Of a stretch of 64,000 nt of DNA, positions 1-64,000 are shown piece by piece. The stretch spans positions 9,610,001 through 9,674,000 of the forward strand of contig NZ_CP102770.1 of NCBI RefSeq assembly GCF_038561935.1, given 5' to 3'. Numbering within the stretch: position 1 is the first letter of the stretch; each line of letters begins with the position of its first letter. Below the pieces are notes generated by a model that had not been told where the DNA came from, searched no databases, and was given only the letters and a program-made list of their open reading frames with translations. The position numbers and the translations under genes are program-made. The DNA is from Myxococcus stipitatus (lineage in GTDB: Bacteria; Myxococcota; Myxococcia; Myxococcales; Myxococcaceae).

Positions 1-832
1 GCTCGAAGAACATCGAGGTCTCCGCCCAGGCCATGGCCGCCGAGCGCTCGTCGTAGCCCGGGTCCGTCGGGTTCGCGAAGCCGTGCGCCCCCTCCAACTC
101 CACGATGCGGTGGCGCACGCCCGCGCCATCCAGCGCGTCGCGGAGCACCCAGGCGTCCTCGCGGCGAATCACCTCGTCGCGCGCCGCGATGATGCCCAGC
201 ACGGACGCACGGATGGTGGCCAGCGCCTCCACGTCCGTCACCACGGGGTTGGCGTAGTAGAGCACCGCCGCGTCCAGCTCCGGAATCTCCATGGCGGCCT
301 TGAGCGACCAGCCCCCACCCACGCTCCACCCCAGCACCCCGGTGCGGATGGCGCGCACGCGTACATCCTCCTGGAGGAACGCATGCGCCGCCTTCAGCGC
401 CTGCGCCGTCCGCGCCGGGTCCAGCCGCCGCGACAGCGCGAGCGCCTGCACCGCCGTGGTGGGCACCTTGCCGTCGTACAGGTCCACCGCCAGCGCCGCG
501 TACCCGTTGGCCGCCAGCCGGTCCACCCAGTGGCGGATGTGCGCGTCGAGCCCCCACTGCTCATGGATGACGAGCACCGCGGGCAGGGGCGCCTTCGCGT
601 TCTCCGGAAGGCTCAGGTACGCCTTCATCCCGCCCACCTCCACCTCCTGTCCCTGGGGCACGGCCGGCGCCTGGGCGGGCGAGGTGTGCAGCGCCTTGAA
701 CTCCTCCTCGGTGATGGCGCCCGTGGGCGACGGGCCCCGCAGCACCTCGCGAGGGACGCCTCCGCGCATGCAGCCGCCCAGCAGCAGCAGCGAGCCCAGG
801 AGCAACACACGGCGGTGCATGGCGGTCTTCAT
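1..832 (-). CDS. Dienelactone-hydrolase-family lipoprotein (3' end cut off by window edge)
   Basis: Likely a periplasmic or outer-membrane-facing alpha/beta hydrolase of the dienelactone hydrolase family; the substrate is unknown. The reading frame runs off the left edge after 277 residues, so the C-terminus is missing. A signal peptide ends in a lipobox (LLGGC, Cys21). The family landmark HEQWGL lies at 90-95. The expected catalytic triad is visible as Ser170 in GWSVGG, Asp219 in AARDE and His250 in GAHGF. Classical dienelactone hydrolases use Cys as the nucleophile, so Ser170 suggests an esterase- or peptidase-like chemistry. The start chosen is ATG at 832; an in-frame ATG at 820 is equally possible, and neither has a strong ribosome-binding site. 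It is transcribed in the same direction as the downstream-of-start neighbour at 919, with 86 bp between them. Confidence 0.85.
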   Translation of the reverse strand, partial: MKTAMHRRVLLLGSLLLLGGCMRGGVPREVLRGPSPTGAITEEEFKALHTSPAQAPAVPQGQEVEVGGMKAYLSLPENAKAPLPAVLVIHEQWGLDAHIRHWVDRLAANGYAALAVDLYDGKVPTTAVQALALSRRLDPARTAQALKAAHAFLQEDVRVRAIRTGVLGWSVGGGWSLKAAMEIPELDAAVLYYANPVVTDVEALATIRASVLGIIAARDEVIRREDAWVLRDALDGAGVRHRIVELEGAHGFANPTDPGYDERSAAMAWAETSMFFE

Positions 833-918
833 GGCGGGTCCCAGCGCGAAAACAAGAGGGCCGGCAGGGGATTCCCCGGCCAGCCCTCGTAGCACCCATG
901 CTCGTTGGAGCCGGGAGA

Positions 919-1668
919 CTACTTCTTCTGCTCGGCGGAAGGCGGCATCGCCGGCGCCGGCGGGGCCTCCGGCGGCTTGACGATCTCCAGCAGCTCCACC
1001 TCGAACACCAGGGCCGCGCCGCCCGGGATGTTCGGCGGCGCGCCGCGGTCGCCGTAGGCGATGTCGGACGGGCACACCAGCTTGGCCTTGCCGCCGACCT
1101 TCATCTTCTGCACGCCCTCCGTCCAGCACTTGATGACGCCCTGGAGCGGGAACTGCGTGGGCTCGCCCCGCTTGTAGGAGCTGTCGAACTCCGTGCCGTC
1201 GGCCAGCGTGCCCTTGTAGTGGACCTTCACGATGTCCGTGGCCTTCGGGGACTCACCCGTGCCCGGGGTCAGCTCCTTGTAGACCAGGCCGGACTCGGTC
1301 TTCTCCGCGCCGGACTCCTTGGCCTGGGTCTCCAGGAACGCCTTCGCCTTCTCCTTCTCCTTCTCCGCGCGGCGGGTGCTGCGCGCCCGGGCGAGCTCGG
1401 ACAGCTTCGGCCCGTACGCCTCCATCTCCACCACGGGCTTCTCGCCCTTCACCTGCGCGTTGAGACCCGCCTGGACGTACGCCATCTCCTCCTGGGACAG
1501 GTCGAAGATGCTGATGTTCCGGCCCAGCGTCACGCCGAGCGCGTACAGCGTCTTCTGCTCATCGGTCTGGGGGTTGGCCGCCGCCGCGGCGCTGGCCCCG
1601 TCCTTCGCCCCCTGAGGCTGGCACGCCGCCAGGCTCAGCATCATCGCAACCAGACACATCTTCCGCAT
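919..1668 (-). CDS. FKBP-type peptidyl-prolyl isomerase, FkpA/Mip-like lipoprotein
   Basis: Predicted periplasmic prolyl cis-trans isomerase/chaperone of 249 residues. The start at 1668 is preferred to an earlier in-frame ATG because it follows an AAGGAAGGG ribosome-binding site and gives a clean lipoprotein signal (LSLAAC, Cys16). Residues about 36-120 match the helical FKBP N-terminal dimerisation region of FkpA and Mip and are rich in Lys/Glu. The FKBP catalytic domain covers about 126-230, with the typical VKVHYKGTLADGTEFDSS and IPGGAALVFEVELL stretches. A Pro/Ala-rich tail of about 19 residues follows. The family helps fold outer-membrane and periplasmic proteins. The gene stands with its own promoter region upstream, followed in the same direction by the hydrolase at 1-832. 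Confidence 0.92.
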   Translation of the reverse strand: MRKMCLVAMMLSLAACQPQGAKDGASAAAAANPQTDEQKTLYALGVTLGRNISIFDLSQEEMAYVQAGLNAQVKGEKPVVEMEAYGPKLSELARARSTRRAEKEKEKAKAFLETQAKESGAEKTESGLVYKELTPGTGESPKATDIVKVHYKGTLADGTEFDSSYKRGEPTQFPLQGVIKCWTEGVQKMKVGGKAKLVCPSDIAYGDRGAPPNIPGGAALVFEVELLEIVKPPEAPPAPAMPPSAEQKK

Positions 1669-2319
1669 GTGTTTGCCCTTCCTTGGCTTGCTTGCAGCGG
1701 CCGCAATCCCGCTGCCCATCACAATTCCTGGAGGGGCGACTTCCTACTACAGAAAGCCCCGGACATCTGCCCGTCACCACACGGTGCGGCATCACCTGTT
1801 TCAGCCGGGCGGAACTTTTCTCCACCCAGCGTCCTCATGGCCCCGGACCCGGGGTGTCACGGCGGGAGGCCAGGTCCTCCAGGCGGCCCCGCCCCCCCGC
1901 GACACGGGCGGGCGCAACACCTCCCATGGGCCCACCGCCGTCACCGGTAGGGCTTGAAAGCGCGCGCGGAAACCCTGGCGAAATAGCCAGTCATTCAACG
2001 CCAGCTCAGCCGCGTAATGCGGCGCGTCTATTTCGATGAGTGTTTCACGTGGCTTCAGGCGCGTACTCCACGTGCCACGGCAGGAATGAGCCCTGCTCAA
2101 AGGGGAAACAGGGCAACACGCGCACGCATCTGCTGGCTCGGGAAATACAAGCATCACTCCAACACGCATCGCAGCGCGTCATGAATATGCGCCGCGCTGA
2201 ATTCCTCATCAAACCCTTGAGGTCGGGCGTCATGAGACCGAGGATTCGCGCATCCCGCGCATCGCTCCGCTTGCCCCCCGTGAGAAGGGGAGGTGCGCTC
2301 CACTGCTGGAGGAAGTCTG
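1669..2319. other. Long intergenic region with two hairpins between divergent genes
   Basis: This 651-bp stretch separates the divergent genes starting at 1668 (minus) and 2320 (plus) and should carry both promoters. I see no convincing gene. It holds a 7-bp inverted repeat CACGTGG/CCACGTG at 2046-2074 and a 6-bp one GCCCTG/CAGGGC at 2090-2114, about 210-275 bp before the beta-helix gene. A minus-strand open frame at 1801-2169 lacks the strong third-position GC bias of the neighbours and has no clear ribosome-binding site. Confidence 0.5.
2046..2114. repeat. Two adjacent inverted repeats in leader region
   Basis: CACGTGG (2046-2052) pairs with CCACGTG (2068-2074), and GCCCTG (2090-2095) pairs with CAGGGC (2109-2114). 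Neither is followed by a T-run, so a regulator-binding site or leader RNA structure is as likely as a terminator. Confidence 0.35.
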
Positions 2320-3876
2320 ATGAACCGTCTGCCGCTTTCGCGCGTGACCCGTGTCGCGCTCGTCTCCCTGATGAGCCTGCTCGCCATTCCCGCCTGTTCG
2401 GATGACGACGCTGACGGGCCGTACGCGGACCCGCACCCCAGCAAGGGGCCGGGCGAGGAGACACCGGACGCGGGGCCGCCGGACTCGGGCACGCCGGATT
2501 CGGGCACGCCGGACTCGGGCACGCCCGACGCGGGCCCGACGGTCTGGCCGCAGGAGTTCACGTGCGAGGGCAAGGAGACCCACGCGCTGACCTTCAACCC
2601 GGGCCAGGAGCAGCAGCTCCAGAACGCCGTCAATGACTTGAAGCCGTGCACCACCATCACGCTGGGGGCCGGCACCTTCCGCTTCGACAACGCGGTGACC
2701 ATCCGCCAGGACGGCATCACCTTCCAGGGCGCGGGCCGGGGCGCGCAGGGCGAGGGCACCGGTGGCGCGTCCAGCACGGTGCTGGACTTCACCAACGCCG
2801 CCGCGAACACCAACGGCCTGGACGTGGTGGGCAAGCTCTTCACGCTGCGCGACGTGGCGCTGTGGGGCGCGCAGAAGGACGGCTTGCGCGTGGAGAACTC
2901 CAGCAACGTCCTCATCCAGCGCATCCGCACCGAGTGGGCGCAGCCGAACCTGCCGACCAACGGCAAGTACGGCATCTACCCGGTGAAGTCGCGCTACGTC
3001 ATCGTGGAGGACTGCGAGGCCTACAACGCGTCGGACGCGGGCATCTACGTGGGCCAGACGCGCTACGCCATCGTGCGCCGCAACATCGCCAAGCAGAACG
3101 TGGCGGGCATTGAAATCGAGAACACGAAGTTCGCCTTCGTGGAGGGCAACACGGCCATCGACAACACCACGGGTCTGGTGGTGTTCGACCTGCCGGGCAA
3201 CCCCATCCAGGGCACGGACGTGCTCGTCACCAAGAACACCATCACCGGCAACAACCGGAAGAACTTCGCGTCGGACTCCGGCAGCAGCAGCACCGTGTCG
3301 CAGGTGCCGGCCGGGACGGGCACGTTCATCCTGGCGTCGCGCCGGGTGGAGTTCGTGGGCAACACGTGGGGCAACAACAACACGGTGGACATCGCTGTGC
3401 TGAGCGGCCTGGCCATCGAGCCCAACCCCGTGCTGTGGTCCGCGGGCTTCTTCAACTTCTCCACGTCGGACGTGTCCATCCACCACAACACCTTCCTGGG
3501 TGGCAGCGGTGGGAACGTGGACAGCGGCGAGACGAACCCCGCGTCCCGCCCGCTGGGCTACCTCATCTCCAACCTCTATGCCTACGGCAAGGCGGCCGCG
3601 GGTGTGGACCGCGTGGAGCACGTGATGTGGGACGGCATCGACCCGGCGCCGCGCAACGAGAACGTGGCCAACGGCATGCACCTCTGCTTCAGCAACAACG
3701 TGGTGCCCGCCACCACGAAGGCGTCGGTGGTGGACCTGGACCTGGAGGCCGTGCAGAAGAAGCTCACCGCGGCGACGCCGGACATCGTCGGCGCCTGGGC
3801 GGAGACGCGGCGCTACAACCAGGGGGCCGCGCCCTTCAACTGCTCGGGCTTCTCGCCCGCGCTGAAGCTCCCCTGA
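2320..3876 (+). CDS. Parallel beta-helix repeat lipoprotein (TIGR03805-like)
   Basis: A 518-residue exported lipoprotein; the lipobox is IPAC. The ATG at 2320 is chosen because GGAGGAAG lies five to ten bases upstream. After the Cys comes an acidic linker with PDAG/PDSG repeats (about residues 45-75), common in myxobacterial surface proteins. The rest is a right-handed parallel beta-helix with recurrent short motifs such as VRRNIAKQN and VTKNTITGNN, typical of pectate-lyase-like or carbohydrate-binding surfaces. The family recalled is the parallel beta-helix family that travels with an HNE_0200/SO2930-type cytochrome, and the next gene, 25 bp downstream, is exactly such a protein. Enzymatic activity cannot be assigned. 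The pair is probably co-transcribed and closed by the terminator at 5230. Confidence 0.85.
   Translation: MNRLPLSRVTRVALVSLMSLLAIPACSDDDADGPYADPHPSKGPGEETPDAGPPDSGTPDSGTPDSGTPDAGPTVWPQEFTCEGKETHALTFNPGQEQQLQNAVNDLKPCTTITLGAGTFRFDNAVTIRQDGITFQGAGRGAQGEGTGGASSTVLDFTNAAANTNGLDVVGKLFTLRDVALWGAQKDGLRVENSSNVLIQRIRTEWAQPNLPTNGKYGIYPVKSRYVIVEDCEAYNASDAGIYVGQTRYAIVRRNIAKQNVAGIEIENTKFAFVEGNTAIDNTTGLVVFDLPGNPIQGTDVLVTKNTITGNNRKNFASDSGSSSTVSQVPAGTGTFILASRRVEFVGNTWGNNNTVDIAVLSGLAIEPNPVLWSAGFFNFSTSDVSIHHNTFLGGSGGNVDSGETNPASRPLGYLISNLYAYGKAAAGVDRVEHVMWDGIDPAPRNENVANGMHLCFSNNVVPATTKASVVDLDLEAVQKKLTAATPDIVGAWAETRRYNQGAAPFNCSGFSPALKLP
2479..2538 (+). repeat. 15-bp tandem repeat encoding PDSGT linker
   Basis: Four head-to-tail 15-bp units begin at 2479, 2494, 2509 and 2524. 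The first three are nearly identical (one C/T difference) and the fourth is diverged. They encode the PDSGT/PDAGP spacer behind the lipid anchor, so unit-number variation would lengthen or shorten the stalk without shifting frame. Confidence 0.8.
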
Positions 3877-3901
3877 GCGGAAGCCTCAAGGACTCACGAC
3901 C

Positions 3902-5206
3902 ATGCGTTCGCCGTACATGACGCGCCTGGGCCTCGCCGCGGTGTTGCTCGCCGCGGCGGTGGCCGCCTGCTCCGGTGGGAATGAAGACGATACCCACATC
4001 ATCGACCCGCCTGACGCGGGCGACGCCGGAGATGCATCCACGCCCGACTCCGGGCTGGACGCGGGTGACTCGGGGCCCGGAGAGGACGGGGGCACCGATG
4101 CTGGAGACGACGGGGGGACCGACGCCGGACATGAGGATGGAGGTACGGACGCGGGGACCGATGCGGGCTCCGACGCGGGCCCCCCTCCGGGGACGGTGAC
4201 CATTCCCAACGAGTTGTCGGGGTACAACCTCTTCACGGGGACTCCCGCGGGCGGCGACTTCAAGCCCGTGGAAGGCAACATCCCGTATGAGCTGACCACG
4301 CCGCTCTTCTCCGACTACTCCCTCAAGTCCCGCACGCTGTACATCCCCGCGGGCAAGGCGGCGCTGTACTCGGCGGATGCGGTGCTGGACCTGCCGGTGG
4401 GCACCATCATCACCAAGACGTTCGCCTTCCCGGCGGACTTCCGTGAGCCGACGAAGAACGTGCGTCCGTTGGAGACGCGCGTCCTGGTGCGGCAGCCGCA
4501 GCCGGTGGGCTGGGTGGCGTATCCCTACGTCTGGAACGACGCGCTGACGGAGGCGACGCTGGCCAGCGGCGGGAAGGTGTTCAAGGACTTCTCGTTCATC
4601 GACGAGCAGGGTGTGACGAAGAAGTTCGACTACCTGGTGCCGCAGCGCAACCAGTGCCAGAAGTGCCATCACGTGGTGGATGAGCAGGACAACCAACACC
4701 TGCTGCCCATTGGCGTGAAGGCCCGGTATCTCAACCGGGACCACACCTATGGCGTCCAGCCCGTCAACCAGCTCCAGCACCTGGCGAGCCTCGGGAAGCT
4801 GGAGGGGTTGCCGCCGGCGGCGCAGGTTCCCCGCGCTCCGGATGCGTTCAACGCGGGCGAGGCGGACCTGACGCAGCGGGCGCGCACCTATCTGGATATC
4901 AACTGCGCGCACTGCCACAACCCCAAGGCGCAGCCGGGCATCACCAGCCGGCTGTTCCTGGACATCAAGACGACGGATGAGTTCAGCCTGGGCTACTGCA
5001 AGCGCCCGGGCTCCGCCGGGGGTGGCGTGGGCGGTGAGTTCGACATCGTCCCCGGCAGCCACGACACGTCCATCCTCTGGTTCCGGATGCACACGGAAAT
5101 CTCCGGGAAGATGATGCCGGAGATTGGCCGCGCCCTGCGCCACGAGGCGGGAGCCCAGCTCATCGCCGACTGGATTGACGCCATGCCGCCGCGAAGCTGC
5201 AAGTAG
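3902..5206 (+). CDS. Diheme c-type cytochrome lipoprotein, SO2930/HNE_0200 family
   Basis: A 434-residue exported protein with a lipobox (AVAAC) and a long Asp/Gly/Ala-rich linker (about residues 28-95). Two heme-binding motifs are present: C252-QK-C255-H256 and C335-AH-C338-H339. This matches the conserved diheme family whose genes are habitually adjacent to parallel beta-helix proteins, as here (25 bp downstream of the beta-helix gene). The role is unproven; electron transfer at the cell surface, or oxidation of a bound substrate together with the beta-helix partner, are the obvious inferences. The gene starts with ATG at 3902 shortly after GGAAGCC, and ends before a strong intrinsic terminator. 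Confidence 0.88.
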   Translation: MRSPYMTRLGLAAVLLAAAVAACSGGNEDDTHIIDPPDAGDAGDASTPDSGLDAGDSGPGEDGGTDAGDDGGTDAGHEDGGTDAGTDAGSDAGPPPGTVTIPNELSGYNLFTGTPAGGDFKPVEGNIPYELTTPLFSDYSLKSRTLYIPAGKAALYSADAVLDLPVGTIITKTFAFPADFREPTKNVRPLETRVLVRQPQPVGWVAYPYVWNDALTEATLASGGKVFKDFSFIDEQGVTKKFDYLVPQRNQCQKCHHVVDEQDNQHLLPIGVKARYLNRDHTYGVQPVNQLQHLASLGKLEGLPPAAQVPRAPDAFNAGEADLTQRARTYLDINCAHCHNPKAQPGITSRLFLDIKTTDEFSLGYCKRPGSAGGGVGGEFDIVPGSHDTSILWFRMHTEISGKMMPEIGRALRHEAGAQLIADWIDAMPPRSCK

Positions 5207-5229
5207 CGAGCGGCCCGTCCACGCAAGTC

Positions 5230-5266
5230 AGCCCCTTTCGTGCCCACGTGCACGGAAGGGGCTTTT
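5230..5266 (+). terminator. Rho-independent terminator after diheme cytochrome gene
   Basis: AGCCCCTT(T)CGTG pairs with CACG(G)AAGGGGCT around a short loop and is followed by TTTT. It closes the beta-helix/cytochrome unit and separates it from the importer operon. Confidence 0.82.
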
Positions 5267-5291
5267 CATTTCCGTGCATAATCCCCGGCGC

Positions 5292-6338
5292 ATGTCCCTT
5301 CCCACGCTGGTCCGGGGGACTGGCCTCGCCCTGGCGCTGGCCGTGCTCGCCTCGTGCCGCATCGAGTCCGCCGCGCCCTCCTCCGGCACCCGCGCCGCCT
5401 CCGAGGGCGCGCCCACCGGCGAGGTCTGGGTCTACACGTCCATGTACCAGCACGTGCTGGACGCGCTGGAGCCGCTGCTGAAGCGGGAGCTGCCCGGCGT
5501 CACCGTGCGCTGGTATCAGGCCGGCAGCGAGAAGGTGGCCAGCCGGCTGGAGGCCGAGCGCGCCGCCGGCGCCATCCGCGCCGACCTCCTCGCCACGTCG
5601 GACCCGTTCCTCGTGGAGCGGCTCGCGAGCGAGGGCATCTTCCTGCCGTATGCGTCCACGCATGTGCTGCGAGTGCCTCGCGCGCTGCTGGATTTGGATG
5701 CGCGGTACGCCGCCATCCGCGTGTCGACCATGGTGCTGGTGCACCGCGAGGGCTCGCTGCCTCCGCCCCCGTCCTTCGCGGCGCTGGTGGATGGGACGTG
5801 GAAGGGGCGCGTGGCCATCGGCGACCCGCTCACGTCGGGCACGGCCTTCACCTGGGCGGTGTTCTGCCAGTCCCGCCATGGCGAGACGTACTTCGCGGGG
5901 CTGCGCAGGCAGGGCGCCATCGTCGCGGGAGGCAACGCGGCGGTGCTCCAGAAGGTGGAGAGCGGTGAAGCGGACGCGGGAGTGCTGCTGCTGGAGAACG
6001 CGCTGACGGCGCGCGCACGCGGCAGCCGGATTCAGGTGGTCTGGCCCACGGATGGCGCCGTCACCATCCCGGGGCCCGTGGCCATTCTCGCGAAGACACC
6101 CAATCCCGTGGCGGCGCGGGCCGTGGTGGACGTGCTCCTGTCGCCCGAGGGACAGCGGCTCATCGTCGAGCAGGGAGACATGCACGCGGTGGACCCTCGG
6201 CTCGCGGGGCCTCGAGGAGAGCCCGGCGTGGAGGTGTTGCTCGAGCGCACGCAGCCGTGGACACCGGAGCTGCTGCGGCAGGGGCTGGTGCGAGGCGGCG
6301 CGCTCAAGGAGTCCTTCTCGCGGGCCTTCTCGAAATGA
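5292..6338 (+). CDS. ABC importer substrate-binding lipoprotein (Fbp/AfuA type)
   Basis: A 348-residue extracellular solute-binding protein of family 1, the type that delivers Fe(III), phosphonates or related anions to an Fbp-like permease. The ATG at 5292 gives a short signal with a lipobox (LASC, Cys22); a longer upstream in-frame extension is not credible as signal peptide. The first strand after the anchor reads VWVYTSMYQHVLDALEPLLK, typical of the fold. A twin-Tyr Fe(III)-binding pair as in FbpA is not obvious, so the substrate is left open. Its stop codon overlaps the permease start (ATGA), and the ATPase follows, so the three genes form one importer operon. Confidence 0.88.
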   Translation: MSLPTLVRGTGLALALAVLASCRIESAAPSSGTRAASEGAPTGEVWVYTSMYQHVLDALEPLLKRELPGVTVRWYQAGSEKVASRLEAERAAGAIRADLLATSDPFLVERLASEGIFLPYASTHVLRVPRALLDLDARYAAIRVSTMVLVHREGSLPPPPSFAALVDGTWKGRVAIGDPLTSGTAFTWAVFCQSRHGETYFAGLRRQGAIVAGGNAAVLQKVESGEADAGVLLLENALTARARGSRIQVVWPTDGAVTIPGPVAILAKTPNPVAARAVVDVLLSPEGQRLIVEQGDMHAVDPRLAGPRGEPGVEVLLERTQPWTPELLRQGLVRGGALKESFSRAFSK

Positions 6339-7999
6339 GCACGCCCTGGGCGCGATGGCTGGGATTGGCCGCGTGGCTGGTGCCGGTGGTTGTGTTCGCC
6401 GTGGGGCCGGTGGCGCTGTTGCTCTCGCGCGGCGCGGGGGCGCCGGGAGACCTGGGGACCGACGGATTGGCGTCGGAGCTGGGGGCGCTGGGGAACACGC
6501 TCGCCATCTCGGGAGGGGCCGCGCTGCTCGCGCTCGCGCTGGGGGCGCCGCTGTCGCTGTTGCTGTTCCGCACGGACCTGCCGCTGCGAGGTGTCTTCAC
6601 CGTCCTCTTCACCCTGCCCTCCGCCATCCCCGCGTTCATCTGGGGCATGGGTTGGCTGTCATTGGCCAGCCCTCGCGCGGGTTATCTCAACCGCCTGTGG
6701 GGAGAGGGCACGCTCGACATCCATGGGCCCGTGGGCATCGCCTTCGTCGAGGGCCTGTCGGGCCTGCCCCTGGTGCTCCTCGCGGGCGCGGCGGCGCTGC
6801 GCAGGATGGACCCGGCGCTGGAGGAGGCCGCGCGCGTGTGTGGTGCCTCGCCGGTGAGGGCGCTGCTGACGACGACGGTGCCGCTGGTGCTCCCGTCGCT
6901 CCTGTCCGGCGCGGTGATGGTGTTCCTCATGGCCGCGTCGTCCTTCGGCGTGCCGTATCTGCTGGGCGTGTCCGCGACCCCTCCGACGCGGGTGCTCACC
7001 ACGCGCATCTACGAGCTGGTGCTGCAAGGGGAGGAAGGACTGGGACGGGCGTGTGTGCTCGCGCTCGTGCTGCTGGCGCTGACGCCGCTGTCGCTGCTCG
7101 CGACGTGGGCCCTGGGGCGCTCCGGCCGCGTGAGGTTGAGCGCGGGCAAGGGGCTGGCCTCGCGGCCCCTCGCGCTGGGTCGCGCGCGCACGGCGGCCAC
7201 CGTGGGTGTCTCGAGCGTGTGTCTGTTGCTGGTGCTGCTGCCCCTGGGCGCCATCCTGCTCACGTCGCTCCAGCGCGGCTTCGGCGCACGGCTCGCGTGG
7301 GAGGAATTGACGCTCTCGCACTGGGCCAGTGTGCTGACGCAGCCTCGTACGCTGAAGGCCACGGGGCTCAGCCTGCTGCTCGCGGCGGGAGCGGGGGTGC
7401 TCGTGTGTGGCTTCGGCCTGGCGTCGGCGATGCTCCAGCGGGCGTTCCGACGACTCGGGGCCGGCGTGGAGGCGCTGGCCGTGTGGCCCTACGCCGTGCC
7501 GGGCACGGTGCTGGCGCTGGCGCTGCTGCTCGCGTTCTCCCGAGACTGGCGCTTCATCCTGTTGGACCAGGTGGCCTTCGTGCTGACGATGGCGCATACG
7601 CCGTGGCTGCTGCTGGTGGCCTACGCGGCGAAGTACCTGGCGCTGGGAACGCGCAACAGCGCGGAGGCGCTGGCGCAGCTGGACCCGTCGCTGACGGAAG
7701 CCGCGCGGGTCAGCGGCGCGAGTCCCCTGCGCGCGTTCCTGGACGTCCCCTTGCCGCTCCTGCGGCCCGCGCTCACGGTGGCCTTCATCCTGGCGTTCCT
7801 CTCGTGCGCGACGGAAATCACCATGTCCGTGCTGCTGGTGCCCGCGGGCTCGGAGGTGCTGGGCAAGCTGCTCTTCGACTTGCAGAGCTACGCGGACCCG
7901 GCGGCGGCGGCGGTGCTGGCGTGTGCGTTCGTGATGCTGGTGGTGTCCGGACAGGTGGTGCTCGCGCTGGTGTCTCGACGCACGACGGAGGCGCGGTGA
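6335..7999 (+). CDS. ABC importer permease, fused double-domain FbpB type
   Basis: A 554-residue inner-membrane permease carrying two binding-protein-dependent transport domains in one chain, with about 12 membrane spans. Each half contains an EAA loop that docks on the ATPase: EAARVCGASP in the first half and EAARVSGASP in the second. This fused architecture is typical of Fe(III)/thiamine/phosphonate-type importers. The start at 6335 overlaps the stop of the binding-protein gene by four bases, and its own stop overlaps the ATPase start by one base (TGATG), indicating translational coupling across the operon. Confidence 0.92.
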   Translation: MSTPWARWLGLAAWLVPVVVFAVGPVALLLSRGAGAPGDLGTDGLASELGALGNTLAISGGAALLALALGAPLSLLLFRTDLPLRGVFTVLFTLPSAIPAFIWGMGWLSLASPRAGYLNRLWGEGTLDIHGPVGIAFVEGLSGLPLVLLAGAAALRRMDPALEEAARVCGASPVRALLTTTVPLVLPSLLSGAVMVFLMAASSFGVPYLLGVSATPPTRVLTTRIYELVLQGEEGLGRACVLALVLLALTPLSLLATWALGRSGRVRLSAGKGLASRPLALGRARTAATVGVSSVCLLLVLLPLGAILLTSLQRGFGARLAWEELTLSHWASVLTQPRTLKATGLSLLLAAGAGVLVCGFGLASAMLQRAFRRLGAGVEALAVWPYAVPGTVLALALLLAFSRDWRFILLDQVAFVLTMAHTPWLLLVAYAAKYLALGTRNSAEALAQLDPSLTEAARVSGASPLRAFLDVPLPLLRPALTVAFILAFLSCATEITMSVLLVPAGSEVLGKLLFDLQSYADPAAAAVLACAFVMLVVSGQVVLALVSRRTTEAR

Positions 8000-9033
8000 T
8001 GGCGGCCATCTCACTGGAGGGCGTGTTCAAGTCCTACGGCGCCACGCCCGTGGTGCGGGGCCTGAGCCTCGAGGTCCACGAGGGGGAGCTCGTCTCGCTG
8101 CTGGGCCCGTCCGGCTGCGGGAAGACGACGACGCTTCGCATGCTCGCGGGGCTGGAGCATCCCGACGCGGGAGTCCTCCGCCTCGGCGGCGAGGTGGTGG
8201 CCGGGCCCGGCGTGCGCGTGCCTCCCGAGCGGCGCGGGCTGGGCATGGTGTTCCAGGGCTACGCCGTGTGGCCCCACCGCACGGTGGAGGAGAACGTGGC
8301 CTATCCGCTGACGCTGCGCCGCGTGCCCAGGGCGGAGCTCGCCGCGAAGGTCGGCGAGGCGCTGCGCTGGGTCCGACTGGAGAAGCTCGCGACGCGCAAG
8401 CCGCACGAGCTCTCGGGGGGGCAGCTCCAGCGCGTCGCCCTCGCGCGAGCCCTGGTCGCGGGGCCTCGGGTGTTGCTGCTCGACGAGCCCCTCTCCAACC
8501 TGGACGCGGCGCTGCGCGAGGAGCTGCGCGCCGAAATCGCGGCCCTGCGCGCGAGGCTGGGCACCACCCTCGTCTTCGTCACCCATGACCAGGGCGAGGC
8601 GCTCGCGCTGTCGGACCGCATCGCGGTGATGAACCAGGGCGTCCTGGAGCAGGTCGCCCCCCCCGAGACGCTCTACCGCGAGCCGGCGACGCCCTTCGTC
8701 GCGGGCTTCGTCGGAGGCGCCAACGTCCTCGCGGGCGAGGTGCGCGACGGCGCGTTCCACACCGCCCACGGCGGCGGCGTGTTCCCCCTGCCTCCGGACA
8801 CCCTCTCGCCCCCCGGCGCCGCCACGCTGGTGGTCCGCCCCGAGGACCTGGAGCTGGGAGAGCCCGGCACGCCGCTGCCCCTCTCCGCGCGCCTGTTCCT
8901 GGGCTACGCGGCCGAGTACCGCTTCCCCGTCGACGGCACCCTCCTGCGCGTGGTGGCGCCGCCTCTCGACGTGCGCCCCGGACAGTCCCTCCAGGTCCGC
9001 ATCCGGAAGGCCCGCCTCTACCCCCGAGGCTGA
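7999..9033 (+). CDS. ABC importer ATP-binding protein (FbpC/PotA-like)
   Basis: A 344-residue cytoplasmic ATPase that powers the importer encoded by the two preceding genes. Walker A is GPSGCGKT (36-43), followed by a Q-loop in MVFQGYAVWPH, the ABC signature LSGGQLQRVALARAL, Walker B VLLLDEPLSNLD and the H-loop THDQGEAL. The C-terminal ~100 residues form a TOBE regulatory domain. The true start is the ATG overlapping the permease stop; the frame stays open far upstream of it but lies antiparallel in register to the other two importer genes there. The full set of catalytic motifs suggests a working transporter. Confidence 0.94.
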   Translation: MAAISLEGVFKSYGATPVVRGLSLEVHEGELVSLLGPSGCGKTTTLRMLAGLEHPDAGVLRLGGEVVAGPGVRVPPERRGLGMVFQGYAVWPHRTVEENVAYPLTLRRVPRAELAAKVGEALRWVRLEKLATRKPHELSGGQLQRVALARALVAGPRVLLLDEPLSNLDAALREELRAEIAALRARLGTTLVFVTHDQGEALALSDRIAVMNQGVLEQVAPPETLYREPATPFVAGFVGGANVLAGEVRDGAFHTAHGGGVFPLPPDTLSPPGAATLVVRPEDLELGEPGTPLPLSARLFLGYAAEYRFPVDGTLLRVVAPPLDVRPGQSLQVRIRKARLYPRG

Positions 9034-9103
9034 GCAACAGGACGTTGCCCGGGTGACGGGGCTCCGACGACAATCCCCTGCCCCCCCGGCTTCTGGAGTC
9101 ACC

Positions 9104-9514
9104 GTGTCTCGCTCACTGTCCCTGCTCACCCTCGCCCTGCTGACGCTGGGCCTCTCCGCCTGCGCCGAGGAGGACGCCTGCACCGAGCTCACCACGTGCG
9201 GCGCCTGCGCGAGCGCGTACGTGGACCTGGCGTGCAAGTGGTGTCCGGGCGACAGCACCTGCTCCCTCAACGGCGAGGGCGGCTCGTGCGAGTACCAGGA
9301 GCTGAAGGATGACCCCGCCGAGTGCGGCGCCTCGAGCTCCTGCACCCAGCCCTACAAGGGCCCGTCGTCCCCGGACCTCGCCGCGACCCTCTGCGGGGCC
9401 GCGTACCAGTACGGCTGCCAGGGCAACACGACGAGGCGCGACGAGAACTGCCGGGCCTACACCCGGTTCCAGACAGACAACCCCGGCAGTCCGTCCTGCC
9501 CTCACTGCCCTTGA
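9104..9514 (+). CDS. Cysteine-rich lipoprotein with PSI-like module
   Basis: A 136-residue predicted lipoprotein. A GTG at 9104 is chosen because GGAG precedes it at good spacing and it gives a compact signal peptide ending LSAC. The mature part is unusually Cys-rich, with more than a dozen cysteines. Near the N-terminus the spacing TCGACASAY...CKWCPGDSTC resembles the plexin-semaphorin-integrin (PSI) disulfide module used in extracellular proteins. The C-terminal part (residues about 75-136) has further Cys pairs and no recognised domain. The function is unknown. It sits alone between the importer operon and the VOC gene. Confidence 0.75.
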   Translation: MSRSLSLLTLALLTLGLSACAEEDACTELTTCGACASAYVDLACKWCPGDSTCSLNGEGGSCEYQELKDDPAECGASSSCTQPYKGPSSPDLAATLCGAAYQYGCQGNTTRRDENCRAYTRFQTDNPGSPSCPHCP

Positions 9515-9534
9515 GGGTGCGTGATTTCAGCACG

Positions 9535-9554
9535 CGCGGGACACCCCGCCCGCG
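9535..9554 (+). terminator. Possible terminator hairpin after Cys-rich lipoprotein
   Basis: CGCGGG (9535-9540) can pair with CCCGCG (9549-9554), with TT following. The stem is short and lacks a full T-run. Confidence 0.3.
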
Positions 9555-9587
9555 TTAAGCCACGGCCCTCTTCTTCCCCGAGGACCC

Positions 9588-10007
9588 ATGAGCGACAACA
9601 ACCCGAGCATCCTCTCTCACGTCTCCATCGGCACGAACGACTTCGCGCGCGCCGTGGCCTTCTATGACCGCGTGATGGCCGCGCTCGGCTACGGCCGCGT
9701 GCTGGAGTTCCCCCACGCCGTCGCCTACGGCAAGCAGTTCCCCGAGTTCTGGGTGCAGACGCCGCTCGACGGCTCGCGCGCCAACGTGGGCAATGGCACG
9801 CACTTCGGTTTCATCGCCCACTCGAAGCAGGCGGTGCATGCCTTCCACGAGGCCGCGCTCGCGGCGGGGGCCACCAACGACGGCGCTCCAGGCCCTCGTC
9901 CGCTGTACGGCGAGCCGTACTACGGCTGCTTCGTGAGGGACCTGGACGGCCACAAAATCGAGGCGTCCTTCTGGGACACCTCGATGGGTGGCTCGCACGG
10001 CGCCTGA
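9588..10007 (+). CDS. VOC-fold glyoxalase/bleomycin-resistance-like protein
   Basis: A 139-residue cytoplasmic protein with two beta-alpha-beta-beta-beta modules of the vicinal oxygen chelate fold. The N-terminal HVSIGTND motif and the C-terminal RDLDGHKIEA motif provide the usual His and Glu metal ligands. Members range from lyases to dioxygenases and antibiotic-binding proteins, so the substrate cannot be given. Its stop codon ends at 10007 and the convergent MATE gene's stop begins at 10008, so the two genes abut tail to tail without a spacer. Confidence 0.85.
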   Translation: MSDNNPSILSHVSIGTNDFARAVAFYDRVMAALGYGRVLEFPHAVAYGKQFPEFWVQTPLDGSRANVGNGTHFGFIAHSKQAVHAFHEAALAAGATNDGAPGPRPLYGEPYYGCFVRDLDGHKIEASFWDTSMGGSHGA

Positions 10008-11426
10008 TTACACCTTCCGGAGCTTCCAGGCGCCTCGGCGGAACAGGATGGCGGAGATGATGGCCACCATCGAGAAAGCCACCGAGAGCGCCAGGAACAC
10101 GCCCGAGGGCCCCATGCCCGCGGGCCCCGACAGCACCCACGCCAGCGGCAGCTCCAGGAGCCAGAAGCAGAAGATGTTGATGAACGTGGGCGTGGCCGTG
10201 TCACCCGCGCCGTTGAAGGACTGCGTCAGCACCATGCCGAAGGCGTAGAAGAGGAAGCCCCCGCTGATGATGCGCAGCGCATGCGACGCGTGGTCCACCA
10301 CCGCCGCGTCCGTGGAGAAGGTGCCCACCAGCGGGTCCGCGAAGAGGACGAACAGCAGGCCCAGCGAGCCCAGGAAGACCGCGTTGATGCGGCCCGCCGT
10401 CCACACCGCGCGCTCGCCGCGCGCCGGGTCCTGGGCGCCCAGGCTCTGCCCCACCAGGGTGGCCGCCGCGTTGGCGAGCCCCCACGAGGGAAGCAGCGCG
10501 AAGAGGACGATGCGCATCGCGATGGTGTAGCCCGCCACCGCCGCGCTGCCGAACGTCGCGACGATGCGCGCCAGCATCACCCAGCTGGTCGTGTTCACCA
10601 GCGCCTGCGCCGTCCCCGCGCCCGACAGCTTCAGCATGGACAACATCGTCCCCGCCTCCAGCCGCACGTGCTCGCGTCGAATCTGGAGCCGCCCGCTGCC
10701 GCGTGCCAGCCGGTAGAGCTGATACAGCACGCCGCACGTCCGGCCGAACGTCGTCGCCACCGCGGCGCCCATGACGCCCAGCTCCGGGAAGGGCCCCACG
10801 CCGAAGATGAGCATGGGCGCCAGGACGATGTTGATGGCGTTGGCCAGCCACAGCACCCGCATGGCGATGGCCGCGTCGCCCGCACCCCGGAAGATGGCGT
10901 TGATGAGGAACAGCAGGAACACGCTCGCCATGCCGCCCAGCATCACCTGCGTGTAGCGCACGCCGTGCTCCAGCACCCACGGCGAGCCGCCCATCAGCGC
11001 CATCAGCGGCCGGGCGAAGATGACGCCCGCGGCCGAGATGGGAATGGCCAGCATCACGCCCAGCCCAATGGCTTGCACCGCCGTGCGCGCCGCCCGCTCC
11101 GGGTCCTTCTCCCCGATGCGACGCGACACCATCGCCGTGGCGCCGATGCTCAGGCCCATGGCCGCCGCGTAGATGATGGTGAGCAGCGACTCCGTCAGAC
11201 CCACCGTGGCGACGGCGTCAGCGCCCAGACGGCCGACGAAGAAGACGTCCACCACGGCGAAGATGGACTCCATCACCATCTCCAGCACCATGGGGACCGC
11301 GAGCAGGAAGATGGCCCGCTTCACCGGAAGCGCGGTGAGGTCGCGCTCCGTGCCATGCATGGCTTCCTTGAGAGAGGCCCAGAAACCCATCGCGCGCCCT
11401 TCCGAGGGCACTCCCACGTCAGACAT
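10008..11426 (-). CDS. MATE-family multidrug/Na+ antiporter
   Basis: A 472-residue inner-membrane exporter of the MatE family with about 12 membrane spans in two similar halves; the first half contains PMVLEMVMESIFAVVDVFFV and the second repeats the same layout. Such proteins expel cationic drugs or metabolites in exchange for Na+ or H+. The ATG at 11426 is chosen because GGAGG lies upstream and the preceding in-frame extension is low-complexity. The cytoplasmic N-terminal tail of about 35 residues before the first span is slightly longer than usual. It is convergent with the VOC gene, with zero spacing. Confidence 0.92.
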   Translation of the reverse strand: MSDVGVPSEGRAMGFWASLKEAMHGTERDLTALPVKRAIFLLAVPMVLEMVMESIFAVVDVFFVGRLGADAVATVGLTESLLTIIYAAAMGLSIGATAMVSRRIGEKDPERAARTAVQAIGLGVMLAIPISAAGVIFARPLMALMGGSPWVLEHGVRYTQVMLGGMASVFLLFLINAIFRGAGDAAIAMRVLWLANAINIVLAPMLIFGVGPFPELGVMGAAVATTFGRTCGVLYQLYRLARGSGRLQIRREHVRLEAGTMLSMLKLSGAGTAQALVNTTSWVMLARIVATFGSAAVAGYTIAMRIVLFALLPSWGLANAAATLVGQSLGAQDPARGERAVWTAGRINAVFLGSLGLLFVLFADPLVGTFSTDAAVVDHASHALRIISGGFLFYAFGMVLTQSFNGAGDTATPTFINIFCFWLLELPLAWVLSGPAGMGPSGVFLALSVAFSMVAIISAILFRRGAWKLRKV

Positions 11427-11654
11427 TGTCCCGCCTCCAGGCCGCCCCCCGAATCGGGGACCTTCTGGCAGGAAGGCGCGACCGCGTCCAGGGACGAGTC
11501 CGTTCCGCGCCGCCTGACTCGCCGCCCCACCCTCAAGGCCCCCCATCAGGCGGCCTGACGGGCATGTTCTCGCCCTGCGGCAGGACGCCGCCCACCCATA
11601 CCGTCCTACCTCGAACACCCATCCCACTCCGTCGGACCGTCCTGCGGCATCACC

Positions 11655-12740
11655 ATGGGGTGTAGCGTGCGCGCACTCATGGTGACACGCTTTTCACATG
11701 TATCAGCCCCGCCCGAACCCAGCCGGGGCGTCTCACACTTCCGTCTGGCCAGCAGTGCGCGCGTACTGGGACGCGTGCATCTGGGACCGGGGGTGCACCT
11801 CGCACAAGGCGCGGTGGTGTGCTCTCCAGACGGTTCCGTCCAACTGGGTGCGGGCAGCGCGGTGCGTGAAAACGCCACCGTCGTCGGCACGGCCCGAAAC
11901 CCTGTCACGGTGGGGGAGAAGACCTCCCTGGGCCCCCGGAGCCTGCTCCTGGGTGCCACGACAGGCCATCTGTGCGAGGTCGGCGCTGGCGCCATCCTCA
12001 TGCCGGGCAGCCAGCTGGGCGACCGCTGCCTGGTGAGCGAGGGGGCGCTGGTGCCCCCTGGCATGTGGGTCCCCTCGGATTCCGTCGTGGTGGGCCGCCC
12101 CGCCCGCGTGGTTCGCCGGGTCGACACCGGCGACCTGGAGCGACTGCGCATGACTCGCGGAGGCAGCCTCGCGCTGCCCGAGCAACCCCTCACCCCCTTC
12201 TTCGCGAAAGACCGCGCCGAGGACGCACCCATGGGACAGCTCTATTCCTTCCGAGACAAGCATCCGCTGGTCCACCCGACCGCCACGCTCTTCTCCTCCT
12301 GCGAGGTGACGGGCGACGTCATCATCGGCCCGGGCTCCATCATCGGGCCGGGGGTGAGAATCGTCGGCGAGTCGCACGTGCCGCTGCGCATCGGCGCGGG
12401 CGTGCGCATCCACGCCAACACCGTGATTCACCTGCAACTGGGTGGCAGTCTGGTGTTGGAGGATGGCGTCCTCATGGGGCCGGGCTGCGTGGTGCACGGC
12501 TGCTTCGTGGGCGCGAACACGGTGGTGGAGCCGGGCGCCATCCTCTGCGACCGGAGCCGCCTGGGGCGGGGCTGCGTCGTGGGCGCGGGCAGCATGGTGC
12601 GCGCGGGGACGCTGTTCCCGGATGCCGCGCAGGTGGATGGCTTCCCCGCGGTGCAGACGGGCTTCCTCGCGTCGCTGCCGCCCGTGCCGCCCTGGTCGCT
12701 GCGGCCGGAGGACCTGCCGGAGCTGCGCCGGGTGAGCTAG
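11655..12740 (+). CDS. Two-domain left-handed beta-helix protein, gamma-carbonic-anhydrase-like but lacking zinc ligands
   Basis: A 361-residue protein built from two hexapeptide-repeat (left-handed beta-helix) domains, about residues 25-145 and 195-350. The C-terminal domain closely follows the YrdA/gamma-carbonic-anhydrase pattern (ANTVIH ... CVVHGCFVG ... GAGSMV). In gamma-carbonic anhydrases three His bind zinc. In the C-terminal domain the middle His is replaced (GPGCVVHG instead of GHxxxxHG), and in the N-terminal domain all three positions are changed (NATVVG, LGPRSLLLG). A classical anhydrase active site is therefore unlikely; a scaffold or acyltransferase-like role is possible. Start ATG at 11655 or 11679 is undecided because neither has a good ribosome-binding site. 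Confidence 0.8.
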   Translation: MGCSVRALMVTRFSHVSAPPEPSRGVSHFRLASSARVLGRVHLGPGVHLAQGAVVCSPDGSVQLGAGSAVRENATVVGTARNPVTVGEKTSLGPRSLLLGATTGHLCEVGAGAILMPGSQLGDRCLVSEGALVPPGMWVPSDSVVVGRPARVVRRVDTGDLERLRMTRGGSLALPEQPLTPFFAKDRAEDAPMGQLYSFRDKHPLVHPTATLFSSCEVTGDVIIGPGSIIGPGVRIVGESHVPLRIGAGVRIHANTVIHLQLGGSLVLEDGVLMGPGCVVHGCFVGANTVVEPGAILCDRSRLGRGCVVGAGSMVRAGTLFPDAAQVDGFPAVQTGFLASLPPVPPWSLRPEDLPELRRVS

Positions 12741-12755
12741 GCCCGTTGTCCCCGG

Positions 12756-12812
12756 GCCCCCGCCCGGACATCGCGCGAGGCCCCGGCGGGCCGCACGCTG
12801 TCCGGGGGGGCC
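12756..12812 (+). terminator. Possible terminator, imperfect GC-rich inverted repeat
   Basis: CCCGGACA (12763-12770) pairs with TGTCCGGG (12799-12806), extended by G/C runs on both sides. It lies just after the hexapeptide-repeat gene and lacks a T-run. Confidence 0.35.
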
Positions 12813-12878
12813 ACTCGTGCCAGCGAGCCCCTCCGTCCAAATCGTGAGGGGAGCGGGGAGCCGCGCGGCGCCCGCGCC

Positions 12879-15800
12879 ATGGAGGACATGGCTTTCACGG
12901 GCGAGGGCGAGATGTGGCAGTCGCCGGGCACCGAAGGGCTGCGGGAGATCCACCGGGGACGGCGGTACGTCGTCCTGCGGACGTGGGGACAGGACGGCGT
13001 CCCGCTGGTCCTCAAGCAGGTGCGCCAGGGACCGCTCGCCGCGGGCAGCGCGGCCATGCTGCGCCACGAGTACGCGCTCCTGCGCGAGCTGCGCGACACC
13101 GTGCCGCACCTCGCGCGGGCCCGCTGGCTGGAGGACCTGCCTCCGCGCCTGCCCGTGCTCGCGCTGGAGGACAGCGGGCCGCAGAGTCTCCAGGGCTGGC
13201 AGCACCGCAGGCCCTTGGAGGTGGACGTCTTCCTGGAGCTGGCCCTCCAGGCCACCGGCATCCTCGCCGCGCTCCACCACCAGCACGTCATCCACCGGGA
13301 CATCAACCCCACCAACCTGGTGATGAGCCCCGACGGCCGTCACCTCACCCTCGTCGACTTCGACCTGGCCACGCGCGTCTCCGGCCTCGCGCCCTCGGGG
13401 GGAATGCCCGCGGAGCTCCAGTGGGTGCTGCCGTACATCGCCCCGGAGCAGACGGGGCGGATGAACCGGCCCATCGACCACCGCGCCGACCTCTACTCGC
13501 TGGGCGCCACGTTCTACGAGCTGCTCACCGGCCAGCCGCCCTTCACCTCCTCGGACCCGGTGGAGCTGGTCCACGCGCACCTCGCCCGCGCGCCCGTCCC
13601 TCCCACCTTCATCAACCCCACCCTCCCCCGTGTCATCGCGAACATCGTCCTCAAGCTGCTCGCGAAGATGCCGGAGGAGCGCTACCAGAGCGCCGACTCG
13701 CTGCTCGCGGACCTCCAGGAGGTGCGCCGGCGCCAGGCCCGACACGCGCCGGAGGACTTCGAGCTGGGACGGCTGGACCTGGCCCGACAGCTCTCGCTCC
13801 CGGAGCGCCTCTACGGCCGCGAGCCCCAGCAAGCCGAGCTGCGCGCCGCGCGAGAGCGCGTGCGCCGAGGCACCAGCGAGCGGGTGCTGCTGTCCGGCGC
13901 GGCGGGCATCGGCAAGTCCGCGCTCGTCCATGACCTGTCGCGCGACGCGGCGCCGGGAGACCGGCTGCTGACGGGCAAGTTCAACCAGCTCCAGGGCAAT
14001 GTCCCCTACTCCGCCTTCGTCCAGGCGTTCCAGGGGCTCGTGCGCGAGCTGATGGAGGAGCCCCCCGAGGCGCGCGATGTCTGGCGTCAGCGCCTGCTGG
14101 GCGCGCTGGGGCCTCACGCGCGAGTCATCACCGATGTCATCCCCGCCCTCGAGGAGCTGCTGGGCCCGCAGCCCCTCCCGCCCAAGCTGGGGCCGGTGGA
14201 GGCCGCCGCGCGCTTCCACCTCCTCTTCCAGTCCTTCGTGCAGGCGCTGGCGACACCTCGGCACGCGCTCGTGCTGTTCCTGGATGACCTCCAGTGGGCG
14301 GACCCGGGCTCGCTCCAGCTCCTCAAGAGCCTGTGTGGAGACCCGGGCTCGCTGCACCTCCTCTTCATCGTCGCGTGGCGTCCGCAGGAGCTGGGGCCGG
14401 AGCCGCTCCTGCCTCGCGTCCTGCGCACGCTCGACGAAGAGGGCGCCATTCCCGCGCGGGCCTTCGAGCTGGCGCCGCTGGATGACGCCGCCATCACCTC
14501 GCTGTGCGCGGACACCTTCCGCCGCCAGCCCGAGGACGTCGCCCCCCTGGCCCGGCTGCTGCTGCGGAAGACCGCGGGCAATCCCCTCTTCCTCACCCGC
14601 CTGCTGCGGATGCTGCACGGCTCCGGCCTGCTGGGCTTCGACTGGGAGCACGGCACGTGGACCTGGGAGCTGGAGCAGCTGGAGCGCGTGGAGGTGACGG
14701 AGAACGTGGTGGAGCTGATGCTCGACGCCATCCGTCGGCTCCCGGAGCGGGCCCAGCATGTCCTGGAGGTGGCCGCGTGCCTGGGGGACCGAGTGGAGCT
14801 GAGGGTGCTGTCGGCCCTCGTGAAGGAGCGCGACGAGGACGCCGCCTCCGCGCTGTGGACCCTGCTGCGCGAGGGCCTGCTCATCCCGGAGAACGAACCG
14901 CCCCACCCTCGCGCGCCGCCGGATGCCTCCGCGCCGCAGGAGGCCATCTATCGCTTCGCGCATGACCGCGTCCGGCAGGCCGCGTACTCCCTGCTCACCG
15001 AGGACCAGCGCGCGGAGCTGCACCGCGCCGCGGGACAGTGGCTGCTGCGCAGCGCGCGAGGCGAGGTGCTGGAGGAGCGCCTCTTCTCGGTGGTGGACCA
15101 CCTCTACCGGGGCCTGGAGAAGTCCCAGGACGTCGCCGAGCGACAGGCGCTGGCGGAGCTGCTCTTCCGCGCGGGCCTCAAGGCCAAGGCGGCCTCCGCC
15201 TTCGGCACGGCACTGGTGTACCTCACGCGGGGCCTGTCCCTGCTGCCTTCCACCGAGTGGCCTCGGCGCCACGAGCAGCTCTTCCAGGTCCACAAGGAAG
15301 CCGCCGAGTGCGCGTACCTCTCCGGCAATGGCAGACAGGCCGAGGAGCTGCTCCACACCGCCCACGAGCACGCCGCCTCCGCGCCCCGCAAGGTGGACCT
15401 GTACGTCCTCCAGGTGCTGGCCCACCTGCTCAATGGCCACTACGCGGAGGCCGTCCGCGCGGGCCAGGAAGGGCTGCGCCTGTTCGGCATGGAGCTGCCG
15501 GAGGAGGGCTATACCCAGGCCCTCTCCGCCGAGCTCGGGCACGTGGAGCGCCAGCTCCGAGGGCGCGCGGTGGAGGAGCTGCTGAACGCGCCGCCGATGG
15601 AGGACCCGAGGCACCTCGCGTGTGTCCAGCTCCTCTCGGAGCTCGTCACGCCCGCGTACTTCGTCGACCCGGACCTGTATGCGTATCTCAACACGCGGGC
15701 CCTCGCGCTGACGCTGGAGCAGGGCAACTCCCGCTGGGCGCCTTCCGTGTATGCCTATCACGGCACGCTGCTGGCGAGCCGGGGCGACGCGGCGCGCGCC

Positions 15801-18596
15801 GAGTCCTTCTGCCACCTGGGCATCTCCCTGGCGCGGCGCATGGGGGACTCGCGGCAGGAGTGCCGGGCGCTCGTGACGCTCACGCTCAACATCAACCACT
15901 GGCGCGCGCCCCTGCGCACCAACCTGTCCCTGCTGCGGCGGGCCATCACCACGGGCCTGGCCAGCGGAGACCTCCAGTACACCAGCTACGCGCTCGCCAA
16001 CGTCGTCACCACGGAGCTGGCCATGGGCACCGAGCTGGTGCGCATCCTCGGCTCCATCGACACCAGCCTCTCCTTCGCCCGGCGCAGCGGCGTGCAGGTG
16101 ATGGCGGATGTCTCCGTCCTCTACCGCCAGGCCATCCGCGCGCTCCAGGGACGCACCCACCAGCTCGCGCGCCTGGATGATGACGACTTCGTCGAGAAGG
16201 ACTTCCTCGCCTCCGGGCAGATGGCGCACACGAGCCTCTACCTGCGCTCCCTCCTGCGGCTGTTCGTCGCCTACGTCCTGGGAGATTTGGACGAGGCCGC
16301 GAGGATGTCTCGCGAGGTGCTGCCCTACGTCCACTTCGCCCAGGGCTTCTTCCGCAACGTCGACTTCAACGTGCTGACCTCGCTGACGATGCTGGCGCGC
16401 GCCACCCGCATTCCCCAGGAGCGGGACGTGGCGCTCACCGCCGTCGAGGAGAACCAGCGACAGCTGGGCGCCTGGGCGGACCTGTGTCCGGAGAACTTCC
16501 GCCACAAGCACCAGCTCGTCGGCGCCGAGGTGGCCCGCGTCGAGGGACGGCCCCTCGAAGCCATGGGCCTCTACGACAGCGCCATCGACGGCGCGCACCT
16601 CCAGGGCTTCCTCCATGACGAGGCCATCGCGAACGAGCTGGCGGGACGCTTTCATCAACACCTGGGACACAGGCGCTTCGCCTCCCTCCACCTGCGCGCG
16701 GCGATGGACTGCTTCACGCGCTGGGGGGCCCAGGCCAAGGTGACGCTGCTGGAAGAGGAGTTCCCGGAGCTCAAGAGCATCGTCGACCGCCCGTGGACCG
16801 AGCCGGGCATGCCCCACACGAGCCTGGGCGCACCGGGTGCGTCGCTGGACCTGCTCACGCTGCTCAAGGCGTCCGAGACGCTGATGGGCGAGGTGGTGCT
16901 GGACCGGCTCCTGGAGAAGCTGATGGCGGTGTGCTTCGAGGCCGCGGGCGCCACGCGCGGCGCGCTGGTGCTGGAGGAGGAAGGCACCTTGCAGGTGCGC
17001 GCCGTGGGCGCCATCTCCGAGCCCGTCAGCCTGGAGCACACGCCGCTCTCGGAGTCGACCCAGGTGCCCGTCTCCCTCCTGGAGCACGCGTGCCGCACCG
17101 GCGAGACGCTGGTCCTGGCCGATGCCGCGCACCAGGGCCGCTTCATCCAGGACGCCTACGTCATCCGCCGGGCCGTGAAGTCCGCGCTGGCCATTCCCAT
17201 CCAGCGGCATGGGAAGACCGCGGGCGTGCTCTACCTGGAGAACGACCTGGCCACCCGCGCCTTCACCCCGGAGCGGATGGGACTGCTGCGGACGCTCTCC
17301 TCGCAGATTGCCATCTCGCTGGAGAACAGCCGCCTGTTCGAGCAGCTCCACGTCGAGGTGAAGGAGCGCCGCCGCGCCGAGGAGGCCGTGCGCTTCCTGG
17401 CCGACTCCGGGCTCGCGCTGGCGGAGTCGCTGGACCTGGAGAAGACCCTGGCGCAGGCCACGCGCCTGGTGGTGCCCTTCCTCGCGGACTGGTGCACGTT
17501 CTCCGTGGTGGACCGAGGAGACGAGCTGCGCATGCTGGCCGCCGTCCACGTGGACCCGGAGAAGGACCGCCTGCTGCATGCGCTGTACGAGGAGTACCCC
17601 ATCGACTGCACCTCCCCTCCCGCCATCGTCCACGTGCTGCGCACCGGCCAGCCATTCCTGCGCGCCGAGGTCACCCAGTCCGTGCTGCGGGAGCACGGCC
17701 ACGGCCAGGACTACGTCGAGCGGATGCGGGAGCTCCACCCTCGGGCCGCCATGCACGTGCCCCTCATCGCCCGAGGGAAGATTCTCGGCGTCGCCACCTT
17801 CGTCTCGTCCACCCCCGGGCGGCGCTATGGACAGGTGGACCTGGACCTCGCGCAGGAGCTCGCCCGGCGCGTCGCGGTCTGCATCGACAACGCGCGCCTG
17901 TATCGCGAATCCCAGGACAGCATCCGCCTGCGCGACGAGTTCCTCAGCGTGGCGTCGCACGAGCTGAACACGCCGCTCACCTCCCTGCGCCTCATGGTGC
18001 AGACGCTCCTGCGCCACGTGCCGCCGGAGCTGCCCCCGCTCGCGGTGCGCAGCCTGCGCACGCTCGACAAGCAGAGCGCGAAGCTCACCACGCTGGTGGG
18101 GGAGATGCTCGACATCTCCCATCTCCAGGCGGGCCGGATGGACCTGCACCTGTCGCTCGTCGACCTCGCGGACGTCATCGACACCGTCGCCCGGCTCCTG
18201 CGTGAGCCGCTCCAGCGCGCGCACTGCGAGCTGGAGCTCCAGGTGGAAGGCCCGCTGGTGGGCCACTGGGATGGCACCCGACTGCAACAGGTGCTCGTCC
18301 ATCTGGTGTCCAACGCCCTCAAGTTCGGGCCGGGCAAGCCCATCACCCTTCGCGCCTGGGCCGATGACCGCACCCACGTCCACGTGAGCGTCCAGGACGA
18401 GGGCATCGGCATCTCCGCCGACCAGCTCCCGCACATCTTCGAGCGCTTCGAGCGAGCCGTCTCCGTCCGCGCCTACGGCGGGCTCGGGCTGGGACTGCAC
18501 CTGGCGCGGGAGATCATCAGCGCGCTGGGCGGGAGCATCGACGTGGAGAGCACACCGGGCGTGGGCAGCACGTTCACACTCACGCTCCCCAAGTAG
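12879..18596 (+). CDS. Giant Ser/Thr kinase - AAA ATPase - GAF - GAF - histidine kinase fusion
   Basis: A 1905-residue cytoplasmic signalling protein. Domain order: eukaryotic-like protein kinase (about 20-285; Lys46, catalytic loop HRDINPTN with Asp141, activation region ending APEQTGRMNR); an AAA/NACHT-like ATPase (about 310-600; Walker A GAAGIGKSA at 340-348, Walker B LVLFLDDLQWAD); a long helical TPR-like region (about 640-1310); two GAF domains (about 1335-1490 and 1510-1675); HisKA with His1694 in SHELNTPL; and a complete HATPase with VSNALKFGP, DEGIGIS and GLGLGLHLA. The kinase magnesium motif is DFD (160-162) rather than DFG. This matches a known trifunctional family found in myxobacteria and cyanobacteria. 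There is no receiver domain nearby, so the phosphotransfer partner is elsewhere. It is convergent with the gene at 18615. Confidence 0.93.
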   Translation: MEDMAFTGEGEMWQSPGTEGLREIHRGRRYVVLRTWGQDGVPLVLKQVRQGPLAAGSAAMLRHEYALLRELRDTVPHLARARWLEDLPPRLPVLALEDSGPQSLQGWQHRRPLEVDVFLELALQATGILAALHHQHVIHRDINPTNLVMSPDGRHLTLVDFDLATRVSGLAPSGGMPAELQWVLPYIAPEQTGRMNRPIDHRADLYSLGATFYELLTGQPPFTSSDPVELVHAHLARAPVPPTFINPTLPRVIANIVLKLLAKMPEERYQSADSLLADLQEVRRRQARHAPEDFELGRLDLARQLSLPERLYGREPQQAELRAARERVRRGTSERVLLSGAAGIGKSALVHDLSRDAAPGDRLLTGKFNQLQGNVPYSAFVQAFQGLVRELMEEPPEARDVWRQRLLGALGPHARVITDVIPALEELLGPQPLPPKLGPVEAAARFHLLFQSFVQALATPRHALVLFLDDLQWADPGSLQLLKSLCGDPGSLHLLFIVAWRPQELGPEPLLPRVLRTLDEEGAIPARAFELAPLDDAAITSLCADTFRRQPEDVAPLARLLLRKTAGNPLFLTRLLRMLHGSGLLGFDWEHGTWTWELEQLERVEVTENVVELMLDAIRRLPERAQHVLEVAACLGDRVELRVLSALVKERDEDAASALWTLLREGLLIPENEPPHPRAPPDASAPQEAIYRFAHDRVRQAAYSLLTEDQRAELHRAAGQWLLRSARGEVLEERLFSVVDHLYRGLEKSQDVAERQALAELLFRAGLKAKAASAFGTALVYLTRGLSLLPSTEWPRRHEQLFQVHKEAAECAYLSGNGRQAEELLHTAHEHAASAPRKVDLYVLQVLAHLLNGHYAEAVRAGQEGLRLFGMELPEEGYTQALSAELGHVERQLRGRAVEELLNAPPMEDPRHLACVQLLSELVTPAYFVDPDLYAYLNTRALALTLEQGNSRWAPSVYAYHGTLLASRGDAARAESFCHLGISLARRMGDSRQECRALVTLTLNINHWRAPLRTNLSLLRRAITTGLASGDLQYTSYALANVVTTELAMGTELVRILGSIDTSLSFARRSGVQVMADVSVLYRQAIRALQGRTHQLARLDDDDFVEKDFLASGQMAHTSLYLRSLLRLFVAYVLGDLDEAARMSREVLPYVHFAQGFFRNVDFNVLTSLTMLARATRIPQERDVALTAVEENQRQLGAWADLCPENFRHKHQLVGAEVARVEGRPLEAMGLYDSAIDGAHLQGFLHDEAIANELAGRFHQHLGHRRFASLHLRAAMDCFTRWGAQAKVTLLEEEFPELKSIVDRPWTEPGMPHTSLGAPGASLDLLTLLKASETLMGEVVLDRLLEKLMAVCFEAAGATRGALVLEEEGTLQVRAVGAISEPVSLEHTPLSESTQVPVSLLEHACRTGETLVLADAAHQGRFIQDAYVIRRAVKSALAIPIQRHGKTAGVLYLENDLATRAFTPERMGLLRTLSSQIAISLENSRLFEQLHVEVKERRRAEEAVRFLADSGLALAESLDLEKTLAQATRLVVPFLADWCTFSVVDRGDELRMLAAVHVDPEKDRLLHALYEEYPIDCTSPPAIVHVLRTGQPFLRAEVTQSVLREHGHGQDYVERMRELHPRAAMHVPLIARGKILGVATFVSSTPGRRYGQVDLDLAQELARRVAVCIDNARLYRESQDSIRLRDEFLSVASHELNTPLTSLRLMVQTLLRHVPPELPPLAVRSLRTLDKQSAKLTTLVGEMLDISHLQAGRMDLHLSLVDLADVIDTVARLLREPLQRAHCELELQVEGPLVGHWDGTRLQQVLVHLVSNALKFGPGKPITLRAWADDRTHVHVSVQDEGIGISADQLPHIFERFERAVSVRAYGGLGLGLHLAREIISALGGSIDVESTPGVGSTFTLTLPK

Positions 18597-18614
18597 AGGC
18601 CGCCAGCCTCCGCC

Positions 18615-19028
18615 TCAGCCGGGCATCGGACGGGGGCTGGGGCTCTCCTCCTTCTCCTCGTCGCCGAAGATGAGCCAGCGACGCGCGGGGGCCTCCTCCC
18701 AGAAGCGGCGCAGGATCTTGTCCGTGTGGCTGTTCTCCGCGACACGGTTGAGCTGGAGCGCGACGAGCTCGCTCTCCACCAGCTCCGCCACCCGCACCAC
18801 GCCGGAGCGCAGGCCGTACTCCTGGACCCGGCGAATCATGTTCGCGGCCTCCGGCGAGGCGGGCCGCAGGGTCCTCAGGTCCGCCTTGATTTTGATATCA
18901 CGCCCCGACAGCGAGGCCGTGGCCCTCTCCAACTCCTGAACGAAGGACTCCATCTCCTGGACGCGGATGTAGCCATCCAGGACGAACTCCACGATGGCGT
19001 GCTCGCCATCGACGTCGATTCGGAACAC
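18615..19028 (-). CDS. Small STAS/SpoIIAA-like conserved protein
   Basis: A 137-residue acidic cytoplasmic protein. It begins MFRIDVDGEHAIVEFVLDG and alternates strands and helices in a way that recalls STAS-like or SpoIIAA-like small regulatory folds, but no diagnostic phospho-Ser motif is evident. The assignment is therefore by pattern only. The C-terminal 20 residues are an acidic, proline-rich tail. It is the last gene of a minus-strand group (GRAS protein, CinA, this gene) and abuts the kinase fusion tail to tail (18 bp), so an accessory role for either is conceivable but unproven. Confidence 0.7.
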   Translation of the reverse strand: MFRIDVDGEHAIVEFVLDGYIRVQEMESFVQELERATASLSGRDIKIKADLRTLRPASPEAANMIRRVQEYGLRSGVVRVAELVESELVALQLNRVAENSHTDKILRRFWEEAPARRWLIFGDEEKEESPSPRPMPG

Positions 19029-19077
19029 CGGCGCTCCTTCGCCACACGGACCCGGAGGAGCGTAAGTAGGAACCCGA

Positions 19078-19095
19078 CGGGTGCCCAGGCACCCG
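19078..19095 (-). terminator. Hairpin between CinA and the STAS-like gene
   Basis: A perfect 7-bp stem CGGGTGC/GCACCCG with a CCAG loop lies 24 bases after the CinA stop. It could terminate CinA transcription or attenuate the next gene. There is no T-run. Confidence 0.4.
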
Positions 19096-19118
19096 GGAGT
19101 GCGGGGCCAACGTCCAGT

Positions 19119-19616
19119 TCACGATTCGACGCTCATTTTCTCCAGCAACAACGTGAGCGCGCGCTCGGCCATGGCGTGGCGCACCTGACGCCTGTCGCCC
19201 GTGAAGACCTGGCGCTCGACGGCCGCGGTTCCTCCTCGGCGAAGGACCGCGATGAAGGCCAGTCCCACGGGCTTCTGGGGCGTGCCGCCCCCCGGCCCCG
19301 CGATGCCCGTCTCCGCGATGGCCCAGTCCGCGCGAGAGTGCTCCAGGGCCCCGCGCGCGAGCGCCTCCACGGCCTCCGCGCTCACCGAGCCATGCGCCTG
19401 GAGCAGCGCCAGGGGCACCCCGAGCTGTTCCACCTTGGACTCATGGGAGTACGGCACGAAGCCACGCTCCACCACGGCGGAGGCTCCTGGGATGTCCGTC
19501 AGCCGCGCGCAGAGCAGTCCGCCCGTACACGCCTCCGCCAGCACCAACCGCACACCAGCGGCGCGACAACGCTCCAGCACCTGCCGCGCGAGCTCCTCGA
19601 GTGCATCTCCCGTCAC
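19119..19616 (-). CDS. CinA-family nicotinamide-nucleotide amidohydrolase
   Basis: A 165-residue enzyme corresponding to the stand-alone CinA C-terminal (PncC) domain, which deamidates nicotinamide mononucleotide in NAD recycling. Family motifs are clear: LAEACTGGLLCARLTDIPGAS near the N-terminus, YSHESKVEQLGVP in the middle and ETGIAGPGGGTPQKPVGL. A GTG start at 19616 is preferred because GGGAGG lies seven bases upstream and the protein length then fits the family; the open frame extends 36 codons further but that part is low-complexity. It lies between the GRAS gene and the STAS-like gene on the same strand. Confidence 0.88.
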   Translation of the reverse strand: MTGDALEELARQVLERCRAAGVRLVLAEACTGGLLCARLTDIPGASAVVERGFVPYSHESKVEQLGVPLALLQAHGSVSAEAVEALARGALEHSRADWAIAETGIAGPGGGTPQKPVGLAFIAVLRRGGTAAVERQVFTGDRRQVRHAMAERALTLLLEKMSVES

Positions 19617-19720
19617 GCGCTTGCCTCCCGCTCCCGGAGTCGGAAGCCTCCGTCCTCCTTTCCCACGCCCGGACCGCACACGCCACCGAGGAGGCGTGTC
19701 GCCCGGCACGCTCCCGCTCC

Positions 19721-20827
19721 TCACGCCCTCGCGATATCCGGTCGCACGGCCAGCACCGCCACCAGCACCTCCTCGCGCCAGCTCAGCCCCACGAGCCCCG
19801 GCGCCCGTCGCAGCGTCAGCGCCGGGTGGACCCCCTCCGGCCGCAGCCGCTCCATGGACTCCAGCGGCACGAACCCCGCCCGACGCAGCCGCGCCATCCA
19901 GGTCGCCGCCAGCTCATGCCGCTCGCAACGCGCGGCCTCATCCACCGTGCCCACCACGTCCTCCACCTCGCGCCCGAAGAAGCGCTTGATGGCGGCGCGC
20001 TCGTCGCTCGGTACCCCCAGCGTGTCCAGCAATTGAAAGACATGCGTGAAGTGCCGCCACGCATGCTGGAAGCGCGCGAGCGGCGAGGCCGCGAAGTGGT
20101 CCGTGTTCGGCTCGGACAACACCAACCCCACCGGCTCCAGCGCACGCAGGTGCCGGAGCACCGCATCCCGGGCCGCCCCCGGATGCCCCGGCTCCTCCGC
20201 CACGTGATGCATCGCGAACGCCGCGTTCACCACCCGAGGCCCCGGCAGCTCACGCAGCCGCGACCACGTCGCCTCCGTCACCGCCTCCACCGGCGCCTCC
20301 ACGCCCACGAAGCGCACCACTCCACCCACCTCGCGCGCCACCTGCGCCACCGCGGACTCCGCCTGCTCGAGGCTTGCGCCGCTCGGGTCCACCCCCACCA
20401 AGGTCAGCCTGCGCGGTAGGACTCCCCGCTTCGACAGCAACCTCAGCAACCGCCCTTCCTGCCGCCCCTGCCCGATGCCCACGTCGACGAGCGTCGCCTC
20501 ACTCCGACTCCCGAGCAGCTCCTCCAGCACCGCGTTCGCCAGCACATCCGCCGTCGCCGCCAGCGGCATGTACGTCATCAGCGAACGGAACAGGTCGATC
20601 TGCCGCCCACCCTCCCCCCGTGGATTCAGATAGGGATTGCGAGCCCCCGAGCCCTCCAGCCGATGCGCCACCGCCATCGCGAACAGGTGGTAGCCCAGGT
20701 CCTCCGGCACCACGTCCACGTCCAGCCGCGACTCCAACGAGCGCAACGCCCGCCTCGCCTCCACGGCCCTGCCCGCGACGGCATGCTCCATCGCCCGGAA
20801 GAGCAGCTCCTCCTTTGACGTGCGCAT
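19721..20827 (-). CDS. Bacterial GRAS-family protein (Rossmann methyltransferase-like)
   Basis: A 368-residue protein whose landmarks follow the plant GRAS family, best known from gibberellin-signalling DELLA proteins. A conserved helical segment (about 78-105) precedes a Rossmann motif VDVGIGQGRQ (114-123), equivalent to the plant VHIID/QGLQW region. SEPNTDH (238-244) leads into ARFQHAWRHFTHVFQLLDTL, the counterpart of the plant RF...YYSALFDSL segment. FFGREVEDVV (283-292) with ERHE and the C-terminal LSWREEVLVAV match the RE/SAW region. Bacterial GRAS proteins are thought to be small-molecule methyltransferases or ligand binders. The ATG at 20827 follows AAGGAG. It heads a possible three-gene unit with CinA and the STAS-like gene, divergent from the TonB receptor. 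Confidence 0.8.
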   Translation of the reverse strand: MRTSKEELLFRAMEHAVAGRAVEARRALRSLESRLDVDVVPEDLGYHLFAMAVAHRLEGSGARNPYLNPRGEGGRQIDLFRSLMTYMPLAATADVLANAVLEELLGSRSEATLVDVGIGQGRQEGRLLRLLSKRGVLPRRLTLVGVDPSGASLEQAESAVAQVAREVGGVVRFVGVEAPVEAVTEATWSRLRELPGPRVVNAAFAMHHVAEEPGHPGAARDAVLRHLRALEPVGLVLSEPNTDHFAASPLARFQHAWRHFTHVFQLLDTLGVPSDERAAIKRFFGREVEDVVGTVDEAARCERHELAATWMARLRRAGFVPLESMERLRPEGVHPALTLRRAPGLVGLSWREEVLVAVLAVRPDIARA

Positions 20828-21120
20828 TCCCCTGCGCTCCTTCCCCCCAGGGCCCCCACCCCGCTTCAACAGTAATGGTGCCCTCCAGTCGCCTCCACGC
20901 AGGCAGCGCGCCCGTGCCCCTTGTCCGTGGGGTGCCACACACGCAGTCGCACGTCTGGACAGTCCTCCCAGCTCACACGCCTCCGGATTCCACCGAAAGC
21001 GATCACCTCGGGCCTAACCGGAAGATGTGGACTCCCCCGCACCGAGGGGCGAGCCTCCCCCCTCCTGCTGGCGTGCCCACCAGGTGACAGTTCTCGAGTC
21101 CTCAGGTGTTGAGGGAGTCC

Positions 21121-23889
21121 ATGAAGTTTCATCGTGACGTCGTCCGTGTCCTCCTGCTGGTGGCCCTCTGGCCTGGCCTCGCGTGGACACAAGGCCTTCC
21201 CTCGCCCGCGACCGGGTCGCGCGAGGTGGAGGTCGAGCTCCAGAACCAGGACGGAGGCACCGCGCTCTCCGCCGAGGACGCGAAGCGGCTGGGCCTCGCC
21301 CCCGACAGCAGTGACACCCAGCTGGTGCCCCCCACGCTGGTGACGCCCTCTCCCGCCGCCTGGCCCGAGGGCCTGGAGGGCACCCCGGGCGAGGTCGTGC
21401 TGGAGCTGCTCGTCAGCACCGAGGGCACCGTCGCCGACATCCAGGTCGTCGCCGCGCCCCAGGAGCCTCGGCTCACCGAGGCCGCGCGCCAGGCCGCATC
21501 GGGACTGCGCTTCACCCCCGCCACGCTGGCCGGCGCCCCCGTCGCGGTGCGCCTGCCCTTCATCTACCGCTTCGAGCCCCCCGCCGCCCCCGTCCCCGCC
21601 GCCACCGCGCGCCTCACGGGCGAAGTGCGCGCGCGAGGCACCCGCCGCCCCGTGGCCGACGCCACCCTCTTCGTCGACGGCAGCACCGAGCCCGTGGGCG
21701 CCGTGGACGCAGAGGGCCGCTTCGCCGTGGAGCTGAGCCCCGGTCCCCACAAGGTCGAGGTGCGCGCCCCCGGACACCAGCCCGGCCAGTTCGAGGAGAC
21801 CCTCGCCGAGGGCCAGTCCCTCCAGGTCATCTACCGGCTCCAGCCCGGCCGCGTGAATCCCTACGAGACGGTGGTGCGCGATGACCGGCCTCGCACCGAG
21901 GTGACGCGCATCACCCTGCACGAGCAGGAGATTCGCGAGGTGCCCGGCACGCTGGGCGACCCCTTCCGCGTCGTGATGCTCATGCCCGGCGTGGGCAGCC
22001 TCGCCTCGGGCATCAGCTATCCGGTGGTGCGCGGCAGTCAGCCGGCCGCCACCGGCTTCTTCCTCGATGGCGTGCGCATCCCCATGCTGTACCACCTGCT
22101 GCTGGGGCCCGCGGTGGTGCACCCGGACTTCATCGACACCGTCGACTTCTTCCCGGGCACGCCGCCGGTGCAGTACGGCCGCGTCCTGGGGGGCGCGGTG
22201 GAGGGCCGGCTGAGCCGTCCTCGCGAGGACCGGCTGCACTTCACCGCGTACGCGGACCTGCTCAACAGCGGCGGCTTCATCGAGTACCCGTTCGAGAGCA
22301 CCGGCACCTCCGTCAGCGTCGCGGGCCGCATCAGCTACTCCGCGCTGCTGATAACGGTGGGCTCCAAGCTCGCGACGGGCTCCAGCGACGCGGGCGTGTA
22401 CGCCAACTTCTGGGACTACCAGGCGCGCATCGAGCAGAAGGTGGGCCAGGGCCGGCTGCGCCTGTTCGCCCTGGGCAGCTCCGACAGCGTGGGCTCCACG
22501 CCCGGCACGGACTACGAGGGAGACCTGGGCGTCGGCATCGCCTCCCGCTTCCACCGGGCGGACCTGCGGCTGCTCCATCCCCTCGCGGAGGGCGAGCTGG
22601 AGGTGGGCACCACCGTGGGCGTCGACGCCATGGGCCTCGTCGGCGAGGAGTCGTACCAGCGCCCCAACGGCGCGGGCATGGGCCGCCGCGAGGTGGGCGA
22701 GTACGGGATGAACCAGGTGAGCTTCTCCGCGCGCACCAGCTGGAAGCGCCGGCTGCATGAGACGCTGGAGCTCATCGTGGGCGGTGACGTGGAGCACCGG
22801 CGCGCCGCCACGAAGATGACGGGCACGGGCATTCCTCCCGGCACGCGGCCGGAGGACTCGGCCGACCCGCTCAAGCGCCCTTCCTCGCTGGCGACCTTCT
22901 CCGGCGCGTACGCCACCGTGACGTGGCTGCCTTCGGAGGCGTGGGTGCTCCAGCCCGGCGTGCGCGTGGACAGCTACCACTTGTCACCGGGCATCCAGCA
23001 CACCGTGGTGGAGCCGCGCCTGTCCGTCCGCCGACGCCTCACGGAGACGCTCGTGGTGAAGGGCGGCGCGGGCCTGTTCCACCAGCCGCCCACCGTGCTG
23101 CTGCACCTGCCCGCCGTGGACACCGCGAGCCTTCGCTATGGCCTCCAGGAGGGAGTCCAGCTCGACGTCGGCGCCGAGTGGAAGGCGATGGAGGGATTGG
23201 AGCTGAGCGGCGACGTCTTCTACAACCCCATCTCCCGCGCGGTGGAGCTGGACCTGCAACAGGTCGCGGAGAACCGCCGGCGCGGAGGCGTGGGCGCGAC
23301 GTCACCCGCCTCGAGCGGATATGCGTATGGCTTCGAGCTGATGGCCCGGCACCCGCTGGGCCGCGACTGGTTCGGCTGGGTCTCCTACAGCTTCCTCCAG
23401 AGCAAGCGCCGCGTGCGCATCGACCGGTATGGAGATGACAACCGCGTGGTGGGCTCGGAGAAGGTCACCCTCCCCTTCGCCTTCGAGCAGGCCCACGTGC
23501 TCAACGCGGCGGTCAGCTACAAGTTCGGCAACAACTGGACGGTGGGCACGGTGTTCCACTTCAACACCGGTCGCCCGGAGGCCGGTGAAATCACCAGCCT
23601 CACGCAGCGGCTCGTCACCCGGCCCGACGGAGAGCAGCAATGGGTGCGGCAGGACCGGGACCGGGCCGAGCGTCTGGACTCCTTCTTCCGCGTGGACCTG
23701 CGTGTCGCCAAGTCGTGGGCCATGGAGGACTTCACGCTCGACGCCTACCTGGACGTCCTCAACGTGTCGGCCCAGAAGGAAGTCGTGGCCTACGAGTATG
23801 GCTTCAGCTTCGCCACCAACGCCGCCGAGCGGAAGCCCACCCACATCCCCATCATCCTCCCCCTGTTCGGCCTGAAGGGGACCTACTGA
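21121..23889 (+). CDS. TonB-dependent outer-membrane receptor with N-terminal TonB_C-like domain
   Basis: A 922-residue outer-membrane receptor. ATG at 21121 follows GGGAG and starts a cleavable signal peptide (about 1-24). Residues about 88-152 look like a TonB C-terminal domain (GEVVLELLVSTEGTVADIQVV...LRFTPATLAG). Residues about 163-242 form a carboxypeptidase-regulatory-like (CNA-B/peptidase-associated) domain. From about 258 the plug follows (EIREVPGTLGDPFRVVMLMP, DGVRIP) and the rest is the beta-barrel, ending in aromatic-rich strands. The cargo is unknown. The lipoprotein gene starts one base after its stop, so the two are co-translated. The upstream 293 bp is shared with the divergent GRAS gene; no Fur box was recognised. 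Confidence 0.9.
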   Translation: MKFHRDVVRVLLLVALWPGLAWTQGLPSPATGSREVEVELQNQDGGTALSAEDAKRLGLAPDSSDTQLVPPTLVTPSPAAWPEGLEGTPGEVVLELLVSTEGTVADIQVVAAPQEPRLTEAARQAASGLRFTPATLAGAPVAVRLPFIYRFEPPAAPVPAATARLTGEVRARGTRRPVADATLFVDGSTEPVGAVDAEGRFAVELSPGPHKVEVRAPGHQPGQFEETLAEGQSLQVIYRLQPGRVNPYETVVRDDRPRTEVTRITLHEQEIREVPGTLGDPFRVVMLMPGVGSLASGISYPVVRGSQPAATGFFLDGVRIPMLYHLLLGPAVVHPDFIDTVDFFPGTPPVQYGRVLGGAVEGRLSRPREDRLHFTAYADLLNSGGFIEYPFESTGTSVSVAGRISYSALLITVGSKLATGSSDAGVYANFWDYQARIEQKVGQGRLRLFALGSSDSVGSTPGTDYEGDLGVGIASRFHRADLRLLHPLAEGELEVGTTVGVDAMGLVGEESYQRPNGAGMGRREVGEYGMNQVSFSARTSWKRRLHETLELIVGGDVEHRRAATKMTGTGIPPGTRPEDSADPLKRPSSLATFSGAYATVTWLPSEAWVLQPGVRVDSYHLSPGIQHTVVEPRLSVRRRLTETLVVKGGAGLFHQPPTVLLHLPAVDTASLRYGLQEGVQLDVGAEWKAMEGLELSGDVFYNPISRAVELDLQQVAENRRRGGVGATSPASSGYAYGFELMARHPLGRDWFGWVSYSFLQSKRRVRIDRYGDDNRVVGSEKVTLPFAFEQAHVLNAAVSYKFGNNWTVGTVFHFNTGRPEAGEITSLTQRLVTRPDGEQQWVRQDRDRAERLDSFFRVDLRVAKSWAMEDFTLDAYLDVLNVSAQKEVVAYEYGFSFATNAAERKPTHIPIILPLFGLKGTY

Positions 23890-23890
23890 C

Positions 23891-25186
23891 ATGCGCAGAC
23901 TGCTCCCGTCCTTGTGCCTCCTCGCGCTGCTCGGCGCCGGCTGCGACCGCATGCCGGAGGACCCCGTCTTCGTCTACGGCAACCTCCAACACCTGGATGG
24001 CTCGCCGTACGCCAATGTGCCGGTGGCGCTGGAGCGCAAGGCGTACTCGCGCGCCGTCTACGGGCCTCCGTCCTCCACGCCCGAGACCTTCACTCCCTAC
24101 GCGGAGTTCCAGAGCGACCAGCGCGGGGACTACGTGCTGGAGGTCCTCTCCGGCGATACCACCCACGACAACGTCGATGGCTTCACCGAGTACCGCTTCC
24201 GGGTCGCCGCGCCCCTGGAGCAGGGCCACGGGGTCTACACGTCGTTCCAGTTCTGGGATGACGCGGAGGTGCCCCCGCTGCGGCCCTGGGAGCCTCGGCT
24301 GGTGGTGGCCCCGGGACAGGAGGGCCCGGTGCTGAGCTTCGCCAAGGCGCCGCCTCCGCCCGCGAAGCCCTACTCCGCGAAGCTGCCCCAGATTCTCCTC
24401 CCCGGGAGTCTGGAGATGCAGGAGGTCGACTCGCTCCCGCCCTATCCGGTGGTGCAGCTCTCGGGAGCGGATGGGCTGCTCTGGGAGGCGCACGACCCCG
24501 CCTCGCCCTGGCAGCCCAATCCCTATCAACTGGAGGACTTTCCAGGTGTCGCGGCGCAGGTCCGCGCTGTGTCGATGGGCACCTGGATGTTCGAGCCCCT
24601 GGGCGGCAGCGACAGCAGCGTGGCCTTCCGCGTGGAGTGGCGCGGGCCGCGTGAGCCCCTCCCCCCTGGCACCGTGCGCCCCGTCAGCCGAGGCGCCGTG
24701 TGCTACCCGTCGCCGGCCGATGGCCCGTGTCCGTACACGGATGGCTCGCTGCGCTCCGTGCGGACGAAGCCGGAGTCGCGCGACTCGGGCGTGAGCGAGG
24801 TGGTGGTCTCCTGGGAGGACGCCGTGCGGCCTCGGCGCATCGTCCTGCGCAACCTGGAGGTCGTGCTGGGCTACGACCCGTCCATCCATGTCTTGTTGGA
24901 GGGCAGCATGGATGGCTCCACCTGGTCGCCACTCGCGGACGTGCTCCACCAGAACTTCGACCCTCAGTCCCTCTTCGGCATCTTCGTCAACATCGCCCTC
25001 GATGGGACGGAGGACGACAGTCCCTATGGAGACGCGCCGCTGGACGTGCTCCACCGGGCTCGCTTCTTCGATGTGCCGCTCGCGGGCGACAGGCCTGCCC
25101 GCCATGTCCGGCTGCGGGTGGAGTCTCAGGACAGGAGCCGGACGCTGCCCGTCTTCTCGCTCGCGGAGCTGTCCGTGTTCGAGTGA
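23891..25186 (+). CDS. Lipoprotein partner of the TonB-dependent receptor
   Basis: A 431-residue predicted lipoprotein (lipobox LGAGC, Cys18). Its start lies one base after the stop of the receptor gene, which implies joint expression and probably joint function at the cell surface, by analogy with receptor/lipoprotein pairs in nutrient import. The N-terminal ~90 residues resemble a regulatory-like beta-sandwich (FVYGNLQHLDGSPYANVPV). The C-terminal ~160 residues look like a discoidin/F5-8-type binding fold, with VLLEGSMDGSTWSPLAD and a final ARHVRLRVES strand. No catalytic motif is apparent. The family was not otherwise recognised. Confidence 0.75.
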   Translation: MRRLLPSLCLLALLGAGCDRMPEDPVFVYGNLQHLDGSPYANVPVALERKAYSRAVYGPPSSTPETFTPYAEFQSDQRGDYVLEVLSGDTTHDNVDGFTEYRFRVAAPLEQGHGVYTSFQFWDDAEVPPLRPWEPRLVVAPGQEGPVLSFAKAPPPPAKPYSAKLPQILLPGSLEMQEVDSLPPYPVVQLSGADGLLWEAHDPASPWQPNPYQLEDFPGVAAQVRAVSMGTWMFEPLGGSDSSVAFRVEWRGPREPLPPGTVRPVSRGAVCYPSPADGPCPYTDGSLRSVRTKPESRDSGVSEVVVSWEDAVRPRRIVLRNLEVVLGYDPSIHVLLEGSMDGSTWSPLADVLHQNFDPQSLFGIFVNIALDGTEDDSPYGDAPLDVLHRARFFDVPLAGDRPARHVRLRVESQDRSRTLPVFSLAELSVFE

Positions 25187-25291
25187 CGCGCGAGGGAGGC
25201 TCCTCAATCGCCCCGGGGTGCAGGTTGCTCCCTGGGGGACATGTGCGGACGTTCCGAGAGGAAGTCCACGGTGTCTTGAAGGAGCAGACCC

Positions 25292-25864
25292 TTGCCGACG
25301 AGTCCCTCGAAGAAGATGTCGTTGCTGACGGAGCCCGAAGCCCGGCTCGTGTTGTCCAGCTCGCCTCGCAACCTGGTGGAGCTGTCCGCGCGGGACCTGC
25401 GCGGCCGCATCCTGCGCGCGCGCAAGTTGATGCGGAAGTACCAGGACACCGCGAGGCGCCAGCGACGAGAGGCCCTGCGCAAGCGCACGCCGACCCGCTC
25501 CCGTCGCGCGGAGGGCAACGCGAACACGGTGCGCAAGGCGCTGTACTTCCAGCAGGCGCTGTCCCGGTTCGAGAAGCGGCTGGCCCTGGTCGAGCGCCAG
25601 GAGGCTCGGGCGGCAGCGCTCGCCAAGCGGAAGATGGCGAAGCCTCGCAGGGCGGTGCGGACGAAGCGGGCCACCACGGGCCGCAAGCCCGTGCGCAGGA
25701 CTCGGACGGCGGGGAAGACGGCGACGGCGTCTCAGCGGAGCATGAAGGCGCAGCGTCGCAAGGGCGGCGCGCGCAAGCAGCAGGGCTTCGCCGCGGTTCG
25801 ACGCAACTCCCATGTCGTTGCTCGCAACCGTCGGACCCAGGCTCGGAAGGACTCCCGGCGCTGA
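25292..25864 (+). CDS. Highly basic histone-like protein of unknown function
   Basis: A 190-residue protein dominated by Arg, Lys, Ala and Gln, with no signal peptide. A TTG start at 25292 is chosen because AAGGAG ends seven bases upstream; the alternative ATG at 25316 lacks a comparable site. Residues about 1-110 predict as helical with an RRILRARKL-type amphipathic character, and the C-terminal 80 residues are a disordered, Arg/Lys-rich tail similar to histone H1-like or other nucleic-acid-condensing tails. DNA or RNA binding is an inference from composition only. It is followed closely by a possible micro-ORF. Confidence 0.7.
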   Translation: MPTSPSKKMSLLTEPEARLVLSSSPRNLVELSARDLRGRILRARKLMRKYQDTARRQRREALRKRTPTRSRRAEGNANTVRKALYFQQALSRFEKRLALVERQEARAAALAKRKMAKPRRAVRTKRATTGRKPVRRTRTAGKTATASQRSMKAQRRKGGARKQQGFAAVRRNSHVVARNRRTQARKDSRR

Positions 25865-25908
25865 GGCCCGCGCGGGCGGGGGACGAGGACAAGGAGCAGG
25901 TCTCGAAG

Positions 25909-26064
25909 GTGCTGCGCGAGCGCCAGGCGGCCGAGCGTCAGCGGCTCAGCCAGGCAGGGCCCTCGGCGCATGTCGTTGGCGTGCGGGAGGCGAATCACGA
26001 CTTCTTCATCACCCACTCGGACACCGGAGTGCCCGAGCGGAGCGCGTTCCTTCGCACCCCCTGA
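25909..26064 (+). CDS. Possible small protein (51 residues)
   Basis: A short open frame after the basic protein, starting at GTG 25909 with AAGGAG twelve bases before it (longer than ideal). The C-terminal part, HDFFITHSDTGVPERSAF, is not low-complexity, and codon third positions stay GC-rich, which argues for coding. No family is recognised. It could also be the decayed end of a longer gene. Confidence 0.35.
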   Translation: MLRERQAAERQRLSQAGPSAHVVGVREANHDFFITHSDTGVPERSAFLRTP

Positions 26065-26077
26065 GCCACGGCCGCGT

Positions 26078-28663
26078 TCAAGCTCGCTTCGTGCGCGTCA
26101 GCGCGAGGAGTCCCGCGAGCACCAGCATCAGCCACACCGCCATCGCACCGGGGCCCGTGGCGTTGCAGCCACCGCCTCCACCGACGAGCGGCTGCTCCAC
26201 CGGGCCTGCGTCCGGCTCGCCGGAGCCCGCGTCGTGGCCTGCGTCCGGGGTCCCCGCATCGGGCTCACCTGGGCCCGCATCGGGCGGCTTCGACAGCGTG
26301 CTCTCGTCCAGGTACGCGCCACACGCGGGGTCCGCCGCTCCGTCCGCGCGATGCGCCAGGGCCAGCGCATACGCTCCCGCGCCGAAGCCCACCATGGGCG
26401 CGTTGAACTTGTACGCGCCGCTCTGCTCGTCATAGGTCTCCGCCACCGCGAGGTAGTTCTTCAGCGACTGGTCGGTCACCCACTTCAGCACCCGGTCCGC
26501 GCGCGCCGGGTCTCCCGCCATCCGCTTCGCCATCGCGCCTCGAAGGCTGACGATGACCCACTCCGCGCTGTCGTACTCGCTGCCCCACGGGCTCATGTCC
26601 GCCCAGCCCGTGTGGTCGTAGCGGTCATCGTTCCGAGACCATCCCGCGCCCGCCGGTGACGACAGTCGCAGGTCGAGCCCGCGAAGCGTCTCACGAGCAA
26701 TCTTCCCCGTCGGGTCGAACAGGCCCATGGCGAACGCGTCGAACACCGCCGTGTCCCAGTAGCCGCGTCCGGACCGCAGCTCCTCCAGGTTGGAGGCCAG
26801 CATGAAGCTGTGGTCCGTGAGCTTCTCCGCCATCGCGCGGCGGATGGACTCACCGGCGGCGCGGTAGCGAGTCGCTCGCGTGGAGTCCCCTACGCGCTCG
26901 GCGAGCACCGCCGCGTCGCACAGGCCCCGCGCCGCGGTCAGGCTGGTGTACGTCCACGCGCGCTGACGCCCGTTCCAGTGGGTCTCCCAGATGGACGAGT
27001 CCGGACGGATGAGCCCCGTCTCCGGGTCGATGAGCGCCACCAGCGAGTCCGCGACCTTCGTCGAGACGGTGGGCCAGGTCTGGTTCACCAGGGAGAGGTC
27101 GCCCGTGGTGCGCTCGTAGTGCCGCAATGCCCAGAGGAACAGGCCGAAGCCATCGAACTCCAGGTTGGGTCCCGACTCGTTGAAGTCCGTCTCCTCCACG
27201 CCGAAGCCGTGGTAGCGCGTGAGGGTGATGAGGTACGGCGGCATGCTGTAGGGCTGGAGTTCGCGCCAGTGTTGGAACCGGCCGCTGTCCGCGTTCAGGT
27301 AGTACGACAGGGCCTCACGGGCATCGCTTCGCATGCCCAGGGTGGCCATCGCCGCCGCCGCGTAGGCGCCATCTCGAATCCAGGCATAGGTCCACTGTCC
27401 AGGAGGCAGGCTGGCCAGCACCGCGCCCTTGCCCGCGTGTTTCACCAGGCCCGGCAGCGCGGCGGGTGCGCCGTTCGGCGCCTTGAAGCGCGTCAGGCGA
27501 GGCTCTCCGTCGCGGCTCAGGGAATCGCGCAGGAAGGTCTCTGCTTCGCGGACCTGGGCCATGTGCAGCACCACGGCGGAGTGACGCACCAGCGTCTCTT
27601 CGTCCGGCGCCGTGCCCGAAGGGACCTTCACCGTGTCCGTCTGGAAGGACGCCCAGCGCGCCACCTCCGCGTCAACGAGGGCCTTCGCGCTGGAGGTGCC
27701 GACATAGTCGGAGAGCCATTGCCGCGCCGTGGCCATGCCGTCCGGGTTCCCCAGATGCACGAAGGCCACGCCCGCCCACTTCTCGGAGCCCGCCGCGATG
27801 TCACCCAGGTTGAACTGATACGCGGAGGCCCAACCAGTCTGCGCGGAGGGCGCGGCCGTGAAGTCTCGCAGGTCCTGCTGGCCGCCGTTCCGCACGGTGA
27901 TGAACCCATTGCCGGCCCCCGAGTCACCCGAGGTCCACGCGGCCTTGCGAGTCACCGCGCCCAAGGGACGCCCCACGACGACGCCCGCGAAGCCCTTCTC
28001 GACGAAGTCCTCGCCGTGCACCTCGACGGTCTCCCCGTTCTCGTCCAGCTCCGACATGACGCCGGGGCGGCCGAAGCCCAGGTGGAAGTTGTGGAGGGAG
28101 AACACGCTGACGCCCGTGGAGGTGGACGCGCCGGTGTTGCGCACGCGCAGCGCCATCACGAAGGCGGCGTGGGGCACGGCTTGAGGCGCGAAGACATACG
28201 TCGTGACCTCCAGCGGTCCCACGCGTTGGACGAGGGTGGCCAGACCCGTGCCGCCTGTCCTTCCGGGAGCCCAAGGGGCGTAGCCACTGGCATCCAGGTC
28301 CGCGGCCTGGGTGTTCAGCCAGCGCTGTGTGCCCTCGGAGCGCAGGCCGAAGAACGCGTCGAACAAGACGTCACGCGAGTGCACGACGCGAGGTTGGCCG
28401 CGCACGAAGACGTCATTGCCCAGTGCGTCGATGACGGGTTCTTCGGTGGCGAAGAGGTGCTCGCGGAAGTGCGAGACCTTCTTCTCCTCCAGGTCCAGCA
28501 TCACCGCGCCGTGCCCGTTGGACGACGCCAGCTTCAAGAACGTGCGTCGAACAGCCACCTCCGCCCGAGCCTCCGGCGACAGGCCCCACAGCAGGGACAC
28601 CAGGAGGAGCGCGACGCTCGAAGTCACCCGGCCACGGCGGCACAGCAAGGGGAAGCGCATCAT
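26078..28663 (-). CDS. Secreted GH15 glucoamylase-like enzyme with MYXO-CTERM-like anchor
   Basis: An 861-residue secreted glycoside hydrolase of family 15 type. The start ATG is at 28663 (a second ATG follows at once), with a signal peptide of about 34 residues ending EARA. An N-terminal beta-sandwich (about 35-330) precedes an alpha/alpha barrel with WTYAWIRDGAY (about residue 430), a candidate acid/base glutamate in SSIWETHWNGR and a second in SEYDSAEW. The C-terminus has PDAG linker repeats, then GGGGCNATG, a hydrophobic span and a basic RTKRA end. This resembles the MYXO-CTERM sorting signal processed by myxosortase. Likely substrates are alpha-glucans or trehalose-type glycosides. Confidence 0.87.
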   Translation of the reverse strand: MMRFPLLCRRGRVTSSVALLLVSLLWGLSPEARAEVAVRRTFLKLASSNGHGAVMLDLEEKKVSHFREHLFATEEPVIDALGNDVFVRGQPRVVHSRDVLFDAFFGLRSEGTQRWLNTQAADLDASGYAPWAPGRTGGTGLATLVQRVGPLEVTTYVFAPQAVPHAAFVMALRVRNTGASTSTGVSVFSLHNFHLGFGRPGVMSELDENGETVEVHGEDFVEKGFAGVVVGRPLGAVTRKAAWTSGDSGAGNGFITVRNGGQQDLRDFTAAPSAQTGWASAYQFNLGDIAAGSEKWAGVAFVHLGNPDGMATARQWLSDYVGTSSAKALVDAEVARWASFQTDTVKVPSGTAPDEETLVRHSAVVLHMAQVREAETFLRDSLSRDGEPRLTRFKAPNGAPAALPGLVKHAGKGAVLASLPPGQWTYAWIRDGAYAAAAMATLGMRSDAREALSYYLNADSGRFQHWRELQPYSMPPYLITLTRYHGFGVEETDFNESGPNLEFDGFGLFLWALRHYERTTGDLSLVNQTWPTVSTKVADSLVALIDPETGLIRPDSSIWETHWNGRQRAWTYTSLTAARGLCDAAVLAERVGDSTRATRYRAAGESIRRAMAEKLTDHSFMLASNLEELRSGRGYWDTAVFDAFAMGLFDPTGKIARETLRGLDLRLSSPAGAGWSRNDDRYDHTGWADMSPWGSEYDSAEWVIVSLRGAMAKRMAGDPARADRVLKWVTDQSLKNYLAVAETYDEQSGAYKFNAPMVGFGAGAYALALAHRADGAADPACGAYLDESTLSKPPDAGPGEPDAGTPDAGHDAGSGEPDAGPVEQPLVGGGGGCNATGPGAMAVWLMLVLAGLLALTRTKRA

Positions 28664-28677
28664 GCGGCGGATTCTGA

Positions 28678-28707
28678 TGTGCTTTCGCCAACGGTGACCA
28701 GTCTTCG
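28678..28707 (+). repeat. 30-bp direct repeat, copy 1
   Basis: This copy begins TGTGCTTTCGCCAACGGTGA and matches copy 2 at 29251 in 29 of 30 positions. It sits 15-44 bp upstream of the GH15 start, inside its probable leader. Confidence 0.85.
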
Positions 28708-28820
28708 GTAGGCCGCGCCAACGCTTTCCGGGGTCAAGTTGACTCCACCGCCCTCGACCTTGAACCAGTTACCCAGGTTACCGCCCTCCTCGATGGCTCC
28801 TCCCATCACAGCCTGCTGAG

Positions 28821-29234
28821 ATGCGAATCATGCGCAAGGCCCTGAGCATGGTGGGGTTCATCGCGGTACTTCATGGCTGCACGGCGCCCTCCGCGACCTG
28901 GAATGGCGTGGTGCATTGGCCCGATGAGGCTTCCTCCCAAACGCTGGTCGAGCCCCTCGAAGCAGGCGCGGCGCTCGCCGCCGCGGGAGCCATCCGAGAG
29001 GTGGTGAGCCACACCCCCTTCCCCAACCTCTTCACGGGCTGCTCGAGCCCAGAGCAGGATTTGGATGTCTCTGTCTTCGCGGACCAGACACCTGACTTGT
29101 ATTTCGTCGTCGTGGAGCAGCGCTTCGACAGATGCGGTGGTCCGCGTGGACGCGTTCTCGATTGGTGGGAGATCTACGCTGTCACAGCACAAGGCGTTGT
29201 CGTCGCCAAGGCGCCTGCACCCACTCAGCCCTGA
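28821..29234 (+). CDS. Small hypothetical lipoprotein, bracketed by a direct repeat
   Basis: A 137-residue predicted lipoprotein (lipobox LHGC, Cys20). The mature part is acidic-neutral with two conserved-looking Cys (in LFTGCSSPEQ and RFDRCGGP) that could form a disulfide, and Trp-rich segments (TWNGVVHWPD, RVLDWWEIYAV). No known domain is recognised. It is transcribed away from the GH15 gene and is enclosed by two copies of a 30-bp direct repeat (28678 and 29251), so it may have arrived as an inserted or duplicated segment. ATG at 28821 is used, though ATG at 28830 is possible and neither has a clear ribosome-binding site. Confidence 0.7.
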   Translation: MRIMRKALSMVGFIAVLHGCTAPSATWNGVVHWPDEASSQTLVEPLEAGAALAAAGAIREVVSHTPFPNLFTGCSSPEQDLDVSVFADQTPDLYFVVVEQRFDRCGGPRGRVLDWWEIYAVTAQGVVVAKAPAPTQP

Positions 29235-29250
29235 GCTTCGCTCTCTTCGG

Positions 29251-29280
29251 TGTGCTTTCGCCAACGGTGACCCGTCTTCG
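29251..29280 (+). repeat. 30-bp direct repeat, copy 2
   Basis: Same orientation as copy 1 at 28678-28707, with a single mismatch (A to C). It lies just after the small lipoprotein gene and its end runs into the terminator hairpin at 29279. Confidence 0.85.
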
Positions 29281-29301
29281 CCTCGCCGGAGGCGTGATTT
29301 T
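29279..29301 (+). terminator. Rho-independent terminator after small lipoprotein gene
   Basis: CGCCTC and GAGGCG form a perfect 6-bp stem with a GCCG loop, followed by TGATTTT. Confidence 0.65.
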
Positions 29302-29378
29302 CAGACTAATCTGATCTGACAGACTCAATGGCAATCTCCATCCCGAGCGAGTGAATGACGTTCGCAGCAGGAGGTCCC

Positions 29379-32132
29379 ATGTCGGTCGTCCGAAGGGTGC
29401 TGGTCTCGTTGTTGCCGTGCCTGGTGCTGGCCGCGAGCGCTTCCTGGGCTCAAACCTCCAGCGGATTCGTGAACTGGGAGCATCCCCATGTCCACCCCCT
29501 GGAGCTGACGCCAGACGGCTCTCGCCTCCTGGCCGTCAACACCGCGGACAACCGGCTGCTGGTGTTCTCCCTCTCCAGCGGCACGCCCGTCCTCACCGCG
29601 TCCATCCCCGTAGGACTCGACCCCGTGTCCGTGCGCGCTCGAAGCAACACCGAGGCCTGGGTCGTCAACCACGTCTCCGACAGCGTCAGCATCGTCGACC
29701 TCACCACCTCCAACGTGAAGGCCACCGTCCCCACCGACGATGAGCCCGCGGACGTCGTCTTCGCCGGCACACCCCAACGCGCCTTCATCTCCTGCTCGCA
29801 GGTCAATCGCATCCTCGTCGTCGACCCCTCCAATCCCCTCGCCACGCCCACGCGCCTGTCCCTGCAAGGCGAGGAGCCTCGCGCGCTCGCCGTCAACGCC
29901 GCGGGCACCCAGGTCTATGTGGCCTTCTTCGAGTCCGGCAATCGCACCACCGTGCTCGGTGGCGGCAACGCCATGGGCAGCGGCGGCTTTCCCCCCAACG
30001 TCGTGAGCAACAGCGCGGGCCCCTACGGCGGCGTCAACCCTCCGCCCAACTCGGGCAGCGCCTTCAACCCACCCAAGAAGACGGGCAACCCCGCGCCGCC
30101 CCCCGTCGGCCTCATCGTGAAGAAGGACCCCAGCGGCCGCTGGCTGGATGACAACCGGGGCGACTGGACCCGCTTCGTCTCAGGCTCCAGCGCCGCCTCC
30201 TCGGGACGCCGCACCGGCTGGGACCTGCCCGACCGGGACCTCGCCATCATCAACGCGTCCACGCTCGCCATCACCTACGCCAGCGGACTGATGAACCTGG
30301 ACATGGCCCTGTCCGTCCACCCCGGAGGCCGCGTCGTCGTCGTCGGCACCGACGCCACGAACGAGGTCCGCTTCGAGCCCAACCTCAAGGGCCGCTTCCT
30401 CCGCGTCCTCGCCGCCTCCGTCGACCCCGCCAATCCCTCCACCGTCGCCCGCTTCGACCTCAACCCCCACCTCACATACACCACGCCCTCACTGCCCCAG
30501 GCCACGCGAGACCTGGCGCTCGGAGACCCGCGCGGCATCGCCTGGAACACCGCGGGCACTCGCGCCTACGTGACAGGCATGGGCTCCAACAACGTCGCCG
30601 TGATGGACGACACCGGCGCCCGCATCACCCAAATCAACGTCGGCGAAGGCCCCACCGGCGTCGTCCTCTCGGGCCCCCGCCTCTACGTGCTCAACAAGTT
30701 CGCGGCCAGCCTGTCCGTCGTGGACACCTCCTCGAACACCGAGCTCTTCCGCGTGCCGTTCTTCGACCCCACCCCCATCGCCATCAAGGCCGGGCGCCCT
30801 CACCTCTATGACACACACAAGAGCTCGGGCCTGGGCCACATCGCCTGTGCGTCGTGTCACATCGACGGACGGCTCGACCGGCTCGCGTGGGACCTGGGAG
30901 ACCCTTCCGGAAACATGAAGGCCGTCACCGGACAGAACCTGGGCATGGGCATCCCCGGACTCACGGCGGGCTTCCAGTCGTGGCACACGATGAAGGGCCC
31001 CATCACCACGCAGACGCTCCAGGACATCATCGGCAAGGAGCCGCTGCACTGGCGCGGAGACCGCGCGGGCCTGGAGGAGTTCAACGACGCCTTCCAGAGC
31101 CTCCAAGGAGACGACACCCTCCTCACCCTGGTGGAGATGCAGCAGTTCGAGGACTTCCTCGCCACGCTCACCTTCCCACCCAATCCCTTCCGCAACCTCG
31201 ACAACTCCCTGCCCACCAGCCTGCCCCTGCCCGGCCACTTCACCACCGGCCGCTTCGGCACGGCCGGACAACCCCTCCCCAACGGGAACGCGGTCAACGG
31301 CCTGCGCATCTACCGTCCGCCGCGCCTCCTCGACTCGGGCCGCTTCGCCTGCGCAACGTGCCACACCCTGCCCACGGGCATGGGCGCGGACGTGCTGTGG
31401 AATGGCAACCAGTTCGTCCCCTTCGCCGGAGGCCCCAGCGGCGAGCGCCACACGGGCCTCATCTCCGTGGACGGGTTCTCGAACGTGACGATGAAGATCT
31501 CCCAGCTGCGCAACCTCTACGAGAAGGTCGGCATGGAGTTCACCCAGACGTCGAACCTCGCGGGCTTCGGCTTCTCGCATGACGGCGGCGTGGACTCGAT
31601 TGCGCGCTTCCTCACCCTGCCCGTGTTCACCCTCCAGAGCGACCAGGAGGTGGCCGACATGGTGGCCTTCATGCTGGCCTTCTCCGGCTCGGACCTGCCC
31701 AAGGGCACGAACACCACCGTCGCCGAGCCCCCCGGCCCCGACAGCCAGGACACCCACGCGGCCGTCGGCAAGCAGGTGACGTTGACCTCGGCGAGCCCCA
31801 CGTCCGCGCAGACGACCACCCTGACCACCTTCCTCTCCCTGGCCGACACCGGCAAGGTGGGCGTGGTGGTGAAGGGCCTCCAAGGCGGCCTCGCGCGAGG
31901 ATTCACATACATGGGCGGCGGCCTGTTCCAGACCGACCGCGCGGCGGAGACGGTCACCGCGTCCCTGCTGCAAACCCTCGCACGGGCCGGAAGCGAGCTG
32001 ACCTACACCGTGGTGCCCAAGGGCTCCGAGGTCCGCATCGGCATCGACCGCGACCTGGACGGAGCACTGGACCGCGATGAGCTGGACCGGGGCACGCGCC
32101 CCGATGACCCGGCCAGCCGCTTCACGCCTTGA
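29379..32132 (+). CDS. YncE-like beta-propeller fused to a diheme c-type domain
   Basis: A 917-residue exported protein. ATG at 29379 follows AGGAGG and starts a Sec signal peptide (about 1-25). Residues about 35-480 form a seven-bladed YncE/NHL-like propeller, with repeats such as LLAVNTADNRLLVFSLS and AWVVNHVSDSVSIVDL and a Pro/Asn-rich insertion near residue 205-245. The C-terminal half is a di-heme oxidoreductase-like domain with C490-AS-C493-H494 and C658-AT-C661-H662. A final ~110 residues after GTNTTVAEPPGP are repeat-like and end near a Ca-binding-like DRDLDGALDRDE. The overall layout matches periplasmic proteins that bind a ligand on a propeller and pass electrons to hemes. Confidence 0.85.
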   Translation: MSVVRRVLVSLLPCLVLAASASWAQTSSGFVNWEHPHVHPLELTPDGSRLLAVNTADNRLLVFSLSSGTPVLTASIPVGLDPVSVRARSNTEAWVVNHVSDSVSIVDLTTSNVKATVPTDDEPADVVFAGTPQRAFISCSQVNRILVVDPSNPLATPTRLSLQGEEPRALAVNAAGTQVYVAFFESGNRTTVLGGGNAMGSGGFPPNVVSNSAGPYGGVNPPPNSGSAFNPPKKTGNPAPPPVGLIVKKDPSGRWLDDNRGDWTRFVSGSSAASSGRRTGWDLPDRDLAIINASTLAITYASGLMNLDMALSVHPGGRVVVVGTDATNEVRFEPNLKGRFLRVLAASVDPANPSTVARFDLNPHLTYTTPSLPQATRDLALGDPRGIAWNTAGTRAYVTGMGSNNVAVMDDTGARITQINVGEGPTGVVLSGPRLYVLNKFAASLSVVDTSSNTELFRVPFFDPTPIAIKAGRPHLYDTHKSSGLGHIACASCHIDGRLDRLAWDLGDPSGNMKAVTGQNLGMGIPGLTAGFQSWHTMKGPITTQTLQDIIGKEPLHWRGDRAGLEEFNDAFQSLQGDDTLLTLVEMQQFEDFLATLTFPPNPFRNLDNSLPTSLPLPGHFTTGRFGTAGQPLPNGNAVNGLRIYRPPRLLDSGRFACATCHTLPTGMGADVLWNGNQFVPFAGGPSGERHTGLISVDGFSNVTMKISQLRNLYEKVGMEFTQTSNLAGFGFSHDGGVDSIARFLTLPVFTLQSDQEVADMVAFMLAFSGSDLPKGTNTTVAEPPGPDSQDTHAAVGKQVTLTSASPTSAQTTTLTTFLSLADTGKVGVVVKGLQGGLARGFTYMGGGLFQTDRAAETVTASLLQTLARAGSELTYTVVPKGSEVRIGIDRDLDGALDRDELDRGTRPDDPASRFTP

Positions 32133-32141
32133 GCCGCGTGC

Positions 32142-33809
32142 TCACGGACGCGCGCCGAGCGACGCCAGCAGCTTCATGGCCTCTTCATGCTTCGGCGCCA
32201 GCGCGAGCGACTTCTTGAGACTGGCGATGGCCGCGTCCGCGCGGCCCGCCTGGATGTATCCCTGAGCCAGGCCCACGTGCGCCTCCGCGTCCTGGGGGAA
32301 GAGCGCGGCGTTCGCCTCGAACACCTTCACCGCGTCGGCGACCTTGTCGTTTCGCAGCAGGTCATTCCCCAGCCCGCCGAGCGCCTCCGAGGACTGGTGC
32401 TCGCGCGCCCCCGCCGCGTGCTGCTCCTTGAACCACGCCAGCGCCGTGTCCACGCCCCGGAGCCGGACAATCAGGTCCGCCGTCCCATACGGCCCTCGGG
32501 GAATGAAGACATGGCTCTTCCAGCCATACTCCCGCGCCACCGCGTCGGCGAGCATCGCCAGGAGGAACCGCCCGTTGTCGGAGTTGGTCATCAACACCAC
32601 GCCGCTGCCGGTGTTCGAGTACGCCACCAGCTGCGAGCGATAGCCCTCCACCCAGCCCCCGTGAGCGAAGTAGCTCGGGTCCTCCTGGAGGCGGAAGCCC
32701 AGCCCGAAGCGCTCCGGCTGCCACGGCGGCGGAGGCTTCGGCCCCGTGGGCCCCGGCCCCTGTCGAGACAACAGCTCCTTCGCCATCGCCCGAGACACCA
32801 CCCGCCGTGACGTCCCCACCCGCGCCTTGGAGACCTCGATGGCGAAGCGCGCCAGGTCCGACGGCGTGGTCCACAACCCCGCGGCGGCCTGGTCCGGATA
32901 CGTGTGCCATCCCCCCGGAAGGCTCGAGCCATCCGCCCGAGTCCCCGTCGCGGCCAGCGGCACGAGCGCCGGGGGCAGCGGCTGCTCGAAGGTGCTGTGC
33001 GTCATGTCCAAGGGCTGCAGCACCGTCTCGCGCATGATGCGCGCGAAGGGCTTCTCCAGCACATCCACCATCACCTGCTGGACGACACTCAGCCCCAGGT
33101 TGCTGTAGCGCGCCACCGTTCCAGGCTCGGCCACCACGCGCACGGGAGGCGAGTTCGCCGGCGCCTTGCCTTCCAGGCTCTCCAGCAGCGTGGGCACCGG
33201 CGCTCCCGACGCATACCCATCAAAGCCATGCATCGGCAGTCCCGCGCTATGGCTGAGCAGACGCCGCAGCGTCACCTTCTCCTTCCGCGTGAAGGGACTG
33301 TCCGGCACCTTCCACGACACCAGCTTGCCGTTGACGTCCTCGTCGAGCGACCAGCGCCCTTGCTGCGCATGGTGCGCCACCGCGAGCGCCGTCATCGGCT
33401 TGCTGATGGAGCCCGCCTGGAACAGCGTCTCCAGCGTGACGGGCTCCGAGCCCCCCGCCCGCGTCACCCCGTACGACTTCGCCCAGCGCAGCGAGTTCCC
33501 CTCGAACACCGCGATGCTCAGCCCGGGGAGCTTGTAGAGCGCCATCCACTCCGCGAGCGTCAGGCGCAGGTGCTCTCCTCCAGGCAGCGGCACCGCCTCC
33601 AGCCCCGCCTCCACGCGCGCCACGCGCGCCGACTCCTCGGCGCGGTGCAGCCACTGCGTCGCCGGCCTGGGTGCATCCGCGCCCGTGAGCAATGAAACAG
33701 CCAGGCCCCCGAGGACCCCCACCGAGGCGACCCGGCCCCCCAGGGTCTCTCGACACCCCACGACCTTCGATGGCGCGACGCGCCAACGCCCGACCCGATT
33801 CCCAAGCAT
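32142..33809 (-). CDS. Class C beta-lactamase-like serine hydrolase with C-terminal TPR repeats
   Basis: A 555-residue exported protein. ATG at 33809 is preferred over the GTG two codons upstream because GGGAGGG is then at proper spacing. After a Sec or lipoprotein-like leader (about 1-46) comes a beta-lactamase/esterase domain (about 80-430) with the catalytic pair S134-IS-K137, a tyrosine motif YSNLG and the third motif HGGW. Related proteins are D,D-peptidases, esterases or peptidases. Residues about 470-550 contain two or three TPR-like repeats (AHVGLAQGYIQAGRADAAIASLKKSLALAPKH) that could mediate binding to a partner. It abuts the propeller/diheme gene tail to tail with 9 bp between. Confidence 0.85.
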   Translation of the reverse strand: MLGNRVGRWRVAPSKVVGCRETLGGRVASVGVLGGLAVSLLTGADAPRPATQWLHRAEESARVARVEAGLEAVPLPGGEHLRLTLAEWMALYKLPGLSIAVFEGNSLRWAKSYGVTRAGGSEPVTLETLFQAGSISKPMTALAVAHHAQQGRWSLDEDVNGKLVSWKVPDSPFTRKEKVTLRRLLSHSAGLPMHGFDGYASGAPVPTLLESLEGKAPANSPPVRVVAEPGTVARYSNLGLSVVQQVMVDVLEKPFARIMRETVLQPLDMTHSTFEQPLPPALVPLAATGTRADGSSLPGGWHTYPDQAAAGLWTTPSDLARFAIEVSKARVGTSRRVVSRAMAKELLSRQGPGPTGPKPPPPWQPERFGLGFRLQEDPSYFAHGGWVEGYRSQLVAYSNTGSGVVLMTNSDNGRFLLAMLADAVAREYGWKSHVFIPRGPYGTADLIVRLRGVDTALAWFKEQHAAGAREHQSSEALGGLGNDLLRNDKVADAVKVFEANAALFPQDAEAHVGLAQGYIQAGRADAAIASLKKSLALAPKHEEAMKLLASLGARP

Positions 33810-34082
33810 CCGCACTCCCTCCCAAGCAGAGAGGACGCGTCAGGCGTCCTCGACTGGAGCGCGGCACCCTACGGCGGCGCGAGGCCCCGATGGGCACCGG
33901 CCATCCCGGGTTGTGTCATGCTTCCGCCATGAGTGACGGGGGGACGCGTTCAGCGCGCAACCCTCGAAGTGGCGTGAGTACGCAACCACTTGTCGCCCAC
34001 CCATGTTTCAGGTCATGCGACGTTCAGAAGCGCCGTTCGTTGCACAGCCCTCGGGCAGCAGGGCCGAGACACGGGGGGGAAG

Positions 34083-34619
34083 ATGACGAGACACGACGGG
34101 TCCACGCCGAGACTCTGGAAGACGCTCATATGCTTCTTGCGAGTCCTCATGACGCAGGTGCTCTATCTGGCACCGCTGTTCTGGTTCATGGAGCTGTCCC
34201 AGAACATCGCCTGGCACTGGATGAACGATGATTGGGGTTGGCACTACCCCACCTCCCCGTATCACTGGTTCTCGTTCGCCAGCATGATTCTGTGGGCCGG
34301 CTGCGTGGGCCTGCTGTGGACGCTGCACTACTTCTTCTTCTACCCGCGCAAGGTCAAGGTCTGGACCCGCGTGGCCATCGGCACGGTGGTGTGCTGGTTG
34401 GGAGAGTGGTTCGGCGGTTACCTGGCGGCGAATGTCTTCCATTACCCGCTTCAGGTGTGGCCCGGCTCACCGCTCATCTACGTCCACTACGCCGCCCTGT
34501 TCTTCTGGGTCAGCAACGTCATCGTCTACCACCTGGTCACGGTGAACGTGGTGGACCTGACGCCCACGTATGACGCGCCGCCGGAGTCTGGCGCCGCCCG
34601 CGCCCACGTCGTGGCCTGA
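34083..34619 (+). CDS. Four-span aromatic-rich membrane protein of unknown function
   Basis: A 178-residue inner-membrane protein with about four hydrophobic spans (near 16-40, 53-75, 86-108 and 128-155). ATG at 34083 follows GGGGGAAG. It is exceptionally rich in Trp, Tyr, Phe and His, for example HWMNDDWGWHYPTSPYHWF between spans 1 and 2. The loop between spans 3 and 4 contains NVFHYPLQVWPGSPLIYVHY, which could line a cavity or bind a cofactor or metal through His, though no known motif is present. The family is not recognised. It is convergent with the histidine kinase gene at 34631 (11 bp) and has its own promoter region. Confidence 0.72.
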   Translation: MTRHDGSTPRLWKTLICFLRVLMTQVLYLAPLFWFMELSQNIAWHWMNDDWGWHYPTSPYHWFSFASMILWAGCVGLLWTLHYFFFYPRKVKVWTRVAIGTVVCWLGEWFGGYLAANVFHYPLQVWPGSPLIYVHYAALFFWVSNVIVYHLVTVNVVDLTPTYDAPPESGAARAHVVA

Positions 34620-34630
34620 GCCCCCGCGCG

Positions 34631-35995
34631 TCAGCCCAGGCTCGCGCTGGCGTTGTGCCCTTCCAAGGGCAGCTTGAGTCGCGCGCGGCACCCACGCCCC
34701 TCGGGGCGGTTCTCGAGTCGGAGGGTGCCGCCGTGGGCTTCGGCAATCTGCCGGCACAGCGCCAGGCCGATGCCGCTGCCCTGGGGCTTGGTCGTGAAGA
34801 AGGGCACGAAGAGGTTGCCCGTGTCCGCCAGCCCCGCGCCTTCGTCCTCCACCCAGACCTCCACCGCGCCGGGCGACAGCACCGCCCAGGACACCCAGAC
34901 CTGACGTGTCTGGGATTCCGTCAGCACCGCGTCCACCGCGTTGCGCACCAGGTTGATGAGCAGCTGCTCGAGCTGGTCCGAGTCCCCGCGGACCACCAGC
35001 GCCGGCCCCGCCCGCACCTCCACCGGACGCCGCGTCTCCAGCGCCGCCACGCGCCGCACCCAGCCCTCCACCTCCACGCCGGAGAGCACCGGCGGAGGCA
35101 GGCGCGCCAGCCGCGCATACGCGGACATGAAGCGCGCCAGGGACTCCGAGCGCCGCGCGACGATGCCCAGGCCGCTCCTCGCGTCGTCCTCCCAGTCGGA
35201 GGGGCGCGGCTCTTGAATCAGCAGGTCCCGCAGCGACTCCGCGATGGATTGGATGGGTGACAGCGAGTTGTTGATTTCATGGCTCAGCACCCGCACCAGC
35301 CGGCGCCACGCCTCGCGCTCCTGCTCGCGCAGCGCCAGCCGCAGGTCGGCCAGCACCACCAGGTGGTGCGGCAGGCCTCCTTGTCGGAAGCCTCCCCGCC
35401 GCAGCTCGTAGGGCCCGCCCTCCTCCGCGAACGAGCGCGACAGCCGCCGAGGCGCGGGCCCCTCCAGCAGGTCCGCCAGCCCCAAGGCCCCCGCACCCTT
35501 GCCCATCAGCTGCGAGCGCGACTGGCCCAGGAGCTTCTCGCCCGCACGGTTCACCAGCCGCAGCGTCCCCGCGACGTCGAAGGCCAGCACCCCGACGTCA
35601 ATCTCCTCCATCACCTGCTCGAGCAGCGCGCCCGCCTCCAGCGCGCCCAGCCGCTGCTCGCGCAGCGTGTCGCCCAGGGCATTCACCTCCAGGAGGACCT
35701 CGCCCAGCGCGTCGCCCGCACGGGCCCCGCGTCCGCGCGTCGAGTAGTCCCCCTCGCGCAGCGCCGCCAGGAGGTTGGCCAGGGCGTGCAGCGGGCGCGT
35801 CACCCGCTCCCGCACCAGCAGGCCCACACCCAGGAAGACGCCCACCACCAGCGTGGTGAGCGTCCAGCGGACCTTCGAGGAGAATTCTCCCGTCCACACC
35901 AGCGCGAGCGAGGCCACCACGCCCGGGATGCCCGCGAGCCACACCAGCGCGAGCACCTGCAAGTCATGTGGCCAGGGCTCGCGCTGCTGCTTCAC
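34631..35995 (-). CDS. NtrY-type sensor histidine kinase with almost no periplasmic domain
   Basis: A 454-residue membrane histidine kinase that should phosphorylate the regulator encoded just upstream. The GTG start at 35995 overlaps the regulator's stop by four bases (GTGA) and follows GGGAG. Two spans (about 13-35 and 43-63) are joined by only about eight periplasmic residues, so it has no external sensor domain. A HAMP-like segment (about 64-115) and a PAS domain (about 120-220) follow. HisKA carries His239 in LSHEINNSLSPI, and the HATPase has LLINLVRNAVDAV, EDEGAGL and GSGIGLALCRQIAEAHGG. This layout is typical of intramembrane-sensing kinases that read the state of a partner transporter; here the ABC genes lie directly upstream in the same operon. 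Confidence 0.92.
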   Translation of the reverse strand: MKQQREPWPHDLQVLALVWLAGIPGVVASLALVWTGEFSSKVRWTLTTLVVGVFLGVGLLVRERVTRPLHALANLLAALREGDYSTRGRGARAGDALGEVLLEVNALGDTLREQRLGALEAGALLEQVMEEIDVGVLAFDVAGTLRLVNRAGEKLLGQSRSQLMGKGAGALGLADLLEGPAPRRLSRSFAEEGGPYELRRGGFRQGGLPHHLVVLADLRLALREQEREAWRRLVRVLSHEINNSLSPIQSIAESLRDLLIQEPRPSDWEDDARSGLGIVARRSESLARFMSAYARLARLPPPVLSGVEVEGWVRRVAALETRRPVEVRAGPALVVRGDSDQLEQLLINLVRNAVDAVLTESQTRQVWVSWAVLSPGAVEVWVEDEGAGLADTGNLFVPFFTTKPQGSGIGLALCRQIAEAHGGTLRLENRPEGRGCRARLKLPLEGHNASASLG

Positions 35996-37449
35996 CGTGC
36001 TCCCTTGATTCCGTAGTACTGGAGCCGACGGTACAGCGCGCTGCGAGACAAGCCCAGGCCCTTGGCCGCCTCGCTCACGTTGCCTTCCTGCCGCGCGAGT
36101 GCGCGCTCGATGAGGTAGCGCTCCACCTCCTCCAGCGTCATCTCCTCCAGGCGGGACAGGCCCTCGCGGCCCGCGCGGCGCAAGAGCAGGTCCTCCGCGG
36201 ACACCTCGTCGCCCACGGACATCAGGAGCGCGCGCTCCACCGCGTGCTCCAGCTCGCGCACGTTGCCCGGCCACGGATAGGCCAAGAGCGCCTCCAACGC
36301 GCCCGGCGTCATCCGCATGGCGTTGCGGCCGTAGCGCTTGCCGTGCTCGGCCAGGAAGTGCGACGCCAGGAGCGGGATGTCCTCGCGTCGCTCGCGCAGC
36401 GCGGGCAGCGGAATCTCCACCGTGTTGAGGCGATAGAGCAGGTCCTCGCGGAAGCGGCCCTCCGCCACGGCCTTGGCCAGGTCCACGTTGGTGGCGCTCA
36501 CCACGCGCACGTCCACTCGCCGCGTCTTGGACGAGCCCACCGGGTGCAGCTCTCCCGTCTGGAGCACGCGCAGGAGCTTCGCCTGCTGCGACAGCGGCAT
36601 GTTGCCAATCTCATCCAGGAAGAGCGTGCCTCCGTCCGCCAGTTCGAAGCAGCCCGTGCGGTCCGTCTTCGCGTCGGTGAAGGCGCCCTTCACGTGGCCG
36701 AACAGCTCGCTCTCGAAGACCCCCTCCGACAGGCCACCGGAGTTGACCGCCACGAAGGCGCGGTCCGCCCGGGTGGACGAGGCGTGGAGCAGCCGGGCCA
36801 CCACTTCCTTGCCCGTGCCGTGCTCGCCCGTCACCAGCACGTTGGCGGCGGAGGGCGCCACGCGCTCAATCATCCGCCGCACGGGCATCATGGCGCGCGA
36901 CTCGGACACCAGGGTGGGCAGCCCGGACTGGGCGCGGCGCAGGTGCTGGTTCTCATCCTCCAGCCGGCGGCTGCGCTTGAGCGCCCGGGACAGCTCCAGC
37001 TGCGTGCGCAGCGTGGCCAGCAGGCGCGTGTTGTCCCACGGCTTCTGAACGTAGTCGCGCGCGCCGCCGCGCATGGCCTCCACCGCGCCCTCCACGCTGC
37101 CCCAGGCGGTCATCACCACCACGGGCAGCGTCGAGTCCTGCGCGCGGATGCGGCCGAGCAGGTCCATGCCCTCCTTCCCGGAGGTGGTGTCGCGCGCGTA
37201 GTTCAGGTCCATGAGGACCAGGTCCACGTCCTCGGTCTCCAGCGTGGCGAGCGCCCCCGCGGGCGACTGCGCCGTGACGACGGCGTGCCCGTCCCGCTTC
37301 AAGAGCAGGCGGAGGGCCTCCAGCACGTCGGCCTGGTCATCCGCGACCAGGATGCGCGAGGGCCGGGCCGCCGGAGCGGACACGGGCGCGGGGGCAGGGG
37401 GTGGAACAACGGGAGTGGTGGGGGAGAAGACAGGTTGGGGCTCGGACAC
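35992..37449 (-). CDS. NtrC-family sigma-54 response regulator
   Basis: A 485-residue enhancer-binding activator. Receiver domain at about 31-150, with phospho-acceptor Asp81 in LVLMDLNYARDTTSG. The AAA+ domain (about 175-400) has Walker A GEHGTGKE, a sigma-54 contact loop reading GAFTDA rather than the usual GAFTGA, and Walker B GGTLFLDEIGNM. A Fis-type helix-turn-helix sits at the end (NVSEAAKGLGLSRSALYRRL). An N-terminal Pro-rich stretch of 30 residues precedes the receiver. It starts with GTG at 37449, 41 bp after the last ADOP permease, and overlaps the kinase gene by four bases. Probable target: the operon itself, via sigma-54. Confidence 0.93.
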   Translation of the reverse strand: MSEPQPVFSPTTPVVPPPAPAPVSAPAARPSRILVADDQADVLEALRLLLKRDGHAVVTAQSPAGALATLETEDVDLVLMDLNYARDTTSGKEGMDLLGRIRAQDSTLPVVVMTAWGSVEGAVEAMRGGARDYVQKPWDNTRLLATLRTQLELSRALKRSRRLEDENQHLRRAQSGLPTLVSESRAMMPVRRMIERVAPSAANVLVTGEHGTGKEVVARLLHASSTRADRAFVAVNSGGLSEGVFESELFGHVKGAFTDAKTDRTGCFELADGGTLFLDEIGNMPLSQQAKLLRVLQTGELHPVGSSKTRRVDVRVVSATNVDLAKAVAEGRFREDLLYRLNTVEIPLPALRERREDIPLLASHFLAEHGKRYGRNAMRMTPGALEALLAYPWPGNVRELEHAVERALLMSVGDEVSAEDLLLRRAGREGLSRLEEMTLEEVERYLIERALARQEGNVSEAAKGLGLSRSALYRRLQYYGIKGAR

Positions 37450-37490
37450 GGAAAGTCATCCCAGAGAAGAGAGTGCCTGAAACAAAGGAC

Positions 37491-39896
37491 TCAGCCTCCA
37501 CGCAGCACGGAGGCCGGGTCCACGCCCGCCGCCCGACGAGCCGGGAGCCAGCTCGCCAGCCAGGCGGTGACCAGTAACAGCAAGCAGACGGAGGCCATGA
37601 CTCCGACATCCAGGGCCTCCATTCCGTACAGCAGACCTTCCACGGCCCGGTGCGCCGACAGCGTGCCCACCAGTCCCAGCCCCAGGCCCCATCCCACACG
37701 GCGAAGCGCCTGGCCCACCACCAGACGCAGGACATCCGCCGAACGAGCGCCCAGGGCCATCCTCACGCCCATCTCATGCTCTCGTTGTGCCACGGAATAG
37801 GACATGACGCCGTAGATGCCCACCGCGGCCAGCACCAGTGCCAGCACGCCGAAGGCCCCCAGCAACACCGCTCGGAATCTCGGCAATCCCAAGTCCGTGG
37901 ACAATCTTTCTTCCAGCGTCGCCACCTGCGCGAGCGCCACCATCGAATCCACCGCGCGCAGCTCCTCGCGCACCACCGCCTCCAGGGACTGGGGCGCCAG
38001 GTTCCCGGAGGCCCGCACCGCGAGCTGCCCGTCCGACGCCCCTTCCTGCGCCATGGTCATGTAGACGGTGGGCTCGTGCCCGGCCGTGACGCCCGCGTAC
38101 GCGACGTCCCGCACCACGCCCACCACCGTCGTCCAGAGGGGCTTTCCGTCCGCGTCGCTCCCGCCGAAGGTGACGCGGCGGCCCAGGGGGTCCAGGCCGG
38201 GGAAGACCTCCCGGGCGAAGCGCTCGCTGATGACCATGACGCGCGGGGCGTTGGCCCCATCCGTCTCGGCCAGCCGACGGCCGGCGAGCAGGGGCACCTT
38301 CAGTGCCTCCAGGAACCCAGGCGTGGCGACGTTGAACAGCGCATGGGGCCGAGGGGAGACATCCTCCGTTCCCTCCGCCCAGTAGCCCGCGCGGCCGATG
38401 GAGCCGCCCGCGGGGAGGCTGGTCCCCACGCCCACGGCGGCGACCTCCGGACGCGCGGCGAGGCGGGCCGTCAGCGCCTGGTGGAACGCGGCCGCCTTCT
38501 CCTCCGAGCCATACTGGTTCGTGGGCAGCACCAGCCGCGCGACGAGCACGCCCGCCGGCTCCAGGCCCGGGTCCGCCTGGTACAGCCGCAGGAAGCTCTT
38601 GAGCATCAGCCCCGCGCCGCAGACGAGCATCAGCGCCAGCGCCACCTCCGCCACCACCAGCACCGAGTGCGCGCGGCTCCGTCCCGCCTCCGTCGCCCCC
38701 CGCCCCAGGACCGAGGCGGGCGACATCCGGCTCTTGCGCAGCGCCGGCAGCAGCCCCACCCCCACGCCCGTCACCAGCGTCACCCCCAGCGCGAACAGGA
38801 GGACGCGGCCGTCGATGCCCATCTCGCTGGCGCGGGGCAGCCGGCTGCCTCCCACCATCAGCACCAGGTCCGTGGTCCACCGCGCCAGCAGCACGCCGCC
38901 CACGCCGCCCATCAGCGCGAGCAGCAGGCTCTCCGTGAGGAGCTGACGCACCAGCCGTCCACGCCCGGCGCCCAATGCCACGCGGATCCCCAGCTCCCGC
39001 TCCCGCGCCGCCGCGCGCGCCAGTTGGAGGTGCGCCACGTTCGCCGCCGCCAGCAACAGCACCAGCGACACCGCGCCCAGGAGCACCCACAGCAGCAGCC
39101 CCACATCCCGCGTGAGCAGGTCCTGGAAGCGCATCACCCCCACCACCAGGCTCGTGTCCTTCTCGTCGCGCAGCCGTCCGCCCACGACGGTCATCTCGTG
39201 ACGCGCCGACTCCAGCGTGGCCCCGGGCGCGAGCCGCCCCATCACCGAGAACGCGCGGTGGCCGCGGTGCGTGCGGTCTCTCGACGTGGCCGCGCCCGGC
39301 AGGCTGTCGAACGGGAACCAGACGTCCGTGGAGGGATTGGGAATCTGGAAGGACGGCGGCATCACGCCCACCACCGTGTAGGGCTGCCCGCTCAAGGTCA
39401 GGGTGGAGCCCAGCACCTGGGGCGTCCCGCCCTCCTTCAGCCACCGCGCATGGGAGAGCACCACCACGGGCGCGTCACGCTCCGCCCCGGTGAAGGTCCT
39501 CCCCAACGCGGCCGTCGCCCCGAAGGCGCCGAAGAAGTCCCCCACCACCGTGGCCCCGCGAACCATCTCCGCGTCGCCCGCGCCCGTGCGGTTGAAGAGG
39601 TCGGCGGACACCGCCGTCAACGAGCGAATCTGGGTGAGCTGGCTCGCTAGGTCCTCGTAGTTCGGGAGGCTGTAGCGCGAGCGGCCCTGTTGCTGCTTCT
39701 CCGCCGAGAGCACCACCAGTCGCTCCGGCTCCGCGAAGGGAAGCGGGCGCAGCAGCACCGCGTCCACCACGCTGAACAGCGCCGTCGTCACGCCGATACC
39801 CAGGGCCAGCACCAGCACCGCCGCCAGCGTGAAGGCCGGCGACTTGCGCAAGGAGCGCAGGGCGTAGCGCACGTCCATCGACAGGTCACTCAACAT
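37491..39896 (-). CDS. ADOP-family duplicated ABC permease 5 (divergent copy)
   Basis: An 801-residue permease of the ADOP type: two MacB_PCD/FtsX units in one chain, with one span near the N-terminus, a large periplasmic domain, three spans (about 275-375), then the pattern repeats to the C-terminus. It starts [18 protein letters not shown], shared with the other copies, but it diverges more from them (for example [16 protein letters not shown]). It ends ASVLRGG, unlike the ...VDPII ending of the four tandem copies. It lies 33 bp after ATPase 2, and probably forms a transporter with it, and 41 bp before the sigma-54 regulator. The substrate is unknown. Confidence 0.9.
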   Translation of the reverse strand: MLSDLSMDVRYALRSLRKSPAFTLAAVLVLALGIGVTTALFSVVDAVLLRPLPFAEPERLVVLSAEKQQQGRSRYSLPNYEDLASQLTQIRSLTAVSADLFNRTGAGDAEMVRGATVVGDFFGAFGATAALGRTFTGAERDAPVVVLSHARWLKEGGTPQVLGSTLTLSGQPYTVVGVMPPSFQIPNPSTDVWFPFDSLPGAATSRDRTHRGHRAFSVMGRLAPGATLESARHEMTVVGGRLRDEKDTSLVVGVMRFQDLLTRDVGLLLWVLLGAVSLVLLLAAANVAHLQLARAAARERELGIRVALGAGRGRLVRQLLTESLLLALMGGVGGVLLARWTTDLVLMVGGSRLPRASEMGIDGRVLLFALGVTLVTGVGVGLLPALRKSRMSPASVLGRGATEAGRSRAHSVLVVAEVALALMLVCGAGLMLKSFLRLYQADPGLEPAGVLVARLVLPTNQYGSEEKAAAFHQALTARLAARPEVAAVGVGTSLPAGGSIGRAGYWAEGTEDVSPRPHALFNVATPGFLEALKVPLLAGRRLAETDGANAPRVMVISERFAREVFPGLDPLGRRVTFGGSDADGKPLWTTVVGVVRDVAYAGVTAGHEPTVYMTMAQEGASDGQLAVRASGNLAPQSLEAVVREELRAVDSMVALAQVATLEERLSTDLGLPRFRAVLLGAFGVLALVLAAVGIYGVMSYSVAQREHEMGVRMALGARSADVLRLVVGQALRRVGWGLGLGLVGTLSAHRAVEGLLYGMEALDVGVMASVCLLLLVTAWLASWLPARRAAGVDPASVLRGG

Positions 39897-39929
39897 GATG
39901 GGTTACTCCAGTACGACTGCATCAGGGTT

Positions 39930-40604
39930 TCACTTCTGGAGCCAGCCATCCGCGAGCTGGATGATGCGATTGCCGTAGGCCGCGTTGGCCTCCGAGTGGG
40001 TCACCTGGATGATGGTGGTGCCCTGCTTGTTGAGCGTCTGGAACACCTCCATGATGTGCTTGGCCTGCTGCGAGTGGAGGTTCCCCGTGGGCTCGTCCGC
40101 CAGCAGCACCTTGGGCGAGGCGATGAGCGCGCGGGCGATGCCCACCAGCTGCTGCTGACCGCCGGAGAGCTGCGAGGGGAACAGGTCCTTCTTCCCCACG
40201 AGCTGGAAGCGGTCCAGCATGTCGCCCACCAGCGCCTCGCGCTCACCGCGCTTCAGGTCGCGGTAGGACAGCGGCACCTCCAGGTTCTCCGCCACCGTGA
40301 GGTTGTCCAGCAGGTGGTACTGCTGGAAGACGAAGCCGATGGTGCGCCGGGACAGCTCGCCGCGCTCCTTGAGCTTCATCCCGTGCACGGCGTGGCCGTC
40401 CAGGACGTACTCGCCCTTCCACTCGGCGTCGAGCATGCCCATCACTGACAGCAGCGTGGACTTCCCCGCGCCGGACGGGCCCATCATCGTGACGAACTCA
40501 CCGGCCTGGATGTCCAGGTCGATGTTGCGCAGCACCCAGACGCGGCCTCCGGCCAGGGGATAGGACTTTTCAATCTGCCGCAGGGAAATGAGAGGGGAGG
40601 ACAT
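39930..40604 (-). CDS. MacB/LolD-type ABC ATP-binding protein (ATPase 2)
   Basis: A 224-residue ATPase with Walker A GPSGAGKST (42-50), signature LSGGQQQLVGIARAL, Walker [12 protein letters not shown] and H-loop VTHSEAN. It belongs to the branch that powers FtsX/MacB-like permeases. ATG at 40604 is chosen; an upstream GTG at 40625, which overlaps the preceding permease stop by four bases, is an alternative that adds seven residues. It lies between the four tandem ADOP permeases and the fifth, so it could serve either. The signature LVGIARAL departs a little from the ATPase 1 form (QRIAVARAV). Confidence 0.9.
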   Translation of the reverse strand: MSSPLISLRQIEKSYPLAGGRVWVLRNIDLDIQAGEFVTMMGPSGAGKSTLLSVMGMLDAEWKGEYVLDGHAVHGMKLKERGELSRRTIGFVFQQYHLLDNLTVAENLEVPLSYRDLKRGEREALVGDMLDRFQLVGKKDLFPSQLSGGQQQLVGIARALIASPKVLLADEPTGNLHSQQAKHIMEVFQTLNKQGTTIIQVTHSEANAAYGNRIIQLADGWLQK

Positions 40605-40621
40605 GGTCGAGGCTTTCGTGC

Positions 40622-43030
40622 TCACTCGGAGCGCAAGGAGATGATGGGGTCCACGCTCGACGCACGCCGCGCCGGCAGCCACGTCGCCAGCAGCGCCACC
40701 GTGCTCAGGAGCGCCGCGACACCCACGAAGGTCCACGGGTCATACGCCGTCACGCCGTACAAAAGAGAGCCCAGGAAGCGGGCCAGTCCCAGCGACATCA
40801 CCAGGCCCACGGCCACGCCCAGGCCCGCGAGCTTCAGCCCCTGGCGCAGCACCAGCAGCACCACGTCGGAGCGGGCCGCGCCCAGGGCCATGCGGATGCC
40901 CATCTCCCGCGTGCGCCGCGCGACGGAGTAGCCGACGACGCCGGCGATGCCCAGCGCGGCCAGGAGCAGCGCCGTCCCCGCGAACAGGCCCATCAGCCAG
41001 GCCGACAGGCTGCGCGAGCCGATGGACTCGTCCACCAGTCGCGAGAGCGGGGCCACGCTGTACAGCGGCACGTCCGAGTCCACCGCGCGAAGCTCCGCCT
41101 CCACCGCGGTGCGCACGGACTCGGGAGCACCGGACTTCACGCGCACGACGAGCCCCAGGTAGGCGCTCGGCAGCGCCGCCAGGGACCAGTAGGCCGCGGG
41201 CCGCGCGGGCGAGGTGAGCCCCCACTCGCGCAGGTCATCCACGATGCCCACCACCGTCGACCACTGCGCCTGGGGCGCCAGCGAGAGGCGCTGGCCCAGC
41301 GCGTTGCCCTGGGGCCAGTACAGGTCCGCGAAGGTCTTGTTGATGACCACCTCGGCGGGAGCATCCAGCTCGCCGAGGGTCTCATGCAGGCGGCCCTGGA
41401 GCAGCTTCACGTTCAGCGTGCGCAGATACCCCGGGCTCGCCACGCGGAAGTCCACGGACGGAGGAAGCTCCCCCGGCGTCTCGGGCCGGCCCTCGAACTC
41501 GAGCCCCCGCGTGGCGGTGCCTCCGAGCGGCAGCAGGTCGGTCAGCCCCACCGACTCCACCCCCGGGAGTCCTTGCAAGCGCTCCAGCAGGTCGCGCTGG
41601 AAGGCCAGCTTGCGGGCGGGCTCCGAGTAGCGCGCGGCGGGCAGCGCGAAGCGCCCCGTGAGCACCCCTTCCGAGGTGAAGCCCTCATCGACCTCGCGCA
41701 GCGCGTGCAGGCTCTTCATCACCAGGCCCGCGCCCACCAGCAGCACCAGCGCGAGCGCGATTTGAGCCACAACGAGGCCCGAGCGCAGCCGCCCCGAGCG
41801 TCCGCTCTCCGTCCCGCGCGAGCCCTCGCGCATCGTCGCGTTCAGGTCCGCGCGGCTCGCCTGCAGCGCGGGCACCAGGCCGAACATCAGGCCCGTGAGC
41901 AGTGACACGCCCACGGTGAAGGCCACCGACGTCGGGTCCAGCCGCACCTGCGACACGCGAGGCAGCCCGTCTCCCACGAAGGCCAGGAGCGCGTCCGTCC
42001 CCCACATCGCGAGCAGGAGCCCCGCCGCGCCGCCCACCACGGACAGGACCAGGCTCTCCGTGAGGAACTGCGCCACCAGCCGCCCCCGGCTCGCGCCCAG
42101 CGCCGCGCGGATGGACACCTCGAGCTCCCGCGCCGCCGCCCGCGCCAGCATCAGGTTCGCCACGCTGCTGCACGCCACCAGCAGCACGAAGCCCACCGCG
42201 CCCAGCAGCAGCCACAGCGTCCCACGCACCTTGCCGACGACGCGGTCCTCCAGCGGGGTGATGCGGATGGCCCAGCCAATGCCCTGGTAGCGAGGCTCCC
42301 CCGCTTCCATCTCCTGGGCGATTCGCGCCACGTCCGCGCGCACCTGCTCCATCGTCACGCCCGGCTTCATCCTCACCAGGGAGGTGAAGTGCCGGTCCGT
42401 GCGCGCATGCACCAACTCCGCGCGGGGAACCAGGGGCACGTAGAGCTCGGCGCTCAAGGGGTACGCCACGCCTCGGGGCAGCACACCCACCACCGTGTAG
42501 GGCTCGCCATCGAGCTGCATCGTCTTGCCCAGCACTCGCGGGTCCTCCGCGAAGTGCGCGCGCCAGGCCTTGTGCGTCAGCACCACGACCTTCTGCGCCC
42601 CGGGCGTCGCCTCGTCCTCGGTGAAGCCTCGGCCCAGCGCGGGCGTCACGCCCAGCGTGGGGAGCAGCGTGGCGGTGCCATGCACCACGCCGAAGCGCTG
42701 CGGCGTGCCGCCGCCCGTCAGCGTCATGTCCCGCCACGTGTACGCCGCCACCGAGCTGAACACGCGCGGCCGGGTGCTGAAGTCCTGGTACTCCGGAATC
42801 GAGATGCCGACGTCCTCCAGGCCCGCCTTCCGGATGTCGTTGGACAGGTGCAGCAGCCGCTCAGGCTCCGCGAACGGAGGAGGCGTGAGCAGCACGCCAT
42901 TCACCACGCTGAAGACCGCGCTGTTGGCGCCGATGCCCAGCGCCAGCGCGAGCACCGCCACCAGCGTGAAGCCGGGGCTCGCGCGCAGCGAGCGCAGCGT
43001 GTAGCGCAAGTCTCGAATCAACGTCTCCAT
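40622..43030 (-). CDS. ADOP-family duplicated ABC permease 4
   Basis: An 802-residue permease with two FtsX-type units: N-terminal [20 protein letters not shown], periplasmic MacB_PCD-like domains, and two sets of three spans ([29 protein letters not shown] in the first, [21 protein letters not shown] in the second). By eye it is very close to permease 3 along its whole length, with shared stretches of 59 identical bases, so the two arose by recent tandem duplication. It starts seven bases after the permease 3 stop and ends 17 bp before ATPase 2. Such proteins normally act as dimers with a MacB-like ATPase and move lipids, peptides or macrolides toward the outer membrane. Confidence 0.9.
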   Translation of the reverse strand: METLIRDLRYTLRSLRASPGFTLVAVLALALGIGANSAVFSVVNGVLLTPPPFAEPERLLHLSNDIRKAGLEDVGISIPEYQDFSTRPRVFSSVAAYTWRDMTLTGGGTPQRFGVVHGTATLLPTLGVTPALGRGFTEDEATPGAQKVVVLTHKAWRAHFAEDPRVLGKTMQLDGEPYTVVGVLPRGVAYPLSAELYVPLVPRAELVHARTDRHFTSLVRMKPGVTMEQVRADVARIAQEMEAGEPRYQGIGWAIRITPLEDRVVGKVRGTLWLLLGAVGFVLLVACSSVANLMLARAAARELEVSIRAALGASRGRLVAQFLTESLVLSVVGGAAGLLLAMWGTDALLAFVGDGLPRVSQVRLDPTSVAFTVGVSLLTGLMFGLVPALQASRADLNATMREGSRGTESGRSGRLRSGLVVAQIALALVLLVGAGLVMKSLHALREVDEGFTSEGVLTGRFALPAARYSEPARKLAFQRDLLERLQGLPGVESVGLTDLLPLGGTATRGLEFEGRPETPGELPPSVDFRVASPGYLRTLNVKLLQGRLHETLGELDAPAEVVINKTFADLYWPQGNALGQRLSLAPQAQWSTVVGIVDDLREWGLTSPARPAAYWSLAALPSAYLGLVVRVKSGAPESVRTAVEAELRAVDSDVPLYSVAPLSRLVDESIGSRSLSAWLMGLFAGTALLLAALGIAGVVGYSVARRTREMGIRMALGAARSDVVLLVLRQGLKLAGLGVAVGLVMSLGLARFLGSLLYGVTAYDPWTFVGVAALLSTVALLATWLPARRASSVDPIISLRSE
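40722..40780. repeat. 59-bp segment identical between permeases 4 and 3 (copy in permease 4)
   Basis: Identical, base for base by eye, to 43138-43196, covering the codons for the last third of the C-terminal transport unit. The same relative position in both genes indicates recent duplication or gene conversion. The identity continues imperfectly on both sides. Confidence 0.75.
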
Positions 43031-43037
43031 GCCGCTC

Positions 43038-45446
43038 CTACTCCGCCTTCAACGAGATGATGGGGTCCACGCGGGAGGCCCGCCGCGCCGGCAGCCACGT
43101 CGCCAGCAGCGCCACCAGGCTCAGGAGCGCCGCGACCCCCACGAAGGTCCACGGGTCATACGCCGTCACGCCGTACAAAAGAGAGCCCAGGAAGCGCGTC
43201 AGCCCCAGGGACATCACCAGCCCCACGGCCACGCCCAGGCCCACCAGCTTCAACCCCTGACGCAACACCAACAGCAGCACGTCGGAGCGAGCCGCTCCCA
43301 ACGCCATGCGAATGCCCATCTCCCGCGTGCGACGGGTGACGGAGTAGCCGACGACACCCGCGATGCCCAGCGCGGCCAGCAGCAGCGCCGTCCCCGCGAA
43401 CAGGCCCATCAGCCAGGCCAACAGGCTGCGCGAGCCGATGGACTCATCCACCACCTTCGACAGCGTCGTCACGCCATACAGCGGCAGGTCCGCGTCCACC
43501 GCGCGAAGCTCCGCCTCCACCGCCGAGCGCACCGACTCCGGCGTCCCCGACTTCACCCGGACCACCAACCCCCGGAAGGACCCGGGCGCCGCCGCGAGCG
43601 ACCAGTAGGCCGCGGGCCGCGCGGGCGAGGAGAGTCCCCACTCGCGCAGGTCATCCACGATGCCCACCACCGTCGACCACCGCCGCTCGGGCTCCAGCGA
43701 GATGCGCTGGCCCAGTGCATTGCCTTGCGGCCAGTACACGTCGGCGAAGGTCTTGTTGATGACCACCTCCGCGGGCGCGTCCAGCTCGCCGATGGTCTCG
43801 TGCAGGCGGCCCTGGAGCAGCTTCGCCTTCAGCGTGCGCAGGTAGTCCGGGCTCGCCACGCGGAAGTCCACCGCGGGCATCACCTCGCCCGGCGTCTCGG
43901 GGCGGCTCTCGAACTCGAGGCCCCGCGTGGTGATGCCCCCCAGGGGCAACAGGTTGGTGAGCCCCGCGGACTCCACTCCAGGGAGCGACTTCAGCCGCTC
44001 CAGCAGCTCGCGCTCGAAGGCCAGCTTGCGTGCGGGCTCCGAGTAGCGCGCGGCGGGCAGCGCGAGGCGCCCCGCCAGCACTCCCTCCGGCGTGAAGCCC
44101 TCGTCGACCTCGTGCAGCGCGAGCAGGCTCTTCATCACCAGGCCCGCGCCCACGAGCAACACCAGCGCCAGCGCCACCTGCGCCACCACCAGGCCCGAGC
44201 GCAGCCGCCCCGAGCGGCCACCTTCCGTCCCTCGCGAGCCCTCGCGCATCGTCGCGTTCAGGTCCGCGCGGCTCGCCTGCAGCGCGGGCACCAGGCCGAA
44301 CACCAGGCCCGTGAGCAGCGACACGCCCACGGTGAAGACCACCGACGTCGGGTCCAGCCGCACCTGCGACACCCGAGGCAACCCCTCTCCCACGAAGGCC
44401 AGGAGCGCGTCCGTGCCCCACAGCGCGAACAGGAGCCCCAGTCCTCCGCCGACCACGGACAGGACGAAGCTCTCCGTGAGGAACTGCGCCACCAGCCGAC
44501 CCCGGCTCGCGCCCAGCGCCGCGCGGATGGACACCTCGCGCTCCCGCGCCGCCGCCCGCGCCAGCATCAGGTTCGCCACGCTGCTGCACGCCACCAGCAG
44601 CACGAAGCCCACCGCGCCCAGCAGCAGCCACAGCGTCCCGCGCACGTCCCCCACCACCGTGTCCTCCAGCGGGGTGATGCGGATGGACCAGCCAATCCCG
44701 TTGTAGCGAGGCTCCTGCGCCGCCATCTCCCCCGCGACCCGGTCCACATCCGCGCGAGCCTGCTCCAGCGTCACGCCGGGCTTCATCCGCGCCAGGGCGG
44801 TGAGGGAGCGCGAGGTGCGCTTCGTGGCGTCCTCCGGCTTGAGGACGAGGGGCACGTAGAGCTCGGTGCTCTCGGGATAGGCCACGCCGCGGGGCAGCAC
44901 GCCCACCACCGTGTACGGCTCGCCATCGAGCTGCAGGGACTTGCCCAGCGCCTGGGGGTCTTCCAGGAACACGGTGCGCCAGGCCTTGTGCGTGAGCACC
45001 ACCACCTTCTGCGCACCGGAGGTCGCTTCCTCCTCGGTGAAGCCTCGGCCCAGCACGGGCGTCATGCCCAGCGTGTCGAAAATCGAGGAGGTGCCATGCA
45101 CCACGCCGAAGCGCTGCGCCGCGGCGCCTCCCGTCAGCGTCATGTCCCGCCAGGAGAACGCCGCCACCGAGCTAAACACGCGCGGGAGCGTGGTGAAGTC
45201 CTGGTACTCCGGGAACGAGACGGAGATGCCCTCCAGGTTCGCCTTCTGGATGTCATTGGACAGGTGCAGCAGCCGGTCCGGCTCCTCGAAGGGAGGAGAC
45301 GTGAGGAGCACCCCGTTCACCACGCTGAACACCGCGCTGTTGGCGCCGATGCCCAACGCCAGCGCGAGCACCGCCACCAGCGTGAAGCCAGGGCTCGCGC
45401 GCAGCGAGCGCAGCGTGTAGCGCAAGTCTCGAAGGAACGTCTCCAT
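43038..45446 (-). CDS. ADOP-family duplicated ABC permease 3
   Basis: An 802-residue ADOP permease, the closest paralogue of permease 4 ([38 protein letters not shown]). Differences concentrate in the two periplasmic domains, where substrate or adaptor contact would occur, while the membrane spans and cytoplasmic loops ([23 protein letters not shown]) are conserved. The stop codon sits in the sequence TAGGAG, which also serves as the ribosome-binding site of the next gene, so translation of the two is coupled. The gap to permease 2 is seven bases. Confidence 0.9.
43138..43196. repeat. 59-bp segment identical between permeases 3 and 4 (copy in permease 3)
   Basis: Counterpart of 40722-40780; see that entry. 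The distance between copies is 2416 bp, the size of one permease gene plus its short spacer. Confidence 0.75.
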
Positions 45447-45453
45447 GTCGTGC

Positions 45454-47877
45454 CTACTCCGCTCGCAACGCGATGATGGGGTCCACGCGCGTGGCCCGCC
45501 GCGCGGGCAGCCACGTCGCCAACAACGCCACGCCCCCCAGCAGCGCGGCCACTCCCACGAAGGTCCACACGTCGTACGCCGCCACGCCGTACAGCAGCGT
45601 GCGCAGCAGGTGCGCGAGCCCCAGCGACAACACCAACCCGAGCCCGACGCCCAGGCCCGCGAGCCTCATTCCCTGGCGCAGCACCAGCGCCAGCACGTCC
45701 GACTTCGCCGCGCCCAGCGCCATGCGGATGCCCATCTCCCGCGTGCGCTGCGCCACCGAGTAGCCGATGACGCCCGCGAGCCCCAGCGACGCCAGCAGCA
45801 GCGCCGTGCCCGCGAACAAGCCCATGAGCAGCGCGGCCAGTCGGTGGTTGCCAATGGACTCGTCCACCAGCCGCGTCAGCGGCGCCACCCCGAACAGCGG
45901 CACGTCCGCGTCCAGCGCGCGCAGCTCCGACTCCACCGCCGAGCGCAGCTGCTCCGGAGGGCCCGCCTTCACCCGAAGCGCGAGCGCCAGGTTCGTCCCG
46001 CCCAGCTGCGCCAGCGAGTAATACGCCATGGGCACCATGGGCTTGTCCAAGGCCCACTCCCGCGCGTCCTCGACGATGCCCACCACCGTGGTCCACTCGC
46101 CATCGGGGCGGTTGAGCTTGAGCCGCTGTCCCAGCGCGTTGCCCTGGGGCCAGTACGCGTCCGCGAAGGTCTTGTTGATGACCACCGCGCCCGCCGCGCC
46201 CGGGCCATCCGACGCCTCGAGCCAGCGACCCTGCCGCAGCTTGAAGCCCAGCGTGCGCAGGTAGTCCGCGCTGACGGTGCGGAACTGCACCGCCGGCCAC
46301 ACCTCGTCGGGCCCCTTCGTCCGGCCGTCGATGGCGAAGCCGAACGTCATCGAGTGCCCCAGCGGCAGCAGGTTGGTGAGCCCCACGGACTCCACGCCCG
46401 GAAGCGACTGGAGCCGCCCCAGGAGCTCGCGGTGGAAGGCCCCTTGCTGGTCCCGGGTGGCGTAGCTCATGCCGGGCAGCGACAGCTGCGCGGTGAGCAC
46501 ACCCTCCGGACGGAAGCCCGGGTCCACCGTCACGAGCGCCAGCAGGCTCTTGCCGAACAGGCCCGCGCCCACCAGCAACACCAGCGCGAAGGCCACCTGC
46601 CCCACCACCAGCCCCGAGCGCAGCCGGCCCGAGCGCCCACCCGCGGTGCCTCGCGAGCCCTCGCGCATCGCCGCGCTCAGGTCCGCGCGGCTCGCCTGGA
46701 GCGCGGGCATCAACCCGAAGAGCAGCCCCGACACCAGGCTCAACCCACCGGTGAAGACGAGCGAGCGCACGTCCAGCCGCACCTCCGCCGCGCGAGGAAG
46801 GCTGTCGCCCACCAGCGCGAGCAGCAGGTCCGTGCCCCACATCGCGAGGAACAAGCCCAGCACGCCCCCCGCGAGCGACAGCACCAGGCTCTCGGTGAGG
46901 AACTGCGCCATCAGCCGGCCACGTCCCGCGCCCAGCGCCGCGCGAATCGACACCTCGCGCTCCCGCGCCGCCGCACGCGCCAGCAGCAGGTTCGCCACGC
47001 TCCCGCACGCCACCAGCAGCACGAAGCCCACCGCGCCCAACAGCAGCCACAGCGTGCCGCGCACGTCGCCCACCACCTCGTCCTCCAGCGACTTGAGGCC
47101 GATGGTGCGCCGACCGTGCTCGTACTTGGGATGTGCCTGCGCCAGCGATTGCGACACCCGCGCCAGGTCCTGGGCCGCCGCCGCCATCGTGACGCCGGGC
47201 TTCAGCCGCGCCAGCACCTCCAGGAAGCGCGTCTCGCGCTTGTCCTCGGACGCCAGGTCCGCCGACGGCGCGAAGGGCCGGTAGAGGTCCGCGCCCGCCG
47301 GATACGCCACGCCCCGGGGCAGCACGCCCACCACCGTGTACGGCTCGCCGTCGAGCTGGAGCGTGCGACCCAGCACGCCCGCGTCCTCGGAGAAGTGCGT
47401 CCGCCACGTCTGGTGCGTGAGCATCACCACCTTGTCGTTGCCGGGCGTCTCCTCCCCTTCCGTGAAGTTGCGGCCCAGCGCGGGCGCCACGCCCAGCGTC
47501 GGCAGGAAGGACGCGGTGGCCTCCACCACGCGCAGGTGTCGCGGCGTGTCCAGGCCCGTCAGCGTGACATCGTCGTCGGAGAAGGCCGCCACGGACTCGA
47601 AGACGCTCGGCAGCTCGCGGTACTCGCGATACTCCACCACCGAGGACGTCAGGCCCTTGCGGCCCACGCGCCCGAAGTCGTTCGACACGTCCACCAGCCG
47701 CTCGGGCTCGGCGAACGGCGGCGGCCGGAGCAGCACGCCATTCACCACGCTGAAGACCGCGCTGTTCGCGCCGATGCCCAGCGCCAGCGCCAGCACCGCC
47801 ACCAGCGCGAACCCCGGGCTCTTGCGCAGCGAGCGCAGCGCGTAGCGAGCATCCTGAAGCAAGGTCTCCATGCGCAT
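45454..47877 (-). CDS. ADOP-family duplicated ABC permease 2
   Basis: An 807-residue ADOP permease. Starts [25 protein letters not shown] at 47877 or, two codons in, ATG at 47871. Same architecture as its neighbours: a first FtsX unit with [29 protein letters not shown] and a second with [37 protein letters not shown]. The C-terminal signature [16 protein letters not shown] is shared with permeases 1, 3 and 4. Periplasmic segments differ enough from permease 1 and 3 to suggest different binding specificities. It follows permease 1 after six bases, again with a TAGGAG stop/ribosome-binding overlap. Confidence 0.9.
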
Positions 47878-47883
47878 GCGCTC

Positions 47884-50304
47884 CTAGTCCGCCTTCAGCG
47901 CGATGATGGGGTCCACGCGGGTGGCCCGCCGCGCGGGCAGCCACGTCGCCAGCAGCGCCACGCCCACCAACACCAGGGGCACCGCGCCGAAGGTCCACGG
48001 GTCATACGTGCCCACGCCGAACAGCAGCGTGTTCAGCAGCCGGACCAGGCCCAGCGACAGCACCAGGCCCACGCCCAGCCCCACGCCCACGAGGCCCAGG
48101 CCCTGGCGCAGCACCAGCATCAGCACGTCGCCGCGCCCCGCGCCCAGCGCCATGCGGATGCCCATCTCCCGCGTGCGCTGCGCCACCGAGTAGCCAATCA
48201 CCCCCGAAATCCCCAGCGCCGCCAGCAGCAGCGCCGTGCCCGCGAACAGGCCCATCAACACCGCCGACAGCCGACGCGAGCCGATGGACTGGTCCACCCG
48301 CTGCGTCATCGACGACACGTTGAACATGGGCAGGTTGGCGTCCAGCCCGCGCAGCTCGGCCTCCAGCGCCGTGCGCAAGGACTCCGGCTTGCCCTGCTTC
48401 ACGCGCACCGCCAGCTTCACGTACGTGAGCGGCGTCTGCGCCGCGGCGTAGTACGCCGTCGGGCGCGCGGGCGTGTCCAGGCCCCACTCGCGCAGGTCCT
48501 CGACGATGCCCACCACCGTCGTCCACCGCGAGTCCTCGCGGTGCAGCTTCACCCGCTGGCCCAGCGCGTTGCCCTTCGGCCAGTAGAGGTCCGCGAAGGC
48601 CTTGTTGATGACCACCGCGCCCGCCGCCTCCGGGCCATCCGTCTCCTGGAGCATCCGCCCGTCGAGCAGCCGCACCCGCAGCGCGCTCAGGTAGTCCGTG
48701 GTGGCGAAGCGCGTCTCCACCGCGGGCCACATCTCGCCCGGCGCCCGCTCCCGCCCCTCGATGTCGAAGCTGGTGTCGGACCGGCCGCCCAGGGGCAGCA
48801 TGTTCGCCGCGCCCGCGGACTCCACGCCGGGCAGCGCTCGCACGCGTCGGAGCAGCTCCTCCTGGAAGGCCCGCTTCGCCTCCGGCGTCCCGTAGTTCGC
48901 GGCGGGCAGCGTCACCTCGCCGGTGAGCACGCCCTCCGGCGTGAAGCCCGCGTCCACGTTGCCCAGCGCATGGAAGCTGCGCATGAAGAGGCCCGCGCCC
49001 ACCAGCAGCACCAGCGCGAAGGCCACCTGCCCCACCACCAGCCCCGAGCGCAGCCGGCTCGACTTGCGGCCCTGCGTTCCGCGCGAGCCCTCGCGCATCG
49101 TCGCGCTCAGGTCCACGCGGCTCGACTGGAGCGCGGGCACCAGGCCGAACACCACCCCCGTCAGCATCGTCACGCCCAGGGTGAAGAGCACCGAGGTGAC
49201 GTCCAGCCGCACCTCCGTCGCGCGCGGCAGGCCCTCCCCCACCATGGCCACCAACATGTCCGTGCCCCACACGGCCAGCAGCAACCCCAGGGTCCCGCCG
49301 ACGCCGGACAACACGAAGCTCTCGGTGAGGAACTGCGCCACCAGCCGCCCGCGCCCCGCGCCCAGCGCCGCGCGAATCGACACCTCGCGCTCCCGCGTCG
49401 CCGCACGCGCCAGAAGCAGGTTCGCCACGCTGCCACACGCCACCAGCAGCACGAAGCCCACCGCGCCCAGCAGCAACCACAGCGTGCCGCGCACGCCGCC
49501 AACCACCTGGTCCTCCAGTGACTTCACGGAGATGGACCAGCCCAGGTCCTTGTAGTTGCCGGGGTAGAGCGTCTCCATCTCCTGGCCCACCCGCACCAGG
49601 TCCGCCTGGGCCGCGGGCAGCGACACGCCCGGCTTCAGCCGGGCCACCATGGCCAGGTAGTGGTTGCCTCGCGTCGCCTCCGCGGTCTTGTCCGCCGGAG
49701 GCGCGAAGGGCGCGTACACCTCCGCGCCCGCGGGGTACTCCACGCCCGGCGGCAGCACGCCCACCACCGTGTACGTGTTCCCATCCAGCTGGAGCTCGCG
49801 CCCCAGCACCTTCGGGTCCTCGGCGAAGCGCGCGCGCCAGGCCTTGTGCGTGAGCAGCAACACCCGCTCACGGCCCGGCGTCTCCTCCTCCTCGGTGAAG
49901 GCGCGCCCCAGCACCGGCGACACGCCCAGCGTGGGGAACAGCGACGCCGTCGAGAACACCGCGTGCAGCCGCTCCGGCGAGTCGCCGCCGGTGAGCGTGA
50001 CGTTCTCCTCCACGTAGACTCCCACCGAGCTGAAGACCTTGGGCATCGTGAGGTAGTCCCGGTACTCGGGCACCGACACCCAGATGTCCTTCAGGTTCGC
50101 CTTGGCGTAGTTGCCCCAGACGTGCACCAGCCGCTCGGGCTGGGAGAACGGCGGCGGCTTGAGCAGCACGCCATTCACCACGCTGAAGACCGCGCTGTTG
50201 GCGCCGATGCCCAGCGCCAGCGCGAGCACCGCGACCCCGACGAAGCCGGGGCTCTTGCGCAGCGTACGCAGCGCGTATCGGACGTCCTGGAGAAGGGTTT
50301 CCAT
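47884..50304 (-). CDS. ADOP-family duplicated ABC permease 1
   Basis: An 806-residue ADOP permease, first of four in tandem and 37 bp after ATPase 1. N-terminus [21 protein letters not shown]-terminus [13 protein letters not shown]. It carries two MacB_PCD/FtsX units with the usual span pattern. In the ADOP family the permease is typically an orphan without an ATPase; this one sits in an operon with two. All motifs look intact, with no frameshift. The upstream start at 50304 lacks a clear ribosome-binding site, so coupling with the ATPase gene may be weak. Confidence 0.9.
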
Positions 50305-50341
50305 GGAGGAGAGGGTCTGCGTGGGAGGGAGGGAGGGAGGT

Positions 50342-51109
50342 TCAGCGACGCTGCTCGTCCTGGACGATGCGCCCGTCGAACAGGCTCACCGTGCGCGTGG
50401 CGGTGCGCGCGTGCGCCGGGTCGTGCGTCACCATGCAGATGGTGGCTCCGCCCTTGTGCAGGTCCGACAGGAGCTGCATCACCGCCTCGCCGTTCTTCGA
50501 GTCGAGGTTGCCGGTGGGCTCGTCCGCCAGCAGGATGAGCGGGTCACCCGCCACCGCGCGCGCCACGGCGATGCGCTGCTGCTGACCACCGGACAGCTGC
50601 CCCGGCATGTGCCGCGCCCGGTGCGCCATGCCCACGCGCTCCAGCGCGCGCTCCACCCGCTGCTTGCGCTCGGCGGCGGGCATGCCCCGGTACGTCAGGG
50701 GCAGCTCCACGTTCTCGAACACCGTCAGGTCGCCAATCAGGTTGAAGCTCTGGAAGATGAAGCCGATGTGCCGGTTGCGCACGAGCGCCCGGTCCGACGC
50801 GGACAGGTCCAGCACGCTCTTGCCGTCCAGCAGGTACGTGCCGCGCGTCGTCGTGTCGAGCAACCCCAGCACCGCCAGCAGCGTGGACTTGCCGGAGCCG
50901 GACGGGCCGACGATGGCCACCCACTCGTTCTGCCGGATGTTGAGGTGGATGTTGGAGAGCGCGTGGGTCTCCACCTCCTCCGTCTCGAACACCTTCGTCA
51001 GCCCCTCCAGCTGGATGAGGGACTTGCCCGGGTCCACCTTGGGCGCCTCCGCCAGCACCACCGCGTCCCCAGGAGCGGGAGCTTCCACACTGTTCGTCGT
51101 CGTCGTCAT
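50342..51109 (-). CDS. MacB/LolD-type ABC ATP-binding protein (ATPase 1)
   Basis: A 255-residue ATPase with Walker [10 protein letters not shown], signature [15 protein letters not shown], Walker [15 protein letters not shown] and H-loop VTHDPAHA. An N-terminal extension of about 30 residues, rich in Thr, Ala and Pro, precedes the fold. The ATG at 51109 overlaps the adaptor stop by four bases (ATGA) and has GAGG upstream, so it is translationally coupled to the adaptor. Together with the HlyD/MacA-like adaptor and ADOP permeases 1-4 it completes a MacAB-like tripartite set except for the outer-membrane duct. Confidence 0.93.
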
Positions 51110-52350
51110 CGCAGCCTCACCCGCTCGACCGCGTCCCACGCGGCCATGTCCGAAAGCACCACCTGGTCACCCTCCGCCAGGCCCTGAAGAACCTCGACGG
51201 CATTCACCGAGCCCCGGCCCAGCTGCACCGGCACCCGCACCGCCTCCTCGCCCCCGGGAATCAGCCGGAACAGCGCCATCGTCCCGTTGGGCTGAGCCCC
51301 CGCCGGCCGGCCCACCGAGAGCACGTTGGCCAGCCGCTCCAGCTCCACGGTGCCCTCCACGGTGAGGTCCGGGCGCACGCCCTTGGGCAGCTCCGCCGGC
51401 AGCGACACCTCCACCCGCACCGTGCCCTGGCTGGCCGCCGGCGCCACGCGAGCCACCGTGCCCTCCACCACCCCGTTGCGCGTGTCCACCAGCGCCTTCT
51501 GTCCCGGCTGGATGTCGCGCGCCTGCGTCTCCGCGATGCGCAGCTCCGCCTTCAGCCGCTCGGGCTTGACCACCTTCGCCAGCAGCACGCCGGGCGTCAC
51601 CCACTGGCCCAGCTCCAACGGAAGCTCCTGCAGCACGCCGTCCTCACCCGCGAGCACCTTCATCGACTCCACCTGGTTACGTCGGAACCGGGCCACCGCT
51701 TTCAATCGTTCGACCTGGCCCTGCTGCGCCGCCATCTGGTCGCGCATGCTGGTCGTCACGACCGCCAGCTTCTTGCGCTCCAGCTCCAGCCGCCGCGTCA
51801 GCTCGCCCGCCTTGTCGCCCGCCTGCTTCGCCTCCATGTCCGCGATGAACGCCTTCTCCAGGAGCGTGGTGTTCGCCTGCGCGCGGCGCTCCGCGTCGGA
51901 GGAGTCCGTGGTGAGCGTGGCCACCGCGGCCTCCTGCGCCAGCCGCTGCGTCTCCAGCGTCATGCGCATCTGGATGAGGTCCGCCTCCGCGCTGGCCAGC
52001 TGCCGCTCCGCCTCCAGCATCTGCAGCTGCACGTCCGGGTTGGACAGCTCCATGAGCAGCGTGTCGGCCTTCACCTGCGCGCCGGGGCGCACGTGGATGC
52101 GCTCCACCCGGCCCGCCGTGTCCGCCGTCAGCCAGCGGATGTACTCGGGCACCAGCGTCCCCGCGCCCTTCACCTGGCGCACCATGGGGCCCCGCTTCAC
52201 CGTGTCCAGCCACACCGAGGCCCGGTCCACCGAGGGCGCCGCCGGCTTCAGCCGGCCCAGTCCCACCGTGACGAGAATCAGCGCGAGTGCGCCTCCAATG
52301 GCGAGCAACCAGGGCTTGCGGCGCGGCTTCTTGGGCTTGGGAATGTCCAC
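51106..52350 (-). CDS. HlyD/MacA-type periplasmic adaptor
   Basis: A 414-residue membrane-fusion protein with one N-terminal span (about 14-32). It has a biotinyl-lipoyl-like domain split by a long coiled-coil hairpin (about 95-235, QLQMLEAERQLASAEADLIQ and RRLELERKKL), and a beta-barrel/membrane-proximal region to the C-terminus. It should link the inner-membrane permeases to an outer-membrane TolC-type duct, which is not encoded here. The start is a GTG at 52350 with AGGGG about six bases upstream. It is the first gene of the ten-gene minus-strand unit, and its stop overlaps the ATPase 1 start by four bases. Confidence 0.92.
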   Translation of the reverse strand: MDIPKPKKPRRKPWLLAIGGALALILVTVGLGRLKPAAPSVDRASVWLDTVKRGPMVRQVKGAGTLVPEYIRWLTADTAGRVERIHVRPGAQVKADTLLMELSNPDVQLQMLEAERQLASAEADLIQMRMTLETQRLAQEAAVATLTTDSSDAERRAQANTTLLEKAFIADMEAKQAGDKAGELTRRLELERKKLAVVTTSMRDQMAAQQGQVERLKAVARFRRNQVESMKVLAGEDGVLQELPLELGQWVTPGVLLAKVVKPERLKAELRIAETQARDIQPGQKALVDTRNGVVEGTVARVAPAASQGTVRVEVSLPAELPKGVRPDLTVEGTVELERLANVLSVGRPAGAQPNGTMALFRLIPGGEEAVRVPVQLGRGSVNAVEVLQGLAEGDQVVLSDMAAWDAVERVRLR

Positions 52351-52362
52351 GACGGCCCCTAG

Positions 52363-52379
52363 AGCGAGCCGCGTGCCAA
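52363..52379 (-). promoter_or_regulatory. Candidate sigma-54 (-24/-12) promoter upstream of the transporter operon
   Basis: On the minus strand the sequence TTGGCACG-N4-TCGCT appears. GG and GC are separated by exactly ten bases, as in sigma-54 promoters, with one mismatch in the -12 box (TC for TT). The predicted transcription start (about 52352) would be only two bases before the GTG start at 52350 and would exclude its ribosome-binding site, so either the transcript is nearly leaderless or the match is fortuitous. Confidence 0.4.
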
Positions 52380-52588
52380 CCGGTCAACGCAATGCAACCC
52401 CAAGGAATTGCTGGGGACTCCGGCCCCCCCTCCCCCGGACGTGCCCGGTTCCGCGAAGTGATGTCCCAGAAGCGAACAACACCATCGGTGGGTGGATCAT
52501 CCCCGTCCCCAGTTAAAACAAGCTTGCCCGCCGGGATTGATTCATCACTTGTCCCTCCAGGAAATGTCGGAAGTAGGCTGCGCCGCCC

Positions 52589-54133
52589 ATGACTTCGTCC
52601 CTCCTCGAAGCCTTCCTGGACCACGCCCACCGTGCGCCGGGGCGGCCGCTGCTCACCTTCGAGCGTGAGCCGGTCTCCTACGGCGAGCTGGCCGAGCACG
52701 TCACGGCCTTCGCGAAGGGGCTGCGGCAGCGCGGCCTGCAGCCCGGTGAGCGCGTCGCGCTGTTCCTGGAGAACAGCCCGCGCTTCATCATCGCGTATCT
52801 CGGCGTGCAGGCCGCGGGCGGCGTGGTGGTGCTGGTCAATACGGCGTATCGCCAGGTGGAGCTGGCGCACATCCTGTCGGACGCGGAGGTGCACACCTGC
52901 GTCACGGGCACCGCGGGCATCGCGGAGCTGCTCCCGCTGAGGGACCAGCTGCCCTCGCTCCAGTGGCTCGTCGCGGCGGAGCCTCCCGCGGCGGCGACCC
53001 CGGCCTCGCTACCCGTCGTCTCCTTCGACACGCTGCTCGTCGAGGGCGCCTCCGCCCCCATCTCCCTGAGCCTGCCCCGCCCGGAGGACCTGGCCGTCCT
53101 GGGCTACACGTCCGGCACGACGGGGCGCTCCAAGGGCGCCATGCTGCTGCACCGCAACCTCCTGGCCAACGTGAAGGCCGTGACGGAGGCGTGGCGGTGG
53201 ACGGCCGAGGACCGGCTCCTGCTGGCCCTGCCCCTGTTCCACACGCACGGGCTGATGGTGGGCCTGCACGGCACGCTGTACACGGGCGCGAGCCTGGAGC
53301 TGCACCGGCGCTTCGTCGCCACGGACGCGCTGGCCACGCTGCGCGACGACGCGTCGCTGACGATGTTCTTCGGCGTGCCCACCATGTACGGGCGGCTCCT
53401 GGAGGAGTCCCGGCGCACGGGCGTGAAGCCTCGCGCGCTGCGGCTGTGGGTGTCCGGCTCCGCGCCGCTGAGCCCCCAGCTGTTCCACGACATCGAGCAC
53501 GACTTCGGCGCGCGCATCCTGGAGCGCTACGGGATGACGGAGACGGTGATGAACACCACCAACCCCTTCGAGGGCGAGCGCCGCCCGGGCACGGTGGGCT
53601 TCCCCTTCCCCCGCCAGGAGGCGCGCGTGGTGGACGTGCGCACGCGCAAGGGGCTGCCTTCGGGCGAGACGGGCGAAATCGAGGTGCGCGGCCCCCACGT
53701 CTTCGCCGGCTACTGGCGCCGCCCGGACGCCACCGCCGAGTCCTTCGACGCGGAGGGCTGGTTCCGGACCGGTGATTTGGGCGAGGTGGACGCGGACGGC
53801 TACCTGCGCATCACCGGCCGCGCGCGCGAGCTCATCATCAGCGGCGGCTTCAACGTGTACCCCCGCGAGGTGGAGGAGGTGCTGGCCACGCACCCGGGCG
53901 TCGCGGAGGTGGCCGTGCTGGGCCTGCCCGACGCGGACTACGGAGAGCAGGTGGTCGCCGTGGTGGTGCCCCCGCCGGGCGTCCACGCGCCGGAGGCCCA
54001 GGCCCTGGTGGAGTGGTGCCGGGACAGGCTCGCCAGCTTCAAGAAGCCGCGCCGCGTCGTCTTCATGGAGTCGCTGCCGCGCAACGCGCTGGGCAAGGTC
54101 CAGAAGCACCTGCTGCGAGCCCGACTGCGGTGA
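52589..54133 (+). CDS. Class I acyl-CoA synthetase, MatB/ACSF3-like
   Basis: A 514-residue adenylate-forming enzyme. The AMP-binding P-loop is YTSGTTGRSKGA; the A5 motif is RYGMTETVMNT; A7/A8 is FRTGDLGEVDADGYLRITGRARELI; the catalytic lysine at the C-terminus is in LPRNALGKVQK. GERRPGTVGFP after the A5 motif and the closing NALGKVQK are typical of malonyl-CoA and methylmalonyl-CoA synthetases (MatB, ACSF3) rather than long-chain fatty-acyl ligases. The substrate inference is moderate. It has its own promoter region, divergent from the transporter operon. Confidence 0.88.
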   Translation: MTSSLLEAFLDHAHRAPGRPLLTFEREPVSYGELAEHVTAFAKGLRQRGLQPGERVALFLENSPRFIIAYLGVQAAGGVVVLVNTAYRQVELAHILSDAEVHTCVTGTAGIAELLPLRDQLPSLQWLVAAEPPAAATPASLPVVSFDTLLVEGASAPISLSLPRPEDLAVLGYTSGTTGRSKGAMLLHRNLLANVKAVTEAWRWTAEDRLLLALPLFHTHGLMVGLHGTLYTGASLELHRRFVATDALATLRDDASLTMFFGVPTMYGRLLEESRRTGVKPRALRLWVSGSAPLSPQLFHDIEHDFGARILERYGMTETVMNTTNPFEGERRPGTVGFPFPRQEARVVDVRTRKGLPSGETGEIEVRGPHVFAGYWRRPDATAESFDAEGWFRTGDLGEVDADGYLRITGRARELIISGGFNVYPREVEEVLATHPGVAEVAVLGLPDADYGEQVVAVVVPPPGVHAPEAQALVEWCRDRLASFKKPRRVVFMESLPRNALGKVQKHLLRARLR

Positions 54134-54323
54134 AGCACTTCGTGACAGAGGGGGTGGCGGATGGGGGTCCGGGAGCCCAGCGCAGGATTCCGAACACACC
54201 GCGCTCAAATCCGTGTGCGGCGCCGAGCCGTGTCCTACCTTCCCGCCCTGGGGTGGAAAGGGCCGGGTTGCCCGAGGCCCGAGCCCCGCGTGGTGACTCC
54301 TCGCGAAGGGAGGGTGGGCGTCG

Positions 54324-54686
54324 ATGAAGCGGCTGCTCATCGTCGATGACGAGCTGGCCATCGTCGAGGCCCTCCAGGACATCCTCTCCGTGGAGGGGTA
54401 CGGCATCCTCACCGCCTTCAACGGCGCGGAGGGACTTCAGCGCATGGCCGAAGTCCGGCCGGACCTGGTGCTTCTCGACCTGATGATGCCGGTGATGGAC
54501 GGGCGGGAGATGTTGCGCCGCATGCGCGACGACCCCGCCCTGCGCGCCATCCCCGTCGTCGTCATGAGCGCGGGACGCATCTCGGAGGAGGAGCGGCGCT
54601 CCAGCGCGCGCTTCCTGGCCAAGCCCTTCGAGCTGGACCTGCTCCTGGACACCATCGCGGAGCTGCTGGGCGGCCCCCAGGACTGA
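54324..54686 (+). CDS. Single-domain response regulator
   Basis: A 120-residue protein that is only a receiver domain. Acidic pocket DDE at 8-10, phospho-acceptor Asp52 in VLLDLMMPVMDG, the switch Ser/Thr region VVVMSAG, and Lys in FLAKPFE. It starts at an ATG preceded by GAAGGGAGGG. It is probably a phosphorelay intermediate or a CheY-like output; the partner kinase is not adjacent. It is convergent with the oligoribonuclease gene, 24 bp away. Confidence 0.88.
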   Translation: MKRLLIVDDELAIVEALQDILSVEGYGILTAFNGAEGLQRMAEVRPDLVLLDLMMPVMDGREMLRRMRDDPALRAIPVVVMSAGRISEEERRSSARFLAKPFELDLLLDTIAELLGGPQD

Positions 54687-54714
54687 GGTGGGGGCCGCGG
54701 GGCCTGCGCCTCAG
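54683..54714. terminator. Possible bidirectional terminator hairpin
   Basis: CTGAGG (54683-54688) pairs with CCTCAG (54709-54714), around an inner G/C-rich loop, between two convergent genes. No T-run. Confidence 0.35.
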
Positions 54715-55262
54715 CCCGGCGTCGCGCGGAAGAGCGTGTCCCGGTAGTACTGGAGCTCGTTGATGCTGGAGCGCAGGTCCGCCAGCGCGGTGTGCCCGGA
54801 GGGCGGCTTGCGAGGCTCCACGAGGTTCGGGTACCAGGCGCGCGTGAGCACCTTGAGGCTCGTCACGTCCACCATGCGGTAGTGCAGGAAGCGCTCCAGC
54901 ATGGGCATGTACTGGAACAGGAAGCGGCGGTCGGTGTGGATGGAGTTGCCCGCCAGCACGCCCTCGCCCACGTCGCAGTGCTCGGCCACCAGCGCGGTGA
55001 CTTCCTTCTCCGCCACGCGCAGGGACGTGGTGGACGCGCGCACCTTCTCGAGCAGGCCGTTGCGCGTGTGCATCTCCTTCACCACCGGCTCCATCCGCAG
55101 GAGCACCTCCTCCGGCTGCCAGATGACCCGCTCGAACTCCGCGAGCGGGCGGAGGTCCGGGCCAGTGATGATGACGCCAATCTCGATGATGGCGCACGAC
55201 TCGGGGTCCAGGCCGGTCATCTCCAGGTCCAGCCAGACAAAACGGGGCTCACGCGAACGCAT
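54711..55262 (-). CDS. orn: Oligoribonuclease
   Basis: A 183-residue DEDD-family 3'-5' exoribonuclease that degrades short RNA fragments and linear dinucleotides such as pGpG from c-di-GMP turnover. The first acidic motif is WLDLEMTGLDPE; other motifs are AGNSIHTDRRFL, VDVTSLKVL and GHTALADLRSSI. The start at 55262 is chosen because upstream in-frame residues are low-complexity and the length then matches the family (about 181). Confidence 0.95.
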   Translation of the reverse strand: MRSREPRFVWLDLEMTGLDPESCAIIEIGVIITGPDLRPLAEFERVIWQPEEVLLRMEPVVKEMHTRNGLLEKVRASTTSLRVAEKEVTALVAEHCDVGEGVLAGNSIHTDRRFLFQYMPMLERFLHYRMVDVTSLKVLTRAWYPNLVEPRKPPSGHTALADLRSSINELQYYRDTLFRATPG

Positions 55263-55326
55263 CCCCCGCCTATAGCAGCCCGCGCGTCCACGCGGGGCGT
55301 CAATGCTCAGGGCCGCCGTCCACCGC

Positions 55327-56061
55327 TCACTCGGCGCTCCACCGGCCGTCCGCGCCTCGGCGCACGGTGGGTCCTTCGGGCGCATCCAGGTGGCGCACGA
55401 GCCAGTCCGCCGCGCGGCGCGCCACTTCCTCCAGCGCGCCGGGCTCCTCGAAGAGGTGGCTCGCGCCGGGGATGACGACCAGGGACTTGGCGCCCGGCAG
55501 CTCGTCGAAGGCCTCCTGGTTCAGCTCCAGCACGTCCACGTCCGCGCCGCCCACCAGCAGCAGCGTGGGCGCGTGGACCCGGGCCAGCGCGGGCCCGGCC
55601 AGGTCGGGCCGGCCGCCTCGGGACACCACCGCCTGGACGAGGTCCGGGTTCAGCGCCGCCGCCACCAGCGCCGCCGCCGCGCCCGTGCTGGAGCCGAAGT
55701 AGCCGCGGTGCAGCGCGGACATCTCCGGCACGGACCGCGCCCACCGCGTCACCGCCACGAGCCGCAGCGCGAGGAACGGGATGTCGAACCGCAGCGACCC
55801 GGTGCTCGCGTCGAGCATCTCCTCGTCCTCGCTCAGCAGGTCGAACAACAGCGTGCCCAGCCCCACGCGGCGCAGCGCGCGCGCCACGGCGCGGTTGCGC
55901 GGACTGAGGCGGCTGCTGCCACTGCCGTGCGCGAAGACGACCAGGCCTCGCGGGCGCGGCGGGATGCCCAGGCTGCCGCCCAGCAGCACGCGGCCCACCT
56001 GGACGCGCACCTCGCGGACCTCGCCCTCGTCGGCGGCCTGTCTTGCGTCCGGTGGCTTCAC
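55327..56061 (-). CDS. Alpha/beta hydrolase coupled to a phosphoribosyltransferase
   Basis: A 244-residue cytoplasmic hydrolase of the dienelactone-hydrolase-like branch. The nucleophile elbow is GYFGSSTGAA (Ser125), the acid is Asp174 in VGGADVD, and the base is His202 in GASHLFEEP. An oxyanion HGSGSS lies near 45-50. A GTG at 56061 is preferred: it overlaps the stop of the phosphoribosyltransferase gene by four bases (GTGA) and lies nine bases after GGGAGG. In many bacteria these two domains are fused in one protein; here they are separate but translationally coupled. The physiological reaction is unknown. Confidence 0.85.
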   Translation of the reverse strand: MKPPDARQAADEGEVREVRVQVGRVLLGGSLGIPPRPRGLVVFAHGSGSSRLSPRNRAVARALRRVGLGTLLFDLLSEDEEMLDASTGSLRFDIPFLALRLVAVTRWARSVPEMSALHRGYFGSSTGAAAALVAAALNPDLVQAVVSRGGRPDLAGPALARVHAPTLLLVGGADVDVLELNQEAFDELPGAKSLVVIPGASHLFEEPGALEEVARRAADWLVRHLDAPEGPTVRRGADGRWSAE

Positions 56062-56744
56062 ATCCACGTGCCTCCCGGGTCCGCGGACTCCGTCACGGCA
56101 TGGGGGCGCCACGGCGGCTGGCCCGAGCGCTCGATGAGGTTCTGCAGCTCCACGTCCGGGAGCGCGCGGAAGTCCTCATACGCCTCCGACACGGAGCGCA
56201 GCCCGGGCTCCGTCCACACGCACACCACCTGGTCCGCCTCCGGGCGCACCACCTCCAGCCCTCGCGCCGAGGCCACGGGCGTGGCCAGCACCTTGCGGCC
56301 CGGGTGCAGCGCGTCCAGCGCCCTGAGCGCGGCGGCGGCGGACGCGCCCGTCAGCACGCCGTCATCCACCAGCAGCACGGTGGCGCCGGACACCTCCGGG
56401 GGCGGACGTCCGCGCAGCCGGCGCACCTGCGACTCCACCTCGTCCTGCTCGTCGCGAATCAGCCCCTCCAGCTTCGGCCGGGGCAGGGGCGCCAGCCGCA
56501 TCGCGTCCGCGAGCAGGAACTGGCTGCCGCCCTCCGACACCGCGCCCAGCGTCATCACCCTGCCGGGGATGGTGAGCCGCCTCGACACCCAGACGTCCAT
56601 GGGCACCTCCAGCGCGCGCGCCACCTCGTACGCCACCCGGAGCCCACCTCGGGCCAGCCCCAACACCCGCACGTCCGTCCCCCGGAAGGGGAGGAGCCTG
56701 GCCGCCAGCCGCCGCCCCGCGTCGGCCCTGTCGCGAAACCGCAT
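56058..56744 (-). CDS. Phosphoribosyltransferase-family protein
   Basis: A 228-residue type I phosphoribosyltransferase. ATG at 56744 follows GAGGAGG at six-base spacing; the longer frame upstream is low-complexity. The PRPP-binding loop is VLLVDDGVLTGAS (123-135), and an N-terminal GLARGGLRVAYEVA segment matches the family. It precedes, and overlaps by four bases, the alpha/beta hydrolase gene, and is divergent from the PRPP synthetase gene 145 bp away. The nucleobase used is not evident. Confidence 0.87.
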   Translation of the reverse strand: MRFRDRADAGRRLAARLLPFRGTDVRVLGLARGGLRVAYEVARALEVPMDVWVSRRLTIPGRVMTLGAVSEGGSQFLLADAMRLAPLPRPKLEGLIRDEQDEVESQVRRLRGRPPPEVSGATVLLVDDGVLTGASAAAALRALDALHPGRKVLATPVASARGLEVVRPEADQVVCVWTEPGLRSVSEAYEDFRALPDVELQNLIERSGQPPWRPHAVTESADPGGTWM

Positions 56745-56889
56745 CGTCGACCTCCTCGTCCCCCCAAGGAAAAGCACGCCCCGCCTCGCTGGCGGCGAAG
56801 AGGGGGACAGCGGCCCTCCTGGAAGCCTGCTGTGACAGAGGAGGAGGAGAGCGCCCCCATGTCCGCCGGCCGCGCTAGGGTGTGGGCAT

Positions 56890-57786
56890 ATGGACCCCAT
56901 CCTCATCACCGGTACCGCCAGCCCTCACCTGGGACGGGAGCTCGCCCGAGCCCTGGGCGTGGCGCCCACTGACTGCCACTTCGAACGCTTTCCGGATGGA
57001 GAGATGCACCTGGAGGTCCCCACCAGCGTGCGCGGTCGCACCGTGGTGCTGGTGCAGTCCCTGACGCCGCCCGCGGGGGAGCACCTGCTGGAGCTGCTGT
57101 TGATGGCGGATGCGTGCTGGCGCGCCGGCGCGGCCCGGCTCGAGGCCGTGGTGCCGTACCTGGGCTACGCGCGGCAGGACCGGCGCGCGAAGCCCGGTGA
57201 GCCGCTGGGCGGCCGGCTGGTGGCGGACATGCTGACGCAGGGCCGCTTCTCGCGGGTGATGGTGGTGGACCTGCACAGCCCCGCGCTGGAGGGCTGCTTC
57301 GGCGCGCCGCTGGAGCACCTCACCGCGCTGCCGCTCCTGGCGGACGCGCTGCGGCCCAAGGTGACGGACACGTCCGTGGTGGTGGCGCCGGACCTGGGCG
57401 CGGTGAAGCGCGCGGAGGCGCTGGCCCGGCTGCTCGGCCGCCCGTGGGCGGTGATTCACAAGGTGCGGCTGAGCGGCGACGAGGTCCACGCCAGCGGCCT
57501 CATGGGCGAGGTGCGCGGCAAGCGCCCCATCCTCGTGGACGACATGGTGTCCACGGGCGGCACGCTCGTGGCCGCGGCGGGGACGCTGCGCGAGGCGGGC
57601 TGCGCGGAGGACCTGACGGTGGTCACCACCCACGCGCTCCTGGTGGGCCCCGCACTGGAGCGACTGAAGGCGCTGCCCCTGGGCAACCTGGTCGCCACCG
57701 ACAGCGTGGAGCCGCCCTCGGGGCTGCCCTTCCCCCACCACGTCGTGACGCTCGCGCCGCTGGTGGCGCGCGCGCTGAGGCCCTGA
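56890..57786 (+). CDS. prs: Ribose-phosphate pyrophosphokinase-like enzyme
   Basis: A 298-residue PRPP synthetase homologue. Family motifs include RFPDGEMHLEV, PYLGYARQDRR, VDLHSPAL, the HKVR flexible-loop Lys/Arg pair, and LVDDMVSTGGTL. It is slightly shorter than typical Prs (about 315), the N-terminal region being compact. It makes PRPP from ribose-5-phosphate and ATP. Its head-to-head partner is a PRPP-using phosphoribosyltransferase, which suggests shared control of PRPP supply and use. A second copy elsewhere in the genome may be the housekeeping enzyme. Confidence 0.88.
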   Translation: MDPILITGTASPHLGRELARALGVAPTDCHFERFPDGEMHLEVPTSVRGRTVVLVQSLTPPAGEHLLELLLMADACWRAGAARLEAVVPYLGYARQDRRAKPGEPLGGRLVADMLTQGRFSRVMVVDLHSPALEGCFGAPLEHLTALPLLADALRPKVTDTSVVVAPDLGAVKRAEALARLLGRPWAVIHKVRLSGDEVHASGLMGEVRGKRPILVDDMVSTGGTLVAAAGTLREAGCAEDLTVVTTHALLVGPALERLKALPLGNLVATDSVEPPSGLPFPHHVVTLAPLVARALRP

Positions 57787-57827
57787 GGGTTTTCACGCGG
57801 GTGGGGCGGACCCATGCCCGCCCGCGT

Positions 57828-57849
57828 CCCCTCGGAGCCGGCCGAGGGG
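57828..57849 (+). terminator. Terminator-like hairpin after the PRPP synthetase gene
   Basis: A perfect 8-bp stem CCCCTCGG/CCGAGGGG with a six-base loop, 42 bases after the stop codon. No T-run. Confidence 0.45.
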
Positions 57850-57913
57850 CGGCCGGGCCCGTGCCTCAACTTGGGCCCGCATGCAGGACGGACTCGGTTA
57901 GGCTGCCGCCATC

Positions 57914-58666
57914 ATGTCCGACACGTTGCTGACGAAGCGGGAAGCGGGGGTCCTCACCCTCACCTTCAACCGGCCCGAGAAGAAGAACGCCTTCACGCAT
58001 GCCATGTACGAGGCGGCCACCCACGCGCTCACGCAGGCGGCCACCGACGCAGAGGTCCGCGTGGTGCTGCTCACGGGCGCGGGCTCCGTCTTCACGGCGG
58101 GCAATGACATTGGCGACTTCATGGAGCACCCGCCCGCGGGCGAGGACAGCGCGGTGTTCCGCTTCCTCAAGGCGCTGGTGGACGCGCCCATGCCGGTGGT
58201 GGCCGCTGTGGACGGCCCCGCGGTGGGCATCGGCACGACGATGCTGCTGCACTGTGACTACGTCATCGCCAGCGAGCGCGCGCGCTTCCACATGCCCTTC
58301 GTGCAGCTGGGCCTGTGCGCCGAGGGCGCCAGCAGCCTGCTGTTGCCCCGCATGGCCGGCTACGCGCTCGCCAGCGAGCTGCTCCTCTTCGGAGAGCCGT
58401 TCGACGCGGCCACCGCGCAGCGCGCCGGCATCGTCAACAAGGTGGTGCCCGACACGAGCCTCCACGACGTGGCCAACGAGCGCGCCCGCACCCTGGCCTC
58501 CCGCCCCGCCGAGGCCGTGCGCGTGACGAAGGAGCTGGTGCGCGCCCCGCTGCGCGCGGAAACCCACGCCACGCTCGCGCGCGAGGGCGCGAAGTTCATC
58601 GAGCGCCTGGGCTCCACGGAGGCCCAGGAGGCCTTCATGGCGTTCATGTCGCGCGGCCGGAAGTAG
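57914..58666 (+). CDS. Crotonase-fold enzyme, enoyl-CoA isomerase/hydratase
   Basis: A 250-residue cytoplasmic enzyme of the enoyl-CoA hydratase/isomerase family. The oxyanion-hole segments are FTAGNDIGDF and DGPAVGIGTTMLLHCDY, and the active-site region is LGLCAEGASSLLLPRMAG. The single Glu in AEGASS, with no second acidic residue at the usual hydratase position, is like delta(3),delta(2)-enoyl-CoA isomerase 2, so an isomerase role is slightly favoured. It ends 73 bp before a convergent aminopeptidase gene; a strong hairpin lies between. Confidence 0.9.
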   Translation: MSDTLLTKREAGVLTLTFNRPEKKNAFTHAMYEAATHALTQAATDAEVRVVLLTGAGSVFTAGNDIGDFMEHPPAGEDSAVFRFLKALVDAPMPVVAAVDGPAVGIGTTMLLHCDYVIASERARFHMPFVQLGLCAEGASSLLLPRMAGYALASELLLFGEPFDAATAQRAGIVNKVVPDTSLHDVANERARTLASRPAEAVRVTKELVRAPLRAETHATLAREGAKFIERLGSTEAQEAFMAFMSRGRK

Positions 58667-58693
58667 CAGCCCCGTCACTCGCGCGAGCGACCA

Positions 58694-58722
58694 CCGGGAG
58701 CCCCTGCCCAGAGGGCTCCCGG
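58694..58722. terminator. Strong hairpin between convergent genes
   Basis: A perfect 10-bp inverted repeat CCGGGAGCCC/GGGCTCCCGG with a nine-base loop. It is placed to terminate both the crotonase gene and the aminopeptidase gene. Confidence 0.6.
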
Positions 58723-58738
58723 CGTTGTGGCTCCGGCC

Positions 58739-61489
<2,751 letters not shown>

Positions 61490-61582
61490 GGCGCGCAGTG
61501 TGGCCCAAGGCAAGGCAACCAGGGTAGCGGTGAGCATGAGAGGGTCCTTGCCGGCAGCCCCGCTTCGATGTGGAGTGCCGCC

Positions 61583-62611
61583 GTGTCCTCTCCCGCTCCC
61601 ATTTCCGACCAGGCCATCCCACGAACGAACTCAGCGAAGCGGCCAGCCGAGCATCTCCTGCGCATCGTCGGCACGCCGCCGGGCCGACTGGTCGCGTTCG
61701 TGACGCGCTTCGTCTTCGGGTTCATCTCCTGGCTGTCCCCCGCGTCGCGTGACGCCCTCGCGCGCTTCGTGGGCAACCTGGCGTACACGCTGGGCATCCG
61801 GCGCCGCGTGGTGATGGACAACCTGGAGAAGGGGCTTCCGGAAAAGACAGACGCGGAGCGTCGAGCGATTGCGCGCGGCGCCTACATCAACATGTCGCGG
61901 GTGGTGCTGGAGTCGCTGCCCTCCGGAGAGCGGCTGCCGCCGGACTGGGCGGACCAGGGCGTGGTGGGCGAGGAGGCATGGGAGGCGCTGAAGGCCCGGG
62001 TGGCCACCGGCAAGGGCGCGCTCATCGTGACGGCGCACTTCGGCAACTGGGAGCTGCTGGGGGACATGTTGATCCGCTGGGGCGTCACCATCGACGCGCT
62101 GGTGCGTCCGCTGAAGGGCGCGCTCAACACGCGCATCGCGGAGAACCGGGTGCGCGTGGGCGCGGGGCTCATCTATCCGCGCGGCGCCATCATGGAAATC
62201 TCCTCCGCCGTGGAGCGGGGAGAGTCACCCTACATGCTGCTGGACCAGGCGCTGCCGGCGAAGGCGGCGGTGTTCGTGCCGTTCTTCGGAAGGCTCGCGT
62301 CCACCACGCCCGCGTGCGCGGTGGCGGCGCAGCGCACGGAGGCGCCCGTGTTCGTGGTGATGGGCGTGCGCAACGGGAAGCCGGGCGCGCGCTTCCGGCT
62401 GGAGGTGGAGGGCCCCATCCTTCCGCCCGCGCCGGGCGAGTGCGAGGACCCCATCACCGAGCACACCGCGCGCATCACCGCCGCGCTGGAGCGCTGCATC
62501 CGCAAGTACCCGGACCAGTGGATGTGGCTGCATCGCCGCTGGAAGGTGCAGCCGGAGAGCACCTCGCGCGTCGCGTCCGCGCTGCCCGAGGGGACGGACG
62601 CGAAGCGCTGA
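61583..62611 (+). CDS. LpxL/HtrB-family lysophospholipid/lipid A acyltransferase
   Basis: A 342-residue acyltransferase. The GTG at 61583 has GGAG seven bases upstream; an ATG at 61568 (adding five residues) lacks one. The catalytic HX4E motif is H-F-G-N-W-E in TAHFGNWELLG, with the family RPLKGALNTRIAENR and PRGAIMEI and the LLDQALPAKAAVFVPFFGR stretches downstream. It probably adds secondary acyl chains to lipid A or to another glycolipid at the inner membrane. It is convergent with alanine racemase, 7 bp apart, and divergent from the aminopeptidase (93 bp). Confidence 0.9.
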   Translation: MSSPAPISDQAIPRTNSAKRPAEHLLRIVGTPPGRLVAFVTRFVFGFISWLSPASRDALARFVGNLAYTLGIRRRVVMDNLEKGLPEKTDAERRAIARGAYINMSRVVLESLPSGERLPPDWADQGVVGEEAWEALKARVATGKGALIVTAHFGNWELLGDMLIRWGVTIDALVRPLKGALNTRIAENRVRVGAGLIYPRGAIMEISSAVERGESPYMLLDQALPAKAAVFVPFFGRLASTTPACAVAAQRTEAPVFVVMGVRNGKPGARFRLEVEGPILPPAPGECEDPITEHTARITAALERCIRKYPDQWMWLHRRWKVQPESTSRVASALPEGTDAKR

Positions 62612-62618
62612 GCGTCCG

Positions 62619-63824
62619 CTACTCCACCACCTGGCGGCGCAGGTGCGCGCCCAGGCGCGTGACGAGCTCGTAGTGAATCGTCTGCGCCCAGCCCGCGAGC
62701 GCGTCGGCGGTGACGGACTCCTCTCCGTCCCGCCCCAGCAGCGTGGCCGTCACGGGGTGCTCGTCCGACGTGGCCCGCGTCACGTCGATGATGAGGTGAT
62801 TCATCATCACGCGGCCCAGCACCGGGCACCGCCGCCCGTTCACCAGCACATGGGCCTTGCCCGAGGCCAGCCGGGGGTAGCCGTCGTAGTAGCCCACGGG
62901 AAGCACCGCGATGCGCGTGGGCTCCGACGTGCGGTACGTGCAGCCATAGCCGATGTAGCTGTTGGCGGGCAGCCACTTCACCACCTGGCTGCGGCACCGC
63001 CAGGACAGCACGGGCTTGAGCACGGGGACCTCGCCCAGCACCAGCCGCGCCGACAGCCGCGTCTCCGCGGACGGCCACAGCCCGTAGAGCGAGATGCCCA
63101 CTCGCAGCGCCTCGTAGCGGGCCCGAGGGAGCACCAGCGACGCGGCGCTCGCGGCGATGTGCCGCTGCAGCCCCGCCGCCGCGCCGAGCTGCTCCGCGAG
63201 CAACCCCAGCCCCGTCTCGAACGCGTCCACCTGAGCCAGCGCGTAGCCCTGCTCCGTCACGTCCTCCGTGTTGGCGAAGTGGCTGAGCCCGCCCACGACC
63301 TCCAGCACGTCGCGTGCGTCCAAGAGGAAGCGCGTCTCGTGGGGGAGCTGGGCCAGCGTGAAGCCCTCGCGGCCCAGGCCCGTGTCGATGTGGACGTGGA
63401 CCCGCAGGGGGCGCTCGAGCTTCGCCGCGCGCAGCACCGGCACCGCGTCTTCCCAGCCGCGGTCCGCCACCACGGCGTCCACGCCCTCGCGCGCGAGGAC
63501 CACGGCCTCCTGGGGCCCGACGGCGCCCAGCACCACCACCTGCTTGCGCGGCAGGCCGAGGGCCCGCTCATGCTCGCGCACCTTCAGCGCGTCCTGGGGG
63601 GCGATGAAGTAGAGGATGTCCACGCCCGCGTGGACCAGCGGCAGCACCTGCGCGAGCCCGTGTCCGTAGGCGTTGCCCTTGAGCACCACGCCCAGCGCGC
63701 GCGACGGGCCGCCGCGCCCGTCCACCGCCCGGAACACCTCCACGTTGTGCCGCAGGGCGGAGGCGCTGAGCTCCAGCCACGAGGAATGGGCCGCGTCTCC
63801 CGGCCCGCCAGTGATTGACTCCAC
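62619..63824 (-). CDS. alr: Alanine racemase
   Basis: A 401-residue PLP enzyme making D-alanine for peptidoglycan. The PLP lysine is Lys49 in VVLKGNAYGHG; the opposite catalytic Tyr is in IGYGCTYRT; GYYDGYPR and the C-terminal domain follow. The family motif GRVxMD reads GRVMMNH here. The GTG at 63824 is preferred because GGAGG lies five bases upstream and the N-terminus then fits the family, although the frame is open to 63947. Upstream of it to the window end no other gene was seen. Confidence 0.9.
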   Translation of the reverse strand: MESITGGPGDAAHSSWLELSASALRHNVEVFRAVDGRGGPSRALGVVLKGNAYGHGLAQVLPLVHAGVDILYFIAPQDALKVREHERALGLPRKQVVVLGAVGPQEAVVLAREGVDAVVADRGWEDAVPVLRAAKLERPLRVHVHIDTGLGREGFTLAQLPHETRFLLDARDVLEVVGGLSHFANTEDVTEQGYALAQVDAFETGLGLLAEQLGAAAGLQRHIAASAASLVLPRARYEALRVGISLYGLWPSAETRLSARLVLGEVPVLKPVLSWRCRSQVVKWLPANSYIGYGCTYRTSEPTRIAVLPVGYYDGYPRLASGKAHVLVNGRRCPVLGRVMMNHLIIDVTRATSDEHPVTATLLGRDGEESVTADALAGWAQTIHYELVTRLGAHLRRQVVE

Positions 63825-64000
63825 GTTCACCTCCACCACGTCGCTGGCGGTGCTTACCAGCAATGGACGGGCCACGGCGTGGCGTGGCTCTCCAGCCACG
63901 GGTGCCCGCATCCGGGCCAGGCGGCCGGGGGGACGCCCTGAGTCCACTCCCTGTCATACCCTGTGTCCCCGAGCCCTCCTCCCCGCGAGAAGCAAGGCAA

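Follow-up and report, generated by a model that had tools for sequence, protein, structure and literature searches.

Within a stretch of 64,000 nucleotides of Myxococcus stipitatus DNA (contig NZ_CP102770.1, positions 9,610,001–9,674,000 of the forward strand; referred to here as the window, and the source of all coordinates below) are three adjacent genes on the minus strand. They encode a GRAS-domain protein (19721–20827), a stand-alone CinA/PncC-type domain in which the catalytic serine is replaced by alanine (19119–19724), and a SpoIIAA/STAS-like protein of 137 residues (18615–19028). Above the GRAS gene is a divergent intergenic region of 278 bp (20828–21105), which, judging from the gene layout, is the probable promoter region of this cassette.

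On the far side of the intergenic region, the stretch 21106–25186 holds, on the plus strand, a TonB-dependent receptor with TonB C-terminal-like and carboxypeptidase-regulatory domains and, directly after it, a 431-residue protein without a Pfam match. A 190-residue protein (25292–25864, plus strand) has a long Lys/Arg-rich tail, histone H1-like by eye, and also adjoins TonB and lipoprotein genes in other Myxococcus-type loci. Converging on the 3′ end of the cassette is a gene for a hybrid signalling protein of 1,905 residues (12879–18596, plus strand), comprising Ser/Thr protein kinase, AAA_16, GAF and histidine kinase domains; it is so placed in only a few close relatives.

The GRAS protein

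The GRAS gene is a complete open frame running from ATG to stop on the minus strand and encoding 368 amino acids. Its start at 20827 is backed by the orthologous loci: all 44, counting that of the window, have a start codon at the identical aligned position (ATG in 34, GTG or TTG in 10; the start nearest to the aligned position was picked by script). The preliminary description had recognized the family by a series of short motifs, and all of these are found in the order given there: VDVGIGQGRQ, SEPNTDH, ARFQHAWRHFTHVFQLLDTL, FFGREVEDVV, ERHE and WREEVLVAV. The profile search that it had proposed gives a match, far above chance level, to the Pfam GRAS profile PF03514 of 116.2 bits (E 2.1e-33, cut-off 27), spanning profile positions 3–330 of 374 and beginning at protein residue 7. 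No Pfam family other than GRAS matches at E ≤ 0.01, and the NCBIfam profile search returned no family. Searched by sequence against the PDB, the protein retrieves OsSCL7 (E 9.8e-15), DELLA, SCL3, SCR and SHR. Profile, sequence similarity to solved plant GRAS domains and the fold described below all bear out the family identity, and that 19721–20827 encodes a GRAS-family protein is, in our judgement, practically certain. The match is the only one in the host genome (10.17 Mb, two contigs), and the same search matched in 0 of 14 control genomes.

A model of the protein was predicted with AlphaFold2 from an alignment of 32 bacterial sequences (pLDDT 91.9, pTM 0.90). Compared with the PDB by Foldseek, the model has solved plant GRAS domains at all of ranks 1–12 (E 3.2e-22 to 8.6e-20); the next match is SgvM, a methyltransferase (E 9.9e-9). 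The comparison with plant GRAS crystal structures, which had likewise been proposed, yields a full-length fold match: VIA-align superposes the model on eight plant GRAS entries with Z-scores of 35.0–38.5 and an r.m.s.d. of 2.2–3.0 Å over 336–354 residues, and next among the matches listed are CmoA (Z 18.7) and then CysG/BelI (Z 18.3–18.5). A better match to another Rossmann methyltransferase family, named beforehand as counter-evidence, was not found, the best non-GRAS fold standing at 18.7 against 35.0–38.5. In the model, GRAS identity extends over the full length of the chain, the α-helical cap and the Rossmann core included. The entire fold, cap too, is common to the bacterial protein and plant GRAS proteins (SCL3, SCL7, RGA/DELLA, SHR/SCR), and what the bacterial protein lacks is a DELLA-type N-terminal extension, its GRAS match starting already at residue 7.

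Putative active site

Conservation was followed in two alignments, A3 (32 rows of bacterial GRAS proteins drawn from several phyla) and A1 (26 rows, with more paralogues). The SAM-binding motif I, LVDVGIGQGRQ, occupies residues 113–123 (20459–20491, minus strand); within it G117, G119 and Q123 do not vary in any of the 32 rows of A3, and D115 is Asp in 25 of 32. At the acidic end of strand 2 is D147 (20387–20389, minus strand), the expected contact to the SAM ribose, which is Asp or Glu in every row of both alignments (32/32 in A3, 26/26 in A1). With the glycine-rich motif I and the acidic end of strand 2, the marks of a class I methyltransferase are present in the bacterial GRAS proteins of A3. 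The pair H207–H208 follows strand 4 (20204–20209, minus strand) and E239–P240 follows strand 5 (20108–20113, minus strand); both pairs are invariant in all 32 rows of A3, as are E287 and W310. In A1, H207 is kept in 26 of 26 rows and H208 in 24 of 26, being replaced by Arg or Leu in two paralogue rows, and P240 is Thr in one.

In the aligned plant sequences, residue 147 is Pro (OsSCL7), Gly (DELLA1) or His (SCL3), and the histidine pair reads YH (OsSCL7), HT (DELLA1) or HK (RGA); bacterial GRAS, in contrast, keeps both the acidic residue and the two histidines. Because the SAM-site residues lost in the aligned plant proteins are kept, bacterial GRAS looks like a working methyltransferase, and from family, predicted fold and conservation together we consider it likely to be an active SAM-dependent enzyme. 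Against this can be set a role as a scaffold or regulator that binds SAM or another ligand without catalysis, as the plant proteins might suggest: the whole chain, cap included, folds as plant GRAS does, and plant GRAS domains, described in PMC5873383 as devoid of SAM motifs, bound neither SAM nor SAH in the calorimetry reported there. With the acidic residue 147, the GxGxG motif and the HH pair all kept in bacteria and absent from the aligned plant sequences, we regard such a non-enzymatic role as very unlikely.

The two histidines are candidate metal or substrate ligands. They recall the active site of the carboxyl methyltransferases CysG and BelI, for which PMC11408123 describes an adjacent His pair within a His-His-Asp (HHD) metal motif. 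The methyltransferase core is common to these enzymes and bacterial GRAS (Z 18.3–18.5 among the matches listed), as is the presence of an adjacent His pair; the match does not, however, extend over the full length of GRAS, and the likeness of the His pairs is one of adjacency.

Bacterial GRAS proteins were reportedly described in 2012 by Zhang, Iyer and Aravind (Bioinformatics), who are said to have predicted them to be SAM-dependent small-molecule methylases. The present protein has the GRAS domain, the methyltransferase fold and the SAM-site residues in common with the proteins of that study, and the methylase prediction fits. To our knowledge, a function as transcriptional co-regulator has been shown for GRAS proteins of plants only. 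The link to gibberellin raised earlier through the plant regulators found no echo, in that no result pointed there, gibberellin biosynthesis genes lying outside the searches. Assigning a bacterial protein to the GRAS family is not new, since bacterial members have been known since the 2012 study (cited in PMC9942845 and PMC5332381).

A three-gene cassette in Myxococcaceae

Flanking sequences were taken for 53 loci, of which one without a BLAST match (L078) and eight paralogous or distant ones (L054, L068 and L072–L077) were dropped. The remaining 44 orthologous loci, one per genome, represent five genera. At every one of them (44/44) the next recognized gene on the same strand after GRAS encodes a stand-alone PncC-type CinA, and in 36 of 44 there is a 4-bp overlap between the GRAS stop and a start codon in frame with CinA. 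A SpoIIAA/STAS-like gene is third in 39 of 44 loci, and the other five are on contigs that end first. Compared with seven same-genus relatives, dN/dS is 0.15–0.35 for GRAS, 0.08–0.22 for CinA and 0.12–0.44 for the STAS-like gene, an overall span of 0.08–0.44 in 21 comparisons (three genes, seven relatives); the cassette copies of CinA are under purifying selection. Small-molecule involvement, at which the neighbouring genes had been thought to hint, is strengthened by this conserved gene order. Loci of the Myxococcus/Pyxidicoccus and Corallococcus types have the divergent TonB receptor, and none was found beside GRAS in loci of the Hyalangium or Archangium types.

The STAS-like protein is much as first described, on a weak match to PF11964 that at 17.3 bits is below the cut-off of 25, so that the profile does not by itself assign the family. 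Its model is of middling confidence (mean pLDDT 71.2, 12 sequences). The best Foldseek match of this model is a SpoIIAA-like protein (PDB 2q3l, E 1.5e-4), and the anti-anti-sigma proteins RsbV, RsfB and SpoIIAA are among the further matches; query TM-scores are 0.42–0.63 for the best six listed. Of 96 genomes of the family, 46 have a close orthologue of the STAS-like gene (at least 59% identity), 44 have the cassette GRAS and 41 have both. The three genomes with GRAS only (G017, G021 and G031) are all cases of contig ends; the five with the STAS-like gene only are G079, G003, G041 and two fragmented assemblies, G019 and G023.

A CinA protein without its catalytic serine

The longest frame of the window CinA begins with a GTG at 19724 and so reaches 4 bp back into the end of the GRAS gene, over its stop codon; a GTG at 19616 is the likelier start, as the conserved part of the sequence begins near it. 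The domain matches PF02464 with 174 bits against a cut-off of 23.5, so the neighbour once called a NAD-related amidase does belong to the CinA family. It is probably no amidase, in that the catalytic Ser is absent: at the position of AtCinA S31 and E. coli PncC S29 is the alanine codon GCG (19530–19532, minus strand), leaving the window protein without the serine of the PncC Ser/Lys dyad. The same position is Ala in 42 of the 44 cassette proteins and Ser in two. In housekeeping full-length CinA, serine is found there in 23 of 23 copies (20 of 20 control copies and three more).

The ligand site, by comparison, is preserved. All six NMN-site residues (G46, S48, Y58, K63, T105 and R145) are present in the window CinA. 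Across the cassettes, all 44 proteins have E30, G35, G46 and S48, and 43 have Y58 and K63; the exception (L084, on a short MAG contig) is a gap. T105 is kept in 40 of 44 and R145 in 36 of 44, the remaining rows (4 and 8, respectively) lying beyond the alignment; among the 44 there is no NMN-site substitution at any covered position. Two positions beside the catalytic one vary slightly, C32 (Cys in 38, Ser in 5, Gly in 1) and T33 (Thr in 40, Ala in 3, Ser in 1). In the published YxNxxK block, N60 corresponds to His in the window and to Asn in 30, His in 11 and Tyr in 2 cassettes; it was left out as a test because housekeeping CinA has Glu (22) or Asp (1) there.

In a tree of 38 of the 44 cassette proteins (six rows being too short or with a stop), 15 solo copies and 23 housekeeping copies, the 23 housekeeping CinAs are on one side of a branch with support of 100/99, and the cassette and solo copies are apart from them. 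Since the cassette group alone needs 9 changes in this tree and the solo group alone 10, only the two together stand apart from housekeeping CinA. The program warned of a long branch (L209).

What the loss of serine entails may be gauged from laboratory mutants. In AtCinA, S31A left no detectable activity, even with the adjacent Cys in place, and did not alter the melting point; C32A was still active, marking the Cys as dispensable (PMC5384747). E. coli PncC S29A, for its part, is described as without catalysis while binding NMN with a Kd of 37–64 µM and NaMN about equally (PMC8231969). Naturally inactive PncC lineages of the YdeJ and YfaY types have, as reported in PMC3855486, lost binding-site residues such as G46, S48 or Y58, whereas the cassette protein has lost its nucleophile and keeps the binding site. 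With the serine gone and the NMN-site residues kept, unlike in the YdeJ and YfaY types, the loss appears to have struck the nucleophile selectively, which makes a pyridine-nucleotide binder the best reading of the protein. Thus, the cassette CinA has family and ligand-site residues in common with A. tumefaciens CinA (PDB 2a9s) and E. coli PncC and differs from them in the Ala at the catalytic position and in its place beside GRAS and STAS-like genes. By analogy with the mutants, we predict with good confidence that it has lost NMN deamidase catalysis and retains binding of NMN or NaMN.

Continued amidohydrolase activity, through another nucleophile or on another substrate, would be in keeping with retention of the remaining active-site residues, the catalytic Lys included, and with the Ser carried by two cassette members. 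We give it only a slender chance, given that AtCinA S31A is inactive despite the adjacent Cys (PMC5384747) and PncC S29A is non-catalytic (PMC8231969); C32, moreover, is not needed in AtCinA (PMC5384747) and is not fully conserved in the cassette.

CinA in genomes without the cassette GRAS

A further 17 loci (L146–L160, L163 and L164) were taken around CinA or STAS matches in the absence of the cassette GRAS. The catalytic site is readable in 15 of them, L163 being uncovered there and L164 having no CinA match, and the residue is Ala in 14 and Ser in one (L156). In another genome without GRAS (G074, locus L144) the catalytic position of CinA is occupied by Asp. Compared with a relative, G079 is missing about 254 bp of upstream sequence together with all of GRAS except its last 16 bp, and it retains the CinA start and the STAS-like gene; in G003, a remnant of the last 30 GRAS residues is immediately upstream of CinA (E 3e-9). 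Five same-genus relatives with small genomes (L146, L147 and L158–L160) have the Ala form of CinA near a GH15 gene, with no match to GRAS, TonB or STAS in the stretch around it.

Because the dead CinA persists where GRAS is lost (Ala in 14 of 15 readable loci; G079), the Ala form of CinA does not need GRAS as its neighbour. The notion that partnership with GRAS caused the death of CinA is unsupported by the same count of 14 of 15 readable loci.

GRAS genes and their neighbours in other bacteria

GRAS matches occur in 45 of 96 genomes and 5 of 26 genera of the host family, and in 47 of 195 genomes and 7 of 90 genera of the phylum. A wider survey, consisting of a one-pattern scan of named genomes, yielded 37 loci. 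Those within the family are from Myxococcus/Pyxidicoccus, Corallococcus, Citreicoccus, Hyalangium and Archangium. Beyond it, the scan found GRAS in Gemmatimonadota MAGs, Bacillota (Ectobacillus, Paenibacillus and Cohnella), Streptosporangium, a Burkholderiales MAG, Bacteroidota (Runella and Xanthocytophaga), an uncultured cyanobacterium, and Vampirovibrio, Spirochaetales and Myxococcota MAGs. GRAS is carried by 7 of 104 genomes in the family to which one Paenibacillus locus belongs, and by 8 of 21 in the family of one Gemmatimonadota locus. The preliminary description had called bacterial members few; they are indeed sparse, yet spread over several phyla.

Outside Myxococcaceae, CinA is near GRAS in 0 of 19 loci, within the stretch around each, which rules out GRAS–CinA as a general bacterial pairing. 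Instead, Gemmatimonadota have a V4R-like protein directly downstream of GRAS in 8 of 9 distinct loci (L246, L247, L249–L253 and L184, with L181 and L247 counted as one locus); the ninth (L248) ends at a contig edge. Seven of these small proteins were scanned, of which six match V4R, all below the cut-off, and one has no match. The conserved small V4R-like protein after GRAS constitutes a second candidate pair of GRAS and ligand binder. In Bacillota, where kinases are common, a histidine kinase and a response regulator resembling those of L182 and L187 are by GRAS in 4 of 11 distinct loci (L182, L187, L200 and L241); at L245 the kinase and regulator matches are weak and more distant, and the other six loci have none. 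In the Paenibacillus-type loci L187, L200 and L241, GRAS is flanked on one side by a divergent pair of response regulator and histidine kinase genes and on the other by a truncated-globin gene. In one genome of the Paenibacillus-type family (G278), GRAS is broken into two overlapping frames (L231 and L232), possibly through a frameshift or assembly error.

A kinase is beside GRAS in the Spirochaetales MAG, and in two MAGs of cyanobacterial type GRAS adjoins a glutamate-synthase-domain protein and an O-methyltransferase. Six large Myxococcus/Pyxidicoccus genomes carry a second GRAS copy (L072–L077), 30–35% identical to the window GRAS in the five that were aligned, and a DUF885 gene comes directly after this copy in each of them (by Pfam for two, by similarity for all six). 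That GRAS is always beside a sensor is only partly true (V4R-like in 8 of 9, kinase pair in 4 of 11, DUF885 in 6 of 6).

Discussion

We propose that GRAS, CinA and the STAS-like gene are inherited together as one module. In it, GRAS would be a SAM-dependent methyltransferase of small molecules, built as an α-helical cap over a Rossmann core with its SAM-site residues intact. The CinA/PncC protein, a dead NMN deamidase that would still bind NMN or NaMN, would report the pyridine-nucleotide level and act as a sensor on GRAS, or on the pathway of the GRAS product, and the STAS-like protein may serve as a protein–protein adaptor or output. The activity or output of GRAS would then follow the pyridine-nucleotide level. 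Action of the sensor on GRAS, and an adaptor or output role for the STAS-like protein, are suggested by the conservation of gene order, strand and overlapping stop and start codons, which are their only basis. Taken as a whole, the reading of a GRAS methyltransferase with a dead-CinA sensor of NMN or NaMN and a STAS-like adaptor is tentative, at a little under an even chance; for functional coupling of CinA and GRAS as such, judged from the arrangement of the genes, we would put the chances as evenly balanced.

Speaking against tight coupling are the two cassette CinAs with Ser, the slight variation at C32 and T33, the loss of GRAS while the dead CinA stays, and the other partners that GRAS has elsewhere. 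In a simpler arrangement, GRAS would just methylate small molecules in secondary or stress metabolism, the Ala form of CinA and the STAS-like protein would be transcribed and inherited with it but separate in action, and CinA would have a role independent of GRAS. Such separate action would agree with retention of the Ala form of CinA in GRAS-less genomes and with the unrelated genes that GRAS adjoins elsewhere (DUF885 at 6 of 6 paralogues, V4R-like, glutamate synthase domain and O-methyltransferase). It accounts less well for two findings: GRAS and CinA adjoin at every one of the 44 loci, across five genera and with stop and start overlapping in most, and 41 of the 46 genomes that have a close STAS orthologue also carry the cassette GRAS. 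We consider it rather unlikely.

The co-inherited module with a CinA sensor invites comparison with the gibberellin receptor of plants. GID1, according to PMC3531792, is a non-catalytic receptor that binds DELLA; the suggestion made there is that it arose from hormone-sensitive lipases and lost the active-site His in the process. The likeness is in logic only: a hydrolase-fold protein minus one catalytic residue, a ligand pocket that is kept, and a GRAS partner. The hydrolase folds are unrelated, the cassette GRAS is without the DELLA motif region, and the pairing here is known from genes alone; the parallel is one of logic, not of descent. That a bacterial GRAS methyltransferase is controlled by a dead hydrolase of the same operon sensing NMN or NaMN, the logic of GID1–DELLA having been reached independently, we hold to be distinctly improbable. 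No work on a gene set of GRAS with CinA and STAS was among the literature matches listed, in a search outside which most subscription papers lay.

The locus offers a candidate ligand (NMN or NaMN) and a candidate sensor whose lesion has a known effect from laboratory mutants, as well as a predicted enzyme whose SAM site is intact; the GRAS-less genomes that keep the rest are natural controls. Were the GID1–DELLA-like control of GRAS real, it would suggest that GRAS domains are prone to pair with ligand-sensing partners, of which the V4R-like proteins and two-component sensors in other phyla would be further cases. The cassette gives a testable lead on the role of GRAS in bacteria, and hence on the ancestor of the plant regulators.
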